Below are positions 1-64,000 of a stretch of 64,000 bases of DNA, piece after piece. Source of the stretch: Alphaproteobacteria bacterium (GTDB taxonomy: Bacteria > Pseudomonadota > Alphaproteobacteria > Micavibrionales > Micavibrionaceae); assembly GCA_030750865.1 (NCBI GenBank), contig JASMHE010000002.1, positions 1 to 64,000 on the forward strand, read 5' to 3'. A program made the position numbers and the translations under genes. The notes under the pieces were generated by a model that made no database searches, was not told where the DNA came from, and saw nothing but the letters and a program-made list of their open reading frames with translations. Positions within the stretch are counted from its first letter, which is position 1; every line of letters starts with the position of its first letter.

Positions 1-2
1 CG

Positions 3-86
3 CCTGAAGATGTCATTGGCAAATATTACTGCTATTCCGGCTCAACAGCTGCATGTTGTAAAGATCCGCCTGATCCCGGCTGTTAA
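3..86 (+). CDS. C-terminal fragment of a cysteine-rich secreted-type protein (partial, 5' end outside window)
   Basis: The third forward frame is open from the window edge to a TAA at 84-86 and encodes a tail with five cysteines, including adjacent pairs. The next gene, a prepilin, starts 22 bases later. A short cysteine-rich C-terminus beside a prepilin suggests another pilin-like or exported protein, but too little is visible to name it. Frame 1 is also open across this stretch, so the reading frame rests only on cysteine content and the position of the stop. Confidence 0.45.
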   Translation, partial: PEDVIGKYYCYSGSTAACCKDPPDPGC

Positions 87-108
87 TCAACATAGGAAAA
101 CGTGAACG

Positions 109-1128
109 ATGATAGGAAAGAAAAGAATGATGAAGTTCAGAAAACATACACAAAATGGGTATCGTGATGAGGGTTTTTCCCTGATCGAGGTTGCCATTGG
201 CATTATTATTCTTGGCTTGCTTATTGGCGGTCTGTTTCAGGCCTATAATATTTACATTATCCAGAAGACAGAAGATGTGAACTACAAATCACATGACCGC
301 ATTACACAGGCGCTTGCCCTCTTTCTACAGGAAGAAGGCCGCTTTCCGTGCCCTGCCGATCCGACACTGATCCCGGGTGATGCCGATTTCGGTAAAGGCG
401 GCGATGTGAACGGTGCCGGACAATGCCCTGACGCATTGGTCAATGCGGGCGGCGTGTCCATTGGCACAGTCCCTGTCTGGGATCTGAATATTCCATTCAC
501 GCAAATATCCGATGCTTATGATAACAAGCTGACCTATGCCGTCACAACGGTTTTGGCTGATGCGGCCACATATGACGGGTCGCGCGGCATTACCGTACAA
601 ACAGCCACAGGCGACCAGAACGCCCAATTCGTTGTGATCAGCCACGGCCCCGACCAGAAAGGCACACGCCCACGTCTGTCGGGCTCTATTTCCCTGCCCT
701 GTGTTGACGGCGCAGGTGACGGCGAAAACTGTGACTGGGCTGACAGCGTTGTTGGCGCAACACGCGCACGAACATTCACAGATATCGATATTTCGCGTTT
801 ACCGAATACATCTGATGCGAACCATTTCGATGATTTCGTGACATATTCACTGGCAATGGCCGAAAGCACATTGTGGGGCATGTCAGCCAACGGATCGAAC
901 GGTATGAATATCGTCAACCGTGATGTTGCAAATGTCGGTATCGGCACAGACACACCGACAAGTAAATTGCACGTCAGCGGCGGTGATCTGGTTGTATCAC
1001 CGGGTAGCACAGGACGCGGTGGCGACATTCGCGCAGACACCGATATTTCAGCCTCCGGCAAAGTGAAAGCCGATGGAGATATCGAAGCCGGAAACCGCGT
1101 AAAAGCACGGACATTCTATTACGATTAG
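109..1128 (+). CDS. Type IV prepilin-like protein with a tail-fibre-like C-terminus
   Basis: This 339-residue protein has a class III (prepilin) signal: a basic leader, then G22 before F23 with the FSLIE motif and Glu at mature position 5, followed by a 20-residue hydrophobic helix. A prepilin peptidase should cut after G22 and the product should join a pilus or type II secretion pseudopilus. The middle (about 75-240) has several cysteines, typical of a globular pilin head. The last 67 residues hold a VGIGTxxPxxKLHVSGG stretch followed by short repeats ending in GDI or GKV. That pattern is usual in phage tail fibres and large adhesins, not pilins. ATG codons at 127 and 130 are alternative starts. 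A rho-independent terminator follows at once. Confidence 0.8.
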   Translation: MIGKKRMMKFRKHTQNGYRDEGFSLIEVAIGIIILGLLIGGLFQAYNIYIIQKTEDVNYKSHDRITQALALFLQEEGRFPCPADPTLIPGDADFGKGGDVNGAGQCPDALVNAGGVSIGTVPVWDLNIPFTQISDAYDNKLTYAVTTVLADAATYDGSRGITVQTATGDQNAQFVVISHGPDQKGTRPRLSGSISLPCVDGAGDGENCDWADSVVGATRARTFTDIDISRLPNTSDANHFDDFVTYSLAMAESTLWGMSANGSNGMNIVNRDVANVGIGTDTPTSKLHVSGGDLVVSPGSTGRGGDIRADTDISASGKVKADGDIEAGNRVKARTFYYD

Positions 1129-1146
1129 AACAAGAGAATACGGAAC

Positions 1147-1176
1147 AAAAAAGACCCGCACATTGCGGGTCTTTTT
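1147..1176 (+). terminator. Rho-independent terminator after the prepilin gene
   Basis: A 10-bp stem (AAGACCCGCA pairing with TGCGGGTCTT) with a 5-base loop is followed by a T run and preceded by an A run. It lies 20 bases after the prepilin stop and ends that transcript before the MscS gene. Confidence 0.9.
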
Positions 1177-1269
1177 ATATTTTATTTGTGCAGCGCACTT
1201 TTCTGTATTCTTTCCCTTGCACACGGCACGAAATCACTTAGACTAGACGAAAGTATAAATGGGGATGCA

Positions 1270-2577
1270 ATGGAAAAACTGAATACGTTCTACCAACACC
1301 TTATCGAATGGGGTACATCGTACCTGACATCGACAGACACTTATATCCAAGCGTCCATTATCGTTGGTGCATTCATTGTCGCCGGTTTGATTTTCAGGAT
1401 CGTCAAAGGTCGCGTTGAAAACAGGATCGACCGCCTGCGGATATCATATCGCCTGAAACAGTCGCTCCATAATATCAAGCTGCTAATCTTTCCGCTGCTG
1501 ACCCTGCTGTTCTTATTACCCGCAAAATTCGTCGCGGCACAGGAATCTCTCGCCTTCGATTTTGGTCTCGGCAGCGCCGTCATCAACCTTTTGATGGCAT
1601 GGATTATCATCCGCATTCTAGTGCAATTTATACAAAATGGCGCCTTGCGTAACAGTTTGGCCTTATCAATCTGGTTCTTGGCTGCGCTCAACATACTCGG
1701 CATTCTGGATGAAACCATCACGGCCCTTGATGCGCTTGGCATGAATATCGGTGAGCTTCGCATTTCGGCTCTGACCGTTGTCAAAGGCATCTTCGCAATC
1801 TTCATATTGGTCTATATCGCCAATATCACAACCACGCTGGTTGAACGCAAAGTCAAAACAGTGGACGGGCTGAGCATGGCCTCGAAAGTGCTGCTGACAA
1901 AAGTCATTCGGATATTCCTGATTACATTGGCGATTTTGATCGGGATCACCACAGCCGGTATTGATCTGTCCTTGCTGGCGGTCTTCTCCGGTGCGCTTGG
2001 TTTGGGTATTGGTTTTGGCTTGCAAAAGGGTATTTCCAACCTGTTCAGCGGCTTGCTCCTGCTGATGGATAAATCCATTAAACCCGGTGATGTGATCGAA
2101 TTGCCGAACGGTGCATTCGGCTGGATTGCGCATATGGGCGGCCGTTATACGGAAGTCGTGACCCGTGATAATAAATCTTTCCTTATTCCAAACGAAGACT
2201 TCATCACACAACAGGTGATTAACTGGTCGCACGGCAGTTCCCTGATCCGTATCGAAGTGACATTCGGGGTCTCTTACAGTTCCGATCCGCATCAAATCAA
2301 AGAACTGGCCGAAGAAGCAGCACGCAAGCCATCGCGTGTTGTCGATGACCCCGCTCCTGTTTGTCATCTGACCGCATTTGGCGACAGCTCGATTGATTTC
2401 AGTCTCCGCCTTTGGATCACCGACGCACAGGAAGGCCTGACCAATGTACGGGGTGAAGTGATGCTTGCCCTGTGGGATACGTTCAAAGAAAACGATATCA
2501 ATATTCCATTCCCACACCGCGAAGTGTTCATTCATAACCCGCCGCAAGCGGACACGGTAAAGACGAAAAAAGCGTAA
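1270..2577 (+). CDS. MscS-family mechanosensitive ion channel
   Basis: The 435-residue protein has an N-terminal region with several membrane helices and then the MscS core near residues 240-340: a glycine- and alanine-rich pore helix (GALGLGIGFGLQKG), the LLLLMDKSIKPGD stretch entering the beta domain, and an IPNEDFITQQVINWS segment. It should release solutes across the inner membrane on hypo-osmotic shock. The open frame extends upstream to 1186, but ATG 1270, after a GGGG stretch, gives a normal N-terminus, whereas the longer form would overlap the preceding terminator tail. It is larger than E. coli MscS (286 residues), with extra N-terminal helices. No partner gene is nearby. Confidence 0.88.
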   Translation: MEKLNTFYQHLIEWGTSYLTSTDTYIQASIIVGAFIVAGLIFRIVKGRVENRIDRLRISYRLKQSLHNIKLLIFPLLTLLFLLPAKFVAAQESLAFDFGLGSAVINLLMAWIIIRILVQFIQNGALRNSLALSIWFLAALNILGILDETITALDALGMNIGELRISALTVVKGIFAIFILVYIANITTTLVERKVKTVDGLSMASKVLLTKVIRIFLITLAILIGITTAGIDLSLLAVFSGALGLGIGFGLQKGISNLFSGLLLLMDKSIKPGDVIELPNGAFGWIAHMGGRYTEVVTRDNKSFLIPNEDFITQQVINWSHGSSLIRIEVTFGVSYSSDPHQIKELAEEAARKPSRVVDDPAPVCHLTAFGDSSIDFSLRLWITDAQEGLTNVRGEVMLALWDTFKENDINIPFPHREVFIHNPPQADTVKTKKA

Positions 2578-2717
2578 AACTGAAGTAAAAAAGCGTGAAA
2601 ACACGCGATATCACGAAAAAATATTAAAAAAACAATAAAATTTTAACGATTACAGCATAGAATATTATTAGAGAAGTGCGTTTTATTTTAGGGTATTTAT
2701 GCTTTATGGAGAGAGAA

Positions 2718-4235
2718 ATGAAAAATAACGAAACATATTATATAAAAGTAAGGAACGGCTTAACCGCCTGTAAAAACTTATGTTTTCTGGTGGTGGCCCT
2801 TATTCTGATTTCAAGTACGGCAGCCAATGCGGCCGAAGTACGAAAAGATTATGTCGATCCGAATTATTCACCACATACGGTTGATGAGTATTCACGGGCC
2901 GGAACAACGATTTTCACAAAATTCAGACAAACACAGCATGGATTTACAGGAGAGGCAAACGTAACCATATCCTGTAGTAACCCGTATGATGGGCAATGGT
3001 CGGTTACCGACATTAACGGTAACTGCTGGGACGAATATGAGTTTTGTTACATTGTACCGACGGATGATGTTGACCGCATTACATCAACAACATTGGCCGG
3101 TAAAGAGATTACAAGTATTCAACGCCAAAGCAGCACAGATGGTGCAACATCTGAGATCTGCTATATGGTCGAAGAAAATGTTGCCGATCGCAGTGACGTC
3201 GATATCAGCCCATATTCAAAATGCTCCGGCAGTGAGCTTGATGCACCGTCACACAAACAATATTGTGCGTTCGATAATGCATCACCGGACGGTATCACAG
3301 GTGATACGGACGATGATATGTTCCGTATTAACCCAGGTGCCTCTACGTATATGGAATACAAGAAAATGGGCAGCATTTCGAATTCAAGACGCCTGAAATG
3401 GGTTGAATCATCTGCTTCGAAAGCCATGATGCTTCCATCCGGCCCACCGGGTGACTATGGCGACTATGAGCGCTTTATGGACACACGTCCGGGCGGTCTT
3501 ACGGTTGAAGATGGCTGTTACCCTGTATCAGTCGGTCTTTGTGGTGCGGCTGAACCGCCAAGACAGAAACCACCGGTTTCAGGTCTGTGCGGTAGCGCCG
3601 ACGGTGGCCGTTTTGAAAGTAAATCGGAAATTCCATCATCCGGCCGATGCTATATTGGTACGCCGACAAATATCACAGAATCCGGCAATACGTTTAGCTG
3701 GGCCTGTCGCGGCATTCCAAGCTCGGAACCACGAGACAACTGTTCTGCACGCAAAGTCCAGAAACAGCTTGATCAGGACGAAACACCACCGGAACAAGAA
3801 GAACCACCAAGCGAGTTTTGTTTCTTCCACGTATCAGGATTGCTGTATAACAACTACTTCGATCCGTCATGGTACACGAAGATCGGTTCGGACGATAACC
3901 TGTCCACACTGGTTGGTCCTGGTGAATACAGAACGTCAGCACCGTTCGCACAGGCACACCGTTACACATTTGACGGCATCGCCATCGGACGTGACACGCA
4001 TGTGACGATCTATAATGGACCAAACTTCTCGGGTGGTGTCATCCTTGACCAGCAAGGCCCGGCCATTATCAACAACAGAATCTGGAATGGCATGGGGCCT
4101 GACGGCAATAACTGGAAAACGAACAGATGGCCTGGTGACTTCCATAACCAGTTCCCACCATCTTCACGCATGTTCAGTTCATCGAATATGCATCCGTGGG
4201 GCGCAGGAACCAGTGTGAAAGTCCGTTGTGACTAA
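2718..4235 (+). CDS. Cysteine-rich exported protein of unknown function
   Basis: ATG 2718 follows a GGAGAGAGAA ribosome site; the frame is open further upstream but without one. The 505-residue product has a signal peptide whose hydrophobic stretch ends near an ANA|AEV cleavage site. The middle contains a CGSADG ... SGRCYIG ... FSWACRG ... NCSA block (about residues 295-355). That CGSAxG/WxWxC/CxA layout recurs in bacterial surface and pilus-associated proteins. A short Pro/Glu/Gln linker follows, then a C-terminal domain with VTIYNGPNFSGG that loosely resembles beta/gamma-crystallin strands. The even cysteine content suggests disulfides in the periplasm or outside the cell. It lies near a prepilin and may be a pilus or surface partner. 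A strong terminator follows. Confidence 0.75.
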   Translation: MKNNETYYIKVRNGLTACKNLCFLVVALILISSTAANAAEVRKDYVDPNYSPHTVDEYSRAGTTIFTKFRQTQHGFTGEANVTISCSNPYDGQWSVTDINGNCWDEYEFCYIVPTDDVDRITSTTLAGKEITSIQRQSSTDGATSEICYMVEENVADRSDVDISPYSKCSGSELDAPSHKQYCAFDNASPDGITGDTDDDMFRINPGASTYMEYKKMGSISNSRRLKWVESSASKAMMLPSGPPGDYGDYERFMDTRPGGLTVEDGCYPVSVGLCGAAEPPRQKPPVSGLCGSADGGRFESKSEIPSSGRCYIGTPTNITESGNTFSWACRGIPSSEPRDNCSARKVQKQLDQDETPPEQEEPPSEFCFFHVSGLLYNNYFDPSWYTKIGSDDNLSTLVGPGEYRTSAPFAQAHRYTFDGIAIGRDTHVTIYNGPNFSGGVILDQQGPAIINNRIWNGMGPDGNNWKTNRWPGDFHNQFPPSSRMFSSSNMHPWGAGTSVKVRCD

Positions 4236-4256
4236 TCCACGAACATCATAAAGAAT

Positions 4257-4289
4257 CAAAAAGCCCCGCATATTCTGCGGGGCTTTTTA
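4257..4289. terminator. Bidirectional rho-independent terminator
   Basis: A 10-bp GC-rich stem (AAGCCCCGCA with TGCGGGGCTT) is flanked by an A run on the left and a T run on the right. It therefore works for the plus-strand exported-protein gene and the converging minus-strand ahpD. Confidence 0.9.
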
Positions 4290-4352
4290 TGTGTGTCGCG
4301 ATTGATGCTCTCTGTTAACAAAAGACAATCGCAACTATCTCATCAAACTTGA

Positions 4353-4907
4353 TTAAGCCGCACGGGCTGCAACCTCGTCAGACATGCTTTCTTCGGCAGT
4401 CAATGTCGTGGCCACAGCTTGTACAACCGACGCGATGCGCACAGCTGTCTGGACATGGGCACGTGTCAGACCGGCTTTTATAATCAGCGGCTCATGCGCG
4501 TTCACGCAATATTGGCAACCGTTCATTGCTGAAACAGCCAAAGACCATAATTCAAAATCGGCTTTCTCGACACCGGGGTTTCCGATGACATTCATGCGCA
4601 GCTTTGCAGGCATCGTTTTATATTCGGCTTCGTCAATCATGCCGGCAAATTTATAATATACGTTGTTCATCGCCATAATGGACGCTGCAGCCTTCGCTGC
4701 GAACAGGGCATCTTCGGACAAATGGGATTGCGCTTCGGCATTGACAGCGGCAATGACATCTTCGTTACGTGATGCAATCGCACAAGCCAAAAATGTGCCC
4801 CAGAGCTGTTGCGCATTTAATGTCTCGTCCGAAGACAGGCTGGACAGGTTCAATTTAATATCTTTCGCATATGCGGGAAGACGTCCTTTTAAACGATCAA
4901 TCGACAT
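4353..4907 (-). CDS. ahpD: Alkyl hydroperoxide reductase AhpD
   Basis: The 184-residue protein carries the AhpD active site GCQYCVNAHE, with the redox CxxC pair and the histidine of the carboxymuconolactone-decarboxylase-like fold. In Mycobacterium, AhpD re-reduces the peroxidase AhpC using lipoyl groups of 2-oxoacid dehydrogenase E2 subunits. The start at 4907 is chosen because GAGGAG lies 7-12 bases upstream; the open frame runs 12 codons further without a site. It lies directly downstream of ahpC on the same strand, about 110 bases apart, and the pair diverges from oxyR. E2 (sucB) and E3 (lpd) occur in the same window, so the expected electron donors exist. Confidence 0.93.
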   Translation of the reverse strand: MSIDRLKGRLPAYAKDIKLNLSSLSSDETLNAQQLWGTFLACAIASRNEDVIAAVNAEAQSHLSEDALFAAKAAASIMAMNNVYYKFAGMIDEAEYKTMPAKLRMNVIGNPGVEKADFELWSLAVSAMNGCQYCVNAHEPLIIKAGLTRAHVQTAVRIASVVQAVATTLTAEESMSDEVAARAA

Positions 4908-5016
4908 ATCTACTCTCCTCATAAAAATGTAATTTCTTATCAAACTCGCTGAAAAAGAAAGGGTGTTGACATGATTGCAAAGCCCTTCCCTCTTGTTACG
5001 TATAGGCTATCGCAGA

Positions 5017-5583
5017 TTATGCAACAGCTTTCAGATCAATTGTGTCCCCACCGACAGGACGGTTACAAGCGCACAGCTCGTCTGTTTGCAACGCATCCAG
5101 AATACGCAGTGTTTCTTTCGGGTTACGGCCGACATCAAGCGGGTTCACAGACACATGCTGGATCACGTTGTGTGGGTCAACCATAACGGTCGCGCGCAAT
5201 GCAACACCGCTATTTTGTTCACGGACACCAAGACCATCAAGCAATGTGCCGTTTGTGTCGCCGAACATCCACATATTCAGTTCGTTCAGGTCTTTGTGTT
5301 CACGTCTCCATGCAAGTTTGCAGAATTCGTTATCTGTGCTGCCGCCAAGTACGATACAGTCACGGTCTTCAAAGTCTTCGGCAAGGTTCGCAAACTCGAC
5401 AATCTCTGTCGGGCAAACGAATGTGAAGTCTTTCGGATAGAAGAAAAAGACTTTCCACTTTCCTTCAAAGCTTTTCTCTGTGATTTCTTCGAATGCAGAC
5501 TCGCCGTTTTCTTCCGGCTGCATGAATTTCGGCTTTACGCCTGTGATTGAAAATTCCGGTAAATGATCTCCGATACCCAACAT
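5017..5583 (-). CDS. ahpC: Alkyl hydroperoxide reductase AhpC (2-Cys peroxiredoxin)
   Basis: The 188-residue peroxiredoxin has the FTFVCPTEI peroxidatic-cysteine motif and a C-terminal ELCACN motif, the three-cysteine arrangement of actinobacterial AhpC that works with AhpD rather than AhpF. It reduces peroxides and organic hydroperoxides in the cytosol. The start at 5583 follows AGGAGAA at good spacing. The ahpC-ahpD order and the divergent oxyR 134 bases away indicate induction by oxidised OxyR from the shared intergenic region. Confidence 0.95.
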   Translation of the reverse strand: MLGIGDHLPEFSITGVKPKFMQPEENGESAFEEITEKSFEGKWKVFFFYPKDFTFVCPTEIVEFANLAEDFEDRDCIVLGGSTDNEFCKLAWRREHKDLNELNMWMFGDTNGTLLDGLGVREQNSGVALRATVMVDPHNVIQHVSVNPLDVGRNPKETLRILDALQTDELCACNRPVGGDTIDLKAVA

Positions 5584-5640
5584 ATTCTTCTCCTTCAATG
5601 TTTTTAGGTTGATCTATAGATGTCTAAAATGATGACCGTA

Positions 5641-5661
5641 GATAAACAGATTCTCTCTATC
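5641..5661. promoter_or_regulatory. Candidate OxyR operator between ahpC and oxyR
   Basis: The divergent intergenic region holds GATA-N13-TATC (5641-5661). Read on the ahpC strand it contains ATAG-N7-CTGT, which fits the first two of the four tetranucleotides of the OxyR consensus (ATAG-N7-CTAT repeats) with one mismatch; the other two are not convincing. A separate perfect palindrome, ATCTATAGAT, lies at 5612-5621. Position supports a regulatory role; the exact site is uncertain. Confidence 0.35.
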
Positions 5662-5717
5662 GTTTCCAATGATATTTTCCTTTACTTTATATCAAAAAAA
5701 ACGATAAAAAAGACCTC

Positions 5718-6626
5718 ATGAACCATTTGCCGACATTAAAGCAATTGCAATATCTTATCGCGCTCGCCGACCAACGGTCTTTCAGCCGCGCGGCAGAATC
5801 ATGCTATGTCACGCAATCGACGCTCAGCGCCTCTATCGCCGCATTGGAAGAATTGATCGGTGGCCCCGTCGTGGACCGCTCCCGCAAGGACCTATCCATT
5901 ACACCGCTTGGCCGTCAGGTTCTGGATAAAGCCAAACATATCGTCATGGAAACAAATGATCTGTTATCGCTGGCGCGGTCAATGGACCAGCCATTAACAA
6001 CCACATTGCGCATGGGCGTCATTCCGACCGTTGCCCCCTATCTGATTCCGTTGATTATTCCGCAAATCAAAAAACATTACCCGCAGCTTGATTTGAAAAT
6101 TTTCGAAGACCAATCCGCGCGCATTCTTCATAAACTGAATCAAGGGCAACTTGATGTTGTGCTGCTAGCCTTCCCCTATGACACAGAAGGGCTGGAAGAA
6201 AAAACATTATTCAAAGATCCGTTTATTTTCGCCGCCCCAAAAGCAATGGAAAAAGATATTCCCGAAACGGTAAGCACAAAAGATTTATCACGGTTTGAGC
6301 TCCTGTTACTCGAAGAAGGACATTGCCTGCGCGAACACGCACTCGAGGTCTGCGATATTCAAAGCGCAAAAAAGACGCAAGGGTTCGGTGCAACCAGCCT
6401 TGTGACCCTGATCGAACTTGTGCGTTACGGCTTTGGCTGCACGCTCTTACCCGCCCTTTGCCTGCATAAAAGCGCAAAAATTCCGAACGTAATCCTGCGG
6501 CCGATGAAAAAACCGGCCCCCGCGCGTGAAATCGGTCTGGCATGGCGCAAGAAAAACCCGCGTAGCGAAGAATTCATTTTACTTGCCGATCTGATCAAAA
6601 AGGCTTATGAAGACAGCCTCTCATAA
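5718..6626 (+). CDS. oxyR: Hydrogen peroxide-responsive LysR-family regulator OxyR
   Basis: The 302-residue LysR-family protein has an N-terminal winged HTH (about 1-65) and a substrate-binding-like effector domain. The diagnostic segment is LLLEEGHCLREHALEVC, placing C203 and C212 where E. coli OxyR has the peroxide-sensing C199 and C208. Oxidation to a disulfide switches it to an activator. It is transcribed divergently from ahpC-ahpD, its expected target. The ribosome site is weak, but the start fits the family N-terminus. Confidence 0.94.
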   Translation: MNHLPTLKQLQYLIALADQRSFSRAAESCYVTQSTLSASIAALEELIGGPVVDRSRKDLSITPLGRQVLDKAKHIVMETNDLLSLARSMDQPLTTTLRMGVIPTVAPYLIPLIIPQIKKHYPQLDLKIFEDQSARILHKLNQGQLDVVLLAFPYDTEGLEEKTLFKDPFIFAAPKAMEKDIPETVSTKDLSRFELLLLEEGHCLREHALEVCDIQSAKKTQGFGATSLVTLIELVRYGFGCTLLPALCLHKSAKIPNVILRPMKKPAPAREIGLAWRKKNPRSEEFILLADLIKKAYEDSLS

Positions 6627-6667
6627 AAAAATTGAAAACCGAACCGAAATAACGCTATAAAAGGTCC

Positions 6668-7591
6668 ATGATGTACAAAGTTGCCGCACTCTATAGATTT
6701 GTCACAATCAACGATCTGCCTGCCCTGCAAGCGGAAATAAAAGCCGCGTGCAAGGAAAATGACATTTGCGGCACATTGTTGATTGCACCGGAAGGCATCA
6801 ACGGCACGATTGCCGGCCTGCCGGATCAACTGGACAACATCATCGCCGTGCTGGACGACAAACTCGCCGTGTCGAAAGGCGAATTGAAATATTCCAGCGC
6901 CTCGAAAAAACCGTTCCTGCGCATGAAAGTCCGTCTTAAAAAAGAAATCATCACGATGAAAGCACCGGAAGCTGATCCGAATGTTGTCGTCGGCGAATAT
7001 GTATCACCGGAAGAATGGAACGCACTGGTTGCAGACCCAGACGTCACCCTTCTGGATACGCGCAATGACTACGAAACACGCGTCGGCATTTTCAAAGGGG
7101 CGATTGACCCTGACATCAAGACGTTCACCGAATTTAAAGATTACGTCGAAAAACATCTCGACCCCCAAAAACAAAAGAAAGTTGCGATGTATTGCACTGG
7201 CGGAATCCGCTGTGAAAAAGCCTCGGCCTATATGCTGTCAAAAGGGTTCGAAGAAGTGTACCACCTGAAAGGCGGCATCCTGAAATATCTGGAAAATATT
7301 CCCGAAGAACAAAGCATCTGGGATGGCGAATGTTTTGTGTTCGACCACCGCGTTGGCGTCAAACACGGCCTTCAAGAAGGTGACTATGCCGTATGTTTTG
7401 GATGTAGAGAGCCGCTATCGCCCGCAGAACAGCAAGACCCGTCCTATGAAAAAGGCGTTTCTTGCCCGCATTGCATCGACTCCTTATCAGACGAGCGTAT
7501 CGCAGCCCTGCGGATGCGTCACAAACATATGACGGCTAATATTCAAAATGCGGAAACGGAAAAACTGGCCGGAAAATCAGCCGAATCCTGA
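6668..7591 (+). CDS. trhO: tRNA uridine-34 hydroxylase TrhO (rhodanese-like, YceA family)
   Basis: The 307-residue protein follows the YceA/TrhO layout: an N-terminal acylphosphatase-like domain with APEGINGTIAG (about 35-50), then a rhodanese domain with the active-site loop MYCTGGIRCEKASAYM (about 175-190), and a cysteine-bearing C-terminus (CFGCREP, CPHC). The family makes 5-hydroxyuridine at position 34 of some tRNAs. ATG 6671 is an equally possible start. It is 41 bases after oxyR on the same strand and may be cotranscribed. It converges on the putative anti-sigma gene with only 28 bases between the stops and no clear terminator. Confidence 0.93.
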   Translation: MMYKVAALYRFVTINDLPALQAEIKAACKENDICGTLLIAPEGINGTIAGLPDQLDNIIAVLDDKLAVSKGELKYSSASKKPFLRMKVRLKKEIITMKAPEADPNVVVGEYVSPEEWNALVADPDVTLLDTRNDYETRVGIFKGAIDPDIKTFTEFKDYVEKHLDPQKQKKVAMYCTGGIRCEKASAYMLSKGFEEVYHLKGGILKYLENIPEEQSIWDGECFVFDHRVGVKHGLQEGDYAVCFGCREPLSPAEQQDPSYEKGVSCPHCIDSLSDERIAALRMRHKHMTANIQNAETEKLAGKSAES

Positions 7592-7619
7592 GGCTCCATC
7601 CTGAAGCATCACCATCACA

Positions 7620-8108
7620 TCAAGCATCGACGGCAATGACGGCAATATCCTCGATAAAGTCACCGTAATAGAAAAACTCATACGCGTCATCCGGCAGCTC
7701 CTCGACTTGCCCATCAGACGGCATATTGGTGGTGGTGTTCATTTGTGTATTTTGTTGCGCTGTGGCCTGTATGGTCTGTGTCGCCTGCGTGGTCTGAGAT
7801 GCCTGTATCATCTGCGCGCCCTGTGCCATTTGTGTCGCGGATGATGTCGCCTGCGGCGTTGCCTGAGGGGCTGTTCCCTGAAACTGTAGCGCCACCATAA
7901 CCAACAGAAAACAGGCCGCCACAGAGGCCGCAATTGCACGGCGCGGCACGGCGTTCATCTGCCCCCAGAAACCGTCATTGCGGTTGGCGGCGATTTCCCG
8001 TTGTGGCAATTTTGCCGTTGCTGACAGAATATCGTCAACAAGCCGGTCCGGTGTTGCCGCGATTTGTCTTTCCGAAAGCATGCGGTCTAAATCCGATTTA
8101 TCACTCAT
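7620..8108 (-). CDS. Putative anti-sigma factor, single-pass membrane protein
   Basis: The 162-residue protein has an N-terminal cytosolic part (1-55), one membrane helix (about 57-77) and a periplasmic tail rich in Thr, Gln, Ala and Met that ends in an acidic, aromatic stretch. It follows an ECF sigma gene by 57 bases on the same strand, with AGGAAAGGG before its ATG. Position, size and topology suit an anti-sigma factor that holds the sigma factor at the membrane. I see no zinc-binding HxxxCxxC motif, so it is not of the standard ZAS type and the role is inferred from context. Confidence 0.6.
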   Translation of the reverse strand: MSDKSDLDRMLSERQIAATPDRLVDDILSATAKLPQREIAANRNDGFWGQMNAVPRRAIAASVAACFLLVMVALQFQGTAPQATPQATSSATQMAQGAQMIQASQTTQATQTIQATAQQNTQMNTTTNMPSDGQVEELPDDAYEFFYYGDFIEDIAVIAVDA

Positions 8109-8165
8109 ACCATGCCCTTTCCTGTATCATTCGATATTTCATTCATCATATTATGTTCTTTCGTA

Positions 8166-8738
8166 TTATGATGCGCCCCGCGCATCATCTTGTAATTTTG
8201 TTTTCAAACGCGCCTTGCCCCGCATCAATAGAGACTCCAGCGCTTTTACGCCAACGCCCAAGACCGATGCCGCCTCTTTGTTCGATAGCCCTTCATAAAA
8301 ACACAGATTCAGCGCATCTTTTTGACGGTCCGGCAGAGATTGTATTTCACGTTCCAACGTCTCGAATTTCTCTTCTTTTTCCTGTTGCAGTGCAGTTTCT
8401 TCCGGCTGTTCAAATGCCAACGATAATCCGTCAACAGACACATGTACGCCCAGACGTTTTTGTCTGCGCAACGCATCACGGGCTTCGTTCAACACAACAC
8501 GGTAAAACCATGTGGTAAAAGATGCACCGGACGACGGATCAAAACGGGCCGGATATTGCCACAATTTTATAAAAGACTTCTGAACAATATCGGCAGCCAG
8601 ATCACGATCAGCTACGGTACGATAGGCCAAACCAAAAAATTTATCCGTGTGTCTGCGCACAAGAACCTCAAACGCACCGTGATCTCCGTCCACGATACGC
8701 TTGAGCATTTGTTCATCTGTTAAGGGTGTTGTGTTCAA
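8166..8738 (-). CDS. ECF-family RNA polymerase sigma factor
   Basis: The 190-residue protein has sigma region 2 (AFEVLVRRHTDKFFGLAYR through DIVQKSFIKLW, about 22-65) and region 4 (LPDRQKDALNLCFYEGLSN with its HTH, about 130-180), joined by a short linker, as in group IV sigma factors. The frame begins with TTG (8738), 15 bases after the EF-hand gene stop; ATG 8708 would cut into region 2, so TTG is preferred although its ribosome site is weak. It lies between an EF-hand protein gene and a putative anti-sigma gene in one operon. Confidence 0.9.
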   Translation of the reverse strand: MNTTPLTDEQMLKRIVDGDHGAFEVLVRRHTDKFFGLAYRTVADRDLAADIVQKSFIKLWQYPARFDPSSGASFTTWFYRVVLNEARDALRRQKRLGVHVSVDGLSLAFEQPEETALQQEKEEKFETLEREIQSLPDRQKDALNLCFYEGLSNKEAASVLGVGVKALESLLMRGKARLKTKLQDDARGAS

Positions 8739-8753
8739 AGTAAACCCGGAAAA

Positions 8754-9131
8754 TTACTCATCTGAACCGTGTTCAGCTTTATATTTTTCTCTTTTTTCCT
8801 TCATTTTCTCTTTGAACTTTTTATGCGCTTCCTGCATTTCGTCTTCTGTGACTGATCCGTCACCATCGGCATCCATTTTATCGAAACGCTTTTCTTGCGC
8901 GCCTAAAAATTCGCTCTTGCTGACAACACCATCTTTGTTTTCATCAAGATATTTCAGCATCTTGCCTTTGTGATGTTTGCCTTTTTTGTAATCTTTTCCT
9001 TTATGCGCATCGTCAGAAGCACCGTATTTCTCACCGTGCTCGGCACCGTCATGATCACCGGCAAGGGCAGGCATAACATGCAATGTTGTCACCAAAGCTG
9101 TCGCAAGGAATAATGTTGATAGTTTTTTCAT
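8754..9131 (-). CDS. Periplasmic EF-hand calcium-binding protein
   Basis: The 125-residue protein has a signal peptide ending PALA|GD (after residue 24), a His/Lys-rich segment (about 25-57), two canonical 12-residue EF-hand loops (63-74, DENKDG...E; 87-98, DADGDG...E) and a charged C-terminal helix. Both loops have acidic residues at positions 1, 3 or 5 and 12, so calcium binding is expected in the periplasm. A strong AGGAGGAAAA site precedes the ATG. It is the first gene of an operon with the ECF sigma factor (15-base gap), which suggests a link to envelope or cation sensing. Confidence 0.85.
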   Translation of the reverse strand: MKKLSTLFLATALVTTLHVMPALAGDHDGAEHGEKYGASDDAHKGKDYKKGKHHKGKMLKYLDENKDGVVSKSEFLGAQEKRFDKMDADGDGSVTEDEMQEAHKKFKEKMKEKREKYKAEHGSDE

Positions 9132-9234
9132 CGTCTTTTCCTCCTAGAATTGTTTTACATCCTTTATACGCAGGACATTGACAAACCCTTCGCTTTTTTT
9201 TCGGATTTTTTTATTCTATCCGATAAGGCGCGAT

Positions 9235-10314
9235 TTAACCGGCCGTCAGATCAAGAACAAGACGCGGTCCTTTGCCATGTGCGGGCGGTAATGTTTCCGC
9301 CATCAGCACACGCACATTCCGCTTTAACGTCAACACCAACTGCGCGCCGCCATCATCTGTATTCATCGCCTTATAGGAACTGATTAAGGGTGAATTTTGC
9401 AGCCACATCTGCTGTTTCGTATTCCAGACCGTCTTCGGCATGTAAATCCGCAATGTGCTTGCGCTGTTATCCAGATCATACTGGAAAGTGTTCTGGCCTG
9501 TCATATCCAGCACCATACGGGTTTTATCTTTATGTTCACCGAAACGGATTTGCGAAATAACCGCTGTCGTCTTCACGTAAGACGCCGGCGCGGGTTGTAA
9601 CGCCTGCTGTTCGGCCTGTTGCCTTGCTTGCGCTGTCCCTTGCATTTGTGATAACTGCGGCTGAGGCTGTCTGTTTTGCAATTCAGGACGATTCAAAGGC
9701 ATCGGGCCGCGCTCTCTTTCCAGTGGAATCGGACCGGACTTTCCGCGCTCCGGCAGCGGAATGGCATTGCTATGTGGGTTTTTCTGTGCCTGCGCCTGTG
9801 CTTGTGTCTGTGCAGAGGCAGGCGCAGGCACGGCATTGGCCGTTTCATGTACAGGCATCTTTGCAGGCGCCTGCGCATAATGTTGCTGCTGGGCGGCTAT
9901 GGCCTGCTGCTGCAGACGATCCCGTTCGGAAATCTGTTCGACGGCCTGACGCAAATCTTCCTGAGCCTGTACCATATTGCGCAATGCGGGCATAATCGCC
10001 TCCACATCATTACGCAATTTCATGAATTCCGTTTCAAGTTTTTCGATACGCGCCATTTCTGCGCTTTTCATACCGGTCTTTTGTGCGGCGTCCATCGAAC
10101 TGACGACATTTGACGGTTGCAACCATGTGCCTTCGGACGTTTTAACGATCTTGCTCTCTTCGGGACGTGCGCCGTATGACGCATCTTCGTAATAATATTC
10201 GTCATAGGATGTCGGCTCTCCGCCTGTGCCCGGTGGCCAGTCTTTGACCCACGCACACCCCGTAAGGGTTACGGCAAGAATTGACGTAAGAATAAGACCT
10301 GATGATTGTCGCAT
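9235..10314 (-). CDS. Outer-membrane-type lipoprotein with coiled coil and AMIN-like C-terminal domain
   Basis: The 359-residue protein starts with a lipoprotein signal, lipobox LTGC with C20. A helical coiled-coil region (about 85-145) precedes a long Ala/Gln/Pro linker. The C-terminal 110 residues (VISQIRFGEHKDKTRMVLDM through RLVLDL) show the alternating strands of AMIN domains, which target proteins to peptidoglycan or secretin complexes. The ATG has a near-perfect AAGGAGG site. It probably sits in the envelope near the cell wall or a secretin. No amidase domain is present, so it is not AmiC; function unknown. Confidence 0.65.
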   Translation of the reverse strand: MRQSSGLILTSILAVTLTGCAWVKDWPPGTGGEPTSYDEYYYEDASYGARPEESKIVKTSEGTWLQPSNVVSSMDAAQKTGMKSAEMARIEKLETEFMKLRNDVEAIMPALRNMVQAQEDLRQAVEQISERDRLQQQAIAAQQQHYAQAPAKMPVHETANAVPAPASAQTQAQAQAQKNPHSNAIPLPERGKSGPIPLERERGPMPLNRPELQNRQPQPQLSQMQGTAQARQQAEQQALQPAPASYVKTTAVISQIRFGEHKDKTRMVLDMTGQNTFQYDLDNSASTLRIYMPKTVWNTKQQMWLQNSPLISSYKAMNTDDGGAQLVLTLKRNVRVLMAETLPPAHGKGPRLVLDLTAG

Positions 10315-10475
10315 AAAGACCTCCTTGCAAGAATCTGTAACAAGGATAGAAGATCAAGGCATAAAATCAATTCAGCAGAGACTGCAAGCCCCGCTTATCC
10401 ACACAACGACCACGGGAATTCACAGACAGGCCGCATAAAAAGCGCTTTATTAACAATTCGTTCATGTCGCCTTGA

Positions 10476-10481
10476 TATAAT
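10476..10481 (+). promoter_or_regulatory. Candidate extended -10 promoter element
   Basis: TGATATAAT gives a perfect TATAAT with an upstream TGN, an extended -10, about 45 bases before the start of the membrane-protein gene at 10526. No good -35 hexamer is visible, as is usual for extended -10 promoters. Confidence 0.45.
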
Positions 10482-10525
10482 GAATATTTATAGAATAGAA
10501 ATGTGCGAAGGATTATAGGACCGGA

Positions 10526-11101
10526 ATGTTCTCACGAACGGAAATCCGTCAGAATTTGTTGGGCTGTCTTGAAATAGCGCTATTTATGCCGCAGGCGCGC
10601 ACGCGCTTTTCGGACGATTCCGACCATGCCTTAAAATCCTTTGTGATCCCTATTCTACTCTTTCCATTATCCATTATCGCGATCCAGCTTGTGCCGAAAT
10701 CCGCCATTGACGTGAATTCGGCTAATGTACTGTCTTTGCTGCTCAGTCTGCGTCTTGTGATGTCGTGGGCTATCTTTTTCGGGGCGGTGTACTGGATTGC
10801 AAAACAATGTGAACGCACGCGGCATTTCTCGCAATTTGTCACGGCCAGTAACTGGCTGACAATCCCGGCGACACTGGTTTATCTGCCCGTGGCATGGGCC
10901 TTGTTGAGCGGATCACACAGCTGGGATGAGCTTTATCCCTTTATGCTCTGCGTCACGGGATATACCTATCTTTTCTCGGCCTATATGGCAGCGAATATCC
11001 TGAAAATGCCGTTTGAACTCGGCGGCTTCATTGTCATCATCAACGTCATGATTAACGACAGCATGTATGAAATCACGCACTGGGTCGGCAATATTTTGTA
11101 A
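10526..11101 (+). CDS. Multi-pass membrane protein of unknown function
   Basis: The 191-residue protein has about five hydrophobic segments (near 35-55, 65-95, 110-130, 140-165 and 168-185) and no catalytic motif I recognise. The layout recalls small Yip1-like membrane proteins but the match is not firm. GAAGGATTATAGG precedes the ATG and an extended -10 element lies just upstream, so it looks like a monocistronic gene. Its last 29 bases overlap the 3' end of the converging wecA-like gene, with no terminator between them. Confidence 0.7.
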   Translation: MFSRTEIRQNLLGCLEIALFMPQARTRFSDDSDHALKSFVIPILLFPLSIIAIQLVPKSAIDVNSANVLSLLLSLRLVMSWAIFFGAVYWIAKQCERTRHFSQFVTASNWLTIPATLVYLPVAWALLSGSHSWDELYPFMLCVTGYTYLFSAYMAANILKMPFELGGFIVIINVMINDSMYEITHWVGNIL

Positions 11102-12161
11102 TCGCCTTGATTGCATTCTGATAGCGCACCGGCTTTAACGACACCGCAATATGAACCAGAATAAGCACAATCCATGACCATGTCAGGACAGGCAGCGGCG
11201 CGCCGTAATACACACCAAGCACACCGACCAGCGACAAAACCAGTACAATCAGCAGCACCGTTCCCGTGGAGGCCGTCACAGACAATCCCGCATTTCTGAA
11301 ATGATGATGAAAATGATTGGCATCCGGCGAAAACGGGTGCCGTTTTTCTTTGATCCGCCGTGCAAACTGGGCGCATGTGTCAAAGATCGGCAACGCCAAT
11401 ATCCAGGCCACCGTAATCGGTTCAATCACACCGCCCTTATAATCGCCAAGATGCATTGCATACCACGCGATCAACAACCCCAATGTCAGACTGCCGGCAT
11501 CGCCGATAAAGACCGACGCACGCTTGCGCCAGCGATGGCGCATATTAAACCATAAAAACCCCAGTAAAACGGCAATTAAAATCGGCAAATCCGTCACGTG
11601 CGCAAAATCACCGGATAAATGCACAGCCAGCAAAAACATTGCAAAAATAAGAACTCCCAAACCGCCGGACAGGCCATCCAGCCCGTCCAGAAGGTTAATT
11701 GCATTAATCAGCAAAACCGTCGCGATTAATGAAAACGGAATTGTCATGTAATACAGCTTGAATTCTTCGCCGCCAAATAAATAGCCAAGCGAACTGACGC
11801 TGGCCTCCCCCGGAAAGACAATCAGCACGGCCGCAGCGATTTGTGCCGCAAATTTGATGCGCGGACTAAGCCCGCATTTATCATCCACGGCACCAACACC
11901 CAGAAGAAGCATCATACCGGCATAGAGCGGCCAGACCGCATCAAGCGGCGCGCCGGACAGCGTATTCAGAATCATGAACAGCGGAAAGATCACCAAACCG
12001 CCAACAAGCGGCACAGGCGATTCGTGTGCTTTGCGGCCACCGGGCACATCGACAAAACCGCACTTTACAGCCAGACGGATCGCAAAAGGCATCACAATCA
12101 GCACCGCAACAAACGCCAGTGCCGCCCACAGAACCGTCATATTTAAAAATTCATTCATCAT
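11073..12161 (-). CDS. wecA: Undecaprenyl-phosphate N-acetylhexosamine-1-phosphate transferase (WecA/MraY family)
   Basis: The roughly 362-residue membrane enzyme has about ten helices and the family motifs: DDKCGLSPRIKF (the metal-binding DD motif), NAINLLDGLDGLSGG, GDAGSLTLG, and the HPFSPDANHFHHHF loop that contains the HxHH motif of the WecA branch. It moves a sugar phosphate from a UDP-sugar to undecaprenyl phosphate, the first step of O-antigen or other envelope glycan synthesis. I chose ATG 12161; the open frame runs ten codons further upstream. It follows mnmC by 36 bases on the same strand. The substrate sugar cannot be told from sequence. Confidence 0.87.
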   Translation of the reverse strand: MMNEFLNMTVLWAALAFVAVLIVMPFAIRLAVKCGFVDVPGGRKAHESPVPLVGGLVIFPLFMILNTLSGAPLDAVWPLYAGMMLLLGVGAVDDKCGLSPRIKFAAQIAAAVLIVFPGEASVSSLGYLFGGEEFKLYYMTIPFSLIATVLLINAINLLDGLDGLSGGLGVLIFAMFLLAVHLSGDFAHVTDLPILIAVLLGFLWFNMRHRWRKRASVFIGDAGSLTLGLLIAWYAMHLGDYKGGVIEPITVAWILALPIFDTCAQFARRIKEKRHPFSPDANHFHHHFRNAGLSVTASTGTVLLIVLVLSLVGVLGVYYGAPLPVLTWSWIVLILVHIAVSLKPVRYQNAIKAITKYCRPSA

Positions 12162-12197
12162 AGATACCTGTATAGCAAATTTTTTACGCAAGCAGAG

Positions 12198-14054
12198 CTA
12201 TATTTTCCCTTTTTTACGGACACGCCTTAAAAAACGAGCCGGATCAAGCTGCGCCATCGCCCCCTGCGGCAAGGAACGCGGCATATCACAAATCATATCC
12301 GCCACAAGATGCGCACCTGCAATCGTCGAAACAAGACCGTGAGATCCGTGTGCGACCGACAGATACAGCCCGTCCACATCCCCTTCATCACCGTTTTCCC
12401 ACCGTGTATAATCCGGCACGCGACCGACCACGGGAAAATGGTCTTGCGAGGTTGTACGCAGCGATGCCCGTGCACCGGTAACTTCCAGCCCATCCGCAAA
12501 TGCAGGGAAATGCTCGGCCAACCGCGCAATATTTTCCTGATCGTCTTCGGGGGTCGTCAGGCAATCATGCCTTGATTTATCAAATGTTGCCCCAATCACA
12601 TGATATCCACGCTGGGCGGCACTCATATACCCGCCAAAACAAAGATTTTGGTCCAGTGCGCGCGTCTGCGCATTCGCGCTGACGGTTGTGATCTGCCCTT
12701 GCACTGTATAAATGGGCAAATGTTCGGTACCCAGCAATGTTTTTGCATGCATGGCCGAGGCAATCACCACGGCATCAAACACTTCGCCATCAATCACCCA
12801 ATGGCCGTTTTCATCCCGCACGGGCAATTCTGTAATATCCGCACCGAAACGGCATTCAATGTCGTTGGCATACGCGTTGCAGAGTTTGCGCGGAGACACA
12901 GACCCGCCATCGAGCAGCAAAATCCCGCCATCATCATCCATCTGCATATGGTCCTCATGCCAGCCCCAGTTTTTATATGTGCGGGCAAGACGATCGCGCT
13001 TTCGATCATCCGTTGCGATATGCAGATTACCGCACGGCTTAAAATCAATATCATGCTGTTCGGATATTGCCGTCAGCGTCCGGTACGTCATGGCGAACGC
13101 GCTGCTGTAAAAATCGGCTTCGGCACTGCGGTGCGCGGAAAAACGCGGATTATACAGGCCGATATCATTGCCCGACGATCCGGCGGCCAGCGCCTGTTCC
13201 TTTTCAAACAGCACCGGCGTTAGCCCATATTGCTTTAAAACATGGGCACAGGATGTTCCTGCCAGACCGCCACCGATGACGGCGACTTTACGTGTCGTAT
13301 TGTCGGCAAGCTGATCGCCACGCGTTTGGTGCAAGGACGTAGCTGTTGCGGCCTGCTCTGACGTCACCATCCTGCCGCACAACATTTCGCGTTTACGGCC
13401 ATATCCGTTCTTTTTTCCGACATCAAATCCGGCCGCCTGCAAACCGCGTTTTACAAATCCGGCGGCGGTAAATGTGGCAAAGCTGGCCGACGGCGCGGAC
13501 AAGCGCGTCATATGATCAAATAACGTATCCGACCACATATCAGGATTTTTGGACGGCGCAAACCCGTCCAGATACCACGCATCAACACCGCCGGGTACAT
13601 CCAGCTCAGCGATGGCGTCATTCACATCCCCGATAATCAAATCCAGAACGATTTGCGGGCCTAGCACAAGGCGATGCATCCCCTGAATACGCAACGGATA
13701 GCTGGCCAGCAAATCTGAAAAATGTGGTTCCAGCACCTCTTTCCATTGCGAAAGCGCCTGTTCGATCATCGCTTTTGGCAACGGATATTTCTCAAAAGAT
13801 ATAAAATGCAGCACAGCATCAGACGGCGCATGTGCGGCAAAGCGGCGGCATGTCTGCAAAAAGTTCAGCCCTGTGCCAAAGCCCGTTTCGGCAATCACAA
13901 AACGGCGCGCACGCGAACATTCATGGGCAAAACGCGCTGGCAAATCATTGCTTTGCAAAAACACATAATCGGACTCGGCCAGACCGTCTTCGACCGAAAA
14001 ATAAATATCGTCGAATTCCGATGATCGTAATATCCCGCTCTTATCTATTTCCAT
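12198..14054 (-). CDS. mnmC: Bifunctional tRNA mnm5s2U biosynthesis enzyme MnmC
   Basis: The 618-residue protein contains both MnmC domains. The N-terminal part (about 1-235) is the SAM-dependent methyltransferase with AETGFGTGLNF and DAWYLDGFAPSKNPDMW. The C-terminal part is an FAD-dependent oxidase starting at VAVIGGGLAGTSCA (about 255) and ending with a GLYLSVAHGSHG segment. It converts cmnm5s2U34 to nm5s2U and then mnm5s2U in certain tRNAs. Start 14054 (MEIDKSG) matches the family; the longer frame upstream adds 41 unlikely residues. It diverges from the first M3 peptidase, 81 bases away. Confidence 0.93.
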   Translation of the reverse strand: MEIDKSGILRSSEFDDIYFSVEDGLAESDYVFLQSNDLPARFAHECSRARRFVIAETGFGTGLNFLQTCRRFAAHAPSDAVLHFISFEKYPLPKAMIEQALSQWKEVLEPHFSDLLASYPLRIQGMHRLVLGPQIVLDLIIGDVNDAIAELDVPGGVDAWYLDGFAPSKNPDMWSDTLFDHMTRLSAPSASFATFTAAGFVKRGLQAAGFDVGKKNGYGRKREMLCGRMVTSEQAATATSLHQTRGDQLADNTTRKVAVIGGGLAGTSCAHVLKQYGLTPVLFEKEQALAAGSSGNDIGLYNPRFSAHRSAEADFYSSAFAMTYRTLTAISEQHDIDFKPCGNLHIATDDRKRDRLARTYKNWGWHEDHMQMDDDGGILLLDGGSVSPRKLCNAYANDIECRFGADITELPVRDENGHWVIDGEVFDAVVIASAMHAKTLLGTEHLPIYTVQGQITTVSANAQTRALDQNLCFGGYMSAAQRGYHVIGATFDKSRHDCLTTPEDDQENIARLAEHFPAFADGLEVTGARASLRTTSQDHFPVVGRVPDYTRWENGDEGDVDGLYLSVAHGSHGLVSTIAGAHLVADMICDMPRSLPQGAMAQLDPARFLRRVRKKGKI

Positions 14055-14135
14055 ATTCGTTATTTCTTGACTTCCCGTGTCACGACTGCTTTTATGATCG
14101 GCAATAATAATAAAAATAGAACAGCCGGAGGCCTT

Positions 14136-16289
14136 ATGTCTGATCATACGAACGCACCAAATGGTGCGAAAGCGCAATTTGATTTATCACAAAACCCACT
14201 TGTAAATCCACCCGCAATTCCATACGGCGCGCCGGCGCTTGATATTATCGAAGACGCACATTTCGAACCGGCCCTGATCTGGGCGCTGGATAAGGCCAAA
14301 GCCAATATTGATGCTATCGTCAATAACACGGATGCCCCGACATTCGAAAATACGATCGAGGCTCTCGCGTTTGCCAGCGAAGAATTATCACGCGTGTCAC
14401 TCGCGTTTGACAATATCTCGCTCGTCAATGACTCTGACATTTTATCCGATGTCGAAGAACGCATTATTGCCGGTGATGTAACCGAATTTGAAACGACCTT
14501 ATATTTCAATCAGGATTTATTCCAGCGCGTCAAAGCCGTATATGATGATAAGGATAATCTGATACTGACGACCGAGCAGCGCGTTTTGCTGGAAAATACA
14601 TTCCGCGCCTTTGAAAGCAAAGGCGCTAATTTGCCGCAAGCACAGCAGGATGAATTTCTGGACATCCAGAAAAAACTTTCGACAACAACGCAAAAATACA
14701 AAAACAATGCGTTAAAACATCGTGATGCCTACGAAAAACTAATTGATGATGAAGCCCTGCTGGATGGTGTCCCTGATTTGATCAAACAAAGCCTTGCACA
14801 GGAGGCAAAGAAGAACGGCCATGACGGGAAATGGCTGATTAAGCTGAACCCGACAGGCACATCCGTCATCACATATGCCGATGACCGCGCCCTGCGGCAA
14901 GAATTGTTCGAAGCCCTCGACAGAGTCGGCAACGAAGACCCCTATGATAATAAACCGCTGATTGTCGAAATCCTCAATCTGCGTCAACGCGCTGCCGAAC
15001 TGCTGGGATACGCCCATCACGGCGATTACGTCACATCGGACCGCATGGCAAAATCCGCCGATACTGTTCTGGATTTTCTAGCCAAAAACAAAGCGGCCTA
15101 CCACGACAAAGCCGAAGAAGAGTTTGAAACCGTCAAAAACTATGCCCTTGCCACCGGAGAAATCAGCACATTCGAGCCGTGGGACAGAGGATATTACACA
15201 CAAAAATACAAAAAAGATGCCTTCGACTATGATCCGCAGGAACTGCGAAAATATTTCAAGCTCGAAAATGTTGTCGATGGCCTGTTCCAACATGCCGAAA
15301 AATTATTCAATGTTTCTTTCACAGACGCGAACGACACCTATCCACGCTATGATGAAAGCATGAACGCCTATGAAGTGCATGACAAAGATAGCGGCGATTT
15401 TCTGGGCGTCTTTTATACAGATTATTTTGCCAGAGACGGCAAATCATCCGGTGCATGGAAACATGTGTTCCGTGACCGCAGTGATTATCAGGGCCAGAAC
15501 ATGCCCGCCATCGTCATTAATTGCTGTAACTATCCGGAGCCGACAGACGACACGCCGACGCTTCTGACGTTCCGTGAAGTCGAAACAGCCTTTCATGAAT
15601 TCGGGCACGCCTTACACGCCCTTTTGGGGCAAGGCCGCTTCCCGAGCATCACCGGCACAAATGTTAAACGGGACTTTGTCGAATTCCCATCCCAAATTCA
15701 GGAAAACTGGGCGGGTGAAAAAGAAGTTCTGGACACATTTGCACGGCATTATCAGGACGATACACCGTTACCGCAGGACTTGCTTGATAAAAGCAAGGAA
15801 GCGGGTGCATTCGGCAAAGCCACAATGGGATTCGGCCAGACACGTCTGGGATTGTTCGATATGGTTCTGCATACGTCCGGCGAAATTGCGTCGGTTGACG
15901 AGCTGATTGATATTGCCAATAACATTCAGGCGCAAACCAGCTTCTTCCCGACAGACCTGAAAGACCCGAATCTGATGATTTCGACATTCGGTCACCTGTT
16001 TTCCGACCCGTTGCATTATTCAGCGGCCTATTACGGCTATAAATGGGCCGAAGTGCTGGACGCAGACGGCTTCACAGCCTTTGCCGAAAACGGCCTGTAT
16101 GACCGTGCCACAGCAGATGCCCTGAAAGTCATTTATCAAAGCGGCGGCACCGTACCACCGGACGAGCTTTACCGGAACTTTATGGGCCGCGATCCCGATC
16201 CGGATGCCCTGTATATTCGCGAAGGCGTCAAAGACGATCCGGACAGCACGCCATCCGCGCACAATACGCCCCCGAAGCCGCAGCCATAA
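14136..16289 (+). CDS. M3-family metallopeptidase (oligopeptidase A or dipeptidyl carboxypeptidase type)
   Basis: The 717-residue protein carries the zinc motif FHEFGHALH (HExxH, near residue 490) with the downstream glutamate region of M3 peptidases, and the family's all-helical N-terminus (FENTIEALAFASEELSRV). It should be a cytosolic zinc peptidase that trims oligopeptides. ATG 14136 follows CCGGAGG; the open frame extends 23 codons upstream without a site. A paralogue follows 94 bases downstream. I cannot separate PrlC from Dcp by eye. The last 15 residues are Pro/Ser-rich and look disordered. Confidence 0.9.
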   Translation: MSDHTNAPNGAKAQFDLSQNPLVNPPAIPYGAPALDIIEDAHFEPALIWALDKAKANIDAIVNNTDAPTFENTIEALAFASEELSRVSLAFDNISLVNDSDILSDVEERIIAGDVTEFETTLYFNQDLFQRVKAVYDDKDNLILTTEQRVLLENTFRAFESKGANLPQAQQDEFLDIQKKLSTTTQKYKNNALKHRDAYEKLIDDEALLDGVPDLIKQSLAQEAKKNGHDGKWLIKLNPTGTSVITYADDRALRQELFEALDRVGNEDPYDNKPLIVEILNLRQRAAELLGYAHHGDYVTSDRMAKSADTVLDFLAKNKAAYHDKAEEEFETVKNYALATGEISTFEPWDRGYYTQKYKKDAFDYDPQELRKYFKLENVVDGLFQHAEKLFNVSFTDANDTYPRYDESMNAYEVHDKDSGDFLGVFYTDYFARDGKSSGAWKHVFRDRSDYQGQNMPAIVINCCNYPEPTDDTPTLLTFREVETAFHEFGHALHALLGQGRFPSITGTNVKRDFVEFPSQIQENWAGEKEVLDTFARHYQDDTPLPQDLLDKSKEAGAFGKATMGFGQTRLGLFDMVLHTSGEIASVDELIDIANNIQAQTSFFPTDLKDPNLMISTFGHLFSDPLHYSAAYYGYKWAEVLDADGFTAFAENGLYDRATADALKVIYQSGGTVPPDELYRNFMGRDPDPDALYIREGVKDDPDSTPSAHNTPPKPQP

Positions 16290-16319
16290 GGGCTTGAAAT
16301 TAGGGCTTGACCTTCTCAT

Positions 16320-16378
16320 ATCTCTCGGTTGAAACTACGAATATTCTGAATGTTATTCACCATATTTAACCGAGAGAT
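16320..16378 (+). promoter_or_regulatory. Inverted repeat covering the ribosome site of the second M3 peptidase
   Basis: ATCTCTCGGTT (16320-16330) and AACCGAGAGAT (16368-16378) are perfect 11-bp complements separated by 37 bases. The right arm contains the GAGAG ribosome-binding sequence 6 bases before the ATG at 16384. In mRNA the pairing would hide that site, so it may control translation. The long loop and lack of a following T run argue against a terminator. Confidence 0.5.
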
Positions 16379-16383
16379 TTTCA

Positions 16384-18417
16384 ATGACAGAAAACCCACT
16401 TTTATCTGCTTCGACGCTGCCGAACAAAGCCCCTGCTTTTTCCAAAATCAAGACAGAGCATTTCATGCCTGCCATTCAGGAGAGCATCAAAGAAGCCTAT
16501 AAAAACATTGAAGCCATCAAGGAAAATAACGATGCGCCAAGCTTTGAAAACACAATCGTTGCCCTTGAAACGGCCTCTGAAACATTGGGTATCGTCACAT
16601 CAATCTTCTATAATCAGCTTTCCGCCAACGGCAATGATGAATTGCAGGCACTGGCCGAACAAGTCGGCCCTGCGACATCGAACTTTTCAAATGACATTAT
16701 GCACGATGCGGTTTTATTCGAACGCGTAAAAGCCGTTTACGATTCCCGCGACACGCTTGATCTGAGCGCAGAAGAAAAAACATTGCTGGAAGACACCTAT
16801 ATGGATTTCGTCCGCAGCGGCGCGATGCTGAATGATGACGACAAAAAACGTTACCGCGAGATCAGCGAACGGCAATCTATCCTCGGCCCGACCTTTATGA
16901 ACAATGTCAAAAAATCGAGTGAACAATTCAAACTCTGGATCGACAATAAATCAGACCTCGCCGGATTACCGGAAAGTGCGATTGACGGCGCAAAACAAGC
17001 CGCCGAAGATGAAGGTGAAGACGAGAAATGGCTTTTCACGCTCGATATCCCGAGCTACATGCCTTTCATGCAATATGCGCAAAGACGTGACCTGCGTGAA
17101 AAAATGTGGCTGGCGTTCAGCAATCGCGCCTGGAAAGACGATTACGACAATGCCGATATCATTCTGGAAACCGTCAGACTTCGCCACGAAAAAGCGGGAC
17201 TTTTGGGCTATAACACACATGCCGATTATGTTCTGGAACGGCGCATGGCGGAAACACCGGCCAATGTGTTTGATTTCCTGACGACACTGCGTAATGCATA
17301 CCGGAAAGCCGCCGAACAGGACCTTGCCGATATCAAGGCCTTTGCAAAGGACACGGACGGTCTGGAAGACATCAAACCGTGGGATATCGGTTATTACGGT
17401 GAAAAACGCAAAGAAAAGCTTTTCGATTTCTCTTCCGAAGATTTCCGTCCGTATTTTCCGATTGAAAAAGTGCTGAGCGGTACATTTGACCATTTCAGCA
17501 AGCTGTTCGGTCTAACCTTCACCGAAAACAAAGCTTATGATGTCTGGCACGATGATGTCAAAGCATTCGACGTTGAAGATAAAAGCGGCCGTTTCATCGG
17601 CACGCTCTATGCCGATTTCTACCCGCGCTCCGGCAAAAAGCCCGGCGCATGGATGACCCCCTATCGTTCACAAGGACTTTATCAGGGGAAAGTCGAACGC
17701 CCGATTATCGGGATCGTCTGCAACTTTACAAAACCGACAAAAACCAAACCATCCCTGCTGACGCATGACGAAGTGCTGACATTGTTCCATGAAATGGGAC
17801 ATGCCGTGCACGGCTTGCTGTCTGATGTGACGTACCAATCACTCGCCGGCACAAATGTCTTGTGGGATTTTGTCGAACTGCCATCCCAAGTGCAGGAAAA
17901 CTGGATTTTCACAAAAGAAACGCTTGATATGCTGTCCGGACATTACCAAACCGGCGAAAAACTGCCGCAGGCGCTGATTGATAAACTCAACGAGAGCAAG
18001 AATTATATGATCGGCTGGATCGGATTGCGCCAGATCAGCTTTGGCCGACTCGATATGATGTGGCATACAAGCCCGCCGGAAGCCATCGTCGATGTTGCCA
18101 CGTTTGAAGAAACACATACGAAGGAAGACAGCTTCTTCCCGCGTCTTGGCGGGCCGTTCTCGTCCTCCTTCGGGCATATCTTCGCCGGCGCGTATTCTGC
18201 CGGTTATTACAGCTATAAATGGGCACAGGTTCTGGACGCGGATACGTTCGAGGCGTTTTTGGAAAAAGGCCTGTATGATCAAAAAGTCGCCAATGACTAT
18301 AAAGAACATATCCTGAGTAAAGGTGCGACAGAACCGCCGCAAGTCTTGTACAAGCGCTTTCGCGGCCGCGATGCCGACCCGAAAGCCTTGTTGCGTCGTG
18401 AAGGTCTGGCCGAATAG
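16384..18417 (+). CDS. M3-family metallopeptidase, second tandem copy
   Basis: This 677-residue paralogue of the preceding gene has FHEMGHAVHGLL as its zinc motif and the same helical N-terminal block (FENTIVALETASETLGIV). It differs in length and in many surface positions, so the duplication looks old rather than recent. It should also be a cytosolic oligopeptidase. The start follows CGAGAGA, which lies inside an inverted repeat that could mask it. The 94-base gap suggests cotranscription with the first copy. Confidence 0.9.
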   Translation: MTENPLLSASTLPNKAPAFSKIKTEHFMPAIQESIKEAYKNIEAIKENNDAPSFENTIVALETASETLGIVTSIFYNQLSANGNDELQALAEQVGPATSNFSNDIMHDAVLFERVKAVYDSRDTLDLSAEEKTLLEDTYMDFVRSGAMLNDDDKKRYREISERQSILGPTFMNNVKKSSEQFKLWIDNKSDLAGLPESAIDGAKQAAEDEGEDEKWLFTLDIPSYMPFMQYAQRRDLREKMWLAFSNRAWKDDYDNADIILETVRLRHEKAGLLGYNTHADYVLERRMAETPANVFDFLTTLRNAYRKAAEQDLADIKAFAKDTDGLEDIKPWDIGYYGEKRKEKLFDFSSEDFRPYFPIEKVLSGTFDHFSKLFGLTFTENKAYDVWHDDVKAFDVEDKSGRFIGTLYADFYPRSGKKPGAWMTPYRSQGLYQGKVERPIIGIVCNFTKPTKTKPSLLTHDEVLTLFHEMGHAVHGLLSDVTYQSLAGTNVLWDFVELPSQVQENWIFTKETLDMLSGHYQTGEKLPQALIDKLNESKNYMIGWIGLRQISFGRLDMMWHTSPPEAIVDVATFEETHTKEDSFFPRLGGPFSSSFGHIFAGAYSAGYYSYKWAQVLDADTFEAFLEKGLYDQKVANDYKEHILSKGATEPPQVLYKRFRGRDADPKALLRREGLAE

Positions 18418-18451
18418 CCATCCCCCGCTAAGAGACTGCAAATAAAGAAAA

Positions 18452-18478
18452 AACCCTTTGGCCGAAGCCAAAGGGTTA
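18452..18478. terminator. Hairpin with terminator form on the minus strand
   Basis: AACCCTTTGG and CCAAAGGGTT form a perfect 10-bp stem with a 6-base loop, 35 bases after the M3 peptidase stop. An A run precedes it, so it reads as a classic terminator with a U run only on the minus strand; on the plus strand it is followed by AATCTTG. It probably still ends the peptidase transcript, but the strand asymmetry is odd because no minus-strand gene is near. Confidence 0.6.
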
Positions 18479-18775
18479 ATCTTGTGTGTGTGGGGTAACT
18501 TCAGTAATCTCAATTTTATTTGTTTCAGCGGGGAAGACGAAACAAAATAAAAATAAAACTTGAATATTACTTAAGTTATGTTTACTTTTTTCATAATTTG
18601 ATCATGCTGTCAACGTTTTTATGAAAAAATTTTTTTGTATTTTTTGTTTGCTTTTTTTCACCGAAATACGTTACAACAACACTTGTCATAATCATCGCAA
18701 ATAAGATGAACAAATAAAAAATAAATAGACGTTTTAAATAAACGATAAATAAACAAGGTAATACGGGCTGTAAGC
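18479..18775. other. AT-rich intergenic region upstream of the HTH-methyltransferase pair
   Basis: About 300 bases without a credible gene, strongly AT-rich compared with the flanking coding DNA and with long A and T runs. Nothing codes convincingly; a short minus-strand frame of 67 residues here is hydrophobic low-complexity sequence. It should hold the promoter and operator for the HTH regulator gene, including the repeats at 18722-18754. Confidence 0.6.
18722..18754 (+). repeat. Three direct repeats before the HTH regulator (candidate operator)
   Basis: TAAATAGAC at 18722, TAAATAAAC at 18735 and TAAATAAAC at 18746 are spaced 13 and 11 bases apart, close to one helical turn, and end 23 bases before the regulator ATG. 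Repeats on one face of the helix at this place suit binding by the regulator itself. The region is AT-rich, so chance repetition is possible. Confidence 0.35.
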
Positions 18776-19459
18776 ATGAGTATAACAACTGCACAAATTC
18801 GAGGCGCTAGAGGCATTCTGAACTGGAGTCAGGCAGATCTGTCAGAACGTACCGGCATCTCCGCAACATCAATCGGCAGTATTGAAAACGGTTTAACAAC
18901 ACCGCGTAACAGCACCCTTCTGAACATTCAGAAAACCTTTGAAACGGCAGGCATCGAATTTATCGGCACAGAGGGCGTTCGCGTTCGTACCGGGCATGTG
19001 CGTGTATTTTCCGGCCGTGAAGGACTGATCGAGTTTTACGATGATATTTACAACACGTTGAAAAACTTCGAAGGCAATGTACTGGTGTCAAACGTTGATG
19101 AGCGCAAATTTGTCACGGCACTTGGCAGCTATGCGGATGTCCATATCAAACGCATGAAAGAATTAAGCCAGAACATTCGTTATAAAATTCTGATTCGTGA
19201 GGATGACAATTACACACCGGGTGCGGATTATGCAGAATATCGTGGCTTGCCACGAGAATTGTTTGCATCTGTTCCGTTTTATCTTTATGACAATAAACTA
19301 GCTATCATCCAGTTTGAACGTGATATCACGGTCATCGTGCTGAACTACCCTGCAGTTGCCGATGCGTACCGCATCCAGTTTGCAGATATGTGGGAAAGAG
19401 GAAACCCTCTGGAAAGCGCGCAGGATAGACAGATTAAAGCGGTAAGCGGCGGTAAATAA
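18776..19459 (+). CDS. HTH (XRE-type) regulator with TrmB-like C-terminal effector domain
   Basis: The 227-residue protein has an N-terminal HTH of the Cro/C1 type (AQIRGARGILNWSQADLSERTGIS, with the second helix near 30-45) joined to a 140-residue domain. That domain contains LPRELFASVPFYLYDNKLAI and ends with an AYRIQFADMWERG helix. It resembles the phospholipase-D-like regulatory domain of TrmB-family regulators, in which a short IYDDK-like strand and a final F..LW helix recur; this is my inference. The product is a paralogue of the regulator at 57758. It is followed after 2 bases by an EgtD-like methyltransferase, so the two are translationally linked. Confidence 0.8.
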   Translation: MSITTAQIRGARGILNWSQADLSERTGISATSIGSIENGLTTPRNSTLLNIQKTFETAGIEFIGTEGVRVRTGHVRVFSGREGLIEFYDDIYNTLKNFEGNVLVSNVDERKFVTALGSYADVHIKRMKELSQNIRYKILIREDDNYTPGADYAEYRGLPRELFASVPFYLYDNKLAIIQFERDITVIVLNYPAVADAYRIQFADMWERGNPLESAQDRQIKAVSGGK

Positions 19460-19461
19460 AC

Positions 19462-20610
19462 ATGACAGAACAAAAGAAGTCTTGCACATTAGAAAGAGCG
19501 CCTTATAGAGATCGCGTAACACAGGAAGCAATTCTCTGGTTCACACGCATGAAACAGGCAAACCTTGATTTCATCGGCTATGAAAGTGCCGAGGGTCCTG
19601 CTTATTTCGAGCGCTTCACGCATAATCATGATGCATATTACCCGTATCATGAAGAAACAAACCTGATTCATTCCAGCGTTGCCGCATTAGAAGAAGACGT
19701 CAATCTGAGCGAAACAGAGCGTCTGGTGATTGTCGGACAAGGTCCGTGGACGAACTGCCTGAACAAAGAAGGCCAAATCATCCGCGCAATCGTCGAGCGC
19801 AGCCACGCCCGCCCGAAATCGGTCGATTTCATCGAAATTTCGGAAGAGTTTAATGCGCAAGCCCGCGTCGGCATGCACGAATACGCAAAAGAACTCGGCC
19901 TTGATATTCGGGTCAGAACATATACGGGCGAATTTGAAAAAATTGCCAATAACTGGAAGCCAAATGGGCAAACGACCGTCATTTCAACGGGCTCCATGAT
20001 CGGCAACCTTGATAACGCCGTGCAGGAAGATTTCCCGCAAGCCGCCGTCAAGGAACTCATGAACGCATTCGGCCGCATTGCAGGCCGTAACGGCACAATC
20101 ATTCTGGGTTATGACGGCAATCTGGATGAAGTATCGAATAAGCGTGCTTATTCCAGCGTTGATCTGTCACACTTTTTCTACAATATGATCTGGGAAATTC
20201 ACACGAATTCACATGGTCTGTCCCTGCGCTATCTGGATGATGAAGGTGATTATCAGGACATCACAAAAGAACAACTGATGAACGGCGAAATCGTGCGCTA
20301 TAAACCGGTCTGGAAAGGACACCAGATCCAGCATCATCTGGAATTTCTGGTTCCTGTTGAAATGCAAGCTGACTTCAAAAACCCTGATTTACTGCGCATC
20401 GCCGATGATCTGGAATGCCGTAACAAAATCAATGGCGGCCTGAATTTCAAGACAGGCAGCAGCCTTGTAGCCATGACATCAGAAAAATTCTCGGATCAGG
20501 ATGTCAGCAACGCGGCAAAAACCAGCGGTCTGCAACCTGTGAAAGCGCACAAAGATTCGAACACGGGTCTGTGCCTGCACACATTCCGCGTCCCTGCCAT
20601 TACGGCTTGA
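19462..20610 (+). CDS. EgtD-like (histidine-specific type) SAM-dependent methyltransferase
   Basis: The 382-residue protein matches the EgtD fold in order: YFERFTHNHDAYYPYHEETNLI (about 51-72, like the LFERIT..YYPTRTE block); LVIVGQGPWTN in the SAM-binding place, where EgtD has LGSGSS; VDFIEIS; TTVISTGSMIGNLDN, close to the LGSTIGN motif; and ILGYDGNLD, close to LLGVDLVKD. EgtD trimethylates histidine in ergothioneine synthesis. No EgtB or other ergothioneine gene is nearby and the glycine-rich motif is altered, so the substrate may differ. It is coupled to the HTH regulator 2 bases upstream. Confidence 0.72.
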   Translation: MTEQKKSCTLERAPYRDRVTQEAILWFTRMKQANLDFIGYESAEGPAYFERFTHNHDAYYPYHEETNLIHSSVAALEEDVNLSETERLVIVGQGPWTNCLNKEGQIIRAIVERSHARPKSVDFIEISEEFNAQARVGMHEYAKELGLDIRVRTYTGEFEKIANNWKPNGQTTVISTGSMIGNLDNAVQEDFPQAAVKELMNAFGRIAGRNGTIILGYDGNLDEVSNKRAYSSVDLSHFFYNMIWEIHTNSHGLSLRYLDDEGDYQDITKEQLMNGEIVRYKPVWKGHQIQHHLEFLVPVEMQADFKNPDLLRIADDLECRNKINGGLNFKTGSSLVAMTSEKFSDQDVSNAAKTSGLQPVKAHKDSNTGLCLHTFRVPAITA

Positions 20611-20644
20611 GCACGGAACACAATTCAGCAACATAAGTCATTAT

Positions 20645-21757
20645 CTATCGCCGGATCGACCACTTCATCGATACACGTTCGTCTGTGCTCATCCCTTTGG
20701 GTAATGGCGTAACCGTTCCCGCATCTGTTTGCAACATGCAAACCTCTGACGGTTCACGGACAAGCGTGAATGTATCTTGCGGTGTTGGCAACCCGTAAAA
20801 CGCGCCGCCAATATTGGTGATAAAGTTCGAAAACAACGTTTGCCCCGCGTCCTGCGACAAATCCACCCCGGCCATTTCAAATGCCTCGGCATAAAGCTGC
20901 GGCGCAATACCGCCCGTATAACATCCCGCCGCACAACCGCACGCCGTCAATTTCTCAACATGGGGGGCGCTATCCGTTCCGGCAAAAAATTGCGTATTAT
21001 CAGGCGCGCTCACCGCGGCGCGCAATGCGGCACGGTCTTCGTCATATTTCACAAGCGGCAAGCAATAAAGATGGTAATTCAAACCTTTAAGCAAATGCCC
21101 GACTGTGTAAATCAGATGCTGTGGCGTCACGCTGGCGGCAAAATTTTTCCCCGCAGATTGAATAAAATCAACGCCCACTTTCGTCGTCAGATGTTCCCCG
21201 ACAACTTTTAAATGCGGAAAGCTGTCTGCCAGTTTCGGCATCCGCTGCTGATAGAAATATTCTTCGGCATTGATTTTGCGGTCAAAATATTGCTCTGCCT
21301 CCATGCCGTGTTCTTCACCATGAATACAAAGCGTCACGCCGTGATCCTGCAAGGCTGCGAAAACGCCATTTTCAATAAATTTTTCAAAGGGATAACTAAA
21401 ATCAGCACCAGTTGTGCCATGTGGCGGATAATATTTACAGGCCTTCAGCAAACCGGCCTTTGCGCCGTCTTCGATCATGGCCGGTGTCGTATCTTTGGTC
21501 AGATAAAGCGGCACAATCACATCATCAAATGCATCGCCGCCTGCCTGCATAATCATATCGCGATAGCCTTCGACAGACCAATATGGCAGATCGTCACACT
21601 GGCGCACCTTTGCCACCGGCGGCTTTGTGTTCGGCATGGCCAGAACCGTGCTGCATCCCATATCCAGATGATCTTTGATCAGGGCCGGCATAATGTCGCC
21701 CTGACGGAAATGGACATGCAAATCATGCCACAAAGGCAGTTCGAAGCTTGTTGTCAT
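20645..21757 (-). CDS. pyrC: Dihydroorotase
   Basis: The 370-residue enzyme has the zinc motif HDLHVHFRQG, the ACKYYPPHGTT segment with the lysine expected to be carbamylated, and HGEEHG. These are hallmarks of the class II PyrC (E. coli-like) branch. It closes carbamoyl-aspartate to dihydroorotate in pyrimidine synthesis. It converges on the methyltransferase gene with a 34-base gap and diverges from tsaD, 51 bases away. No other pyr genes are present in the window. Confidence 0.93.
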   Translation of the reverse strand: MTTSFELPLWHDLHVHFRQGDIMPALIKDHLDMGCSTVLAMPNTKPPVAKVRQCDDLPYWSVEGYRDMIMQAGGDAFDDVIVPLYLTKDTTPAMIEDGAKAGLLKACKYYPPHGTTGADFSYPFEKFIENGVFAALQDHGVTLCIHGEEHGMEAEQYFDRKINAEEYFYQQRMPKLADSFPHLKVVGEHLTTKVGVDFIQSAGKNFAASVTPQHLIYTVGHLLKGLNYHLYCLPLVKYDEDRAALRAAVSAPDNTQFFAGTDSAPHVEKLTACGCAAGCYTGGIAPQLYAEAFEMAGVDLSQDAGQTLFSNFITNIGGAFYGLPTPQDTFTLVREPSEVCMLQTDAGTVTPLPKGMSTDERVSMKWSIRR

Positions 21758-21808
21758 CTCTCACGCTTTCTTCTTTTCATTTACGGTAAAATCGCTATAT
21801 TCCATAGC

Positions 21809-22876
21809 ATGAAAATACTTGGGATTGAAACATCTTGCGACGAAACCGCTGCCGCGATTGTTGATAGCGATAAAAACATCCTGTCCAACATCGTTCTGAC
21901 GCAACTGAAAGACCACAGCGTCTTTGGCGGTGTCGTTCCCGAAATTGCCGCCCGCGCCCATCTGGACCATATGGACAAGGTTGTCGAAGCCGCGATGAAA
22001 GATGCCGGTTGCGATTTTGCCGATCTGGACGCTATTGCGGCCACCTGCGGCCCCGGTCTGATCGGCGGTGTCATGATCGGGATGATGACCGCAAAGGCCA
22101 TTGCCGCCACGCATCAATTGCCGTTCATTGCCGTCAATCATCTGGAAGCCCATGCCTTAACCCCCAGATTAACCGATAATGCACCCTTCCCTTATCTGTT
22201 ATTGCTGGCGTCCGGCGGCCACACACAGCTTTTGATTGTCGAAGATGTCGGGCAATACACACTGCTCGGCGGCACACTGGATGACGCACTCGGCGAATGT
22301 TTTGATAAATCCGCAAAAGCAATGGGCCTGCCGTTTCCCGGTGGCCCGCATCTGGAAAAAATCGCACAAAGCTGCACGGATCACGATGCCGCGCTTGCGC
22401 GCTTTCCGTTACCGACACCAATGAAAGGCCGCAAAAACTGCGATTTTTCTTTTTCGGGCCTGAAAACAGCCGCACGCACACATGTGCAAAACCTGCCCGA
22501 AGGCGCGCTGAAAGAAGACGATATCGCCGCCCTTGCCTACAGCTTTGAAACCGCCGTCTGTAATGTTTTGACAGACCGCTGCAGCCGCGCGATTGATGCC
22601 TACAAACAGCGCTACCCGCAGCTTGAAACCGCCAGTTTTGTGGTCGCGGGCGGTGTTGCCGCCAACACGGCCATTCGAAATACTCTCATGAGTCTTGCAG
22701 AAAATCATAAAATTTCTTTTCGAGTGCCACCTGTTAGTTTATGTTCTGACAACGGTGCTATGATTGCATGGGCTGGCATAGAAAATTATGCCAGAGGAAA
22801 AGAGGATCCATTGAATATTGCGGCAAGACCGCGATGGCCGCTTGAAGAGCTTCACAAGACGACAGCGGCGTCATAA
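21809..22876 (+). CDS. tsaD: tRNA N6-threonylcarbamoyladenosine synthase subunit TsaD
   Basis: The 355-residue protein has the ASKHA features of TsaD/Kae1: LGIETSCDETAAAIV at the N-terminus, VNHLEAHALTPRL with the metal-binding HxxxH, LLLLASGGHTQL, and SLCSDNGAMIAWAG near the C-terminus. It transfers threonylcarbamoyl to A37 of ANN-decoding tRNAs with TsaB and TsaE. The frame is open far upstream, but ATG 21809 is the family start. From about 22680 to 22850 codons turn AT-rich (AGT, AGA, CGA, TTA), unlike the rest of the gene. It leads a tsaD-gpsA-EVE-HAD operon. Confidence 0.96.
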   Translation: MKILGIETSCDETAAAIVDSDKNILSNIVLTQLKDHSVFGGVVPEIAARAHLDHMDKVVEAAMKDAGCDFADLDAIAATCGPGLIGGVMIGMMTAKAIAATHQLPFIAVNHLEAHALTPRLTDNAPFPYLLLLASGGHTQLLIVEDVGQYTLLGGTLDDALGECFDKSAKAMGLPFPGGPHLEKIAQSCTDHDAALARFPLPTPMKGRKNCDFSFSGLKTAARTHVQNLPEGALKEDDIAALAYSFETAVCNVLTDRCSRAIDAYKQRYPQLETASFVVAGGVAANTAIRNTLMSLAENHKISFRVPPVSLCSDNGAMIAWAGIENYARGKEDPLNIAARPRWPLEELHKTTAAS

Positions 22877-22921
22877 TTCATAATCCTGAAAAACGTGGTA
22901 AACCAAAATAGAGAGTAAAAA

Positions 22922-23920
22922 ATGCAAAAAATCGGAATCATCGGTGCAGGCGCCTGGGGAACAGCTTTGGCACAGGCTATCGCTTCATCAGGACGCGCGG
23001 TCACAATCTGGGCCAAAGAGCCGGATGTCGTTTCTGCGATCAATACAGAACATGAAAACACAACCTATCTTCCCGCGATCCCGCTGCACGAAAATATCAC
23101 GGCGACGGAAAGCCTTTCCGATTTGTCCGACAGCGACACAATTTTGCTGGTGACGCCTGCACAATTTGTACGCAGTACATTGCGATCTCTGAAAGGTGAA
23201 ATCGCAGAAGGCAAACCCGTTGTGATCTGTTCCAAAGGTATCGAAATCGAGACCGGTGCCTTAATGAGTCAGGTCGCACAAGAAGAAGTGCCGAATGCAA
23301 CAATTGCCATTCTGACAGGGCCGACATTTGCCCGCGAAATTGCCAGCGGCCTTCCCTGCGCGGTCACAATCGCCGCAGAAGACAAAGATGTCGCACAGGA
23401 AATCCGCGACAGCATCGCCTGTAAGAACCTGCGCCCATATGTCACAGATGATCTGCTCGGCGCACAAATCGGCGGCGCTGTGAAAAATGTCATCGCCATT
23501 GCATGCGGCGTGATTGCCGGACGCGGACTGGGTGAAAGCGCACGTTCCGGCCTTATGACACGCGGCCTCGCCGAGATGAGCCGCCTTGCCTCTGCAATGG
23601 GTGCCAAGAAAGAAACATTGATGGGCATGTGTGGTGTCGGTGATCTGGTTCTGACATGCTCCTCCTTGCAATCCCGTAACTTTTCTCTCGGTGTATCACT
23701 GGGCGAAGGCCGTTCCTTACAGGACATCATGCAAGAACGTAAAGGCAAGGCCGTCACAGAAGGCGTCCACACAGCAGAAGCGTTGATGACAATGGCCAAA
23801 AAGCATGCGGTGGATATGCCTATTTCAAAAACCGTTTACCAGTGTCTTGTCGAAGGTGTCAGCATTGAAGACGCCATTGAAGACATGCTTGAACGACCAC
23901 TTCGAACAGAAAGCGCATAA
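22922..23920 (+). CDS. gpsA: NAD(P)-dependent glycerol-3-phosphate dehydrogenase
   Basis: The 332-residue protein has the Rossmann motif IGIIGAGAWGTALA, the substrate-domain signature AVKNVIAIACGVIAGRGLGESARSGL split across about 185-210, and the LTGPTFAREI segment. It makes sn-glycerol-3-phosphate for phospholipid synthesis. The start follows AGAGAG. It lies 45 bases after tsaD and 2 bases before the EVE gene, matching a common alphaproteobacterial order. Confidence 0.96.
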   Translation: MQKIGIIGAGAWGTALAQAIASSGRAVTIWAKEPDVVSAINTEHENTTYLPAIPLHENITATESLSDLSDSDTILLVTPAQFVRSTLRSLKGEIAEGKPVVICSKGIEIETGALMSQVAQEEVPNATIAILTGPTFAREIASGLPCAVTIAAEDKDVAQEIRDSIACKNLRPYVTDDLLGAQIGGAVKNVIAIACGVIAGRGLGESARSGLMTRGLAEMSRLASAMGAKKETLMGMCGVGDLVLTCSSLQSRNFSLGVSLGEGRSLQDIMQERKGKAVTEGVHTAEALMTMAKKHAVDMPISKTVYQCLVEGVSIEDAIEDMLERPLRTESA

Positions 23921-23922
23921 TC

Positions 23923-24330
23923 ATGGCATATTGGCTTGTGAAATCAGAACCGTTTAAATGGTCTTGGGAACAGCAGGTTGAAAAAGGCGTCGAGCATTGG
24001 GACGGCGTGCGCAACTATCAGGCCTCCAACAATATGAAAGCCATGAAAATCGGCGACAAGGCCTTCTTTTATCATTCAAACAAGGGGCTGGAGATCGTCG
24101 GCATCGTCGAAGTCGTCAAAGAATATTATCCCGACCATACCGACCCGACAGAACGCTTTGGCATGGTTGATTTCAAGGCCGTCAAAGCAATGCCGAATCC
24201 GGTCACACTGAAACAAATCAAGGCCACACCGGCGCTTTCCGATATGGCTTTGGTAAAACAATCACGCCTGTCCGTCTCGCCGGTACGCGATGACGAATGG
24301 GATTTAATCTGTGATATGAGCGGACTATAG
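23923..24330 (+). CDS. EVE-domain protein
   Basis: The 135-residue protein is a full-length EVE domain, starting YWLVKSEPFKWSWEQQ and containing WDGVRNYQASNNMKAMKIGD and FFYHSN. EVE domains are PUA-like and are thought to bind modified bases in DNA or RNA; the cellular role of the stand-alone bacterial form is unsettled. It sits 2 bases after gpsA and 2 bases before the HAD gene, so it belongs to that operon. Confidence 0.93.
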   Translation: MAYWLVKSEPFKWSWEQQVEKGVEHWDGVRNYQASNNMKAMKIGDKAFFYHSNKGLEIVGIVEVVKEYYPDHTDPTERFGMVDFKAVKAMPNPVTLKQIKATPALSDMALVKQSRLSVSPVRDDEWDLICDMSGL

Positions 24331-24332
24331 GC

Positions 24333-25115
24333 ATGGTCGCCGAAGATACCAATGATTACGCCGCATTGTTTGATGGTATCAAAGCCATCGTTTTTGATCT
24401 GGACGGCACACTTTATCAATATAAAACCGATATTCGTCATTATTACGATTCAACCGCCGGACAAACAATTACCGATTTCGGCGCGACAAAAACACAAGCC
24501 GAAGGCACGGCGCTTGCGCGGCAATCTTACGACGAAACAGGGTCATCCATGATTATCCCCGCCGCCATTGTCGGCAAACCGGTCGAAGAACTCCTTTATG
24601 CCTTTAACCGCAATTTACTGCCCGAGCATACAGTCGAAATCAGCCGCCGGGCCGCACAGGAACGTCACTTGCTCGAGGCATTACAGGCGCGTACAAAACT
24701 CGCCATCCTCAGCCATTCAACCGAAGAAGTCATTCACCGCACACTGGCCTATATTGCGATGGACGACATTTTCCATCCGGTGATCGGCATTGACAATGTC
24801 GGATTCAGCATGAAAAACCACGAAAAAACGCCGTTTTTGCATGTCCTTGAACAGCTTGATCTTGCCCCGCATGAGGTACTGTTTGTCGAAGACTCGCCTG
24901 AAAACTGCTTTCACCCCAAAGAGCTGGGCATGCGCACGGCGCTGATTAAGTACGGGCTATACGACAAAGAAGAACATCGTACAATCGGTTATAACCGTTA
25001 CATAGACGGCCGTTTCGAAAATCTGTTCCATTTCCTGCACCGGGCTGATAAACATATTCACACAGCGGATAAAACACCACATCCGGCGGCAACAGCACGC
25101 CCCCCGCACCTGTAG
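24333..25115 (+). CDS. HAD-superfamily hydrolase, pyrimidine 5'-nucleotidase-like
   Basis: The 260-residue protein has HAD motif I FDLDGTLYQYK (about 22-32), motif II in AILSHS (about 128-133), the motif III lysine in the HEKTPF segment and motif IV VEDSPENC (about 187-194). The FDLDGTLY form and helical cap suggest the SDT1/HAD-IA nucleotidase group that acts on pyrimidine or other nucleoside monophosphates; substrate not provable here. The last 20 residues are His/Pro-rich and likely disordered. It is the last gene of the tsaD-gpsA-EVE operon. Confidence 0.82.
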   Translation: MVAEDTNDYAALFDGIKAIVFDLDGTLYQYKTDIRHYYDSTAGQTITDFGATKTQAEGTALARQSYDETGSSMIIPAAIVGKPVEELLYAFNRNLLPEHTVEISRRAAQERHLLEALQARTKLAILSHSTEEVIHRTLAYIAMDDIFHPVIGIDNVGFSMKNHEKTPFLHVLEQLDLAPHEVLFVEDSPENCFHPKELGMRTALIKYGLYDKEEHRTIGYNRYIDGRFENLFHFLHRADKHIHTADKTPHPAATARPPHL

Positions 25116-25214
25116 CCCACAGGAATTGTGCTCCGCACAATAAAACCCACCTCAACAGTAGTGCTATTAAGTGTTATGCTCCTTTCCGTTATACAATTAT
25201 AGGGAGACACGACT

Positions 25215-27176
25215 ATGGTATCCGCAGCTGAAAAAGGCGCAGCCGAGAAACAAATCTACCGCCCGTCAGACGACATCGCAAAAAACGCACATATTGATGC
25301 TGACACTTACAAAAACCTCTATGATAAATCTGTCAAAGATCCCGAAGGATTCTGGGCCGATATGGCCGCCCGTCTCGATTGGTACAAAACGCCGACAAAA
25401 ATTAAAAATGTCAGCTATGACAAAAACGACCTTTATATCAAATGGTACGAAGACGGCGTTCTGAATGCTGCATATAACTGTATTGACCGTCACCTGCCCG
25501 AACGCGCCGATCAAACGGCCTTTATTTTCGAAGGGGACGATCCGTCCGTCGATCAAAAAGTAACCTTTGCGCAGCTGAAAGACGAAGTCAGCCGTGTCGC
25601 CAATGCCCTCAAAGAGCGCGGCGTAAAAAAAGGCGACCGCGTCACGATTTATATGCCGATGGTTCTGGAAGCCGCATATGCCATGCTGGCCTGCGCCCGC
25701 ATCGGTGCCGTCCACTCTGTTGTGTTTGGCGGCTTTTCACCCAATTCACTGCGTGACCGTATTCTGGACTGCGAATCAGATGTTCTGATTACCGCTGATG
25801 AAGGCGTGCGTGGTGGCAAAGCCATTCCGCTGAAAAAGAATGCCGATGCCGCACTGGAAGACTGCCCCGATGTTCACACGGTTCTGGTTCTGAAACGCAC
25901 CGGTGGTGATATCGCATGGAAAGACGGCCGCGATGTCTGGTGGCATGAGATTGTCGAAAAGCAAAGCCCGGATTGCCCATGCGAAGAAATGAACGCCGAA
26001 GACCCGCTTTTCATCCTTTACACATCCGGTTCAACCGGAAAACCCAAAGGCGTCTTGCACACGACAGGCGGCTATATGGTTTACACAAGCCTGACACATG
26101 AATGGGTCTTTGATTACAAAGACGGCGAAGTATACTGGTGTACCGCGGATGTCGGTTGGATCACGGGCCATTCTTACATCGTGTACGGCCCGCTGGCCAA
26201 TGGCGCGACGTCACTGATTTTCGAAGGCGTGCCAAACTATCCTGACATTTCGCGTTTCTGGCAAGTCGTCGATAAACATCAGGTCAACAGCTTCTATACA
26301 GCACCGACGGCCATTCGCGCCCTGCTGAAAGAAGGGGACGATCCTGTCAAAACCACCAGCCGCAAATCTCTGCGCCTGCTTGGAACCGTTGGCGAGCCAA
26401 TCAACCACGAAGCCTGGATGTGGTATCATGAAGTTGTCGGCGATGAACGTTGCCCGATCATTGATACATGGTGGCAGACGGAAACAGGCGGTCACTTGAT
26501 TACGCCCCTGCCCGGCGCGACACCGACAAAGCCCGGCTCTGCCACAACGCCGTTTTTCGGCATTGAACCGGCCATTGTCACAACCGAAGGTGAAGAGCTT
26601 GACGGTGCATGTGAAGGGGCACTGGTCATCAAAGATAGCTGGCCGGGACAAATGCGCACGGTTTACAAAGACCATGACCGCTTCATCCAGACATATTTCT
26701 CGACTTTCCCGGGTTCTTATTTCACCGGTGACGGCGCACGCCGTGACGAAGATGGGTATTACTGGATCACAGGCCGCATGGATGACGTAATTAACGTGTC
26801 CGGCCACCGTCTTGGCACAGCCGAAATCGAAAGTGCGATTGATGAACACGAACTGGTCGCAGAATCCGCCGTTGTCGGCTTCCCGCACGACCTCAAGGGG
26901 CAAGGAATTTACGCCTATGTCACACTGACACACGGCGCCACGGAAAGTGACGAGCTCAAGACCGAGATTGTCAAACTCGTCCGTGAGATTATCGGCCCGA
27001 TTGCCAAAATCGACGTCATACAATTTGCCGATGGCCTGCCGAAAACGCGGTCCGGCAAGATTATGCGCCGCATTCTGCGCAAAATTGCCGCGCACGAAGA
27101 AAGCGCATTGGGCGATACATCGACACTGGCCGATCCGTCTGTGGTAGAAAAATTGCTGGAAGGACGCCCTGCATAA
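25215..27176 (+). CDS. acs: Acetyl-CoA synthetase
   Basis: The 653-residue adenylate-forming enzyme has the P-loop-like [19 protein letters not shown] motif, [10 protein letters not shown], and the C-terminal [15 protein letters not shown] stretch whose lysine is the usual acetylation switch. It activates acetate to acetyl-CoA through acetyl-AMP in the cytosol. GGGAG lies 10 bases before the ATG. It stands alone with 99 bases before it; no terminator is clear after it. Confidence 0.96.
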
Positions 27177-27292
27177 ATCCCGACATAACAATGCGACGTA
27201 TGACGTGCCATAACGGGCCATAAACATGCCACGATGGGCGCACAGAATGGCGTGATATCATCCGAGGGAGGCTCAAGGCTAGACGCCGCGAA

Positions 27293-27913
27293 TTAACTCG
27301 CTGCGCCGCCAAAGGCACGGCATGCGCGCTTGTAGTCTCGCCCGTTGACGGCAATGAACGCATTGGCCAACGATAAGTTCTCACTGGCGACTTTCAGCGC
27401 ATTCTCGACAAGCGTCAGGAAGAACAGCGCCATTGCGAAATTCGTTTCACCGCGTTTACGTGCCCGCTGGGCGGCCATCTTGCGATTATTATTGATATGA
27501 TGGTCCTGCGCCATACGCGCAACCATTGCGGAATGCAGACGCTCTTCCTCGACTTCTTCTTCATGCAAACGGCACAAGCGTGCCAGCTCGACAAAACGGC
27601 GGTTTTCACGCAACTCAATCAGGCGCGTCTGCATGGCCGTGTCCGCACTATCACGGTTCACCAGCGCAACCTCGACGATCGGATCATCGCTGCCATACAA
27701 ACGGCACAGCTCTTCATACTGCGCCGATGCATCCTGATATTTCTTGCTGAGCCGCGCCAATGTCGGATCACTGAACAAAAATGTCGAAATATCTTCGGGA
27801 ACATCATAGGCACCAAAAAAGTCAGCCTCGACCTGCTCTTCTTCGAGCCAGCCGATGACGTCATTCATAATCTGGTGAATAGACCTATGCTTTGTCTTGT
27901 TGCGTTTTTTCAT
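27293..27913 (-). CDS. Hypothetical protein, helical and charged
   Basis: The 206-residue protein begins MKKRNKTKHRS at ATG 27913; an open frame extends 16 codons further but adds an unlikely cysteine/Tyr leader. The body is helical and rich in Arg, Glu and Leu, with a charged stretch VEEERLHSAMVARMAQDHH and a hydrophobic patch near the C-terminus (NFAMALFFLTLVENAL). I recognise no family. It converges on acs. Long open frame, normal codon use and lack of a competing frame support it being real. Confidence 0.6.
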   Translation of the reverse strand: MKKRNKTKHRSIHQIMNDVIGWLEEEQVEADFFGAYDVPEDISTFLFSDPTLARLSKKYQDASAQYEELCRLYGSDDPIVEVALVNRDSADTAMQTRLIELRENRRFVELARLCRLHEEEVEEERLHSAMVARMAQDHHINNNRKMAAQRARKRGETNFAMALFFLTLVENALKVASENLSLANAFIAVNGRDYKRACRAFGGAAS

Positions 27914-28045
27914 GTCCCCACACACGTAAAATCTCTTGTTACGCCTGATATTATGGAACATTTGTAAAAGTCCGGTTAATGATAGATTGCATTTTATACA
28001 AAACCAGCCAAACCGTTACTGACAAAGCAATACACGGTATTTTAA

Positions 28046-28074
28046 TTGAATTTTCGGCGCTTTTATGTCATAAT
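28046..28074 (+). promoter_or_regulatory. Candidate sigma-70-type promoter
   Basis: TTGAAT, a 17-base spacer and CATAAT precede the gene at 28092. Transcription would begin near 28081, leaving a leader of about 11 bases that is almost entirely the ribosome site AGGAGG. Confidence 0.55.
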
Positions 28075-28091
28075 ATAATATAGGAGGCGTT

Positions 28092-28496
28092 ATGCAAGAA
28101 GAGCAAACCAAGCGCAAAGAACTGCGCAAAACTCTGAAAAAGAAAGTCCTAAATCGCGTATTATCACCCGATTTTAACGATAACGTTCACGCTATTGTCG
28201 CCCAAAATGCCATGATGTCACGCATGCGTGACATGCGCGATATTCCCGAAGATCACAAACAGGAAGTTGACGAAATACGGCAATCGCACATGCTTGTCGA
28301 AATGCTGCGCGGGCGGCTGGTGCAAATGGGTCTTCCGGCCGACCTGATACAGGACGAGCCACGGGCCGTGAAGCAATTAAACCTTCTGGAACGTCATAAA
28401 CGTGGTGAGACGTATAAATGGACAGCAGGACCGGTTTTCGACCCTGCCGTCATGGCGTACTTAAATATTCATCCCGGATCAATGGCACTGAACTAG
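28092..28496 (+). CDS. Hypothetical protein, small and basic N-terminus
   Basis: The 134-residue protein has a strong TAGGAGG site 4 bases before its ATG and a promoter directly upstream, so it is clearly expressed. It is helical, with a lysine-rich start (KRKELRKTLKKK), a methionine-rich stretch (MMSRMRDMRD) and no signal or membrane segment. No family recognised. It converges on the gapR gene. Confidence 0.65.
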   Translation: MQEEQTKRKELRKTLKKKVLNRVLSPDFNDNVHAIVAQNAMMSRMRDMRDIPEDHKQEVDEIRQSHMLVEMLRGRLVQMGLPADLIQDEPRAVKQLNLLERHKRGETYKWTAGPVFDPAVMAYLNIHPGSMALN

Positions 28497-28550
28497 TGCA
28501 CAAAATGCGCGCATGATCGCGCACGGGATAAAAACGTTGAACGGACTTTA

Positions 28551-28862
28551 TTATTCCATTCCGATTGCTGATTTATACAATTCCAGCAATTCGTCTTCTT
28601 CGCGCCGCTTATCAATATCCATCTTACGCAGTCTGATAATCTTACGAATGGTTTTTGTATCAAAACCAACGGCCTTTGCTTCGCCGTAAACTTCCTTGAT
28701 ATCTTCTGCAAGCGCGGTTTTTTCTTCTTCCAATCTCTCAACACGATCGATAAAAGCGCGCAAACGCTGGCCTGTTACACCGCCAACATCTTTTGCCTGT
28801 TCTTCTGAGCTATTTTCCTTATCTTCACCGGCTGGAAAGGCCGCAACATTATTGTCGGTCAT
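28551..28862 (-). CDS. gapR: GapR-family DNA-binding protein (DUF2312)
   Basis: The 103-residue protein is the DUF2312/UPF0335 family: TGQRLRAFIDRVERLEEEK through DIKEVYGEAKAVGFDTKTIRKIIRLRKMD, a coiled-coil and short helices. In Caulobacter GapR clamps overtwisted, AT-rich DNA ahead of replication and transcription forks. Family membership is clear. The first 25 residues are acidic and poorly conserved, as usual. It is nearly restricted to alphaproteobacteria and supports the taxonomic call. Confidence 0.92.
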   Translation of the reverse strand: MTDNNVAAFPAGEDKENSSEEQAKDVGGVTGQRLRAFIDRVERLEEEKTALAEDIKEVYGEAKAVGFDTKTIRKIIRLRKMDIDKRREEDELLELYKSAIGME

Positions 28863-28927
28863 GCTATATCCATCTTTTTCTGTTTATTTTTGGCAGACTG
28901 GTAAAATGGACCATATCGGCCCAAAGA

Positions 28928-29686
28928 TCAATTCCTGATTTTGCGTGCAGACCAGGTTTCAACAACCAAACCGTCTTCGTTCTGCCCCGAGACACGGCCA
29001 ACTTGCACATTTACCATGATTTTCTCATTAATATCAGGGTCTTTGTTTTTATACCCTGTCAGACCTTCGGGCAGAAAGGTCATTGTCACAGGAATCTGGA
29101 AGAGCCATCTGTAGCGGCCATTCAGTTTCCCTTCATTTTTCAATAACGGCTTTCCGTTTGCAAAACTATGCAATTGCAAGCCGCGTTTTTCCATCATAGA
29201 CACCATATTCGCAGAATCCACAAATTGACGGAAATCCGACATGCCCTGACTACTCATCATTTGTTCCAGCGCTTCCATATGCGCATCATACTCACCGGCA
29301 GAAAAATTCAACGCTTGTGTCACGGCATCGGTAAGCCACATCCCGATTTGTTCGGCGTGACGGTGCGCGATGCTCAAATCCTCAACCTCGGACACATCGG
29401 CCTGATATTCAAGTCCGAGCGCGTCAGATGCGCTCATATCGCCCTTTTCTTCCGTTGAAAACGGTGCCTGCAACGTATCTTCCGGTTGCGGTCCTTCTAT
29501 CGATTTATCACGAAAGACAGACGGCATCAGTTTGGATAAATAATCAGGAAATCCGGCAGCCGTGGCCGCATCATGCACACACACAACAAAAAGCGACGAT
29601 AGAATTGCCAGTTTGAACGATATTCTGAATGATTTTTTGAACAATTGTTTCCCCCACAAAAAATCTAAAAAGTGCGAACGCACCAA
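28928..29686 (-). CDS. DotI/IcmL-family-like exported protein
   Basis: The 252-residue protein has a basic, hydrophobic N-terminal signal or anchor ending near ATAAGF. The C-terminal 150 residues resemble the periplasmic domain of DotI/IcmL/TraM proteins of type IVB secretion: ALNFSAGEYDAHMEAL, a RQFVDSANMVSMMEKRG helix, RYRWLFQIPVTMTF and VQVGRVSGQNEDGLVVETW. Starts TTG 29686, GTG 29683 or TTG 29644 (after GGGGGAAACAA) are possible; no ATG fits. No other dot/icm gene is in the window, so its partner complex is unknown. Identification is by pattern, not alignment. Confidence 0.6.
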   Translation of the reverse strand: MVRSHFLDFLWGKQLFKKSFRISFKLAILSSLFVVCVHDAATAAGFPDYLSKLMPSVFRDKSIEGPQPEDTLQAPFSTEEKGDMSASDALGLEYQADVSEVEDLSIAHRHAEQIGMWLTDAVTQALNFSAGEYDAHMEALEQMMSSQGMSDFRQFVDSANMVSMMEKRGLQLHSFANGKPLLKNEGKLNGRYRWLFQIPVTMTFLPEGLTGYKNKDPDINEKIMVNVQVGRVSGQNEDGLVVETWSARKIRN

Positions 29687-29701
29687 AGACTTATAATAAT
29701 A

Positions 29702-30292
29702 TCACGCTTTCTTGAATTTTCCAAAAATCTTTCCCACATGCAGTACATTCTCGATCCGGCGCCACAGAAAATCAGAGGTATCCGCCATACCTTCACTGTC
29801 ATCTTTCAACCATGCCAGCGTCGTCGTTGCGATGACACCGGACAAAAGCGAACGTTTTGTATAATGGTTATAATCGGTTGATGTGTCGCCGGCCCAATTC
29901 CAGATCGTATCGGCCGTGTGCCACACAATACGCGCGCCACCCATACCACGCAACGGTGATGTCCAGTAAGACAGCGCCAAACGCACCGCTTCTTTGTGCG
30001 GTTCAAGCAGCTTCAGGCGTGTCAGGACTGCTTTGTGGATGCGCTCTCTGATCTTTAAACTGTCAATATCTTCGTCTTGCAAGGCCGCCAGCATTTTTTC
30101 GTCTGCCCAACGGGAAAAATGCGCAACAATATCACGAACACCGTCGGGAAAAACCGCATGGATCATGTCCGTTGACAATCCGGCCTCCGTCGCAGCCTGC
30201 TCGGCAGATTGGCGCGTCCACCCGTCAAACGGGACGTTCGGCAACATCGTTTCAATGATAATATTTCGAATTTCTTCTGGACTTTTATTCAT
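29702..30292 (-). CDS. COQ9-family ubiquinone biosynthesis protein
   Basis: The 196-residue protein follows the COQ9 layout: a TetR-like helical start (IIIETMLPNVPFDGWTRQSAEQAATEAGL), then the conserved core with YWTSPLRGMGGARIVWHTADTIWNWAGDTSTDYNHYTKR split across about 108-147, and a C-terminal helix. COQ9 binds lipid precursors and assists COQ7-type hydroxylation of ubiquinone. It is divergent from a UbiB-like kinase only 20 bases away, a second ubiquinone-linked gene, which strengthens both calls. Confidence 0.92.
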   Translation of the reverse strand: MNKSPEEIRNIIIETMLPNVPFDGWTRQSAEQAATEAGLSTDMIHAVFPDGVRDIVAHFSRWADEKMLAALQDEDIDSLKIRERIHKAVLTRLKLLEPHKEAVRLALSYWTSPLRGMGGARIVWHTADTIWNWAGDTSTDYNHYTKRSLLSGVIATTTLAWLKDDSEGMADTSDFLWRRIENVLHVGKIFGKFKKA

Positions 30293-30312
30293 GACTGGAC
30301 AACTTTATTGCC

Positions 30313-31668
30313 ATGAATGATTCTGATCAAGAGAAAAGCAATCTAAGTCACCGCATTATGCGATACGGCAAAGTATCGGGTGCAATGGCGGGTCTTGCGG
30401 CCAAACTTGCAGGAGAACGCTATCTCGGCCTGAAGATCGAACGCGAAGACCATGCGCAGGAATTACTCGGCGCGCTCGGCAACCTCAAAGGCCCATTGAT
30501 GAAGGTCGGGCAGATTTTGGCCACGATCCCCGAAGCGCTCCCTGCGGAATACGCCTCGGCCTTTCAGCAATTACAATCAAACGCACCGCCGATGGGCTGG
30601 CCCTTTGTCCGCCGCCGCATGAAAACAGAGCTTGGCCCTGACTGGCAAAGCCTGTTCGAAAGCTTTCCGCAAAATGCGACTGCGGCGGCCAGTCTGGGAC
30701 AAGTTCACAAATCCGTGACAAAAGACGGGCAGATTGTCGCCTGTAAATTGCAATATCCGGACATGACATCCGCGATTGATGCCGACTTACGTCAGCTTAA
30801 AATTATATTTTCCGTCTTCGAACGCTATGACAAAGCCATTTCAACCAAATATATTTATGACGAGCTGAAAGCGCGCCTTTACGAAGAGCTTGATTATAAA
30901 CGCGAAGCGCAATACACCGCACTGTTCGCTGATATGCTGGACAATACACCGCAAGCGCATGTGCCTGCCGTCGTCGACGCGCTGTCAACAAGCCGTTTGC
31001 TAACCAGCACATGGCAAGATGGCGCGCCGATCATGAATTACATCGATGCCCCGACGGAACAACGGAACGAAATCGCCGTTAATTTGTTCCATGCCTGGTA
31101 CACACCACTATATCACTACGGCATCATTCACGGCGACCCGCATTTGGGGAACTACACCATTCGCGATGATAACAGTATTAATTTACTGGATTTCGGCTGT
31201 GTACGGATATTCCCGGCCAAATTTGTCGGCGGCGTCATCGATCTGTATCGGGCCTTGCAACATAATGACGATGCCCGCGCCGTACATGCCTATGAAACAT
31301 GGGGTTTTAAAAACCTGAACAAAGAACAAATCGAAACACTGAATATCTGGGCCCGCTTTTTATACGGACCGATTCTGGAAGATAAAGTCCGCCCCATCGG
31401 TGAAATTACAGACGGCGTTTACGGCCGCGAAACCGCCCGCGAAGTCCATATGAAATTGCGCGAAGTCGGCGGCGTAACCGTCCCGCGCGAATTTGTCTTC
31501 ATGGATCGTGCTGCACTGGGGCTCGGGTCTGTCTTTCTGCACTTGAAAGCCGAGGTCAACTGGTATCAGATTTTCAACCAGATGATCGAAACCTTTGATA
31601 CGGACAGCATGCAAAAACAGCAAAATGCCATCCTTGATAAACACGGCATCGAGAACAGCAATGATTGA
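30313..31668 (+). CDS. UbiB/ABC1-family atypical kinase
   Basis: The 451-residue protein has the ABC1 features: the N-terminal KxGQ motif in GPLMKVGQILA (about 57-67), the alanine-rich nucleotide loop AAASLGQVHK, the catalytic IIHGDPHLGN and the metal-binding LLDFGCV. It belongs to the AarF/UbiB/COQ8 group tied to ubiquinone synthesis; membrane helices typical of UbiB's C-terminus are not evident, so it is closer to the soluble ABC1 branch. It overlaps the hydrolase gene by 8 bases and is head-to-head with coq9. Confidence 0.88.
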   Translation: MNDSDQEKSNLSHRIMRYGKVSGAMAGLAAKLAGERYLGLKIEREDHAQELLGALGNLKGPLMKVGQILATIPEALPAEYASAFQQLQSNAPPMGWPFVRRRMKTELGPDWQSLFESFPQNATAAASLGQVHKSVTKDGQIVACKLQYPDMTSAIDADLRQLKIIFSVFERYDKAISTKYIYDELKARLYEELDYKREAQYTALFADMLDNTPQAHVPAVVDALSTSRLLTSTWQDGAPIMNYIDAPTEQRNEIAVNLFHAWYTPLYHYGIIHGDPHLGNYTIRDDNSINLLDFGCVRIFPAKFVGGVIDLYRALQHNDDARAVHAYETWGFKNLNKEQIETLNIWARFLYGPILEDKVRPIGEITDGVYGRETAREVHMKLREVGGVTVPREFVFMDRAALGLGSVFLHLKAEVNWYQIFNQMIETFDTDSMQKQQNAILDKHGIENSND

Positions 31669-32419
31669 ACAAATCCTGCGCTTTGACAGCACAGACGGGC
31701 ACGGCATATACGGCAAGCTCCGCCACGCGCATCCGCAGGAAAAATCCGATAAACTCATCCTGCATATCCACGGCATGACACACAGCATGAACCATATGCT
31801 GGAAGTCATGGCCGCCGATTATTTTACCGCGCAAGGGTATGACCATTACCGCATCAACCTGTATGGACGCGAAAAAGATGCACGCAACATCACGCAATCA
31901 TCTATTTCCACGCATCTTGACGATATCAGCCGCGCGCTGGCCTATTTTCAAGACCGTTATGAGCATATCTATATCACGGCCCACAGCCTCGGCGCACTTT
32001 GTATGCTGATCCTCAATCCGCCGAACATCAAAGCCATGAGCCTATGGGACCCGTCAACCGACGTCAGCCATTTTTGGGATGTCACCGACGCGCTGACACA
32101 CATGCCGGACGCACAGGCCTATCAGATGGATTACGGCAATGTATTTTTGATCGGTGAACAGATGGTTGATGAAATAAAAACATATACCGATGCGGAATGC
32201 CTGCGCCGCGCGGCGGACATCACCACACCGGTTCAATTTATCATCCCCACACAATCCATCTTTCTGGCAAGCCCGCACGCAGCACCAGAAAACTACAAGG
32301 CCGCATTCGGCGGCCCGTTCACACTGACGCAGATCGACAAAGCAAATCACACATTTTCCGATATCGGCAACCAGCGCGCACTGCTTGACAAAACGCTCGG
32401 CTGGTTACAGCAGCATTAA
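31661..32419 (+). CDS. Alpha/beta-hydrolase-fold protein
   Basis: The 252-residue protein (ATG 31661, overlapping the kinase stop by 8 bases) has an HGMTHS oxyanion region (about 38-43), a nucleophile elbow in ITAHSLGAL (about 105-113) and a late histidine (KANHTF, about 227). These give the Ser-Asp-His order of a serine hydrolase. No signal peptide. The translational coupling to the UbiB-like kinase suggests a linked role, but the substrate is unknown. A terminator hairpin follows 43 bases on. Confidence 0.75.
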   Translation: MIEQILRFDSTDGHGIYGKLRHAHPQEKSDKLILHIHGMTHSMNHMLEVMAADYFTAQGYDHYRINLYGREKDARNITQSSISTHLDDISRALAYFQDRYEHIYITAHSLGALCMLILNPPNIKAMSLWDPSTDVSHFWDVTDALTHMPDAQAYQMDYGNVFLIGEQMVDEIKTYTDAECLRRAADITTPVQFIIPTQSIFLASPHAAPENYKAAFGGPFTLTQIDKANHTFSDIGNQRALLDKTLGWLQQH

Positions 32420-32461
32420 ACAGCGCGCCGTCGCACGTGTTCCGTTCTTTTTTCCGAAAAT

Positions 32462-32492
32462 AAAAAACACCCTAAGTCGGGTGTATTTTTTG
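32462..32492. terminator. Bidirectional terminator, also copy A of a duplicated tRNA-tail unit
   Basis: ACACCC and GGGTGT form a stem with a 6-base loop, flanked by an A run and a T run. It ends the hydrolase transcript on the plus strand. It is nearly identical to the tRNA-Arg terminator at 32705-32735. Confidence 0.8.
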
Positions 32493-32509
32493 GGGTAATG
32501 GCGCGCCCC
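32462..32509. repeat. Direct repeat copy A: terminator plus end of tRNA-Arg
   Basis: About 47 bases match copy B (32705-32753), differing mainly by one base in the hairpin loop and two bases just before TAATGGCGCGCCC. The last part corresponds to the CCA end and first acceptor bases of the tRNA-Arg gene. The copies are about 243 bases apart. Confidence 0.75.
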
Positions 32510-32704
32510 AACGCACGCAGTGCGGTCTCACATTAAAAACCGGGCGAAACATTTCGACTTTGGAGAAATGGCATGCCCGGGAAGATTTCTTCGCTGCGTC
32601 CGCTTACGCTTCCTAGCGAAGTGGCAAACGCTAAATTCAGCTTCGCTTCATTAAGCTTTTTGTCGAACTCTGCCCGTTCGAATCAAAGACTTCATTATTA
32701 CCCT
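32510..32704. other. Spacer between repeat copies holding further tRNA-Arg-like fragments
   Basis: No gene. At 32569-32586 the sequence TGGCATGCCCGGGAAGAT repeats the tRNA-Arg 3' end on the minus strand with two mismatches, and GTTCGAATC near 32676 resembles a T-loop. A short inverted repeat of CTTCGC and GCGAAG type also occurs. It looks like decayed tRNA copies or a scar of past insertion and excision. Confidence 0.5.
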
Positions 32705-32735
32705 AAAAAAACACCCTAAATCGGGTGTATTTTTT
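32705..32735 (-). terminator. Terminator of tRNA-Arg
   Basis: On the minus strand the tRNA is followed by ACACCC-loop-GGGTGT and a run of seven T, a compact rho-independent terminator starting 8 bases after the CCA end. Confidence 0.85.
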
Positions 32736-32753
32736 AGAGTAATGGCGCGCCCG
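32705..32753. repeat. Direct repeat copy B: terminator plus end of the intact tRNA-Arg
   Basis: This copy carries the terminator of the intact tRNA-Arg gene on the minus strand and the tRNA's CCA end plus acceptor bases. Its near-identity to copy A points to a duplication that included the tRNA 3' end. Confidence 0.75.
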
Positions 32754-32818
32754 GGAAGATTCGAACTCCCGACACCTGGCTCCGGAAACCAGTGCTCTAT
32801 CCCCTGAGCTACGGGCGC
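32743..32818 (-). tRNA. tRNA-Arg (anticodon CCG)
   Basis: The minus strand folds into a full cloverleaf: acceptor GCGCCCG with CGGGCGC, D arm GCTC/GAGC, an anticodon stem with loop TTCCGGA giving anticodon CCG, and T loop TTCGAAT. The discriminator is G and the CCA tail is encoded. It reads the arginine codon CGG. Partial copies of its 3' end lie just downstream. Confidence 0.95.
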
Positions 32819-32828
32819 GCAATACAGA

Positions 32829-33776
32829 CTAGCGTGTTAATATTTCAGCCTGCCCATTCATATAGCCTAAAAGCCCCTGCCCTGAAAACCAATTTTTTGC
32901 ATCAGGGTCATCTTTCAGATAGGCATCCCAGAACGCCAGCGATAAAATCTTGATCTGTTCTTCGTGCAAATCACGTTTTTCATTCTTGCCCAGCTTACCG
33001 CGACTGCCTGCAAAAACCATATGATCTGCATCGTCCAGAACGACCATATATTGATCGTCCCCGCGCGAATTGTCAAACACGGGAATGCGGTAACGGTAAT
33101 CTTTGCCCGTAATGGGCGAATCGTCCTCGCTGCCGGTCATATACAAAACCGGCGCTGTAATATCCGCGAACAATGTATCAAACGAGGCCGGATCATAACC
33201 GAACGGTGGTGAGGGTGAATACGCGATCGCCGCCTTGAAACGGTCTTCTTTCAGCGATATCAAATCATCATCCTGCAAAACTTTTTGGCCGGCCATGATT
33301 TGTGTTGTGATCGCCCCGAACGAATGACCGGACATGCCCAGCGTATCCAGATCGACCAGCCCCGCCACATCATCCTGCGCGGCAATCCATGCAGGCAATT
33401 GATCCAGCACAAACGGCACATCCTGATAACGGTTCAGGGCCGTTTCCTGTGTAATCTCGGCCTTGCGGATATTATCCCACGGATGGCCGGGCTTGCCTTC
33501 CCACAGGCTTGAATCCGTGCCGATATGCTGCGTATTCAACACGGCATACCCGTTGGATGCGACAAAACGCGCCAGAAATCCGGCCCCGTCCCGACTGCCA
33601 CCCAGACCATGCGACCAGATCACAAGCGGAACTTGCGCTCTGTCGTCCTCAAGCACAGGATAATAAAATTTGATCGGCACCTCACGTCCGTCGCGCTGTT
33701 CATCAACAAGCACATCACGCTTGATCAGAACTTTGTGCGGTTCATGGTCCGCTGCAATATCGTCACGCCAAAACAT
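32829..33776 (-). CDS. Alpha/beta-hydrolase, platelet-activating-factor acetylhydrolase or dienelactone-hydrolase type
   Basis: The 315-residue protein has the oxyanion segment VIWSHGLGGSRDG (about 51-63), nucleophile elbow LGMSGHSFGAI (about 146-156), an acidic residue region YMTGSEDD and a late histidine (DADHMVFAGS). The layout matches the PAF-acetylhydrolase/dienelactone hydrolase family. There is no signal peptide. It starts 1 base after the xthA stop, so the two are cotranscribed; substrate unknown. Confidence 0.8.
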   Translation of the reverse strand: MFWRDDIAADHEPHKVLIKRDVLVDEQRDGREVPIKFYYPVLEDDRAQVPLVIWSHGLGGSRDGAGFLARFVASNGYAVLNTQHIGTDSSLWEGKPGHPWDNIRKAEITQETALNRYQDVPFVLDQLPAWIAAQDDVAGLVDLDTLGMSGHSFGAITTQIMAGQKVLQDDDLISLKEDRFKAAIAYSPSPPFGYDPASFDTLFADITAPVLYMTGSEDDSPITGKDYRYRIPVFDNSRGDDQYMVVLDDADHMVFAGSRGKLGKNEKRDLHEEQIKILSLAFWDAYLKDDPDAKNWFSGQGLLGYMNGQAEILTR

Positions 33777-33777
33777 G

Positions 33778-34554
33778 TTATAGATCCAATTCTATTGTGA
33801 CCGGAACATGGTCCGATGGTTTATCCCAGCCGCGCGGTTCTTTATCAATCGTGCAAGATAAAAGCGCGTCTGTCATACGTGGTGAGGTTAAAAAATGATC
33901 GATGCGAATACCGTTATTACGCGGCCACGCGCCGGCCTGATAATCCCAAAACGTATATTGTTCGGCGGATTTATCAAAAATACGATACGCATCGTTTAGC
34001 CCGAGATAAATATATGATCTGTACAATGAAACAGATTCCGGCCGGAATAACGCATCCCCGCGCCACGCGGCAGGATCATGACAATCTTTGTCTTCGGGAA
34101 TGATGTTAAAGTCGCCGCCAATCACAAAATCAATGCGCTTTTCTCGCAAGTCTTTCAGGTGGTCATACAGCGTACCCATCCAGGATAATTTATAATCGAA
34201 TTTTTCTGTATCGACAGGATTGCCGTTCGGCGCATAAATCCCGATGACATGCACATCACCGATTTTAACCTCGATATAGCGGGCCTGTTCATCGTCAGGA
34301 TCATGCCCCGGCAAATGATCATGCAACAATGCGATATCCGTGATGTCGGATTTATAAAGACAGGCAACGCCATTGCGTCCTTTTTGCGGCACGGCAAAGG
34401 ATTTATACCCAGCTTCCTCCAGTGCATCAGCGGGAAATTCCATACCTTTCAGTTCCTGCAATAACAAAAGATCACTCTTCTGTTCGCCAAGCCACTTTAT
34501 GACGTGGTCAAGACGCTGTTTTATTGAATTCACATTCCAGCTAGAAATCTTCAT
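33778..34554 (-). CDS. xthA: Exodeoxyribonuclease III
   Basis: The 258-residue protein has the exonuclease III/AP-endonuclease motifs in order: ISSWNVNSIKQRL, LLLQELKG (metal-binding Glu), YAPNG, GGDFNIIP (catalytic Asp-Asn), RIDHFLTS and the final SDHVPV. It repairs abasic sites and trims 3' ends. ATG 34554 is the family start; the longer open frame is not. The ribosome site is weak. It lies 72 bases after erpA and is coupled to the hydrolase downstream. Confidence 0.95.
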   Translation of the reverse strand: MKISSWNVNSIKQRLDHVIKWLGEQKSDLLLLQELKGMEFPADALEEAGYKSFAVPQKGRNGVACLYKSDITDIALLHDHLPGHDPDDEQARYIEVKIGDVHVIGIYAPNGNPVDTEKFDYKLSWMGTLYDHLKDLREKRIDFVIGGDFNIIPEDKDCHDPAAWRGDALFRPESVSLYRSYIYLGLNDAYRIFDKSAEQYTFWDYQAGAWPRNNGIRIDHFLTSPRMTDALLSCTIDKEPRGWDKPSDHVPVTIELDL

Positions 34555-34566
34555 AAGAAAAGCATA

Positions 34567-34608
34567 AGTCCTGCCCGTTAAAACACAAGTCAAAACACAG
34601 GCAGGACT
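34567..34608. repeat. 9-bp inverted repeat between erpA and xthA
   Basis: AGTCCTGCC (34567-34575) and GGCAGGACT (34600-34608) are perfect complements with a 24-base loop that itself repeats AAAACACA. It may be a weak attenuator or mRNA processing hairpin before xthA; no T run follows on either side. Confidence 0.35.
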
Positions 34609-34626
34609 CCCAAAAATCCTTAAACC

Positions 34627-35013
34627 TTAAGCAATTGAAAATGATGTCGCACAACCACAACTTGAGCGCACATTCGGGTTATCCAGCGTAAAGGATGAAC
34701 CGACCATCGAACGTTCAAACCCGACAACCGTGCCACGCAGATATTCCAAAGACACATCATCCACGACAATCGCATCACCGAAAACATGATCGTCATCGGC
34801 AATTGTCTCTTCGGCTTCCAGTGCATATTTAAATCCCGCACAGCCGCCACCGACAACCGCAATCCGCAAATATCCTTTTTCAGGAAACGGGTCGTTCTTG
34901 TCTTTTCTGATTTCTTCAATCCGGTCGATCGCCGATTGCTGTACATTCAGGTCCATATCCTGATTAACATCCGACGGGTCAACATGTCCGACACCTGTTT
35001 GATCTGTGCTCAT
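34627..35013 (-). CDS. erpA: Iron-sulfur cluster insertion protein ErpA (HesB/IscA family)
   Basis: The 128-residue A-type carrier has the three cysteines of the family: GGGCAGFKY (about 56-64) and SSCGCATSF (about 117-125). It passes Fe-S clusters to apo-enzymes. AAGGATCTATT precedes the ATG. It is divergent from dgt, 201 bases away, and an erpA-dgt neighbourhood is common in alphaproteobacteria. The N-terminal 22 residues are longer than usual and acidic. Confidence 0.9.
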   Translation of the reverse strand: MSTDQTGVGHVDPSDVNQDMDLNVQQSAIDRIEEIRKDKNDPFPEKGYLRIAVVGGGCAGFKYALEAEETIADDDHVFGDAIVVDDVSLEYLRGTVVGFERSMVGSSFTLDNPNVRSSCGCATSFSIA

Positions 35014-35164
35014 AATAGATCCTTTCCTTCAAAGAAGATGATTGATACCTGTTATTTATATGGTACTTTAAAGGCGAAGTTCAATAGAAACCTCTTATCA
35101 ATCACAATCTCTTTATTCTGGCACGTTGACGGGACGATAAACAAAGGAAAATAGAGTTTAAGAG

Positions 35165-35195
35165 ATAACACGGACAATAACACAGAAAATAACAC
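35165..35195 (+). repeat. Three 12-base-spaced ATAACAC repeats before dgt
   Basis: ATAACAC occurs at 35165, 35177 and 35189 with an exact 12-base period, ending 19 bases before the GTG start of dgt. An operator for an unknown factor or an mRNA binding element is possible. Confidence 0.45.
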
Positions 35196-35214
35196 ACAAG
35201 AAAGACAACGATAC

Positions 35215-36456
35215 GTGAACGGCATGCCACAACACACTCCCAATGATTCCGCCTATAATTACTGCGCCCTGCCGCTGGCTGTGTATGCCTGCAGACCGGA
35301 CCTGACAAGCGGACGACGCTTTGATGAGGGCGAAAGTAAATACCGTACCTGTTTTCAACGCGACCGCGACCGTATCATTCACAGCGAAGCATTCCGCCGC
35401 CTGAAATATAAAACGCAAGTCTTTGTGTATCATCAGGGAGATCATTACCGCACACGCCTGACACACACGCTGGAAGTGGCGCAAATCACACGGGCGCTTG
35501 CGCGCGCCTTAATGGTGAATGAAGATCTGGCCGAAGCTATCGCCCTTGCCCATGATCTTGGCCATCCGCCATTTGCCCATTCCGGCGAAGAAACGCTGCA
35601 AGCCTGTATGGCCGATGTCGGCGGATTCGATCACAATGATCAGTCTTTGCGTGTCCTGACCTTTATCGAGCGCAAATACCCTGCCTTTTTCGGCCTGAAC
35701 CTGAGCTGGGAAACACTGGAAGGTGTCGTCAAACATAACGGTCCCCTTGTCGCAAAAGGCCAAACAGCAACAGACGCAGGCTTGCCGGTCACAATCACCG
35801 AAACCGACAAGGAAAGCGACTGGCGTCTTGATACATTCGCCTCGATCGAAGCGCAGGTCGCTGCCATCGCCGATGATATTGCGTATAACAGTCACGATGT
35901 CGAAGACGGGCTACGGGCCGGACTTTTCACACTGGAAGACATTCAGGATGTCACCTTGATCCGCGATATCATCGCCACAGCGAAGAAGACTTACCCTGAC
36001 CTATCCGATACATTGCTGGCATATGAAACAATCCGCGAGATGATCGGCGCAATGGTCAACGACGTGCTAGCGGAAACACAATCCCGCATTCAGGAACTGG
36101 CACCCGCATCACCCGAAGATATCCGCATGGCCGACAAACAAATGGTGGCCTTTTCCGCTGACATGCTGGAAAAAGTAAACGAGCTGCGCCAGTTCTTATG
36201 GTCACGCATGTATAAACATCACACAGTGTGCAGGTCCATGCATAAATATAGCCGGATTGTGGCCGACCTGTATCACAGCTTTATGGACGACAGCAGCCTG
36301 CTGCCCAATAAATGGCAAGAACGTATTCGTGACGAAGGCGACGGGTCAGACATCGGCAAAGCCCGCATTGTGGCCGACTATATCGCCAGCATGACAGACC
36401 GTTCGGCCATCAAAGAACATGAAGATTTATTCGAGCCATATTGGAAAGTGCGTTAA
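35215..36456 (+). CDS. dgt: Deoxyguanosinetriphosphate triphosphohydrolase-like protein
   Basis: The 413-residue HD-domain enzyme has RTRLTHTLEVAQ and the metal motif AHDLGHPPFAHSGE, characteristic of the Dgt/SAMHD1-like family that cleaves dNTPs to nucleosides and triphosphate. The start is GTG 35215, with ATG 35224 as alternative. Three tandem repeats lie directly before it. In many alphaproteobacteria argS separates dgt from the SPOR gene; here the SPOR gene follows after 108 bases and argS is absent. Confidence 0.92.
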   Translation: MNGMPQHTPNDSAYNYCALPLAVYACRPDLTSGRRFDEGESKYRTCFQRDRDRIIHSEAFRRLKYKTQVFVYHQGDHYRTRLTHTLEVAQITRALARALMVNEDLAEAIALAHDLGHPPFAHSGEETLQACMADVGGFDHNDQSLRVLTFIERKYPAFFGLNLSWETLEGVVKHNGPLVAKGQTATDAGLPVTITETDKESDWRLDTFASIEAQVAAIADDIAYNSHDVEDGLRAGLFTLEDIQDVTLIRDIIATAKKTYPDLSDTLLAYETIREMIGAMVNDVLAETQSRIQELAPASPEDIRMADKQMVAFSADMLEKVNELRQFLWSRMYKHHTVCRSMHKYSRIVADLYHSFMDDSSLLPNKWQERIRDEGDGSDIGKARIVADYIASMTDRSAIKEHEDLFEPYWKVR

Positions 36457-36564
36457 AGATACCCCCAGACCCCGCAAATACACGTGAATCAAACGCATCA
36501 CTCTATTGCAGCGACGCCATTAATTTCCTAAACTTTTCACCTCAAATAAAAATGGGTTTAGACA

Positions 36565-37527
36565 ATGGGTTTTATGCGATCAAGAAAACATAGCTCCAGA
36601 CGAATGACACGCTTTGCAATGATGGCGCTGTTCGTTCTGTTCATCGGGATCATCTGGTACAGCTATCCGAAAAACGACACGCCTGATAATGCGGAAAATG
36701 TGCCGGTCATTCGTGCTGATGCACGCCCCATAAAGGTCACACCGGAAGATCCCGGCGGAATGGAAATCCTGTATCGTGACAGCACTATTTTCAATACGCT
36801 GAATAATGACGCAGAAGATGCGGAAAACCTGCCGCCCAATGTCGAAAATCTATTCGCCGATAAAGCGGATGAAAAACCGCTCCCCCGTGAAGATTTATTC
36901 GCAGACACACAGGGTGATATGCCACCTGCCCCGAATACAGCACCCGAAACGCGCGTAAGCACAAAAACAGACACCGACGCGACAGACGTTGCGCCCGTGC
37001 AAAAACCACAGGCCATCAAACAAGCCGCCGGACATAATGAAATGCCTGACGACGCACAGCCAAGCACACAGCCGGAACAAGACCGGAAATCGGAAAAACA
37101 GGATAACATCGCCGATGTGATTGCCGGGTTACAGCCATCACAAGAAACGAAGACACAACACGTTAGCGATGCACCAAAACCATCTATCAAACCAGCTACG
37201 CCCGCAAAACCGAAAACAGCGCGCGTCGACAAAACAGCCGAGCGCGCCGCACAGGTTGCCCCTGCGGCATCCGATGCACATTTTTACGTACAGCTTGGCA
37301 GCCTGAGTTCCGAACAAGCGGCACAAAATGCATGGAAAACATTCCAGCGCCAATTCCCTGCTGAACTGAATTCACTCGGCCTGCATATCGAAAAGGCTGA
37401 TCTTGGTACGCGCGGGACATATTACCGCGTTCAGGGTGGTCCGGTCACCGAATCGCAGGCCCGTTCAATTTGCAGTGTCATTTCGGCACAACGTCAGGGA
37501 GGCTGTCTTGTTACAAAAATTCGATAG
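36565..37527 (+). CDS. SPOR-domain inner-membrane protein
   Basis: The 320-residue protein has a basic N-terminus, one membrane helix (about 15-36), a long acidic, Pro/Lys-rich periplasmic linker, and a C-terminal SPOR domain (HFYVQLGSLSSEQAAQNAW through GGPVTESQARSICSV). SPOR domains bind denuded peptidoglycan at the division septum. It precedes nagZ and scpA, the usual alphaproteobacterial order, and overlaps the nagZ start by 20 bases. Confidence 0.9.
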   Translation: MGFMRSRKHSSRRMTRFAMMALFVLFIGIIWYSYPKNDTPDNAENVPVIRADARPIKVTPEDPGGMEILYRDSTIFNTLNNDAEDAENLPPNVENLFADKADEKPLPREDLFADTQGDMPPAPNTAPETRVSTKTDTDATDVAPVQKPQAIKQAAGHNEMPDDAQPSTQPEQDRKSEKQDNIADVIAGLQPSQETKTQHVSDAPKPSIKPATPAKPKTARVDKTAERAAQVAPAASDAHFYVQLGSLSSEQAAQNAWKTFQRQFPAELNSLGLHIEKADLGTRGTYYRVQGGPVTESQARSICSVISAQRQGGCLVTKIR

Positions 37528-38530
37528 ACGCTACGGCAATTTCCCCGCCCCTGTTATTTTCGGTCTGTCAGGCACCACACTGACCGCAGATGAAAAGGCG
37601 TTTTTGAAAGATGCCAATCCGCTGGGCATCATCCTGTTCAAACGCAATTGCGATACCCCCGACCAGATCAGCACATTGACCGCTTCGGTCTTTGAAACGC
37701 TGGGCCGCGTCGTTCCTGTTTTGATTGACCAAGAAGGCGGCCGCGTCCAGCGCCTGTCCGAACCACACTGGAAACCGTACCCGCCCGCAAGAGAATACGG
37801 TCTTGCCCTGACCCGTAATTTTGCCAACGGCAAGCAATTTATTATCGACACGGCGACCGAAATGGCAAACGACCTGACCGCGCTCGGCATTTCTGTGAAT
37901 TGCGCCCCTGTTATGGACATCACTTATGCCGAAACCGACGATTCGATCGGTGACAGATCCATTTCCAAAGACCCGTATATTGTATCCACCGTTGCGGGCA
38001 ACATCATCCGCACCTATGCCGAACACGGCGTTATCCCCGTTGCAAAACATCTGCCGGGACAAGGGCGCGCCACACATGACAGCCATAAGGATTTACCTGT
38101 CATTGACGCCACCCCCGAAGAAATGCGGCGCACTGACTATCTGCCGTACAAAGAGCTATCGACGAAAACATATAACGAAGCGCTATGGGGCATGGTCGCA
38201 CATGTCATTTATAATGCTTATGATTCCCGCGTGCCTGCATCCTGTTCACGCCGCGTAATCTGGGACGCCATTCGCGGGGATGTCGGATTTAACGGCTTAT
38301 TGATTTCCGATGATATTTGTATGGATGCCCTATCCGGCTACGGCGAAGCCAAACACAGAGCCAAAGCCGTCAACCGCGCAGGATGCGATATTATATTACA
38401 TTGCGACGGAAATCTGGATGATATGAAAGCCATTATGACGGAAATACCGGAGAAAATGCCGCTGACCTCCGTCGAGCGTTTCAACCTGTCGGTCGGCTGG
38501 GTCAACAGAAACTCCAAAAACAAAGCATAA
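37508..38530 (+). CDS. nagZ: Beta-N-acetylhexosaminidase NagZ
   Basis: The 340-residue glycoside hydrolase family 3 enzyme has the sugar-binding segment VAKHLPGQGRATHDSHKDLP and the nucleophile region LLISDDICMDAL. It removes GlcNAc from anhydromuropeptides in cytosolic cell-wall recycling. The usual KH(F/I)PG(H/L)G motif reads KHLPGQG here. The start is TTG 37508, 5 bases after AGGGAGG and inside the end of the SPOR gene; no ATG is available nearby. Confidence 0.93.
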   Translation: MLQKFDRRYGNFPAPVIFGLSGTTLTADEKAFLKDANPLGIILFKRNCDTPDQISTLTASVFETLGRVVPVLIDQEGGRVQRLSEPHWKPYPPAREYGLALTRNFANGKQFIIDTATEMANDLTALGISVNCAPVMDITYAETDDSIGDRSISKDPYIVSTVAGNIIRTYAEHGVIPVAKHLPGQGRATHDSHKDLPVIDATPEEMRRTDYLPYKELSTKTYNEALWGMVAHVIYNAYDSRVPASCSRRVIWDAIRGDVGFNGLLISDDICMDALSGYGEAKHRAKAVNRAGCDIILHCDGNLDDMKAIMTEIPEKMPLTSVERFNLSVGWVNRNSKNKA

Positions 38531-38539
38531 CAGCGCCTT

Positions 38540-39391
38540 ATGACAGAAGACAAAACGCCGGAACAACAAAATTCTGCGCCACAGTTCGAAGAAGACCCGC
38601 CGCGCGAAACCGTTGACGCTGACAATAGCAGTCACGGCATGCTGCTATTGAACATTGATGGTTACGAAGGGCCGATTGATGTCCTGCTTTCAATGGCCAA
38701 AGACCAAAAGGTCGACCTGACAAAAATCTCGATTTTACAGCTTGCCCGTCAATATCTTGCCTTCATCGATAAGGCGGTCGAAATGCAATTGGAACTGGCC
38801 GCTGAATATCTGGTCATGGCATCTTGGCTGGCCTATTTGAAATCCCGCCTGTTATTACCGAAACAGGATGACGAAGAAGAAATTGATGCGGAAACAATGG
38901 CCGAAGCCCTGCAATTCCAGTTGCGCCGCCTTGAAGCCATGCAAAAAGCGGCCGAAGACCTGTTCGCTCTGCCACAACTGGGACAAGATATCTTTCCGCG
39001 CGGCATGCCCGAGGGGCTGCGCACAAAAACACTTACGACCTACAGCATCACCCTCTATGACCTGCTGAACAGTTATGGTGTGATCCAGAAACGCAAGGAA
39101 GGCGAGAATTACGAATTACCGACATTCCACCTGATGTCGATGGAAAGCGCTTTTGAACGCCTCGGCAAAATGCTCGGAAAATTACCACGCAAAGGGCGGT
39201 ATAGCGTCTGGACGACATTACAAAGCTTCCTGCCAGATAATATCCGCGACCGTCTCTATGCGCGTTCCTCGGCCGCGTCGCTTTTCACAGCCAGTCTTGA
39301 AATGGCAAAACAAGGAGCTGTCGAAATCAAGCAAGACGGTCTTTTTCGCCCGATTTATCTGCGCGGAAAAGAACAAGATAGCGACGATTGA
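38540..39391 (+). CDS. scpA: Segregation and condensation protein A
   Basis: The 283-residue protein has the ScpA core: GYEGPIDVLLSMAKDQKVDL (about 36-55) and ASWLAYLKSRLLLP (about 94-107), with the C-terminal winged-helix region. It is the kleisin that binds SMC and ScpB. It ends the SPOR-nagZ-scpA run. scpB, which normally follows, lies 15 kb away on the other strand (54338-55012), suggesting a rearrangement. Confidence 0.93.
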   Translation: MTEDKTPEQQNSAPQFEEDPPRETVDADNSSHGMLLLNIDGYEGPIDVLLSMAKDQKVDLTKISILQLARQYLAFIDKAVEMQLELAAEYLVMASWLAYLKSRLLLPKQDDEEEIDAETMAEALQFQLRRLEAMQKAAEDLFALPQLGQDIFPRGMPEGLRTKTLTTYSITLYDLLNSYGVIQKRKEGENYELPTFHLMSMESAFERLGKMLGKLPRKGRYSVWTTLQSFLPDNIRDRLYARSSAASLFTASLEMAKQGAVEIKQDGLFRPIYLRGKEQDSDD

Positions 39392-39562
39392 GAAAAATAA
39401 GACGACAAACAAATCACCGGCACAGCGCAAACAAACGCACGCCACTCAAACCGTCAACATACCGCTAAAATACCGCAAAAAGACAACGTGAAATGCCGCA
39501 TAAATGCCGCGCGCCTTCTTCATTGACGACAAGACAATCAAACGACAATCGGCCCGCGCGCC

Positions 39563-42457
39563 TTAAACAGTCAGCGCCTCATCAACAAGCGCTTTCTGCT
39601 CTTCGATATGACGGGACAAGATACCCGTTGCCGGTGATGCCGCTTCCGGACGACCGACATAACGGGCGCGTTTGCATTTATGTTTGCTACTGATCAGCAT
39701 CTCTTCCAGACGCTCATTAACAAACGTCCATGATCCCATATTTTTCGGCTCTTCCTGACACCAGACAATTTCCGCTTCCGGGAATTGCGCCAGCTCTTCG
39801 CCTAAATCAGAATCAGGAAACGGATAAAGCTGTTCAAGGCGCAGCAGATACACATCTTTGATGCCGCGCTCATCACGTTCTTTCAGCAAGTCGTAATACA
39901 CCTTGCCGGAACAGATCACAACGCGCTTGATCTTCTTGCCGGAATGAATGCGGTCCTTGCCATCATCCCACAGGAAGCGGTGGAAAGAACTATCACCAAC
40001 AAATGCCGACACATCGGAAACGGCCTGCTTATGACGTAACAATGATTTCGGTGTCATGATAATAAGCGGCTTGCGGAAATCACGATGCATCTGACGACGC
40101 AAAGCATGGAAATATTGTGCAGGGGTCGTACAATTACAGACCTGCCAGTTATCTTCGGCACATTGTTGCAAGAAGCGCTCCAGACGCGCGGAGGAGTGCT
40201 CCGGCCCTTGCCCCTCATAGCCGTGCGGCAACAACATCACCAGACCGGACATCCGCAGCCATTTGCCTTCACCGCTACTGATAAACTGGTCAATATGAAT
40301 TTGCGCGCCATTGACGAAGTCACCAAACTGCGCTTCCCACAGAACAAGGGCGCGTGGTTCGGCCAGCGTATATCCATATTCAAACCCAAGTACAGCCGCT
40401 TCGGATAGCGGGCTGTCATGCACTTCAAAACGGGCCTGTTCATCATCAATATGTGCCAACGGGAAATATTTCTTATTCGTTGTCTGATCATATAATGTCG
40501 CGTGACGTTGCGAGAATGTACCACGGCCGCAATCCTGACCGGACAAACGCACATCGTAACCGTCCACGAGCAAACTGCCAAACGCCAGTGCCTCGGCCGT
40601 GGCCCAATCAAATGGTTGATCACCGGCAAACATGGCTTTTTTGGCCTTCATCAAACGGCCGATTTTGGAATTCAGATCAAACCCGTCCGGCACTGTTGTA
40701 ATACGGTCGCCGACCTGATCGAACAGCTCTTTGGTAATGGCCGTCGCACCGCGTCGCGGACCGCCCGACGCCACCTTCATGCCCGACCATGCACCTTCCA
40801 GATAATCAGCTTTATTCAACTTATAGGTATTGGCCGCTTCAAAAGCATCTTCCAGATCCTGTTTGAAATTCGCCGTCACTTCATCCACTTCGGATTCCAA
40901 CAAAACATTTTCAGCAATCAGCTTGTCGGCGTATTTCTCTCTGGTGGTTTTTTGTTTCGCAATTTTCTTGTACATCAATGGCTGCGTGAACATCGGCTCG
41001 TCGCCTTCGTTATGGCCATGACGACGGTAACAGAACATGTCAATCACAACGTCTTTGCGGAATTTCTGTCTGAACTCAATCGCAATACGTGAGGCATGCA
41101 CCACCGCTTCGGGGTCATCACCGTTCACATGGAAAATCGGTGCCGATAGCATCTTGGCTACATCTGTACAATACGGACCGGAACGGCCATACATCGGTGT
41201 CGTCGTGAAACCGATCTGGTTGTTGATAACAATGTGGATTGTACCGCCGACACGATAGCCCGGCAATTCGGAAATCATCAATGTTTCCGCCACAATGCCC
41301 TGTCCGGCAAACGCCGCATCACCATGCAACAATAACGGCATCACTTGCGTGGCTTCTGTGTCTTCTTTCTGGATTTGTTTCGCGCGCACCTTACCGATAA
41401 CCACCGGATTCACCGCTTCCAGATGAGATGGATTTGCCGTCAATGACAAGTGAACGGAATTGCCATCAAAATCACGATCACCGGATGTCCCGAGGTGATA
41501 TTTCACATCGCCCGAGCCCAGCACATCATCAGGATGTGATGATTTCCCCTGAAATTCGGCAAAGACCGCTGTAAACGGCTTGCCCATCACGTTTGTCAGC
41601 ACATTCAAACGGCCACGGTGTGCCATGCCCAATACGATCTCGTTCAGGCCAAGCTGCCCGCCACGTTTCATAATTTGCTCGATCGCTGGAATAGCCGATT
41701 CGCCGCCATCCAGACCGAAACGTTTCGTGCCCGGATATTTCACATGCAGGAATGTTTCGAACATTTCAGCCGCTGTCAGCCGTTCCAAAATGGCTTTCCG
41801 GCCATTCACTGTGAAATCTGTCTGGTTTTTAATGCCTTCGATACGCTCTTGAATCCACGCCTTTTCATCGGGATCCGACATATGCGTAAATTCAACACCA
41901 ATTTTGCCGCAATATGTCTTTTTCAGCACATCCATGATCTGGCGCAAGGTCGCATATTCAAGCCCCAGAACGTTATTGATAAAAATCTGACGATCATAAT
42001 CAGACGGCGAAAACCCGTAATGAGACGGGTGCAGTTCGGGGTGTTCTTCGATATCACGCAAGCCCAGCGGGTCCAGATCGGCAATCAAATGACCGCGCGC
42101 ACGATAGGCCCGAATAAGCATCAGCGCCCGCACAGAATCGCGCGTAGCTTCGCGCACATCACCTTGCATATGTCCCTGATTTGCAGCAGAAAGCGGCTTT
42201 GTCACACTTTCCGACATCATATAGGTTTCAGGACGCGCATGTTTGAAAGCGTTCCCTGATTTTCTATTTTCTTCGGGTGTCCAGCTGGCACCGTTTAATT
42301 CTGCAAGCAGAGCTGCTTCATCGTCCTGTAACCCGCCAAAGAAATCACGCCAGCTTTGATTAACCTGTGTCGGATTTTCCAAATATTGTTCGTAAAGATG
42401 CGCAATATATTCAGCATTGGTGCTATGTAAGACATTCGATAGATTATCAGGAGACAT
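39563..42457 (-). CDS. sucA: 2-oxoglutarate dehydrogenase E1 component
   Basis: The 964-residue protein spans the full E1o length: the N-terminal tail that binds E2 (NAEYIAHLYEQYLENP), GMAHRGRLNVL, the GDAAFAGQG thiamine-diphosphate region, and YRRHGHNEGDEP. It decarboxylates 2-oxoglutarate and loads succinyl onto SucB lipoyl groups. AAGGA lies 8 bases before the ATG. It is separated from sucB, usually its direct neighbour, by 12.7 kb and faces the other way. Confidence 0.97.
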   Translation of the reverse strand: MSPDNLSNVLHSTNAEYIAHLYEQYLENPTQVNQSWRDFFGGLQDDEAALLAELNGASWTPEENRKSGNAFKHARPETYMMSESVTKPLSAANQGHMQGDVREATRDSVRALMLIRAYRARGHLIADLDPLGLRDIEEHPELHPSHYGFSPSDYDRQIFINNVLGLEYATLRQIMDVLKKTYCGKIGVEFTHMSDPDEKAWIQERIEGIKNQTDFTVNGRKAILERLTAAEMFETFLHVKYPGTKRFGLDGGESAIPAIEQIMKRGGQLGLNEIVLGMAHRGRLNVLTNVMGKPFTAVFAEFQGKSSHPDDVLGSGDVKYHLGTSGDRDFDGNSVHLSLTANPSHLEAVNPVVIGKVRAKQIQKEDTEATQVMPLLLHGDAAFAGQGIVAETLMISELPGYRVGGTIHIVINNQIGFTTTPMYGRSGPYCTDVAKMLSAPIFHVNGDDPEAVVHASRIAIEFRQKFRKDVVIDMFCYRRHGHNEGDEPMFTQPLMYKKIAKQKTTREKYADKLIAENVLLESEVDEVTANFKQDLEDAFEAANTYKLNKADYLEGAWSGMKVASGGPRRGATAITKELFDQVGDRITTVPDGFDLNSKIGRLMKAKKAMFAGDQPFDWATAEALAFGSLLVDGYDVRLSGQDCGRGTFSQRHATLYDQTTNKKYFPLAHIDDEQARFEVHDSPLSEAAVLGFEYGYTLAEPRALVLWEAQFGDFVNGAQIHIDQFISSGEGKWLRMSGLVMLLPHGYEGQGPEHSSARLERFLQQCAEDNWQVCNCTTPAQYFHALRRQMHRDFRKPLIIMTPKSLLRHKQAVSDVSAFVGDSSFHRFLWDDGKDRIHSGKKIKRVVICSGKVYYDLLKERDERGIKDVYLLRLEQLYPFPDSDLGEELAQFPEAEIVWCQEEPKNMGSWTFVNERLEEMLISSKHKCKRARYVGRPEAASPATGILSRHIEEQKALVDEALTV

Positions 42458-42527
42458 CTTCAGATCCTTGTGTTGGGTTACGCTTTGGTACCAAGTCGAT
42501 TAGTAAATCATTTGTTATTATATATTG

Positions 42528-43175
42528 CTATGCGGAGACATATCCACGTTCGCTGAGCCTTTCTTCCAACGGCACCATCAGAATTTCGGACAGCTTTGCA
42601 AGCACAGTATATTCATCTGCGCTAATATTTAAAAACCTATAATCAATTCCACCCGCTTTTTTTGTGAATCCCGGTATGCACGACACCATCGCACAAATTT
42701 TCTCTTTGATCAGGGCGGCATAATACGCCATCTGGCTGTCGGCTTCTTCGGCATCATCGCCGTCTTCGCGATAGGCCATCGCCACCGCGATACCGATATC
42801 GACAAGATTTTGCCTGAATGTCATGACTTCGTCACTGTTTAACTGCTGCGCCATGAAACCGCGCACGTCTTCGCATTCCGCTCCGACATGATCTAGATTC
42901 ACATTCCACGCTGCCCAATCGGCCTTACGCGCCAATGTGGTTCGCATAATTTCTTCGACCAGTTCGGATTTCAAAAAATCTTCGGCAAATGCCGTAATAA
43001 TACTCTCAAGCGCCTGAATTTCAGCCTCGGACGCCCCTTCTCCGCCAGAGCGATCACTTTCGCTGACCCATAGTCCGACACGGTAAGGGAGCGCGATAAT
43101 TTTTTCCTGTTGTTCGGGTGTAAAGCGGCTCAAGTAAGCCGGCGCGGATTGCTGCGGAGGAGCTTGTTCATTCAT
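42528..43175 (-). CDS. Hypothetical protein, paralogue of its upstream neighbour
   Basis: The 215-residue protein shares with the gene at 43177 a IxxLPYRVGLWxSxxD start (about residues 30-45), a run of glycine and acid after it, and the C-terminal YRFLNISADEYTVLAKLSEILM pattern. It looks helical and cytosolic and matches no family I know. It starts 1 base after the neighbour's stop and precedes sucA by 70 bases, so the pair lies between sucD and sucA. Confidence 0.7.
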   Translation of the reverse strand: MNEQAPPQQSAPAYLSRFTPEQQEKIIALPYRVGLWVSESDRSGGEGASEAEIQALESIITAFAEDFLKSELVEEIMRTTLARKADWAAWNVNLDHVGAECEDVRGFMAQQLNSDEVMTFRQNLVDIGIAVAMAYREDGDDAEEADSQMAYYAALIKEKICAMVSCIPGFTKKAGGIDYRFLNISADEYTVLAKLSEILMVPLEERLSERGYVSA

Positions 43176-43176
43176 A

Positions 43177-43731
43177 TTATGATGCTTTCTTACTGACAGA
43201 TTTAACCATGACCTGTTTCAAACGCTCCAGCGCCTTTGCTTCAGGTTCGGAAATATTCAAATAGCGTTGCTTCATATCCGTTGTTTTGAAAAAAGACGAC
43301 AGCCCTTCCCAGAAGCTTTCCTTCTCTTCTTTCTTGTCCGGATCATAGGCATTTTCGTTATAGGCAGCGGCCACAGCCTCTGCAATCTTATAAAGCATGA
43401 TGCGGTACACTTTCATATCTTCGGCACCGCGGCGCTTTAACAATTCACGCAGCGCGACATGTGTATCCCTTAACGTATTTTCATTATAGCCCCGCCATTT
43501 CTTCCAGAGCTTTTTGTATTTCAATGTTTCGTGAACAGTTGCCTGTAAAAAAGGCGTTTGATCATGCGTTTTTGCAATAACCCGCAAAATACGTTCCAGT
43601 GCCTCAAGTTCATCCCGATCATCCTGACCACCGGGAACATCATCGGCAAGGCTCATCCATAAGCCGACCCGAAACGGTAAACTGACGATACGGAATTTTT
43701 CCGCATCTCCCATATTTTGAAACCAAGCCAT
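43177..43731 (-). CDS. Hypothetical protein, paralogue of its downstream neighbour
   Basis: The 184-residue protein (ATG 43731 after AAAGGAGAG) contains IVSLPFRVGLWMSLADD near its N-terminus and QRYLNISEPEAKALERLKQVM near its C-terminus, matching the next gene at both ends. The open frame extends 21 codons upstream without a ribosome site. Function unknown; likely cytosolic. The sucD terminator lies upstream (43796-43822), so the pair probably has its own promoter. Confidence 0.7.
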   Translation of the reverse strand: MAWFQNMGDAEKFRIVSLPFRVGLWMSLADDVPGGQDDRDELEALERILRVIAKTHDQTPFLQATVHETLKYKKLWKKWRGYNENTLRDTHVALRELLKRRGAEDMKVYRIMLYKIAEAVAAAYNENAYDPDKKEEKESFWEGLSSFFKTTDMKQRYLNISEPEAKALERLKQVMVKSVSKKAS

Positions 43732-43795
43732 ATCGCGTCTCTCCTTTGACAGATCATTATACCGATAAAGGTTAACAAAATAAATACAACACATA

Positions 43796-43822
43796 TAAAA
43801 AACGCGGCTTTTTGCCGCGTTT
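43796..43822 (-). terminator. Rho-independent terminator after sucD
   Basis: On the minus strand AACGCGGC-AAAAA-GCCGCGTT is followed by TTTT; an 8-bp GC-rich stem with a 5-base loop, 26 bases after the sucD stop. Confidence 0.88.
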
Positions 43823-43847
43823 TCAATAGAATAACTGCCGCGCAGAC

Positions 43848-44729
43848 TTAGGCTGCTTTCTTTGTGGCTTCCACAACAGCATCACCCAGACCGGCAGGAC
43901 TTTCGGACACAACAAAACCAGCCTCGCGCATGGCCTTCATTTTAGCTGACGCAGTATCGTCCGCACCGGAAATCAACGCACCGGCATGGCCCATACGTTT
44001 TCCGGGAGGGGCCGTCGCACCGGCAATAAAGCCTGCGATCGGTTTCTTATCTTTCAGACCTTTATAATATTCAGCCGCCTCGATTTCGGCCGTACCGCCG
44101 ATCTCACCGATCATCAGAATGCTTTCGGTTTCCGGATCATTCATGAACATATCAATACAATCAATAAAGTTCGTGCCGTTCACAGGGTCACCGCCAATAC
44201 CGATACAGGTTGACTGACCAAGACCAACAGCAGCCGTTTGCGCCACCGCTTCGTAAGTCAACGTACCGGAACGCGAAACAATCCCGACGGAACCACGTTT
44301 GTGGATATGGCCGGGCATAATGCCGATTTTGCATTCATCCGGCGTAATCACACCCGGACAGTTCGGCCCGATCAAGCGCGTTTTTGAACCTTCCAGTGCG
44401 GCTTTCACCTTCACCATGTCCAGAACAGGAATGCCTTCCGTGATACAAATTGCCAGTTCCACTTCCGCTTCAATCGCTTCGATAATGGCAGCTGCTGCAA
44501 ACGGAGGCGGCACGTAAATGACAGTCGCATTACAATCTGTGGCGTCTTTGGCCTCTTTCACTGTGTTAAAAACCGGCAGTCCCAAATGTTCCTGCCCGCC
44601 TTTCTTCGGTGTCACACCACCAACCATGTTCGTCCCGTAAGCAATCGCTTGTTCGCTATGGAACGTGCCTTGCGCTCCTGTAAACCCCTGGCAGATCACT
44701 TTTGTATCTTTTCCAACTAAGACTGACAT
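43848..44729 (-). CDS. sucD: Succinate-CoA ligase alpha subunit
   Basis: The 293-residue protein has the CoA-binding N-terminus ([17 protein letters not shown]), [13 protein letters not shown], and [12 protein letters not shown], whose histidine is phosphorylated in catalysis. With SucC it converts succinyl-CoA to succinate and makes ATP or GTP. GAGGAG precedes the ATG. It is split from sucC by a small membrane-protein gene and followed by a terminator. Confidence 0.97.
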
Positions 44730-44765
44730 ATTTTTCTCCTCAAAATATCCTTTAATACGCGTTGT

Positions 44766-45026
44766 TTAGCGCTTTATCTGACGCTTTGTTTGAATTTTGC
44801 GTGCAACGAAAATGACAACAACAGCACCGCATGTTGCTGTGACGACAGAACCGATCAAACCAACGGCCTTAATACCAAGTAAACTGAACAAAAAACCACC
44901 GACAACGGCGCCCGCAATGCCCAACAATACGTTGCGCAGAATACCGTTTTGTTCCGCTTCCATGATTTTACCGGCGAGAACACCGGCAATACCACCGATA
45001 ACCAGAAAGACCAGAAACTCGATCAT
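44766..45026 (-). CDS. GlsB/YeaQ/YmgE-family small membrane protein
   Basis: The 86-residue protein has three hydrophobic, glycine-rich segments ([31 protein letters not shown], a final helix) typical of the transglycosylase-associated/GlsB family of stress-linked inner-membrane proteins. Its ATG shares one base with the sucC stop (TAATG), so it is translationally coupled to sucC. It lies inside the sucC-sucD pair, which is unusual. Confidence 0.85.
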
Positions 45027-46228
45027 TACGCGGCCTCCTGCGCTTTTTGTGTCGCTTCGACGACTTTTTCAGCCGCATCAGCCAGATTATCCGCAGAGAT
45101 AATCGGCAAGCCGGAATTCGCCATCAATTCCTTACCTTTTTCAACATTCGTACCTTCAAGACGCACGACCAGCGGCACGCTCAAATCAACTTCTTTCGCT
45201 GCGGCAATCACACCTTCGGCAATCACATCACACTTCATAATGCCGCCAAAGATATTGACCAAAATGCCCTCTACACTCGGATCGGACAAAATAATCTTGA
45301 ACGCGGTTGTCACGCGCTCGGCTGTTGCGCCGCCACCAACATCAAGGAAGTTTGCCGGCTCGCCGCCTTTCAGCTTGATGATGTCCATTGTCGCCATCGC
45401 CAAGCCCGCACCATTGACCATACAGCCAATGTTGCCATCAAGGCGCACATAAGACAGATCGTTATCAGCCGCGATTTTCTCGTTCTCGTCTTCTTCAGAT
45501 TCATCGCGAAGCGCTGCAATTTCAGGATGACGGAACAGCGCGTTCGGATCGAAGTTAAATTTCGCATCCAGCGCCATCACTTCATCACCGGAAACAATCA
45601 TCGGGTTGATCTCGACGATTGAGGCGTCCAGTTCCATGTAACATTTATACAGATTCTTGAAGAACGGGATCGCGCTCTCTTTTGCCTTCCCGCTTAATTC
45701 CAAAGCGTCGGCCAGTTTTTCCGCATCGGCATCTGTAATACCACCGACAGGATCGATCGCCAGCTTGGTGATTTTTTCAGGGTGCGTTTCCGCAACTTCT
45801 TCGATATCCATTCCACCTTCGGTCGAAACCATGAAAGTGATTTTCGATGTCGCGCGATCCAGCAGCAAAGAACAGTAATATTCCTTTTCAATCTCAACAC
45901 CGTCGGTCACATACAAACGCTGCACGTCTTTACCTTCCGGGCCGGTCTGCTTGGTCACCAGCGTCTTGCCATACATAGCCTCTGCAGCGGCTTTTACCTC
46001 TTCAACCGTCTTGCAAAGACGCACGCCGCCCTTTCCTTCGGGGTTGTCCGTAAAGTGACCTGCCCCGCGACCGCCAGCATGGATCTGGGCTTTCACAACA
46101 TATAAATCCGTGTCCATGCTCTCGGCAGCTTTCACCGCCTCATCGACACTCATCGCCGCGATGCCCTTTGGCACAGTCACGTCGTATTTCTCTAACAGCT
46201 CTTTTGCTTGATATTCATGAATATTCAT
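45026..46228 (-). CDS. sucC: Succinate-CoA ligase beta subunit
   Basis: The 400-residue protein has the ATP-grasp start [28 protein letters not shown], the metal-binding EINPMIV region and [18 protein letters not shown]. It forms the nucleotide-binding half of succinyl-CoA synthetase. Its stop overlaps the start of the small membrane-protein gene, and sucD follows that. Confidence 0.97.
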
Positions 46229-46448
46229 ACGTTGAACCCCGATTTACTATCTAAAATTTGTTCGTATTCAATTTTGCTCGTCACATGCTTGCTTATTAGA
46301 AGCAAACCGCCGATAAAATTCACCTGACACGACGGACGTAACACTTAGGGTTTATCAGAGTCGTACAGAGAAGAAAACCTAGAAACCGCAGTTTTTTACA
46401 AACAAACCACGCAATAAAATGAATATAATACATATTTTTATTATTTAT

Positions 46449-46477
46449 TTGACACATAAGTGTGTTTTATGTATTAT
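46449..46477 (+). promoter_or_regulatory. Strong sigma-70-type promoter
   Basis: Perfect TTGACA, a 17-base spacer and TATTAT (5 of 6) lie 28 bases before the TTG start of the gene at 46505. The AT-rich DNA just upstream may act as an UP element. This is the best match to the consensus I noticed in the window. Confidence 0.75.
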
Positions 46478-46504
46478 ACAAGTATATTAATTAGGAGAAA
46501 CGAC

Positions 46505-47926
46505 TTGAAGAACTTGTTTTTACAGCAAAAATTTGAAGATACCGCAGGCAAAGGATACCCTGTCGGTCTCAAAAAGCTGTTCTCAATGAATTCTGCAAAA
46601 TCAACGTTAAAAGGCTTTTTGGGCCGCGTTGAAGACGAAGTTGCCAGCATCAAAGATATTTTCAGCAGCGCCTTTAAACTTGGCTTCCTGAGCACACCAC
46701 AACAGCTTTTCCACGTAAATGCCCGCTTGTCCGGCCGTTTGAACGGTTTGGCCGTTACGGGCTGGAAACAGGATCGCGAAGCGGATGAAAGCTTTGTTCG
46801 CAGCCTGTATATCTTCAACAGAATGCTGCTGAACACAACATTCTTGTCATTGCCGGAAATGATCAGAGAATCATACGCCGTTCTTCAGGATTTCCTGAAC
46901 ACCACAGAAACATATCTGCATACAGAATATACAGAGACCGTTGATGAAATTCACGAGATCAACGAGAAGATCGCCGAACAGCATGAACTGGCCGAAGAGA
47001 CCGAAGAGTTTATCGCTGAATTCGAAGCCCAAGAAGACGTTGTCGAAGACATGCTTCGTATCAAAGAAACAGCTTATCTGGACGCGCAGGCAGAATTGAA
47101 AGCCGCCGCCGATAAATTGAACCATTCGGAACTGTCTTATGACGAAACAGCCCGCCTGTTCGAAAAGATGCGCGAAAGAATCCTGCGGGATGAAAATGAC
47201 CGTTTTGTTCGCTGGGACACCGAGAATGAAGTCTTTTACTGCATTCAGGTTGATGGCGAAAAGCGCATCTATGATGCGGAAAGACAAGAAGAATACAGAA
47301 GCATCTTCACAAATGTAGATGTGACAGCGTCCTTCGACGAGCACATTGATCTTGCGCACTCAAACATGACGATCCCGGGCAACAACTACGAGATCATCAA
47401 AGAGCGTAAAGAGCTTGCCGAAGCCTCTGTTTACGAAGCCCGCGTATGTCATAACGGTGCATGCGAAATCGTAACGCGCATTGCTGAAGAGAAAAATGAA
47501 GCATTGACAACACTGGATAACATCCGGTCAACCTTGCGCGCGCACCAAAGAACGTTGCTGAAAATCCAGAGTGAAATGAAAGCACTGGACGACATCAGAC
47601 ACGACCAGATTGAAGGTCTGGAAGCAATCAAACAAAAACTCGAAGATATTCGTGACTTGCGCCGCACATACAACAACCCGGAAGTTCTGGAAGGCCTGCG
47701 CGACGGCTCGATCACAGTTGACGACCTCGAAGACGAACTGCGTAAAACACCAAACCTGTTCAGAAAATACGAAGCCTTTGCGGAAGCACGGGAACAAGAA
47801 GGTGATACATCACTTTCAATGACATTCAAACACAGACATGATCACGCTGAACTGCGTAACCATGATGCAGATGTCGTCATCCCGAACATGCCGTATAATG
47901 ATTTAAAACAGTTACAGCCCGCCTGA
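46505..47926 (+). CDS. Hypothetical coiled-coil protein
   Basis: The 473-residue protein starts at TTG 46505 behind AGGAGAAACGAC; an in-frame ATG at 46460 lies inside the promoter and is rejected. Residues about 120-220 and 290-400 are long charged helices rich in Glu, Lys and Leu, predicted coiled coil (for example ETEEFIAEFEAQEDVVEDML). The N-terminal 100 residues look globular. There is no signal or membrane helix. Family unknown. It has its own strong promoter and terminator and lies on the opposite strand to the suc genes around it. Confidence 0.72.
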   Translation: MKNLFLQQKFEDTAGKGYPVGLKKLFSMNSAKSTLKGFLGRVEDEVASIKDIFSSAFKLGFLSTPQQLFHVNARLSGRLNGLAVTGWKQDREADESFVRSLYIFNRMLLNTTFLSLPEMIRESYAVLQDFLNTTETYLHTEYTETVDEIHEINEKIAEQHELAEETEEFIAEFEAQEDVVEDMLRIKETAYLDAQAELKAAADKLNHSELSYDETARLFEKMRERILRDENDRFVRWDTENEVFYCIQVDGEKRIYDAERQEEYRSIFTNVDVTASFDEHIDLAHSNMTIPGNNYEIIKERKELAEASVYEARVCHNGACEIVTRIAEEKNEALTTLDNIRSTLRAHQRTLLKIQSEMKALDDIRHDQIEGLEAIKQKLEDIRDLRRTYNNPEVLEGLRDGSITVDDLEDELRKTPNLFRKYEAFAEAREQEGDTSLSMTFKHRHDHAELRNHDADVVIPNMPYNDLKQLQPA

Positions 47927-47957
47927 TCGTCAGATCCCAACGGCCTCTAAAAACATC

Positions 47958-47990
47958 GAAAAAGCCTCTGCCATTGCAAGAGGCTTTTTT
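47958..47990 (+). terminator. Rho-independent terminator after the coiled-coil protein gene
   Basis: AAAGCCTCT and AGAGGCTTT form a 9-bp stem with a 9-base loop, followed by T runs, 32 bases after the stop. Confidence 0.88.
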
Positions 47991-48084
47991 CTATATAAAA
48001 AACGCTATAAAGCCGCATATATCCGCGATTTTTACCATTATTTAACGAATTTCACATAAGATGTATATAGTTAGAAGGGAAACA

Positions 48085-49161
48085 GTGCAAAACATGGCAG
48101 TGGACATCGACATAGACGGCAGAACAGAAGAGCAGCGGCTGGAAGAACAGCTGCAGGCCGATCTTGATGCCTCACTCACAGAGCCAGCGCTTGAAGAGGA
48201 ATATGTACCGGAGGACACTACACCGGAAATTCTGGATACACTGGCACAGCAAGAAGAATTACCTAACGACATCACAAACGAATTCGAACAAGACGCGTTC
48301 GCAACGGAAGAAGACATCGAAGCAGACTTCAACAGCGATGTCGGCGAAGCATCACATAATCATATTTCAGCCGAAGAAGCCGAGGCAGAGATTGCCGCGA
48401 ATACTGAAGAACCGATCTCTACAGAAGACGCTGATGACATTTTTCATGATGCGGAAAATTTCGAAGCTCACGCGGCATCCTACTTTACACTCGGTATTAT
48501 CAGCGGCGCCGCCAAACGCGCGACCGTCGCCCATGAACTGAGCGGCATTTCAACCGCTGGTGGCCTTGCCGCCAACCGCGTCCTTGATAGTAGAGAAAAA
48601 GCCGAGAAAGCGGCGCGCACAACAAAATCACAATTAACACAAGCAGCCGTCGTCGAGAATTTCTCGTTGCCGACAGCTGACAGACTGAACCTTATCAGAG
48701 ATAACGCCGATCCGGACCGTTATATGCCGGACACTGACCTTGATATGGGAGAAGATTATCCAAACTTATTTGACCTGCGCATGAATGACATATATGGCGG
48801 CGGCTGGGTCAATGATGAAGAAGCCGGTATGTGTCGCATGGCCCTGCCTGGTGAAGACGCAGATGATTTCTTCTCGTTCAACGCAGATGACATCACGGGA
48901 CAGGGTGACGGGAGTCTTCTGAAAGCGCCCGTGGACAGCATGAGTGAAGACATAACGCTAAGCTTTGGCGATACACTCGACCTTGTCGGTCATGATGACA
49001 CAATTGTACAGGCATCCGTAACGGATGTGTTTACAAAAGCGGCGCAGGACACCGATTACGCAACGGCAATCGCCGCAGAACACGAACAAACCAACACCGC
49101 AGAAAGCGGCATGGACATGTCAGAGCGTGAATTTGACAGAGGATTTTCGATGGGTGTCTAA
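48085..49161 (+). CDS. Hypothetical acidic protein
   Basis: The 358-residue protein is strongly acidic: its first 120 residues are dominated by Glu, Asp, Ala and Thr and look disordered. Around 125-165 there is a less charged stretch (ASYFTLGIISGAAKRATVAHEL) that might be a helix, and the rest is again acidic. GTG 48085 follows GAAGGG at good spacing; ATG 48094 and ATG 48061 are alternatives. No family recognised. It follows the coiled-coil gene after a terminator and converges on mdh. Confidence 0.65.
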   Translation: MQNMAVDIDIDGRTEEQRLEEQLQADLDASLTEPALEEEYVPEDTTPEILDTLAQQEELPNDITNEFEQDAFATEEDIEADFNSDVGEASHNHISAEEAEAEIAANTEEPISTEDADDIFHDAENFEAHAASYFTLGIISGAAKRATVAHELSGISTAGGLAANRVLDSREKAEKAARTTKSQLTQAAVVENFSLPTADRLNLIRDNADPDRYMPDTDLDMGEDYPNLFDLRMNDIYGGGWVNDEEAGMCRMALPGEDADDFFSFNADDITGQGDGSLLKAPVDSMSEDITLSFGDTLDLVGHDDTIVQASVTDVFTKAAQDTDYATAIAAEHEQTNTAESGMDMSEREFDRGFSMGV

Positions 49162-49260
49162 CCCCATCGATATCTAGAATGCGAACCGGATTTTGCATGA
49201 TCATGACAGCTCAGACAGAGAAATCCGATACGCATAACGTAATGAAGGGCCGCTTATATA

Positions 49261-50250
<990 letters not shown>

Positions 50251-50339
50251 CTATTGCATTTATCTGCGGAATCGACTCTAGCGCTTAATCTGTTGCATCG
50301 CAAGATGCCCGGCGTCGTTTTGTAACGCAAAATAGAGTG

Positions 50340-51656
50340 TTATTTGATACCGACGAAATCAAGCTGCCACAGCAATGCTTCTTCATCCAGCGGGTAGCTT
50401 TCGCCTTCACGGGGATAGAGCAGTTCTTTTGGCTGCACATGACCGACTTCCTTTTGAAGCTGTAGCGCCAGGCGCATCGACAGCCCCGCCTTCCAGCATA
50501 ATGCCACGATCGGCTTTGCCGTATGAAGGGAAAAGACACGGCGCACACTATCTTCCGGCGTTTTTGCCAAATGGGCCAGCGCCGCGAAGACAAAAGCATT
50601 ATCACGCATGCCCAGCGCATCGATAATCACTTCTTCGGTTAAATTCTCTTCATCCGCAAAGCGCTTGACCCGTGTTGCCGCATCCGCATCCTTATCGCGC
50701 GCGCCTTCATCCGCAAAATTCAGACGGCGTTTAAATGTGCGAATAATAGAGACCTTCACATCATCATCAAAATCAACGCGCTGCTCCAACAATTCACGCA
50801 CAGATTCACCGGCAAATTCCGCCAGTTCCCGCGCCATGTCAGACGGCAAATTCTTGTTCAGCGCCAACGGCGCCTGCCAGTCCTCATAGTCACGGGACTT
50901 TTCGATGATCGCTTCAATCGTTTGATGCGAAATCTGCGCGCCTTCATTTTTCAACAGCATCTTGCCTGACTCCACATCGTCCGTGTCGATCACCGCTTCA
51001 GACACAGGTTCACTGACTGTTTCACGGCTGGCGATCGCCTGCACAGCCCAGCTCTGCGGATGTTTTTTCAAAATATCGATCAAATCCTGATCGGACAGGA
51101 CCGTACAAAACCGCAAAATCGGTTCGGATACTTCGCGCTCGATATCCCGCGCGAGCTGTCCAGCCACTTTCGGCGGGGCGTGCGCGTGATCTTTCAAGGC
51201 ACTGGCCAGCGCTTTCCTGATCTTGATCACTTCGTCCAGCGCAAGTGTTGCCAGCGCCTGTACGGCATACGCATAAATCTGGCTCGTCTCATCTTCGTTC
51301 AAGTCCGGCAACAGCGCACATAACCGCTCCCCCAGCGCCAAACGCACATCAATATCCGAGTCTTTCGCCAACACCGCACTGACATGCAGCGGTGTTGACA
51401 CGTTCGAGGCCACCGCACGGCGCACCGCAGGATCAGGGTCATGTTCGGCCATATAATACAGGATTTCCTTGTGCGTGCCTTCGTTACTCGCCAGATCAAG
51501 ACGGCTTTCCTTGCTGCCGGACCGCGCCACATCACGCGCCTGCGCATATGTTTCGATCTTCTGAACAGAATCAGGCATACGCGCCTTTTCTGCATTTGCC
51601 TCAGAAGACGACGCACTACCCTTACGGCCGAATAATTTTTTAAACAGACTGATCAT
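50340..51656 (-). CDS. DUF2336 family protein (HEAT-like repeats)
   Basis: The 438-residue protein matches DUF2336: a short basic start, HEAT-like helical repeats (LASNEGTHKEILYYMAEHD, AVRRAVASNVSTPLHV), the VLSDQDLIDILKKHPQ core, and a long helical C-terminus. Function is unknown; the family is almost confined to alphaproteobacteria. Helical repeats suggest a scaffold or protein-binding role in the cytosol. It sits between mdh and zapE. Confidence 0.85.
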   Translation of the reverse strand: MISLFKKLFGRKGSASSSEANAEKARMPDSVQKIETYAQARDVARSGSKESRLDLASNEGTHKEILYYMAEHDPDPAVRRAVASNVSTPLHVSAVLAKDSDIDVRLALGERLCALLPDLNEDETSQIYAYAVQALATLALDEVIKIRKALASALKDHAHAPPKVAGQLARDIEREVSEPILRFCTVLSDQDLIDILKKHPQSWAVQAIASRETVSEPVSEAVIDTDDVESGKMLLKNEGAQISHQTIEAIIEKSRDYEDWQAPLALNKNLPSDMARELAEFAGESVRELLEQRVDFDDDVKVSIIRTFKRRLNFADEGARDKDADAATRVKRFADEENLTEEVIIDALGMRDNAFVFAALAHLAKTPEDSVRRVFSLHTAKPIVALCWKAGLSMRLALQLQKEVGHVQPKELLYPREGESYPLDEEALLWQLDFVGIK

Positions 51657-51749
51657 AATCGGTACTTAAGGTAACAAACTTTCCTAAAAATTCATCTAAT
51701 ATTTCATACGGCATACATGAAAACCATTTATGTCGCAGCATCCTTTTAT

Positions 51750-52877
51750 CTATTTCTGCAGATACGCCGCCGAACACATTTCAATCAGGCGACTAACCGT
51801 CCGCTGGAACTCAAACGCATGATCCTGCCCCGTATATAATTTTTCGATCGGCGCATCAGCCGTCACAATCAGCTTTACACCATTATCATACAGCGCATCA
51901 ATCAAGGTCATCAGACGTTTTGTTTCGTTCCGCCGGTCATACCCAAGACGCGGCACACCATCCAGAAACAGAATCTGATACCGTCCGGCAAGCGCCAGAT
52001 AATCTTCGGCGCCCAGCGGTTTTTCGCATAAATCATGAAATGACATCCGCGCCACATTTTTTGTACTTTGCGGTACGGTTATCACACGCCCCTTTACCTT
52101 GATACGGGCGGGCTGGACGGGTTGTTCATCGGTCATATCTTCAAACAGCGCATCGATTTTCCGCTCTGCCGCCAAACCCAGCGGTGAAAAATAAACGCCG
52201 TTTTCTTCCAATGACCGCAAACGGTAATCAATATCGCCATCCAACGGCACAATCATCATATGTTCTTTGATCATCTCGATCACAGGCACAAAGCGCTCGC
52301 GTTGCAGCCCGTCACGATAAAGCAGATCAGGCATCCAGTTTGTCGTACAAACAACAGACACAGACCGCCGGAAAAATTCTTCGAACATGCGTCCCAGCAA
52401 CATCGCATCGGCAACATCGGTGACATGAAATTCATCAAAGCACAACACATCCAGATTTTTACAACGCTCTGTCACAAAACGCGCGACATAGGTGTCAGGG
52501 CTATGCCCGCCCCCCTTTTTATGTTCCTGCCGTTTTTGGTGAATATAATCATGCAGATCAATCATAAATTCATGGAAATGCACACGTCTGGCACAGACAC
52601 TGTCCGGCAGATGACGGTGAAACAAATCCATCAACATGGACTTGCCGCGCCCGACCCCGCCATACATATAAACGCCCGTCGGTCCGTCATGCTTTTTCTT
52701 GAAAAGACGCCAACCTTTCCCGTCTTCTTTCTTTTTCCGGAGCCGCTCCGCCAGACGCGACAAAATTTGTGCCGCGTGATGCTGGTCTTCATCAGGCTGA
52801 ATTTCGCCGGAATCCAGCAAAGCCTGATACGCGTCAAGAATCGGCTGGTTCATCTGCTGTGTCTTTTTGTCCTGCAT
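51750..52877 (-). CDS. zapE: Cell division ATPase ZapE (AFG1-like)
   Basis: The AAA-type ATPase has the Walker A YMYGGVGRGKSMLMD, Walker B LCFDEFHVTD and VCTTNW sensor region characteristic of ZapE/AFG1. It assists FtsZ-ring constriction. The open frame reaches a TTG at 52922, but ATG 52877 (after GCAGG) or ATG 52853 fit the family length better. All overlap the 3' end of tatC, so it is cotranscribed with the tat genes. Confidence 0.92.
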   Translation of the reverse strand: MQDKKTQQMNQPILDAYQALLDSGEIQPDEDQHHAAQILSRLAERLRKKKEDGKGWRLFKKKHDGPTGVYMYGGVGRGKSMLMDLFHRHLPDSVCARRVHFHEFMIDLHDYIHQKRQEHKKGGGHSPDTYVARFVTERCKNLDVLCFDEFHVTDVADAMLLGRMFEEFFRRSVSVVCTTNWMPDLLYRDGLQRERFVPVIEMIKEHMMIVPLDGDIDYRLRSLEENGVYFSPLGLAAERKIDALFEDMTDEQPVQPARIKVKGRVITVPQSTKNVARMSFHDLCEKPLGAEDYLALAGRYQILFLDGVPRLGYDRRNETKRLMTLIDALYDNGVKLIVTADAPIEKLYTGQDHAFEFQRTVSRLIEMCSAAYLQK

Positions 52878-53721
52878 TCGGGCCTGCATGTTGGCTGGAT
52901 TTCTTTTCAAAGTTACGGACAAGGATTATAGAGATTTCATAAAGAAACAAAACCGGTATCGACAATAAAACCTGACTAATAATGTCCGGCGGTGTCAGGA
53001 ACGCAGCCACAAGAAACGTCAAAACCACGGCATATTTGCGTTTTGCGGCCAGCGCTTTGGATGAAACGATCCCCACTTTACCAAGCAAGGTCAGTAAAAC
53101 GGGCAATTGGAAACACAAACCGAACGCAAAAATCAGCACAATGACCAAATCGAGATATTCACCAACGCGGGCTTCAAGCTCGATCGGCAACACCGTTTGT
53201 TCTGCACTGCTCTGAAACCCGAGGAAGAATGGCCACGCCATCGGCATCACCACAAAATAAACGCACGCCGCCCCCATCACGAACAAAAACGGCGTTGCGG
53301 CCAGAAACGGCAAAAACGCACGTTTTTCTTTCTTATAAAGCCCCGGCGCGATGAAACACCATATCTGCATTAATATAACCGGGCATGACAAAAACAGTCC
53401 GGCAAAGAACGACACCTTCAAATAGGTGAAGAAGGCTTCGGTCAGGCTAGTATAAATCAAACGTTGCGAGCCGCGCTCTTTCATGGCCTCGGCCAGTGGT
53501 GTCACAAGAAAACCGTAAATATCTTCGACAAAAATGTAACAACCGATTGTAAAGACAGCCAGCGCCATAAAGGAGTAGAGCAAACGGCGGCGCAGCTCGA
53601 TCAGGTGATCCATAACGGATTGCGGCTGATCGGCCAATTCTAGATCGGTGTGATCATGTGCATCATATGCCTGATCTTGCACCTGATCTTGCGGGGCGGA
53701 TTGCGGCGTGTTGTCCGTCAT
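52834..53721 (-). CDS. tatC: Twin-arginine translocase subunit TatC
   Basis: The 295-residue membrane protein has the TatC start DHLIELRRRLLYS, the periplasmic EAFFTYLKVS loop with the conserved glutamate, and six helices. It binds twin-arginine signal peptides. Its acidic N-terminal 35 residues are longer than usual. It overlaps tatB by 4 bases (ATGA) and is followed by zapE. Confidence 0.96.
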   Translation of the reverse strand: MTDNTPQSAPQDQVQDQAYDAHDHTDLELADQPQSVMDHLIELRRRLLYSFMALAVFTIGCYIFVEDIYGFLVTPLAEAMKERGSQRLIYTSLTEAFFTYLKVSFFAGLFLSCPVILMQIWCFIAPGLYKKEKRAFLPFLAATPFLFVMGAACVYFVVMPMAWPFFLGFQSSAEQTVLPIELEARVGEYLDLVIVLIFAFGLCFQLPVLLTLLGKVGIVSSKALAAKRKYAVVLTFLVAAFLTPPDIISQVLLSIPVLFLYEISIILVRNFEKKSSQHAGPNAGQKDTADEPADS

Positions 53722-54047
53722 CGGCTTTTCTCCTCTGCCGGTATCTCTGTCGGCTTTGCCGCATCGCGGCCTTCCGCGCTATCTCCTCCGTCTGTCACAT
53801 TATTCTGCATCGACAGCGCCTCGTCAGCGTCCTTTTCGGCGCGCGTTTCCGCACCGATATCACCGGTTTGCTGTTCGTGCTGGTCAATCATCTGATCAAT
53901 TTGCTGACTAATTGCAAAATGCACGAATTTCACACGGCGCACCATATTGCCAAGCGCACGCATTACGACAGGTATTTCTTTCGGCCCGAGAAAAAGCACC
54001 GCCACGACGGCGATCAAGAATAGTTCGGGCCACCCTAAATCAAACAT
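53718..54047 (-). CDS. tatB: Sec-independent translocase subunit TatB
   Basis: The 109-residue protein has the short N-terminal helix and hinge MFDLGWPELFLIAVVAVLFLGPKE with TatB's conserved Glu and Gly-Pro, an amphipathic helix, and an acidic disordered tail. It joins TatC to form the signal-peptide receptor. It lies between tatA and tatC in one operon. Confidence 0.95.
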   Translation of the reverse strand: MFDLGWPELFLIAVVAVLFLGPKEIPVVMRALGNMVRRVKFVHFAISQQIDQMIDQHEQQTGDIGAETRAEKDADEALSMQNNVTDGGDSAEGRDAAKPTEIPAEEKSR

Positions 54048-54077
54048 ATCTGCAATCTAAACGGTTATTCGTGTGAA

Positions 54078-54323
54078 TTATTTTTTGTCCTGAGACGTCT
54101 CTTTTTCCGTCACATCAATGACATCATCTTTTGCATCTGCCGATGATGTGATTTCTTTGGGAGAGACAGACGAAGACGACGTATCATCCTCTTCGTTCAA
54201 CCCTTTTTTGAACGATTTCACACCCTTTGCAAGGTCTTCCATCATGCGCGGTAAACGGCCAGCTCCGAAAAAGAGCATAATTACCAGCACCACCAACAAA
54301 ATTTGCCAAATACCCGGAGCCAT
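54078..54323 (-). CDS. tatA: Twin-arginine translocase subunit TatA
   Basis: The 81-residue protein has the TatA layout: one helix (WQILLVVLVIMLFFGAGRLP, with the FG hinge), an amphipathic helix ending GVKSFKKGL, and a short acidic tail. TatA oligomers form the passage for folded proteins. It lies 14 bases after scpB and 30 bases before tatB. Confidence 0.95.
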   Translation of the reverse strand: MAPGIWQILLVVLVIMLFFGAGRLPRMMEDLAKGVKSFKKGLNEEDDTSSSSVSPKEITSSADAKDDVIDVTEKETSQDKK

Positions 54324-54337
54324 TATTTCACCTTCCT

Positions 54338-55012
54338 TTAATTATCCTCATCTTCATCTGTTTCGAGGTTGCTGTCAAATGTATCATCATCGACATGGTC
54401 GTCTTCATCATCCTCTTCGTCAGGCAGATCATCATCAAACAGATCGCCCGTTCCCGGAATGGTTTCAATCGCAGGGCGACGATCCAGCAAGCCCGATGCT
54501 TTCAACTCATCCAGCCCCGGCAAGTCCGTCAAAGCTTCCAGACCGAATTGATCCAAAAACGCCGTTGTCGTCACCCACGTTACAGGCCGCCCCGGTGTTT
54601 CACGGCGACGGCCGGGTTTCACCCACTCGGCTTCCATCAGCACATCCAGTGTACCGCGCGATGTTGCAACACCGCGTATATTTTCGATCTCCGCCCGCGT
54701 CACAGGCTGGTGATACGCTACGATCGACAAGGTTTCCATCGCCGCGCGGGATAATTTGCGCTGCACTTCTTTTTCCACCGACAGAATATCGGCTACATCT
54801 TCGGCCGTACGAAACGCCCAGCAATTATCAATCTCGACCAGATTAATGCCACGTGTTTCATAATGTTTTTGCAATTCCATCAACAGCCCGCCGACATCAG
54901 CATCATCACCGATACGATCACGAATGGCACGAATATGAATCGGCTCGGCCGAGGCGAAAAGCATCGCTTCGATGGCCCGCATATTGTGAATATTATCGTA
55001 ATTCTTTTCCAT
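54338..55012 (-). CDS. scpB: Segregation and condensation protein B
   Basis: The 224-residue protein has the two winged-helix domains of ScpB, with ETLSIVAYHQPVTRAEIENIRG and LMEAEWVKPGRRRETPGRPVTW as clear marks. The last 60 residues are an Asp/Glu tail. It binds ScpA in the SMC complex. It leads scpB-tatA-tatB-tatC-zapE on the minus strand, while scpA stands 15 kb away, pointing outwards from the other end of the segment. Confidence 0.94.
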   Translation of the reverse strand: MEKNYDNIHNMRAIEAMLFASAEPIHIRAIRDRIGDDADVGGLLMELQKHYETRGINLVEIDNCWAFRTAEDVADILSVEKEVQRKLSRAAMETLSIVAYHQPVTRAEIENIRGVATSRGTLDVLMEAEWVKPGRRRETPGRPVTWVTTTAFLDQFGLEALTDLPGLDELKASGLLDRRPAIETIPGTGDLFDDDLPDEEDDEDDHVDDDTFDSNLETDEDEDN

Positions 55013-55148
55013 GCGTTTGTTTTAGCCCCATATTTGCAGAATATCCAGACCTGTTTTTATCTTTTCCTACAATAAGAGATTGACCTTACGGAGTCTTTTC
55101 GCCACATTTATACCGTTCTGGATAAAACGCAAACAAGATGGATATAAA

Positions 55149-56390
55149 ATGACTCAGATCAAAGTACCCTCACTCGGTGAATCCGTAAGTGAAGCAACTG
55201 TTGCACAATGGCTGAAAAAAGAAGGTGATGCCGTGAAAGCCGACGAACCGATCGTCGAACTGGAAACGGATAAAGTAACACTGGAAGTCAACGCACCGGA
55301 AGACGGGGTGATCACAAGCATCACGATCGGCGAAGGCGAAGATGTTGAAGTCGGTACAATTCTGGGCGAAATCGAAGCCGGCGCAGCTGCTAACGATGCA
55401 AGCAGTTCTGATAAATCTGACAACAAAGACGAAAAAGCGGCCGCCGCAAAACAAGACGAGAAAAAAGAAGAGAAAGCGGATAGCGGCAAAGACCAATCCG
55501 ACAAGCTGTCACCGGCTGTGCGCAAACTGGTTGATGAAAATGATATCGATCCATCCGATATCAAAGGCACAGGCAAAGACGGCCGCCTGACAAAAGGCGA
55601 CGTTCAGGATTATCTGGAAACACAAAAATCCGCACCGGCATCTAAGTCAAGCAAACCGGCTGCACCGAAAGAACCGCGCGATCTGGGACCACGCGAAGAA
55701 CGCGTCAAAATGACCCGTCTGCGTCAGAAAATCGCAGAAAAACTGAAAGAAGCGCAAGATACGGCTGCCATGCTGACGACATTTAACGAAGTTGACATGA
55801 CTGCCGTTATGGAGGCCCGCAAAACATATCAGGATGGCTTTGTGAAAAAACACGGCGTGAAGCTCGGCTTTATGTCCTTCTTCACAAAAGCATGTGTCAA
55901 TGCCCTGAAAGAGTTTCCGGCTGTGAACGCCGAAATTGACGGCACGGACATTATTTACAAGAACTATTACGACATCAGCATGGCCGTCAGCACGCCGCAA
56001 GGTCTGGTCGTTCCGGTGATCAAGGATTGTGATTCCAAATCAATGGCGCAGATCGAAAAAGACATTATTGATGTCGGTACGCGCGCCCGTGACGGACAGC
56101 TTGCCATTGACGAGCTATCCGGCGGTACATTTACCATCACAAATGGCGGTATTTTCGGTTCACTAAATTCCACACCGATCATCAACACACCGCAATCTGC
56201 TATTCTGGGCATGCATAAAATCCAGCAGCGTCCGATGGTTATGCCGGACGGCAGCATCGAAGCACGCCCGATGATGTATCTGGCACTGTCATACGATCAC
56301 CGCATCATTGACGGCAAAGAAGCGGTGAGCTTCCTTGTGCGCGTGAAAGATGCGCTCGAAGATCCGCAACGCTTGATTCTGGAAGTCTAA
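55149..56390 (+). CDS. sucB: Dihydrolipoyl succinyltransferase (2-oxoglutarate dehydrogenase E2)
   Basis: The 413-residue protein has one lipoyl domain (ETDKVTLEV, lipoyl lysine K42), a Lys/Asp-rich linker, an E3/E1-binding domain ([21 protein letters not shown], about 119-139) and the catalytic domain ending with [12 protein letters not shown], whose histidine is catalytic. It passes succinyl from E1 to CoA. ATG 55149 is the family start; the longer frame is not. It also should serve as electron donor to AhpD through its lipoyl group. Confidence 0.97.
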
Positions 56391-56411
56391 GAACAAAGGA
56401 GGTTGTTTTAC

Positions 56412-57590
56412 ATGGCAAACCACGCAGCAAAAAACAACCTGAGGGAAAAGGCTTCTAAAATTACGCAGATCATGCATGTTGGCATCGCCGAAGATGAACA
56501 GCATTACGCGATTGCGCCGCCACTTTACATGACATCGACCTATAGCTTCGAAGCCTTAGGCAAGCCGCGCGCCTGTGATTACGGCCGCACACACAACCCG
56601 AACCGCGATATTCTGGCAAAGGCCGTGTCCATATTGGAAAGCGGCGCCTGTTCAACCATCGTCAGTTCCGGCATGGCGGCCGTGCATTTGCCCGTACAGG
56701 CCTTTATGGAACACAATGATCTGATCATTGCACCAAAGGGCAGCTACGGCAGCACAATTCGCCTGTTCAACAGTCTGCAGGACAAAGGATATATTCGCGT
56801 AAAATGGGTGGACTTCCTGGATTTCGACCTGTTGCAAGACGTGATCGCAACCGAAAAACCGCGCATGGTCTTCATGGAAACCATCAGCAACCCGCTGTTA
56901 CGTACCTATGACATCGAAGAGATCGCAAAGCTGACGCAACGCCATGATGCATTACTGGTGGTCGATAACACATTCACCCCCGGCGTTGTTTTTCCGCTTG
57001 AACTGGGCGCAGATGTCGTCCTGCACTCCGCCACCAAATATCTGAACGGACACAGCGATATTGTTGCCGGCACGGTCACGGCAAAAACCGAACAACACGG
57101 CAAACAGCTGGCACATTGGGCCAATAGTGCGGGCACGACAGCCGCCCCTTTTGACGCCTATCAGATTATGCGCGGCATGCGCACGCTGTTTGAACGCATG
57201 GAAAAACATCAGGCAACCGCCCTGAAAATCGCCACATTTCTGGATAGCCACGACGCGGTTGAAACCGTGTACTATCCCGGCCTTACCTCCGCACAAGGGC
57301 ACGCCGCCCTTGAAAAATACGGACACGGATTCGGCGCGATGGTCACTTTTGATTTGAAAGGCGATCTGGATACCGTGCGGACATTCATTGAACGGCTGAA
57401 CTGGTTTTCTTTGGCGGTGTCACTGGGCGGCTTTGAAAGCTTGGTCTGTCATCCGCCGACCATGACGCATTCGGGCGTGCAAAAAGATATTCTGGCCGAA
57501 GCCGGTATTACAGATAACACGGTGCGCCTAGCCATCGGACTGGAAGATGCCGATGATCTGATTGACGATTTAACGCAAGCGCTTGCCTAG
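56412..57590 (+). CDS. metC: Cystathionine beta-lyase (Cys/Met-metabolism PLP enzyme)
   Basis: The 392-residue fold-type-I PLP enzyme has ACDYGRTHNPNRDIL, SSGMAAVHL, VVDNTFTPG and the PLP lysine in LHSATKYLNGHSDI. It most likely cleaves cystathionine to homocysteine, though gamma-synthase or gamma-lyase activity cannot be excluded by eye. A perfect AAAGGAGG site precedes ATG 56412, 21 bases after sucB, so it shares the sucB transcript. Confidence 0.88.
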   Translation: MANHAAKNNLREKASKITQIMHVGIAEDEQHYAIAPPLYMTSTYSFEALGKPRACDYGRTHNPNRDILAKAVSILESGACSTIVSSGMAAVHLPVQAFMEHNDLIIAPKGSYGSTIRLFNSLQDKGYIRVKWVDFLDFDLLQDVIATEKPRMVFMETISNPLLRTYDIEEIAKLTQRHDALLVVDNTFTPGVVFPLELGADVVLHSATKYLNGHSDIVAGTVTAKTEQHGKQLAHWANSAGTTAAPFDAYQIMRGMRTLFERMEKHQATALKIATFLDSHDAVETVYYPGLTSAQGHAALEKYGHGFGAMVTFDLKGDLDTVRTFIERLNWFSLAVSLGGFESLVCHPPTMTHSGVQKDILAEAGITDNTVRLAIGLEDADDLIDDLTQALA

Positions 57591-57688
57591 CACCTCGCCG
57601 CACCACACTGGCCCACCACACCACGCCCAGCGTCAACCATTGCAACCCTGCAAATAACACGACTCCATAAATAATTCATTTTTTTTGT

Positions 57689-57703
57689 GTATTTTGCAAA
57701 TAC
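57689..57703. promoter_or_regulatory. Palindrome upstream of the second HTH regulator (candidate operator)
   Basis: GTATTTTGCAAATAC is a perfect 6-bp inverted repeat around TGC, 54 bases before the regulator ATG at 57758, in AT-rich DNA. Position and symmetry suit autoregulation by a dimeric HTH protein. Confidence 0.45.
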
Positions 57704-57757
57704 GGGCGTGCATTTCATTTCAAAATCATTATAATTTTGTGCAAAAAGGAATGTGTG

Positions 57758-58513
57758 ATGACGATATCAATCGAACAAATCCGCGCTGCACGCGGTTTAT
57801 TAGGCATCAGCCAAAAAGAATTGGCTGAAAAAGCGGGCATTTCGCTGAACTCCCTGAATAATATTGAGCGCAATGTCGCCAGCCCCCGTGCAGACAGCCT
57901 AAAATCAATCCGCGATGCATTGGAATCAGACGGTATTGAATTTCTGGAAGGCAACGGCGTGCGTCCGCGCGGCGAATTGCTTGATATCGAAAAAATCGAA
58001 GGCACAGATCCGGTTGATGTTTTGCGCAAGTTCTATCAGGAATTTTTAATGGCCTTCCCCGGCGGTGGCGGCGAAGTGCAATATGTCGGCATTGATAATG
58101 GCCGTTTCGAACATCTGAAAAAAGAAAAGCTACGCGTTTACAAAGAATTCGAACAAGAAGCCATCCGCCGCGGCATCACAGAACGCCTGCTGTTTCTGGA
58201 AGGTGACACAAGCTTCATTTCCGAACGGAATAATTATCGCTGGGTTCCAAAGGAACTGTTCGGCGAAATTCCGATGGCAATTTATGGTGATAATGTTTCC
58301 ATCGTGCTGTGGGGGCCGCCAAGCCGCATGGTTGTTATTCGTAACAAATCTATTGCGGAAACATTCCGCCGCCAATTCGAAGCCACATGGTCAATTGGCA
58401 CGCCTGTACCGGACGAAATTCATAAATTCCACAAAGCCAAAGAAGATGAATGGCTGGAACAGGCCGAAGAAGAAGAAGACAGCGCCGGCAAAAAAGGCAA
58501 GAAGAAGAAATAA
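57758..58513 (+). CDS. HTH (XRE-type) regulator with TrmB-like C-terminal domain, second copy
   Basis: The 251-residue protein has an N-terminal HTH (QIRAARGLLGISQKELAEKAGIS) and a C-terminal domain with VPKELFGEIPMAIYGDNVSIVLW and IAETFRRQFEATW. It is clearly paralogous to the regulator at 18776; the C-terminal domain resembles TrmB-type effector domains (inference). It ends with a Lys/Glu tail ending GKKGKKKK. AAAGGA precedes ATG 57758. It converges on the two-domain deaminase gene and shares the block with nucleotide-related enzymes. Confidence 0.8.
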   Translation: MTISIEQIRAARGLLGISQKELAEKAGISLNSLNNIERNVASPRADSLKSIRDALESDGIEFLEGNGVRPRGELLDIEKIEGTDPVDVLRKFYQEFLMAFPGGGGEVQYVGIDNGRFEHLKKEKLRVYKEFEQEAIRRGITERLLFLEGDTSFISERNNYRWVPKELFGEIPMAIYGDNVSIVLWGPPSRMVVIRNKSIAETFRRQFEATWSIGTPVPDEIHKFHKAKEDEWLEQAEEEEDSAGKKGKKKK

Positions 58514-58584
58514 ACCGGCAAAAGCCGCCCTCTTCTCGCAAGTTCCTACCCGCAAACCTTATGCCCGTAAATCTTATGCAAGCA

Positions 58585-59556
58585 CTATAGCGTTTTCACC
58601 GTCACGACATTATGATCGCTCAGCATTTGCAGGGCGGCATGGCCGTTATCATCCCGCGCCTTTGTTTGATCCCCGATAAAATAGCGGTCCAGCTTCGCGC
58701 CCAACATATTCACCTGTTCACGTGATGTCGGCACATGGGCGCTGTAAATATAACCGTTCCGGATAGACAGGCCGTACCGCGCCGCATTCATCAAAATGCG
58801 GTTCATCGGCTCCAGAATAAAACTATATTTCCCGCTGTTATTTTCGATCATGCGGCGATCTTGTTCCATCACATAGCCAAGCGCAGGATGCGCACGTGCA
58901 ATCAGCGCTTTATAAGACACCGCCTCTTCGGGGCCATGTTTTTCTGCCAGCGCAACGGCAAATTTACGGCCGCGATGCACACTGGCAAACTGCGCCACAA
59001 TATTTTGCAGGGATTCATCCGATATTTCAGGCACAGACAACAGCGCCACCGGATTTTCCTCTTCGGCGACAAAATCTTCGGGGGCTTCAAATAACGCCTC
59101 GATGATACGCTCTTTACGGTTTAAACGATAAACACTCACCCCGGCCCGTTTGCATAGCGGCATGGACAGCGATTCAAAATCAACCGTGCGGCGCTTTGCA
59201 AAATCCTTGTCGAAGCCTTTATGATCGATATACACATTCTTGATACCCGATTCGGTAATATTCTTGGCACAATTCGGGCAAAACAAATCCGTGACATAGA
59301 TATTCGCGCCGTCCGTAATGCGTGCTTTTAAAATCGCCGCCGTTTCCGCGTGAATGGTGCCGCTACTGTCACCGATCTTTGCATGACGTGCCAGCCCCAT
59401 CTTCAAAATCGAATCGGGCCAGTAATTCGCGCAGGAAACGCTGAATTCATGACGATCCAGATCAATGCCTGATACCGTGGCCGCGACCTTGCTCGTCGGG
59501 TGCTCACTGTGCTTTACAGCCTCGATTGTTTTCTGCATAAGGTGAAAATGCGGCAT
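58585..59556 (-). CDS. Two-domain cytidine/deoxycytidylate-deaminase-like protein with decayed second domain
   Basis: The 323-residue protein (ATG 59556) has an N-terminal zinc deaminase domain: HAE at 69-71 and CPNC with C93 and C96, spaced as in dCMP/cytidine deaminases, although the usual Pro before the first Cys is Phe. The second half repeats the fold: EPMNRILMNAARYGL (249-263) aligns with the HAExNAI helix and YSAHVPTSREQ (271-281) with the PCxxC loop, but all zinc ligands are gone. An active-plus-pseudo arrangement recalls E. coli cytidine deaminase. It is divergent from the cytosine-deaminase-like gene, 96 bases away. Confidence 0.72.
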   Translation of the reverse strand: MPHFHLMQKTIEAVKHSEHPTSKVAATVSGIDLDRHEFSVSCANYWPDSILKMGLARHAKIGDSSGTIHAETAAILKARITDGANIYVTDLFCPNCAKNITESGIKNVYIDHKGFDKDFAKRRTVDFESLSMPLCKRAGVSVYRLNRKERIIEALFEAPEDFVAEEENPVALLSVPEISDESLQNIVAQFASVHRGRKFAVALAEKHGPEEAVSYKALIARAHPALGYVMEQDRRMIENNSGKYSFILEPMNRILMNAARYGLSIRNGYIYSAHVPTSREQVNMLGAKLDRYFIGDQTKARDDNGHAALQMLSDHNVVTVKTL

Positions 59557-59652
59557 TCTTTTATTTTCCAGAATATTTTTCTTGTATTTTCGGCGTGGTT
59601 TGTATATAAGAATTACATTAAATACATAACACAAAAGTTTACGGGTAATTCC

Positions 59653-60144
59653 ATGCAAGCATGTGCATCTGAATCACATGATACACAGGAACAACTCTCA
59701 GATAAAGACAGAGAGTTTATGCATCAAGCATATGAACTGGCTTTGAAAGGCTATAATGAGGGCGGCTGCCCGATTGGCGCAATACTCGTGGACGAAGACG
59801 GAACCGTTTTAGGCGCAGGACACAACGCGCTTGTTCAAGAAGGCAATCCCATTATTCACGGCGAAATGGCCGCCATGCGCGATGCAGGGCGTCTTGATTC
59901 CCGCCGCAAAACAACAATGTATACATCCCTCAGCCCGTGCATGATGTGCGCTGGCACAATCGTACAATTCAAGATCGGACGCGTTGTTGTCGGGGATGTT
60001 GTGAACTCGCCGGGGAATGTTGAATTCCTCCGCGAAAAAGGCGTCACAGTGGACATACTGAACTATGAGCCCTGCATTGATCTTGTGAAGAAGTTTAGAG
60101 AAGAAAAGCCGGAACTCTGGCTGGAAGATTGGGGAGGAGCGTAA
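59653..60144 (+). CDS. Cytosine deaminase-like enzyme (yeast FCY1 type)
   Basis: The 163-residue protein has the zinc deaminase motifs HGE (69-71) and SPCMMC (C96, C99), and its C-terminus EEKPELWLEDWGG closely parallels the DERPxxWxEDxG end of yeast cytosine deaminase, which folds over the base. That end is absent from TadA. It likely converts cytosine to uracil and ammonia. ATG 59653 is chosen; the frame is open upstream into the divergent gene. It is 39 bases before the 957-residue fusion gene and probably cotranscribed. Confidence 0.78.
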   Translation: MQACASESHDTQEQLSDKDREFMHQAYELALKGYNEGGCPIGAILVDEDGTVLGAGHNALVQEGNPIIHGEMAAMRDAGRLDSRRKTTMYTSLSPCMMCAGTIVQFKIGRVVVGDVVNSPGNVEFLREKGVTVDILNYEPCIDLVKKFREEKPELWLEDWGGA

Positions 60145-60183
60145 GTTCGTCCCCTTTTTTGTCATCAAACGAAGAGTAAAGCT

Positions 60184-63057
60184 ATGAGCACACAAAAAAC
60201 GATGAATGATTTCAATATAACACAATGGGCGGAAGAAACGCTCGCCCTTATCCTGCGCGGTGAAAAACCGGGCATTAATATGGATGACCCGAACCAGTCA
60301 TGGCTGTTCAAGCAAATGAAGCAAATGCACCGTGACGGCTTGCTTAGCGAAGTGCCCGAATCATACGTCGTTTTATTACCGGACGAAGACCCCGAAGACC
60401 AGAACCTGCTGCATGACAAAGGCGTCACCGTTCGTGAACCACTTCCAAAACAGCTTACAACCGAAGCATGGGGGCTAAAAGGCCTTCTCGAATCAAATTA
60501 TGATATCCGTAACGTTAAGGTTTTCGGTGAAGATTACGGTTTCCGTTATAAGCGCACAGCCACCGAGCAGCTTGATTATGCCGATGCCCTCGTTTTGACA
60601 AAGGGCGATCTTGTCGGTTTTCATCAATGGCTTTCCGTCTATAACGGACATCAGGACAAAACCGTCAACCTGAACGATAAGGTCTGCATTCTGCAAAACG
60701 CGGACGATTTCTGGAAACCGTTTCTGGATGTTGCGCCGGATATCGCCGATGATCACAACCGTTTTCTGGTCACGAACACCAACCATGATACGGCCAAACT
60801 GCTCAAGACATTGATGCCGCATGATCGCGCAAGCACACCGGCCCGCAACGAAGAAAGCGTACCGCAAATCAAGCCGGGCGATACAATCTTTAGCGTCACA
60901 GGCAACATTAAAAAGCCGCTTGAATATGACAAAGTCATGATGGCACGCGGCAACGGCATCCGCATCGATCACTTCCAGCGCGCCTTTGATATCAAACCCG
61001 AAAGGGCTGTTGAAACAAGCAATACATATGTTGGAAATAATATCGAGAAATTCGCGGCGCTGTATAACCTGATCAAACACGCCTATACGCCTGATCGTTT
61101 TGTGGCCGAGCTGGAGCGCAAACGATATTCACTGGAAAAATCTTATTTGCTGTTCGACGATAACGGTCTGGAAACAAACGCAAACCTGACAGACGGACCG
61201 GAATTCAGTGACTGCATGGCGTTACGCCAAAACTCTTATAAATCCTGTGGTCCAGGACCGGAAACAAAGCACCTGATGGGCGCTGTGCAAAACAGACCAT
61301 ATAACGGCGCTTACGGAACACTCAGCTTCGTCGAACGAATCAAAGCGGCCTATAACCGCAAACTGGAAGAACAGAAAGCACAAGGCGTTGAAGACCCACA
61401 CGTATCACTGGATGGTGGCGATCACGGCTGCGCTTTGGTTGCATCTCTGGCCGTACTGGTGGACCAGATTCGTCAGGGCATGAGCTTTGATGAAGTGATG
61501 GAAGCCAATGACTTCTTTATCTTCAGCGCGAAAACACATGACCGCATTGTGTTCGACCCCGAACCTGCTGTCGGCGCGATTGATACAAAGAACTTTACAA
61601 TCCCGAAATATGATCCGAAGGGCCGTACAAAGGCGATGAACAGAAATTATGTCGCCCACCACAGCCTCGGCGCACAATTGATCAAATCAATCTCACGCAC
61701 ATTCGGATTTGCACGCACAATCGCAGAACGCCAAGACCTGCGGGCGCAATTCTTCAAAGCCACAGGCCGCGAATTAACCATTGCTACGCAGCACACGATC
61801 GCAGAAGGACAGCAAAGCAAAGAACTGGAAACACTGTCTTATCCGTTGCAAGACGGCAATGGCGGTTTTTACGATATGGCCAACAGACGCCCGCACGAAA
61901 TTCCGCTGGCCGATGGCGAAGTCATGGAAATCGAAGCGCCGCTGAACAACTTTTCCGATATGTGTAAACAGGTTGACGGCTTTGTCTTCTCGAATGATGA
62001 TGACGCCCTGCGCGGACAGGATTATTTCTGGGAACGCAATTTCTATGCCTTCTCTATCCATGTCGGCAACCAGATCACAGACAAATCCATTGCCGGCAAA
62101 CCGTCAATCTTTCTGGAAGGTCCGGTCTGGGATCAACACCGCTCTGTTGTTGAAACATTCTGCGGCGGTCTTATTCCTGAAATGCCGGAATATCTTTACA
62201 AAGTCGCATCCGATACCAGCGAACTGGAAAAGAAAATCGGTACGCATTTTGAAAATTATTCGCCACACGAATTGCCCGAACATATCTATAAAGAAGGCGG
62301 TGAAAAAGCACCGGAAGACTTGTTCCGCGTCACTGTCTATTGTTCTGCAAGCTCGACAAACGCAGAATTCAAAGCCAAAGCCCGCCATTTTGCACTGGAT
62401 TGTGCCGGTCTCGGCTTTGCCTTGAAAAATGGCGGCGGTACAGGACCTGACGGTTTGATGACCGAAACAAGTGACGGCATGCACGATGCGAGAGAGCATT
62501 TCGCACCGTTCCTTGACTCATACGGTTACAAGTTACCGGTCAACCACGTAACAAGTATTCAGTGCCCTGAAACAGAACAGGAAGAAGGTCTGCGCAAAGA
62601 CAATGACTTCTGGTGTGTCTGGCCGAATATCTTCCTGCGCATGCAAGACCTGCAGGATACCGAAGCAGAGGTCGTTCTGCCGGGCGGCGCCGGAACAATT
62701 CAGGAAATTTGCGCCTCGATCATCATGCGGAAAAACGGTTTCACCGACGTTGAAAACCGCCCGTTGATTATTGTGGACTCAGACGGCATTTATCAGCCGT
62801 TCCTCGACACAATTCCGGCAGAAGATTACGAGAAATACAATATCCACGTCGTCCGTAGCGAAGGCCAAGCCCTAGAGCTTCTGATGGAAGCCCGCGAAGC
62901 CCGCAACATGACACCGGATCTGGATTATGATTACGAAGAGTATCAGGAACTGCGCGATGAATTCATGCAAAACCTGCCACCGGCCATTCGTCTGGCATTC
63001 TTCCCGTCACAAAAACCGGGCAATGACAACGATATGCCAGCCGTTTCACCGGCCTGA
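60184..63057 (+). CDS. Large fusion protein: LOG-like, ITPase/HAM1-like and LOG-type nucleosidase domains
   Basis: The 957-residue protein appears to combine several nucleotide enzymes. Residues 714-905 are a LOG (TIGR00730) domain with NGGGTGPDGLM (749-759) and PGGAGTIQE (833-841), the motif that cleaves nucleoside 5'-monophosphates to base and ribose-5-phosphate. Residues 233-505 resemble ITPase/HAM1: SVTGNIKKPLEY, VETSNTYVGNNIEKF, FDDNGLETNA (with its Asp pair), then FDPEP and a final KYDPKG...NRNYVAHHSLGAQLI stretch. Residues about 60-215 and 590-690 look like decayed LOG half-domains (YADALVLTKGDLVGF, QVDGFVFSNDDDALRG) without the catalytic motif. No signal peptide. The ribosome site is weak. 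Domain calls other than the C-terminal LOG are inference. Confidence 0.7.
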   Translation: MSTQKTMNDFNITQWAEETLALILRGEKPGINMDDPNQSWLFKQMKQMHRDGLLSEVPESYVVLLPDEDPEDQNLLHDKGVTVREPLPKQLTTEAWGLKGLLESNYDIRNVKVFGEDYGFRYKRTATEQLDYADALVLTKGDLVGFHQWLSVYNGHQDKTVNLNDKVCILQNADDFWKPFLDVAPDIADDHNRFLVTNTNHDTAKLLKTLMPHDRASTPARNEESVPQIKPGDTIFSVTGNIKKPLEYDKVMMARGNGIRIDHFQRAFDIKPERAVETSNTYVGNNIEKFAALYNLIKHAYTPDRFVAELERKRYSLEKSYLLFDDNGLETNANLTDGPEFSDCMALRQNSYKSCGPGPETKHLMGAVQNRPYNGAYGTLSFVERIKAAYNRKLEEQKAQGVEDPHVSLDGGDHGCALVASLAVLVDQIRQGMSFDEVMEANDFFIFSAKTHDRIVFDPEPAVGAIDTKNFTIPKYDPKGRTKAMNRNYVAHHSLGAQLIKSISRTFGFARTIAERQDLRAQFFKATGRELTIATQHTIAEGQQSKELETLSYPLQDGNGGFYDMANRRPHEIPLADGEVMEIEAPLNNFSDMCKQVDGFVFSNDDDALRGQDYFWERNFYAFSIHVGNQITDKSIAGKPSIFLEGPVWDQHRSVVETFCGGLIPEMPEYLYKVASDTSELEKKIGTHFENYSPHELPEHIYKEGGEKAPEDLFRVTVYCSASSTNAEFKAKARHFALDCAGLGFALKNGGGTGPDGLMTETSDGMHDAREHFAPFLDSYGYKLPVNHVTSIQCPETEQEEGLRKDNDFWCVWPNIFLRMQDLQDTEAEVVLPGGAGTIQEICASIIMRKNGFTDVENRPLIIVDSDGIYQPFLDTIPAEDYEKYNIHVVRSEGQALELLMEAREARNMTPDLDYDYEEYQELRDEFMQNLPPAIRLAFFPSQKPGNDNDMPAVSPA

Positions 63058-63083
63058 TCATAAAAAACAATAAACACCATTTG

Positions 63084-63115
63084 CATGTCCTTTATATCGT
63101 ATTATAAAGGACATG
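63084..63115 (+). promoter_or_regulatory. Perfect 13-bp hairpin upstream of lpd
   Basis: CATGTCCTTTATA (63084-63096) and TATAAAGGACATG (63103-63115) are exact complements with a 6-base loop, followed by TTTTA. The right arm contains AAAGGA, 9 bases before an in-frame ATG at 63120. It may be a weak terminator for the upstream fusion gene, a mask on the lpd ribosome site, or both. Confidence 0.55.
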
Positions 63116-63152
63116 TTTTATGTGCAGTCATATCCAAAAGATAGGTTTTAAA

Positions 63153-64000
63153 ATGAGCAAGAGTAATACAGAGTTTGACGTTATTGTTATTGGCGCGGGT
63201 CCGGGCGGATATGTTTGCGCCATCCGTGCCGCGCAATTGGGCCTGAAAACGGCTTGCGTTGAAAAACGGGACACACTCGGCGGTACATGTCTGAATATCG
63301 GCTGCATCCCCTCAAAAGCGCTTTTGCATGCTTCTGAAAAATACAGCGAAGCCGAGAACCATTTCGCGGATTTTGGTATCAAAACAGGCAAAGTCTCTCT
63401 CGACCTGAAAGCGATGATGAAACACAAAGACGATGTTGTCGATTCGAATACAAAAGGGATCGAGTTCCTGTTCAAAAAAAACAAGATCACATGGCTGAAA
63501 GGTGCGGGTAGTATTCCGGCCAAAGGCGAAGTCAAAGTCGGCAAAGATACTTACAAAGCAAAACACATCGTGATCGCGACCGGATCGGATGTCGCCAGCC
63601 TGCCGGGCATTGAAATCGACGAAAAGAAAGTTGTCTCGTCCACAGGCGCACTTGAACTGACAAAAGTGCCGAACAAAATGGTTGTCATTGGCGGCGGCGT
63701 GATCGGTCTGGAAATGGCCGCTGTCTGGAGCCGTCTTGGCGCAAGCGTCACTGTCATCGAATATATGAACAAAATTCTGCCGCCAATGGATAACGAAATT
63801 TCCAAAGAAGCACAGAAAATTTTCAAAAAACAAGGGCTGGACTTCAAGCTCAGCACAAAGGTCACCGAAGTAAAGAACACAAAATCAGGTGTTAAACTGA
63901 CGACAGAACCGGCCAATGGCGGCGATGCCGAAACCCTTGACGCCGATATCGTACTGGTTGCCGTCGGCCGCAAGGCTTATACGGATAAGCTGGGACTGGA
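63153..64000 (+). CDS. lpd: Dihydrolipoyl dehydrogenase (E3), 3' end outside window
   Basis: The visible 282 residues have the FAD motif VIVIGAGPGGYVCA, the redox disulfide GGTCLNIGCIPSKALL and the NAD motif VIGGGVIGLEMAAVW. E3 reoxidises lipoyl groups of SucB and other 2-oxoacid dehydrogenases. ATG 63153 follows AAAGATAGG; an in-frame ATG at 63120 with AAAGGA upstream would add 11 residues. It normally lies next to sucB; here five genes separate them. The coding frame runs off the window edge. Confidence 0.95.
   Translation, partial: MSKSNTEFDVIVIGAGPGGYVCAIRAAQLGLKTACVEKRDTLGGTCLNIGCIPSKALLHASEKYSEAENHFADFGIKTGKVSLDLKAMMKHKDDVVDSNTKGIEFLFKKNKITWLKGAGSIPAKGEVKVGKDTYKAKHIVIATGSDVASLPGIEIDEKKVVSSTGALELTKVPNKMVVIGGGVIGLEMAAVWSRLGASVTVIEYMNKILPPMDNEISKEAQKIFKKQGLDFKLSTKVTEVKNTKSGVKLTTEPANGGDAETLDADIVLVAVGRKAYTDKLGL

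What the first reader, a model, noticed from the sequence alone, without database searches (positions are those of the whole stretch)
60184..63057. 957-residue fusion of an ITPase/HAM1-like domain with LOG-type nucleosidase domains
The C-terminal LOG motif PGGAGTIQE at 833-841 is direct. The ITPase-like signature at 234-333 (TGNIKKPLEY, ETSNTYVGNN, FDDNGLETNA) and two decayed LOG-like halves are pattern-based. ITPases make NMP plus pyrophosphate from NTP; LOG enzymes split NMP to base plus ribose-5-phosphate. One chain holding both would degrade a nucleotide in two steps. I know of no characterised protein with this order.
Basis: partly seen in the sequence, partly recalled or inferred. Interest (0 to 1): 0.85.

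Follow-up and report, generated by a model that had tools for sequence, protein, structure and literature searches.

The report
Fused nucleotide pyrophosphatase and LOG nucleosidase
A relative of predatory bacteria carries one large protein joining two kinds of nucleotide-breaking enzyme that are usually separate, next to a cytosine deaminase gene, which suggests an assembly line for taking nucleotides apart, not yet tested in the laboratory.

Summary
The 957-residue ORF (60184-63057 +) holds an ITPase/HAM1-fold domain (about residues 231-512) and a complete LOG domain (about 712-909); LOG-like C-terminal halves lie at about 130-210 and 585-690. The family is in 34 of 142 genomes of the order (Micavibrionales-like), with three more divergent copies and a few elsewhere in the class. 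K244, E277, N285, K289, D326, R819 and E841 are invariant in all rows with letters among 36 rows (three rows left out). Overall identity in 14 chosen genome pairs is 23-53%. The base-recognition motif SHR of canonical ITPases is absent (0 of 32 rows; 29 of 29 RdgBs), so 'ITPase' names the fold, not the substrate. The gene mostly lies between a divergent deaminase and lpd, in 12 of 34 genomes behind a yeast-type cytosine deaminase. Best reading: an NTP pyrophosphatase plus NMP nucleosidase in one chain, the two steps proposed for yeast Ham1 and Log1. Activity is untested; a Kongming-like role remains possible.

The parts
60184..63057 (+). 957-aa fusion protein: LOG-like half, ITPase/HAM1-fold domain, LOG-like half, LOG domain
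   Evidence: ORF; family in 34 of 142 genomes of the order
60571..60813 (+). N-terminal LOG-like half (residues about 130-210); Gln148 aligns with the catalytic Glu position
   Evidence: hhalign vs 16 LOGs, probability 97.0, score 71.9 vs shuffled max 17.2; at 148, Q in 16 and E in 2 of the 23 rows with a letter
60874..61719 (+). ITPase/HAM1-fold domain (residues about 231-512)
   Evidence: hhalign probability 96.8; PDB profile hit 6wwd E 0.0013; VIA-align Z up to 12.1; 11 of 18 members hit PF01725 at E<=0.1, the window's own member not among them
60898..60915 (+). TGNIKK motif (239-244), K244
   Evidence: K in 31 of 31 rows with a letter, 36 rows examined
61012..61050 (+). ETSNTYVGNNIEK motif (277-289): E277, N285, K289
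   Evidence: E277 32 of 32, N285 33 of 33, K289 32 of 32 rows with a letter, 36 rows examined
61153..61173 (+). FDDNGLE motif (324-330), D326
   Evidence: D326 32 of 32 rows with a letter, 36 examined
61936..62253 (+). middle LOG-like half (residues about 585-690)
   Evidence: hhalign probability 96.3, score 60.9 vs shuffled max 17.2
62317..62910 (+). complete LOG domain (residues about 712-909)
   Evidence: hhalign probability 99.8; VIA-align Z 12.8 to 3qua; TIGR00730 E 1.2e-12, below its cut-off
62638..62706 (+). LOG catalytic R819 and PGGAGTIQE (833-841), E841
   Evidence: R819, G835, G837 and E841 32 of 32 rows with a letter; P833 and G834 vary, T838 in 28 of 32
59653..60144 (+). CDA1, yeast-type cytosine deaminase gene just upstream (39-nt gap); start inferred
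   Evidence: 13 cytosine deaminase sequences best, E 1.3e-35 to 1.4e-33; next 3ocq 1.1e-15, TadA 7.6e-15; directly upstream of the fusion in 12 of 34 genomes
58585..59556 (-). CDA2, divergently transcribed deaminase-fold protein; start inferred
   Evidence: dCMP_cyt_deam_1 E 2.3e-8, phrog_174 dCMP deaminase 1.6e-15; upstream and divergent in 21 of 34 genomes
63153..64000 (+). lpd, dihydrolipoyl dehydrogenase (runs off the window; likely ATG at 63153)
   Evidence: TIGR01350 E 3.2e-180, 599.8 vs cut-off 408.8 bits for the whole frame read in L035; downstream of the fusion within 2 kb in 27 of 34 genomes

Best explanation
The protein is a bifunctional nucleotide degrader. The ITPase/HAM1-fold domain hydrolyses a nucleoside triphosphate to monophosphate and pyrophosphate. 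The C-terminal LOG domain then cuts the monophosphate into free base and ribose 5-phosphate. The two LOG-like halves are probably structural or dimer-interface parts. In this genome the base would pass to the neighbouring yeast-type cytosine deaminase, which points to cytosine nucleotides (CTP/dCTP or a damaged or modified form) as one likely substrate. Shown: domain content, order, conservation of the catalytic-side residues, loss of the base-recognition motifs, gene neighbourhood. Inferred: that both domains are active, that they act in sequence on one nucleotide, and which base.
For: Both folds are supported by profiles, a PDB profile search and two models. Catalytic-side residues of both domains are invariant in rows with letters, while for 14 chosen genome pairs the fusion is 23-53% identical and lpd 69-94%. 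The own genome has one canonical RdgB and two stand-alone LOGs over the cut-off, so this is an addition. Neighbours fit nucleotide breakdown: cytosine deaminase directly upstream in 12 of 34 genomes; an AMP nucleosidase next to the fusion in G066 and another in the CDA2-lpd slot of G030; a separate LOG-family gene next to the partial relative in G173. Trees of each domain with the stand-alone enzymes put all fusion domains on one side, weakly in favour of one fusion event. Precedent: Carlsson, Hu and Ronne 2018 (PMC5940212; abstract and passages seen) propose that yeast Log1 acts downstream of Ham1 on non-canonical nucleotides.
Against: No activity was measured. Ham1 similarity of the window protein alone is below detection; in a whole-genome PF01725 search only two fusion genes were hit, G014 (25.4 bits) and G043 (19.2, below the 22.5 cut-off), although nine fusion-bearing genomes were among the 38 searched. 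The whole-protein model is weak (pLDDT 61.7, pTM 0.42). CDA1 is adjacent in only 12 of 34 genomes and lpd is not nearby in 7 of 34. Fast divergence is unusual for a housekeeping enzyme. Two very divergent members left out of the residue counts (G032, G074) keep K244, E277, D326, R819 and E841 but have I at 289, and G074 has G at 285; in G074 only the LOG part scores against the family profile.
Confidence: 0.55

Rival explanations
1. A conflict or defence module like Kongming: deaminases make an altered nucleotide, the HAM1-fold domain senses it, and the LOG domain is the effector that destroys nucleotide monophosphates.
For: In Kongming dITP binds KomB and activates the NADase of KomC (PMC12774641 and PMC12948488, passages seen); KomBC chains are among the structural matches (Z 11.0, 10.4, 9.4). 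Deaminases lie next door. Both deaminases show weak partial matches to anti-phage dCTP deaminase models (PADLOC dCTPase E 9.8e-11 and 2.2e-9 over about 50 of 630 positions; NF041025 34.5 and 28.5 against a cut-off of 400 bits). The gene evolves fast and its slot holds other genes in some genomes.
Against: In 27 of 34 genomes it lies next to lpd, a core gene. No SIR2 or TIR family in the five window proteins scanned. No PADLOC family for the fusion itself. No tblastn match among 50,697 phage or 72,556 plasmid records. Both catalytic sites are kept.
Confidence: 0.2
2. The HAM1-fold domain is a non-catalytic nucleotide sensor that regulates the LOG nucleosidase, as alarmone binding regulates PpnN.
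For: Base-recognition motifs of ITPases are gone: SHR in 0 of 32 and GFGYDP-type in 0 of 32 family rows, against 29 of 29 and 24 of 29 RdgBs. KomB shows that a HAM1-fold protein can be a sensor.
Against: K244, E277, K289 and D326 are invariant in rows with letters, which a pure binding domain need not keep.
Confidence: 0.15
3. A scavenging enzyme of a predatory lifestyle that breaks down prey nucleotides for ribose 5-phosphate and bases.
For: Two relatives are named Micavibrio. An AMP nucleosidase lies next to the fusion in G066 and another in the slot in G030, and a hydantoinase/carbamoylase-family amidase lies between two CDA2 copies at this locus in G125.
Against: Predation by this organism is not shown. 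[quoted passage not shown] An NTP pyrophosphatase step is not needed for NMPs from prey.
Confidence: 0.1

Closest known systems
Yeast Ham1 and Log1 (YJL055W), separate proteins
   Same: The same two enzyme kinds, proposed to act in sequence on non-canonical nucleotides (PMC5940212, abstract and passages)
   Different: Two separate proteins in yeast, one chain here; base-recognition motifs of the HAM1-fold part differ from canonical ITPases
RdgB/HAM1/ITPA pyrophosphatases
   Same: Fold and triphosphate-side residues
   Different: No SHR or GFGYDP-type motif; roughly 80 residues longer; fused
LOG family
   Same: Fold, R819, G835, G837, E841, most of the GGG..G.M motif
   Different: Below the NCBIfam cut-off for stand-alone LOGs; fused, with two degenerate halves; P of PGG kept in 7 of 32 rows
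PpnN nucleosidase
   Same: LOG-fold NMP nucleosidase with extra domains (recalled); Z about 12
   Different: No ITPase-fold domain in PpnN (recalled); different flanking domains
Kongming KomA-KomB-KomC
   Same: HAM1-fold protein with a deaminase partner (the nature of KomA as a deaminase is recalled)
   Different: No SIR2 gene among the neighbours scanned; HAM1-fold domain fused to LOG; neighbouring deaminase of cytosine type
Yeast cytosine deaminase Fcy1 (for neighbour CDA1)
   Same: Best PDB match, E 1.3e-35, residues 17-162 of 164
   Different: Bacterial, in a cluster with the fusion gene; no NCBIfam cytosine deaminase model was hit, the best model being TadA, below its cut-off (71.5 vs 150 bits)

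Membership tests
ITPase/HAM1/RdgB | HAM1 fold | tested here: met
   Foldseek ranks 1-24 ITPase/HAM1; VIA-align Z up to 12.1
ITPase/HAM1/RdgB | Triphosphate-side motifs T/SxNxxK, ExxxTxxxN...K, D | tested here: met
   K244, E277, N285, K289, D326 invariant in rows with letters, 36 rows examined; three rows left out (L151, L152, L153), of which L151 and L152 have I at 289 and L152 has G at 285
ITPase/HAM1/RdgB | Base-recognition motifs SHR and GFGYDP | tested here: not met
   0 of 32 family rows for each; SHR in 29 of 29 and GFGYDP-type in 24 of 29 RdgBs
ITPase/HAM1/RdgB | Pfam PF01725 gathering score | tested here: not met
   Window protein not listed at E<=1. Of five family proteins scanned whole, L004 (22.6) and L176 (23.3) pass 22.5 bits, L027 (17.2) does not, L177 and L180 are not listed. 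11 of 18 domain sequences hit it at E<=0.1
ITPase/HAM1/RdgB | NTP to NMP plus pyrophosphate activity | not testable with these tools
   Needs enzyme assay
LOG | R and (P)GGxGTxxE catalytic motif, GGG..G.M | tested here: met
   R819, G835, G837, E841 in 32 of 32 rows with letters; T838 28, G834 25, P833 7, G752 30 of 32
LOG | NCBIfam TIGR00730 or Pfam PF03641 cut-off for the window protein | tested here: not met
   47.9 vs 96.35 bits; 26.8 vs 27 bits
LOG | NMP phosphoribohydrolase activity | not testable with these tools
   Needs enzyme assay
Kongming (KomABC) | SIR2 NADase partner | tested here: inconclusive
   None in the five window proteins scanned, next gene is lpd; the rest of the genome was not searched for one
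Kongming (KomABC) | HAM1-fold component | tested here: met
   9xvc Z 11.0, 8zsg 10.4, 9v0g 9.4
Yeast-type cytosine deaminase (CDA1) | Closest solved relatives are yeast-type cytosine deaminases; zinc and C-terminal ED residues kept | tested here: met
   E 1.3e-35 vs 1.1e-15 for the next kind; HGE, PCxxC and ED invariant in 12 of 12 rows

The most novel reading that the evidence does not exclude
A single protein takes a nucleoside triphosphate all the way to free base and ribose 5-phosphate by passing the monophosphate between two fused active sites. With the deaminases next door it forms a fast-evolving nucleotide-pool weapon or sensor system in Micavibrio relatives, a Kongming-like logic in which the effector destroys nucleotides instead of NAD.
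Probability: 0.2. Interest if true: 0.85.

Novelty: new variant of a known kind. Interest (0 to 1): 0.62.

Why it matters
It puts two enzymes that yeast genetics suggested work in sequence into one gene, which is independent genomic support for that proposed pathway and makes it directly testable with one purified protein. It also shows a fast-evolving gene with nucleotide-degrading signatures built into the 2-oxoglutarate dehydrogenase region of a poorly studied order.

Tried and rejected
Weak Pfam hits of the window protein to Hda_lid, GGDEF_GdpP and Peptidase_M27 (16.7, 16.9 and 13.2 bits against cut-offs of 27, 30 and 27) were rejected as below cut-off. The last two recur for the domain alone (19.1 and 15.8 bits) but each matches one of 18 members and lies in the region that models as an ITPase fold. 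The phrog_23875 DprA-like hit (E 0.0012) lies in the LOG domain and is taken as a fold relative.

A strict link between CDA1 and the N-terminal LOG-like half was considered and dropped: all 12 CDA1-adjacent members have that half, but the divergent short copies in G059 and G064 also have CDA1 upstream. CDA2 as a dedicated partner was dropped: it is found more widely (109 of 142 genomes at E<=1e-3, which includes weak hits likely to be other deaminases), and in 12 of the 16 further genome loci that I chose to fetch from the order it lies between sucB and lpd without a detected fusion, in eight of them with nothing else of note between it and lpd (L184, L186-L189, L193-L195) and in four with other genes or a gap (L183, L185, L190, L191); of the other four, three hold divergent fusions (L180, L181, L192) and one only a CDA1 (L182).

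A protein-only scan of genome contigs found nothing. In the class and phylum searches most matches (78 of 385 and 43 of 398 genomes in all) are short ones to frames of about LOG or RdgB size; these were not examined one by one. In the domain trees the fusion rows were not monophyletic under midpoint rooting; they are so only after rooting on the stand-alone enzymes (support 1.0), which is nearly automatic, so this is weak evidence. The RdgB and LOG comparison sets were picked by motif patterns from 30 loci each, giving 29 and 16 sequences; SHR and GFGYDP were not among the patterns. The 14 genome pairs were chosen by me, and some fusion alignments cover as little as 35% of the protein.

Literature searches for a Ham1-LOG fusion listed no paper that by title or abstract start describes one: 15 of 657 listed; 15 of 184; 1 of 1; none; 10 of 26. 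Only open-licence papers are held, and the SLOG survey in Nucleic Acids Research that I recall was not held, so an earlier mention is not excluded.
Full report
What is there. The ORF at 60184-63057 (+) encodes 957 residues with no internal stop. The window protein alone gives a clear but divergent LOG signal (TIGR00730 E 1.2e-12, below its cut-off; LOG chains in the PDB, best E 0.0002) and no ITPase hit in Pfam at E<=1.

Family. A protein search of 58 related genomes gave matches in 15, some of them only to LOG-size frames. An alignment search of 142 genomes of the order gave matches in 128, most of them in the LOG part only. Among the ORFs of 150 aa or more in the loci then fetched, 39 ORFs or fragments from 34 genomes match the whole-family profile at E below 1e-12; in five genomes the gene is in two pieces on two contigs (G001, G026, G055, G095, G102), and in one (G074) only the LOG part scores. 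Three divergent copies (G059, G064, G025; E 1e-11 to 2e-16) appeared later at the same chromosomal slot. Outside the order, 385 class genomes gave long relatives in G274, G251 and G173 (a partial one) and a weaker one in G447. In a phylum sample of 398 genomes only G251, already known, stood out besides the own genome. Phage and plasmid collections gave no match. The record titles of four relatives are Micavibrio sp. (two), Alphaproteobacteria bacterium and Proteobacteria bacterium; the order name Micavibrionales is inferred from these.

The ITPase-fold domain. A profile of 32 family rows over residues 226-515 aligns along its length with 29 canonical RdgB proteins from related genomes (probability 96.8, score 73.1; 40 column-shuffled controls reach at most 17.9; other domains of the same proteins score 20.5 or less against RdgB). 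Searched against 177,635 PDB sequences, the profile of 18 members has two hits at E<=1: a dITP/XTP pyrophosphatase at 0.0013 and an unrelated synthase at 0.97. Eleven of 18 members match Pfam Ham1p_like on their own at E<=0.1; each of the four other families listed matches one member. AlphaFold of the domain alone (5 sequences, pLDDT 73.9, pTM 0.70) gives ITPase/HAM1 structures as Foldseek ranks 1-24 (best E 5.0e-6), then KomBC and Maf. In VIA-align ranks 1-19 are ITPase, HAM1 or KomBC (Z 12.1-9.4); Maf proteins, one more HAM1-family chain (6wwd, 7.8) and HcgB (7.5) fill 8.0-6.5; YjjX is at 5.4 and the rest at 4.3 or less. The whole-protein model is weaker (pLDDT 61.7, pTM 0.42) but gives the same assignment for about 233-512 and LOG for about 712-909.

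Catalytic residues. In 36 aligned rows K244, E277, N285, K289, D326, R819, G835, G837 and E841 show one residue each in all rows that have a letter (31 to 33 rows). Three of the 39 rows were left out: L151 and L152, the two most divergent, and L153, an N-terminal fragment. L151 and L152 keep K244, E277, D326, R819, G835, G837 and E841 but have I at 289, and L152 has G at 285. The base-recognition motifs of canonical ITPases are missing: SHR in 0 of 32 family rows against 29 of 29 RdgBs, GFGYDP-type in 0 of 32 against 24 of 29. The phosphate-handling side is thus kept and the base-reading side changed, so the substrate is probably not simply ITP or XTP (inference; the roles of these motifs are recalled).

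The LOG parts. The C-terminal domain matches stand-alone LOGs strongly (probability 99.8). Residues about 130-210 and 585-690 match only the C-terminal half of LOG (probabilities 97.0 and 96.3). At the position of the catalytic glutamate the N-terminal half has Q in 16 of the 23 rows with a letter and E in two, so it is most likely inactive.

Neighbourhood. In the window the order is sucB (55080-56390; TIGR01347 E 6.8e-177, 588.7 vs 378.65 bits), a Cys/Met PLP enzyme and an HTH protein, CDA2 (divergent), CDA1, fusion, lpd. Among the 34 genomes, lpd lies within 2 kb downstream of the fusion in 27, CDA2 lies upstream and divergent within 3.5 kb in 21, and CDA1 lies directly upstream in 12. Of the 13 without CDA2 upstream three end at a contig edge there (G014, G122, G123). 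In 12 of 16 further loci of the order that I chose, CDA2 sits between sucB and lpd without a detected fusion. In G030 the CDA2-lpd slot holds an AMP nucleosidase (E 1.4e-141), and in G125 a hydantoinase/carbamoylase-family amidase lies between two CDA2 copies at this locus. In G066, where the fusion lies elsewhere, an AMP nucleosidase directly follows it (E 1.1e-202). CDA1 is closest to yeast-type cytosine deaminases, although NCBIfam's best model for it is TadA, below its cut-off. Of 17 genomes with a strong CDA1 (E below 1e-77) 14 are among the 34; of the other three, G059 and G064 have divergent fusions and in G111 none was found.

Evolution. For 14 genome pairs that I chose the fusion is 23-53% identical over 35-98% of its length, while lpd is 69-94% and CDA2 33-68% identical. 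In one genus (G092, G099) two fusions are 23.5% identical over 42% of the length while lpd is 89% identical. Such drift with fixed active sites suggests changing substrates, or conflict.

How it probably works. Established chemistry of the two families is NTP to NMP plus pyrophosphate, and NMP to base plus ribose 5-phosphate (recalled). Yeast genetics led Carlsson, Hu and Ronne (PMC5940212; abstract and passages seen) to propose that Log1 acts downstream of Ham1 in removing non-canonical nucleotides. The fusion joins these two steps, and a cytosine deaminase stands next to it in about a third of the genomes. I rate this reading at 0.55. The main rival is a Kongming-like system, in which dITP binds the HAM1-fold protein KomB and switches on an NADase (PMC12774641, PMC12948488, passages seen). 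For it speak the deaminase neighbours with their weak matches to anti-phage dCTP deaminase models, fast evolution and the variable slot; against it the core location in most genomes, no SIR2 gene among the neighbours scanned, and the kept active sites.

Verdict. A real fusion family of two known enzyme kinds, not described in the paper listings seen: a new variant of a known kind.

Noticed in passing
58585-59556 (-): CDA2: deaminase-fold protein with an intact HAE/PCxxC-type first domain and a conserved second part of unknown role, matched in 109 of 142 genomes of the order at E<=1e-3, weak hits included, and between sucB and lpd without a fusion in 12 of 16 further loci fetched.
   Followed up: partly
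63084-63115: Perfect inverted repeat of two 13-base arms (6-base loop) followed by TTTT, between the fusion gene and lpd; possible terminator or operator.
   Followed up: no
L134 5895-9612: In G066 the fusion gene is followed at once by an AMP nucleosidase gene.
   Followed up: partly
L033 4984-7179: In G035 an RNase R-like gene (TIGR02063 E 1.5e-55, below its cut-off) lies directly upstream of a short form of the fusion; RNase R makes nucleotide monophosphates (recalled).
   Followed up: no
L180 9566-11839, L181 9482-11707, L192 8231-10570: Very divergent fusion copies in the same slot, detected only at E 1e-11 to 2e-16 by the family profile, suggesting that the family is larger than counted.
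   Followed up: partly
L183 8235-11455: In G022 the slot between CDA2 and lpd holds a CYTH-domain protein and a protein without family hits.
   Followed up: no
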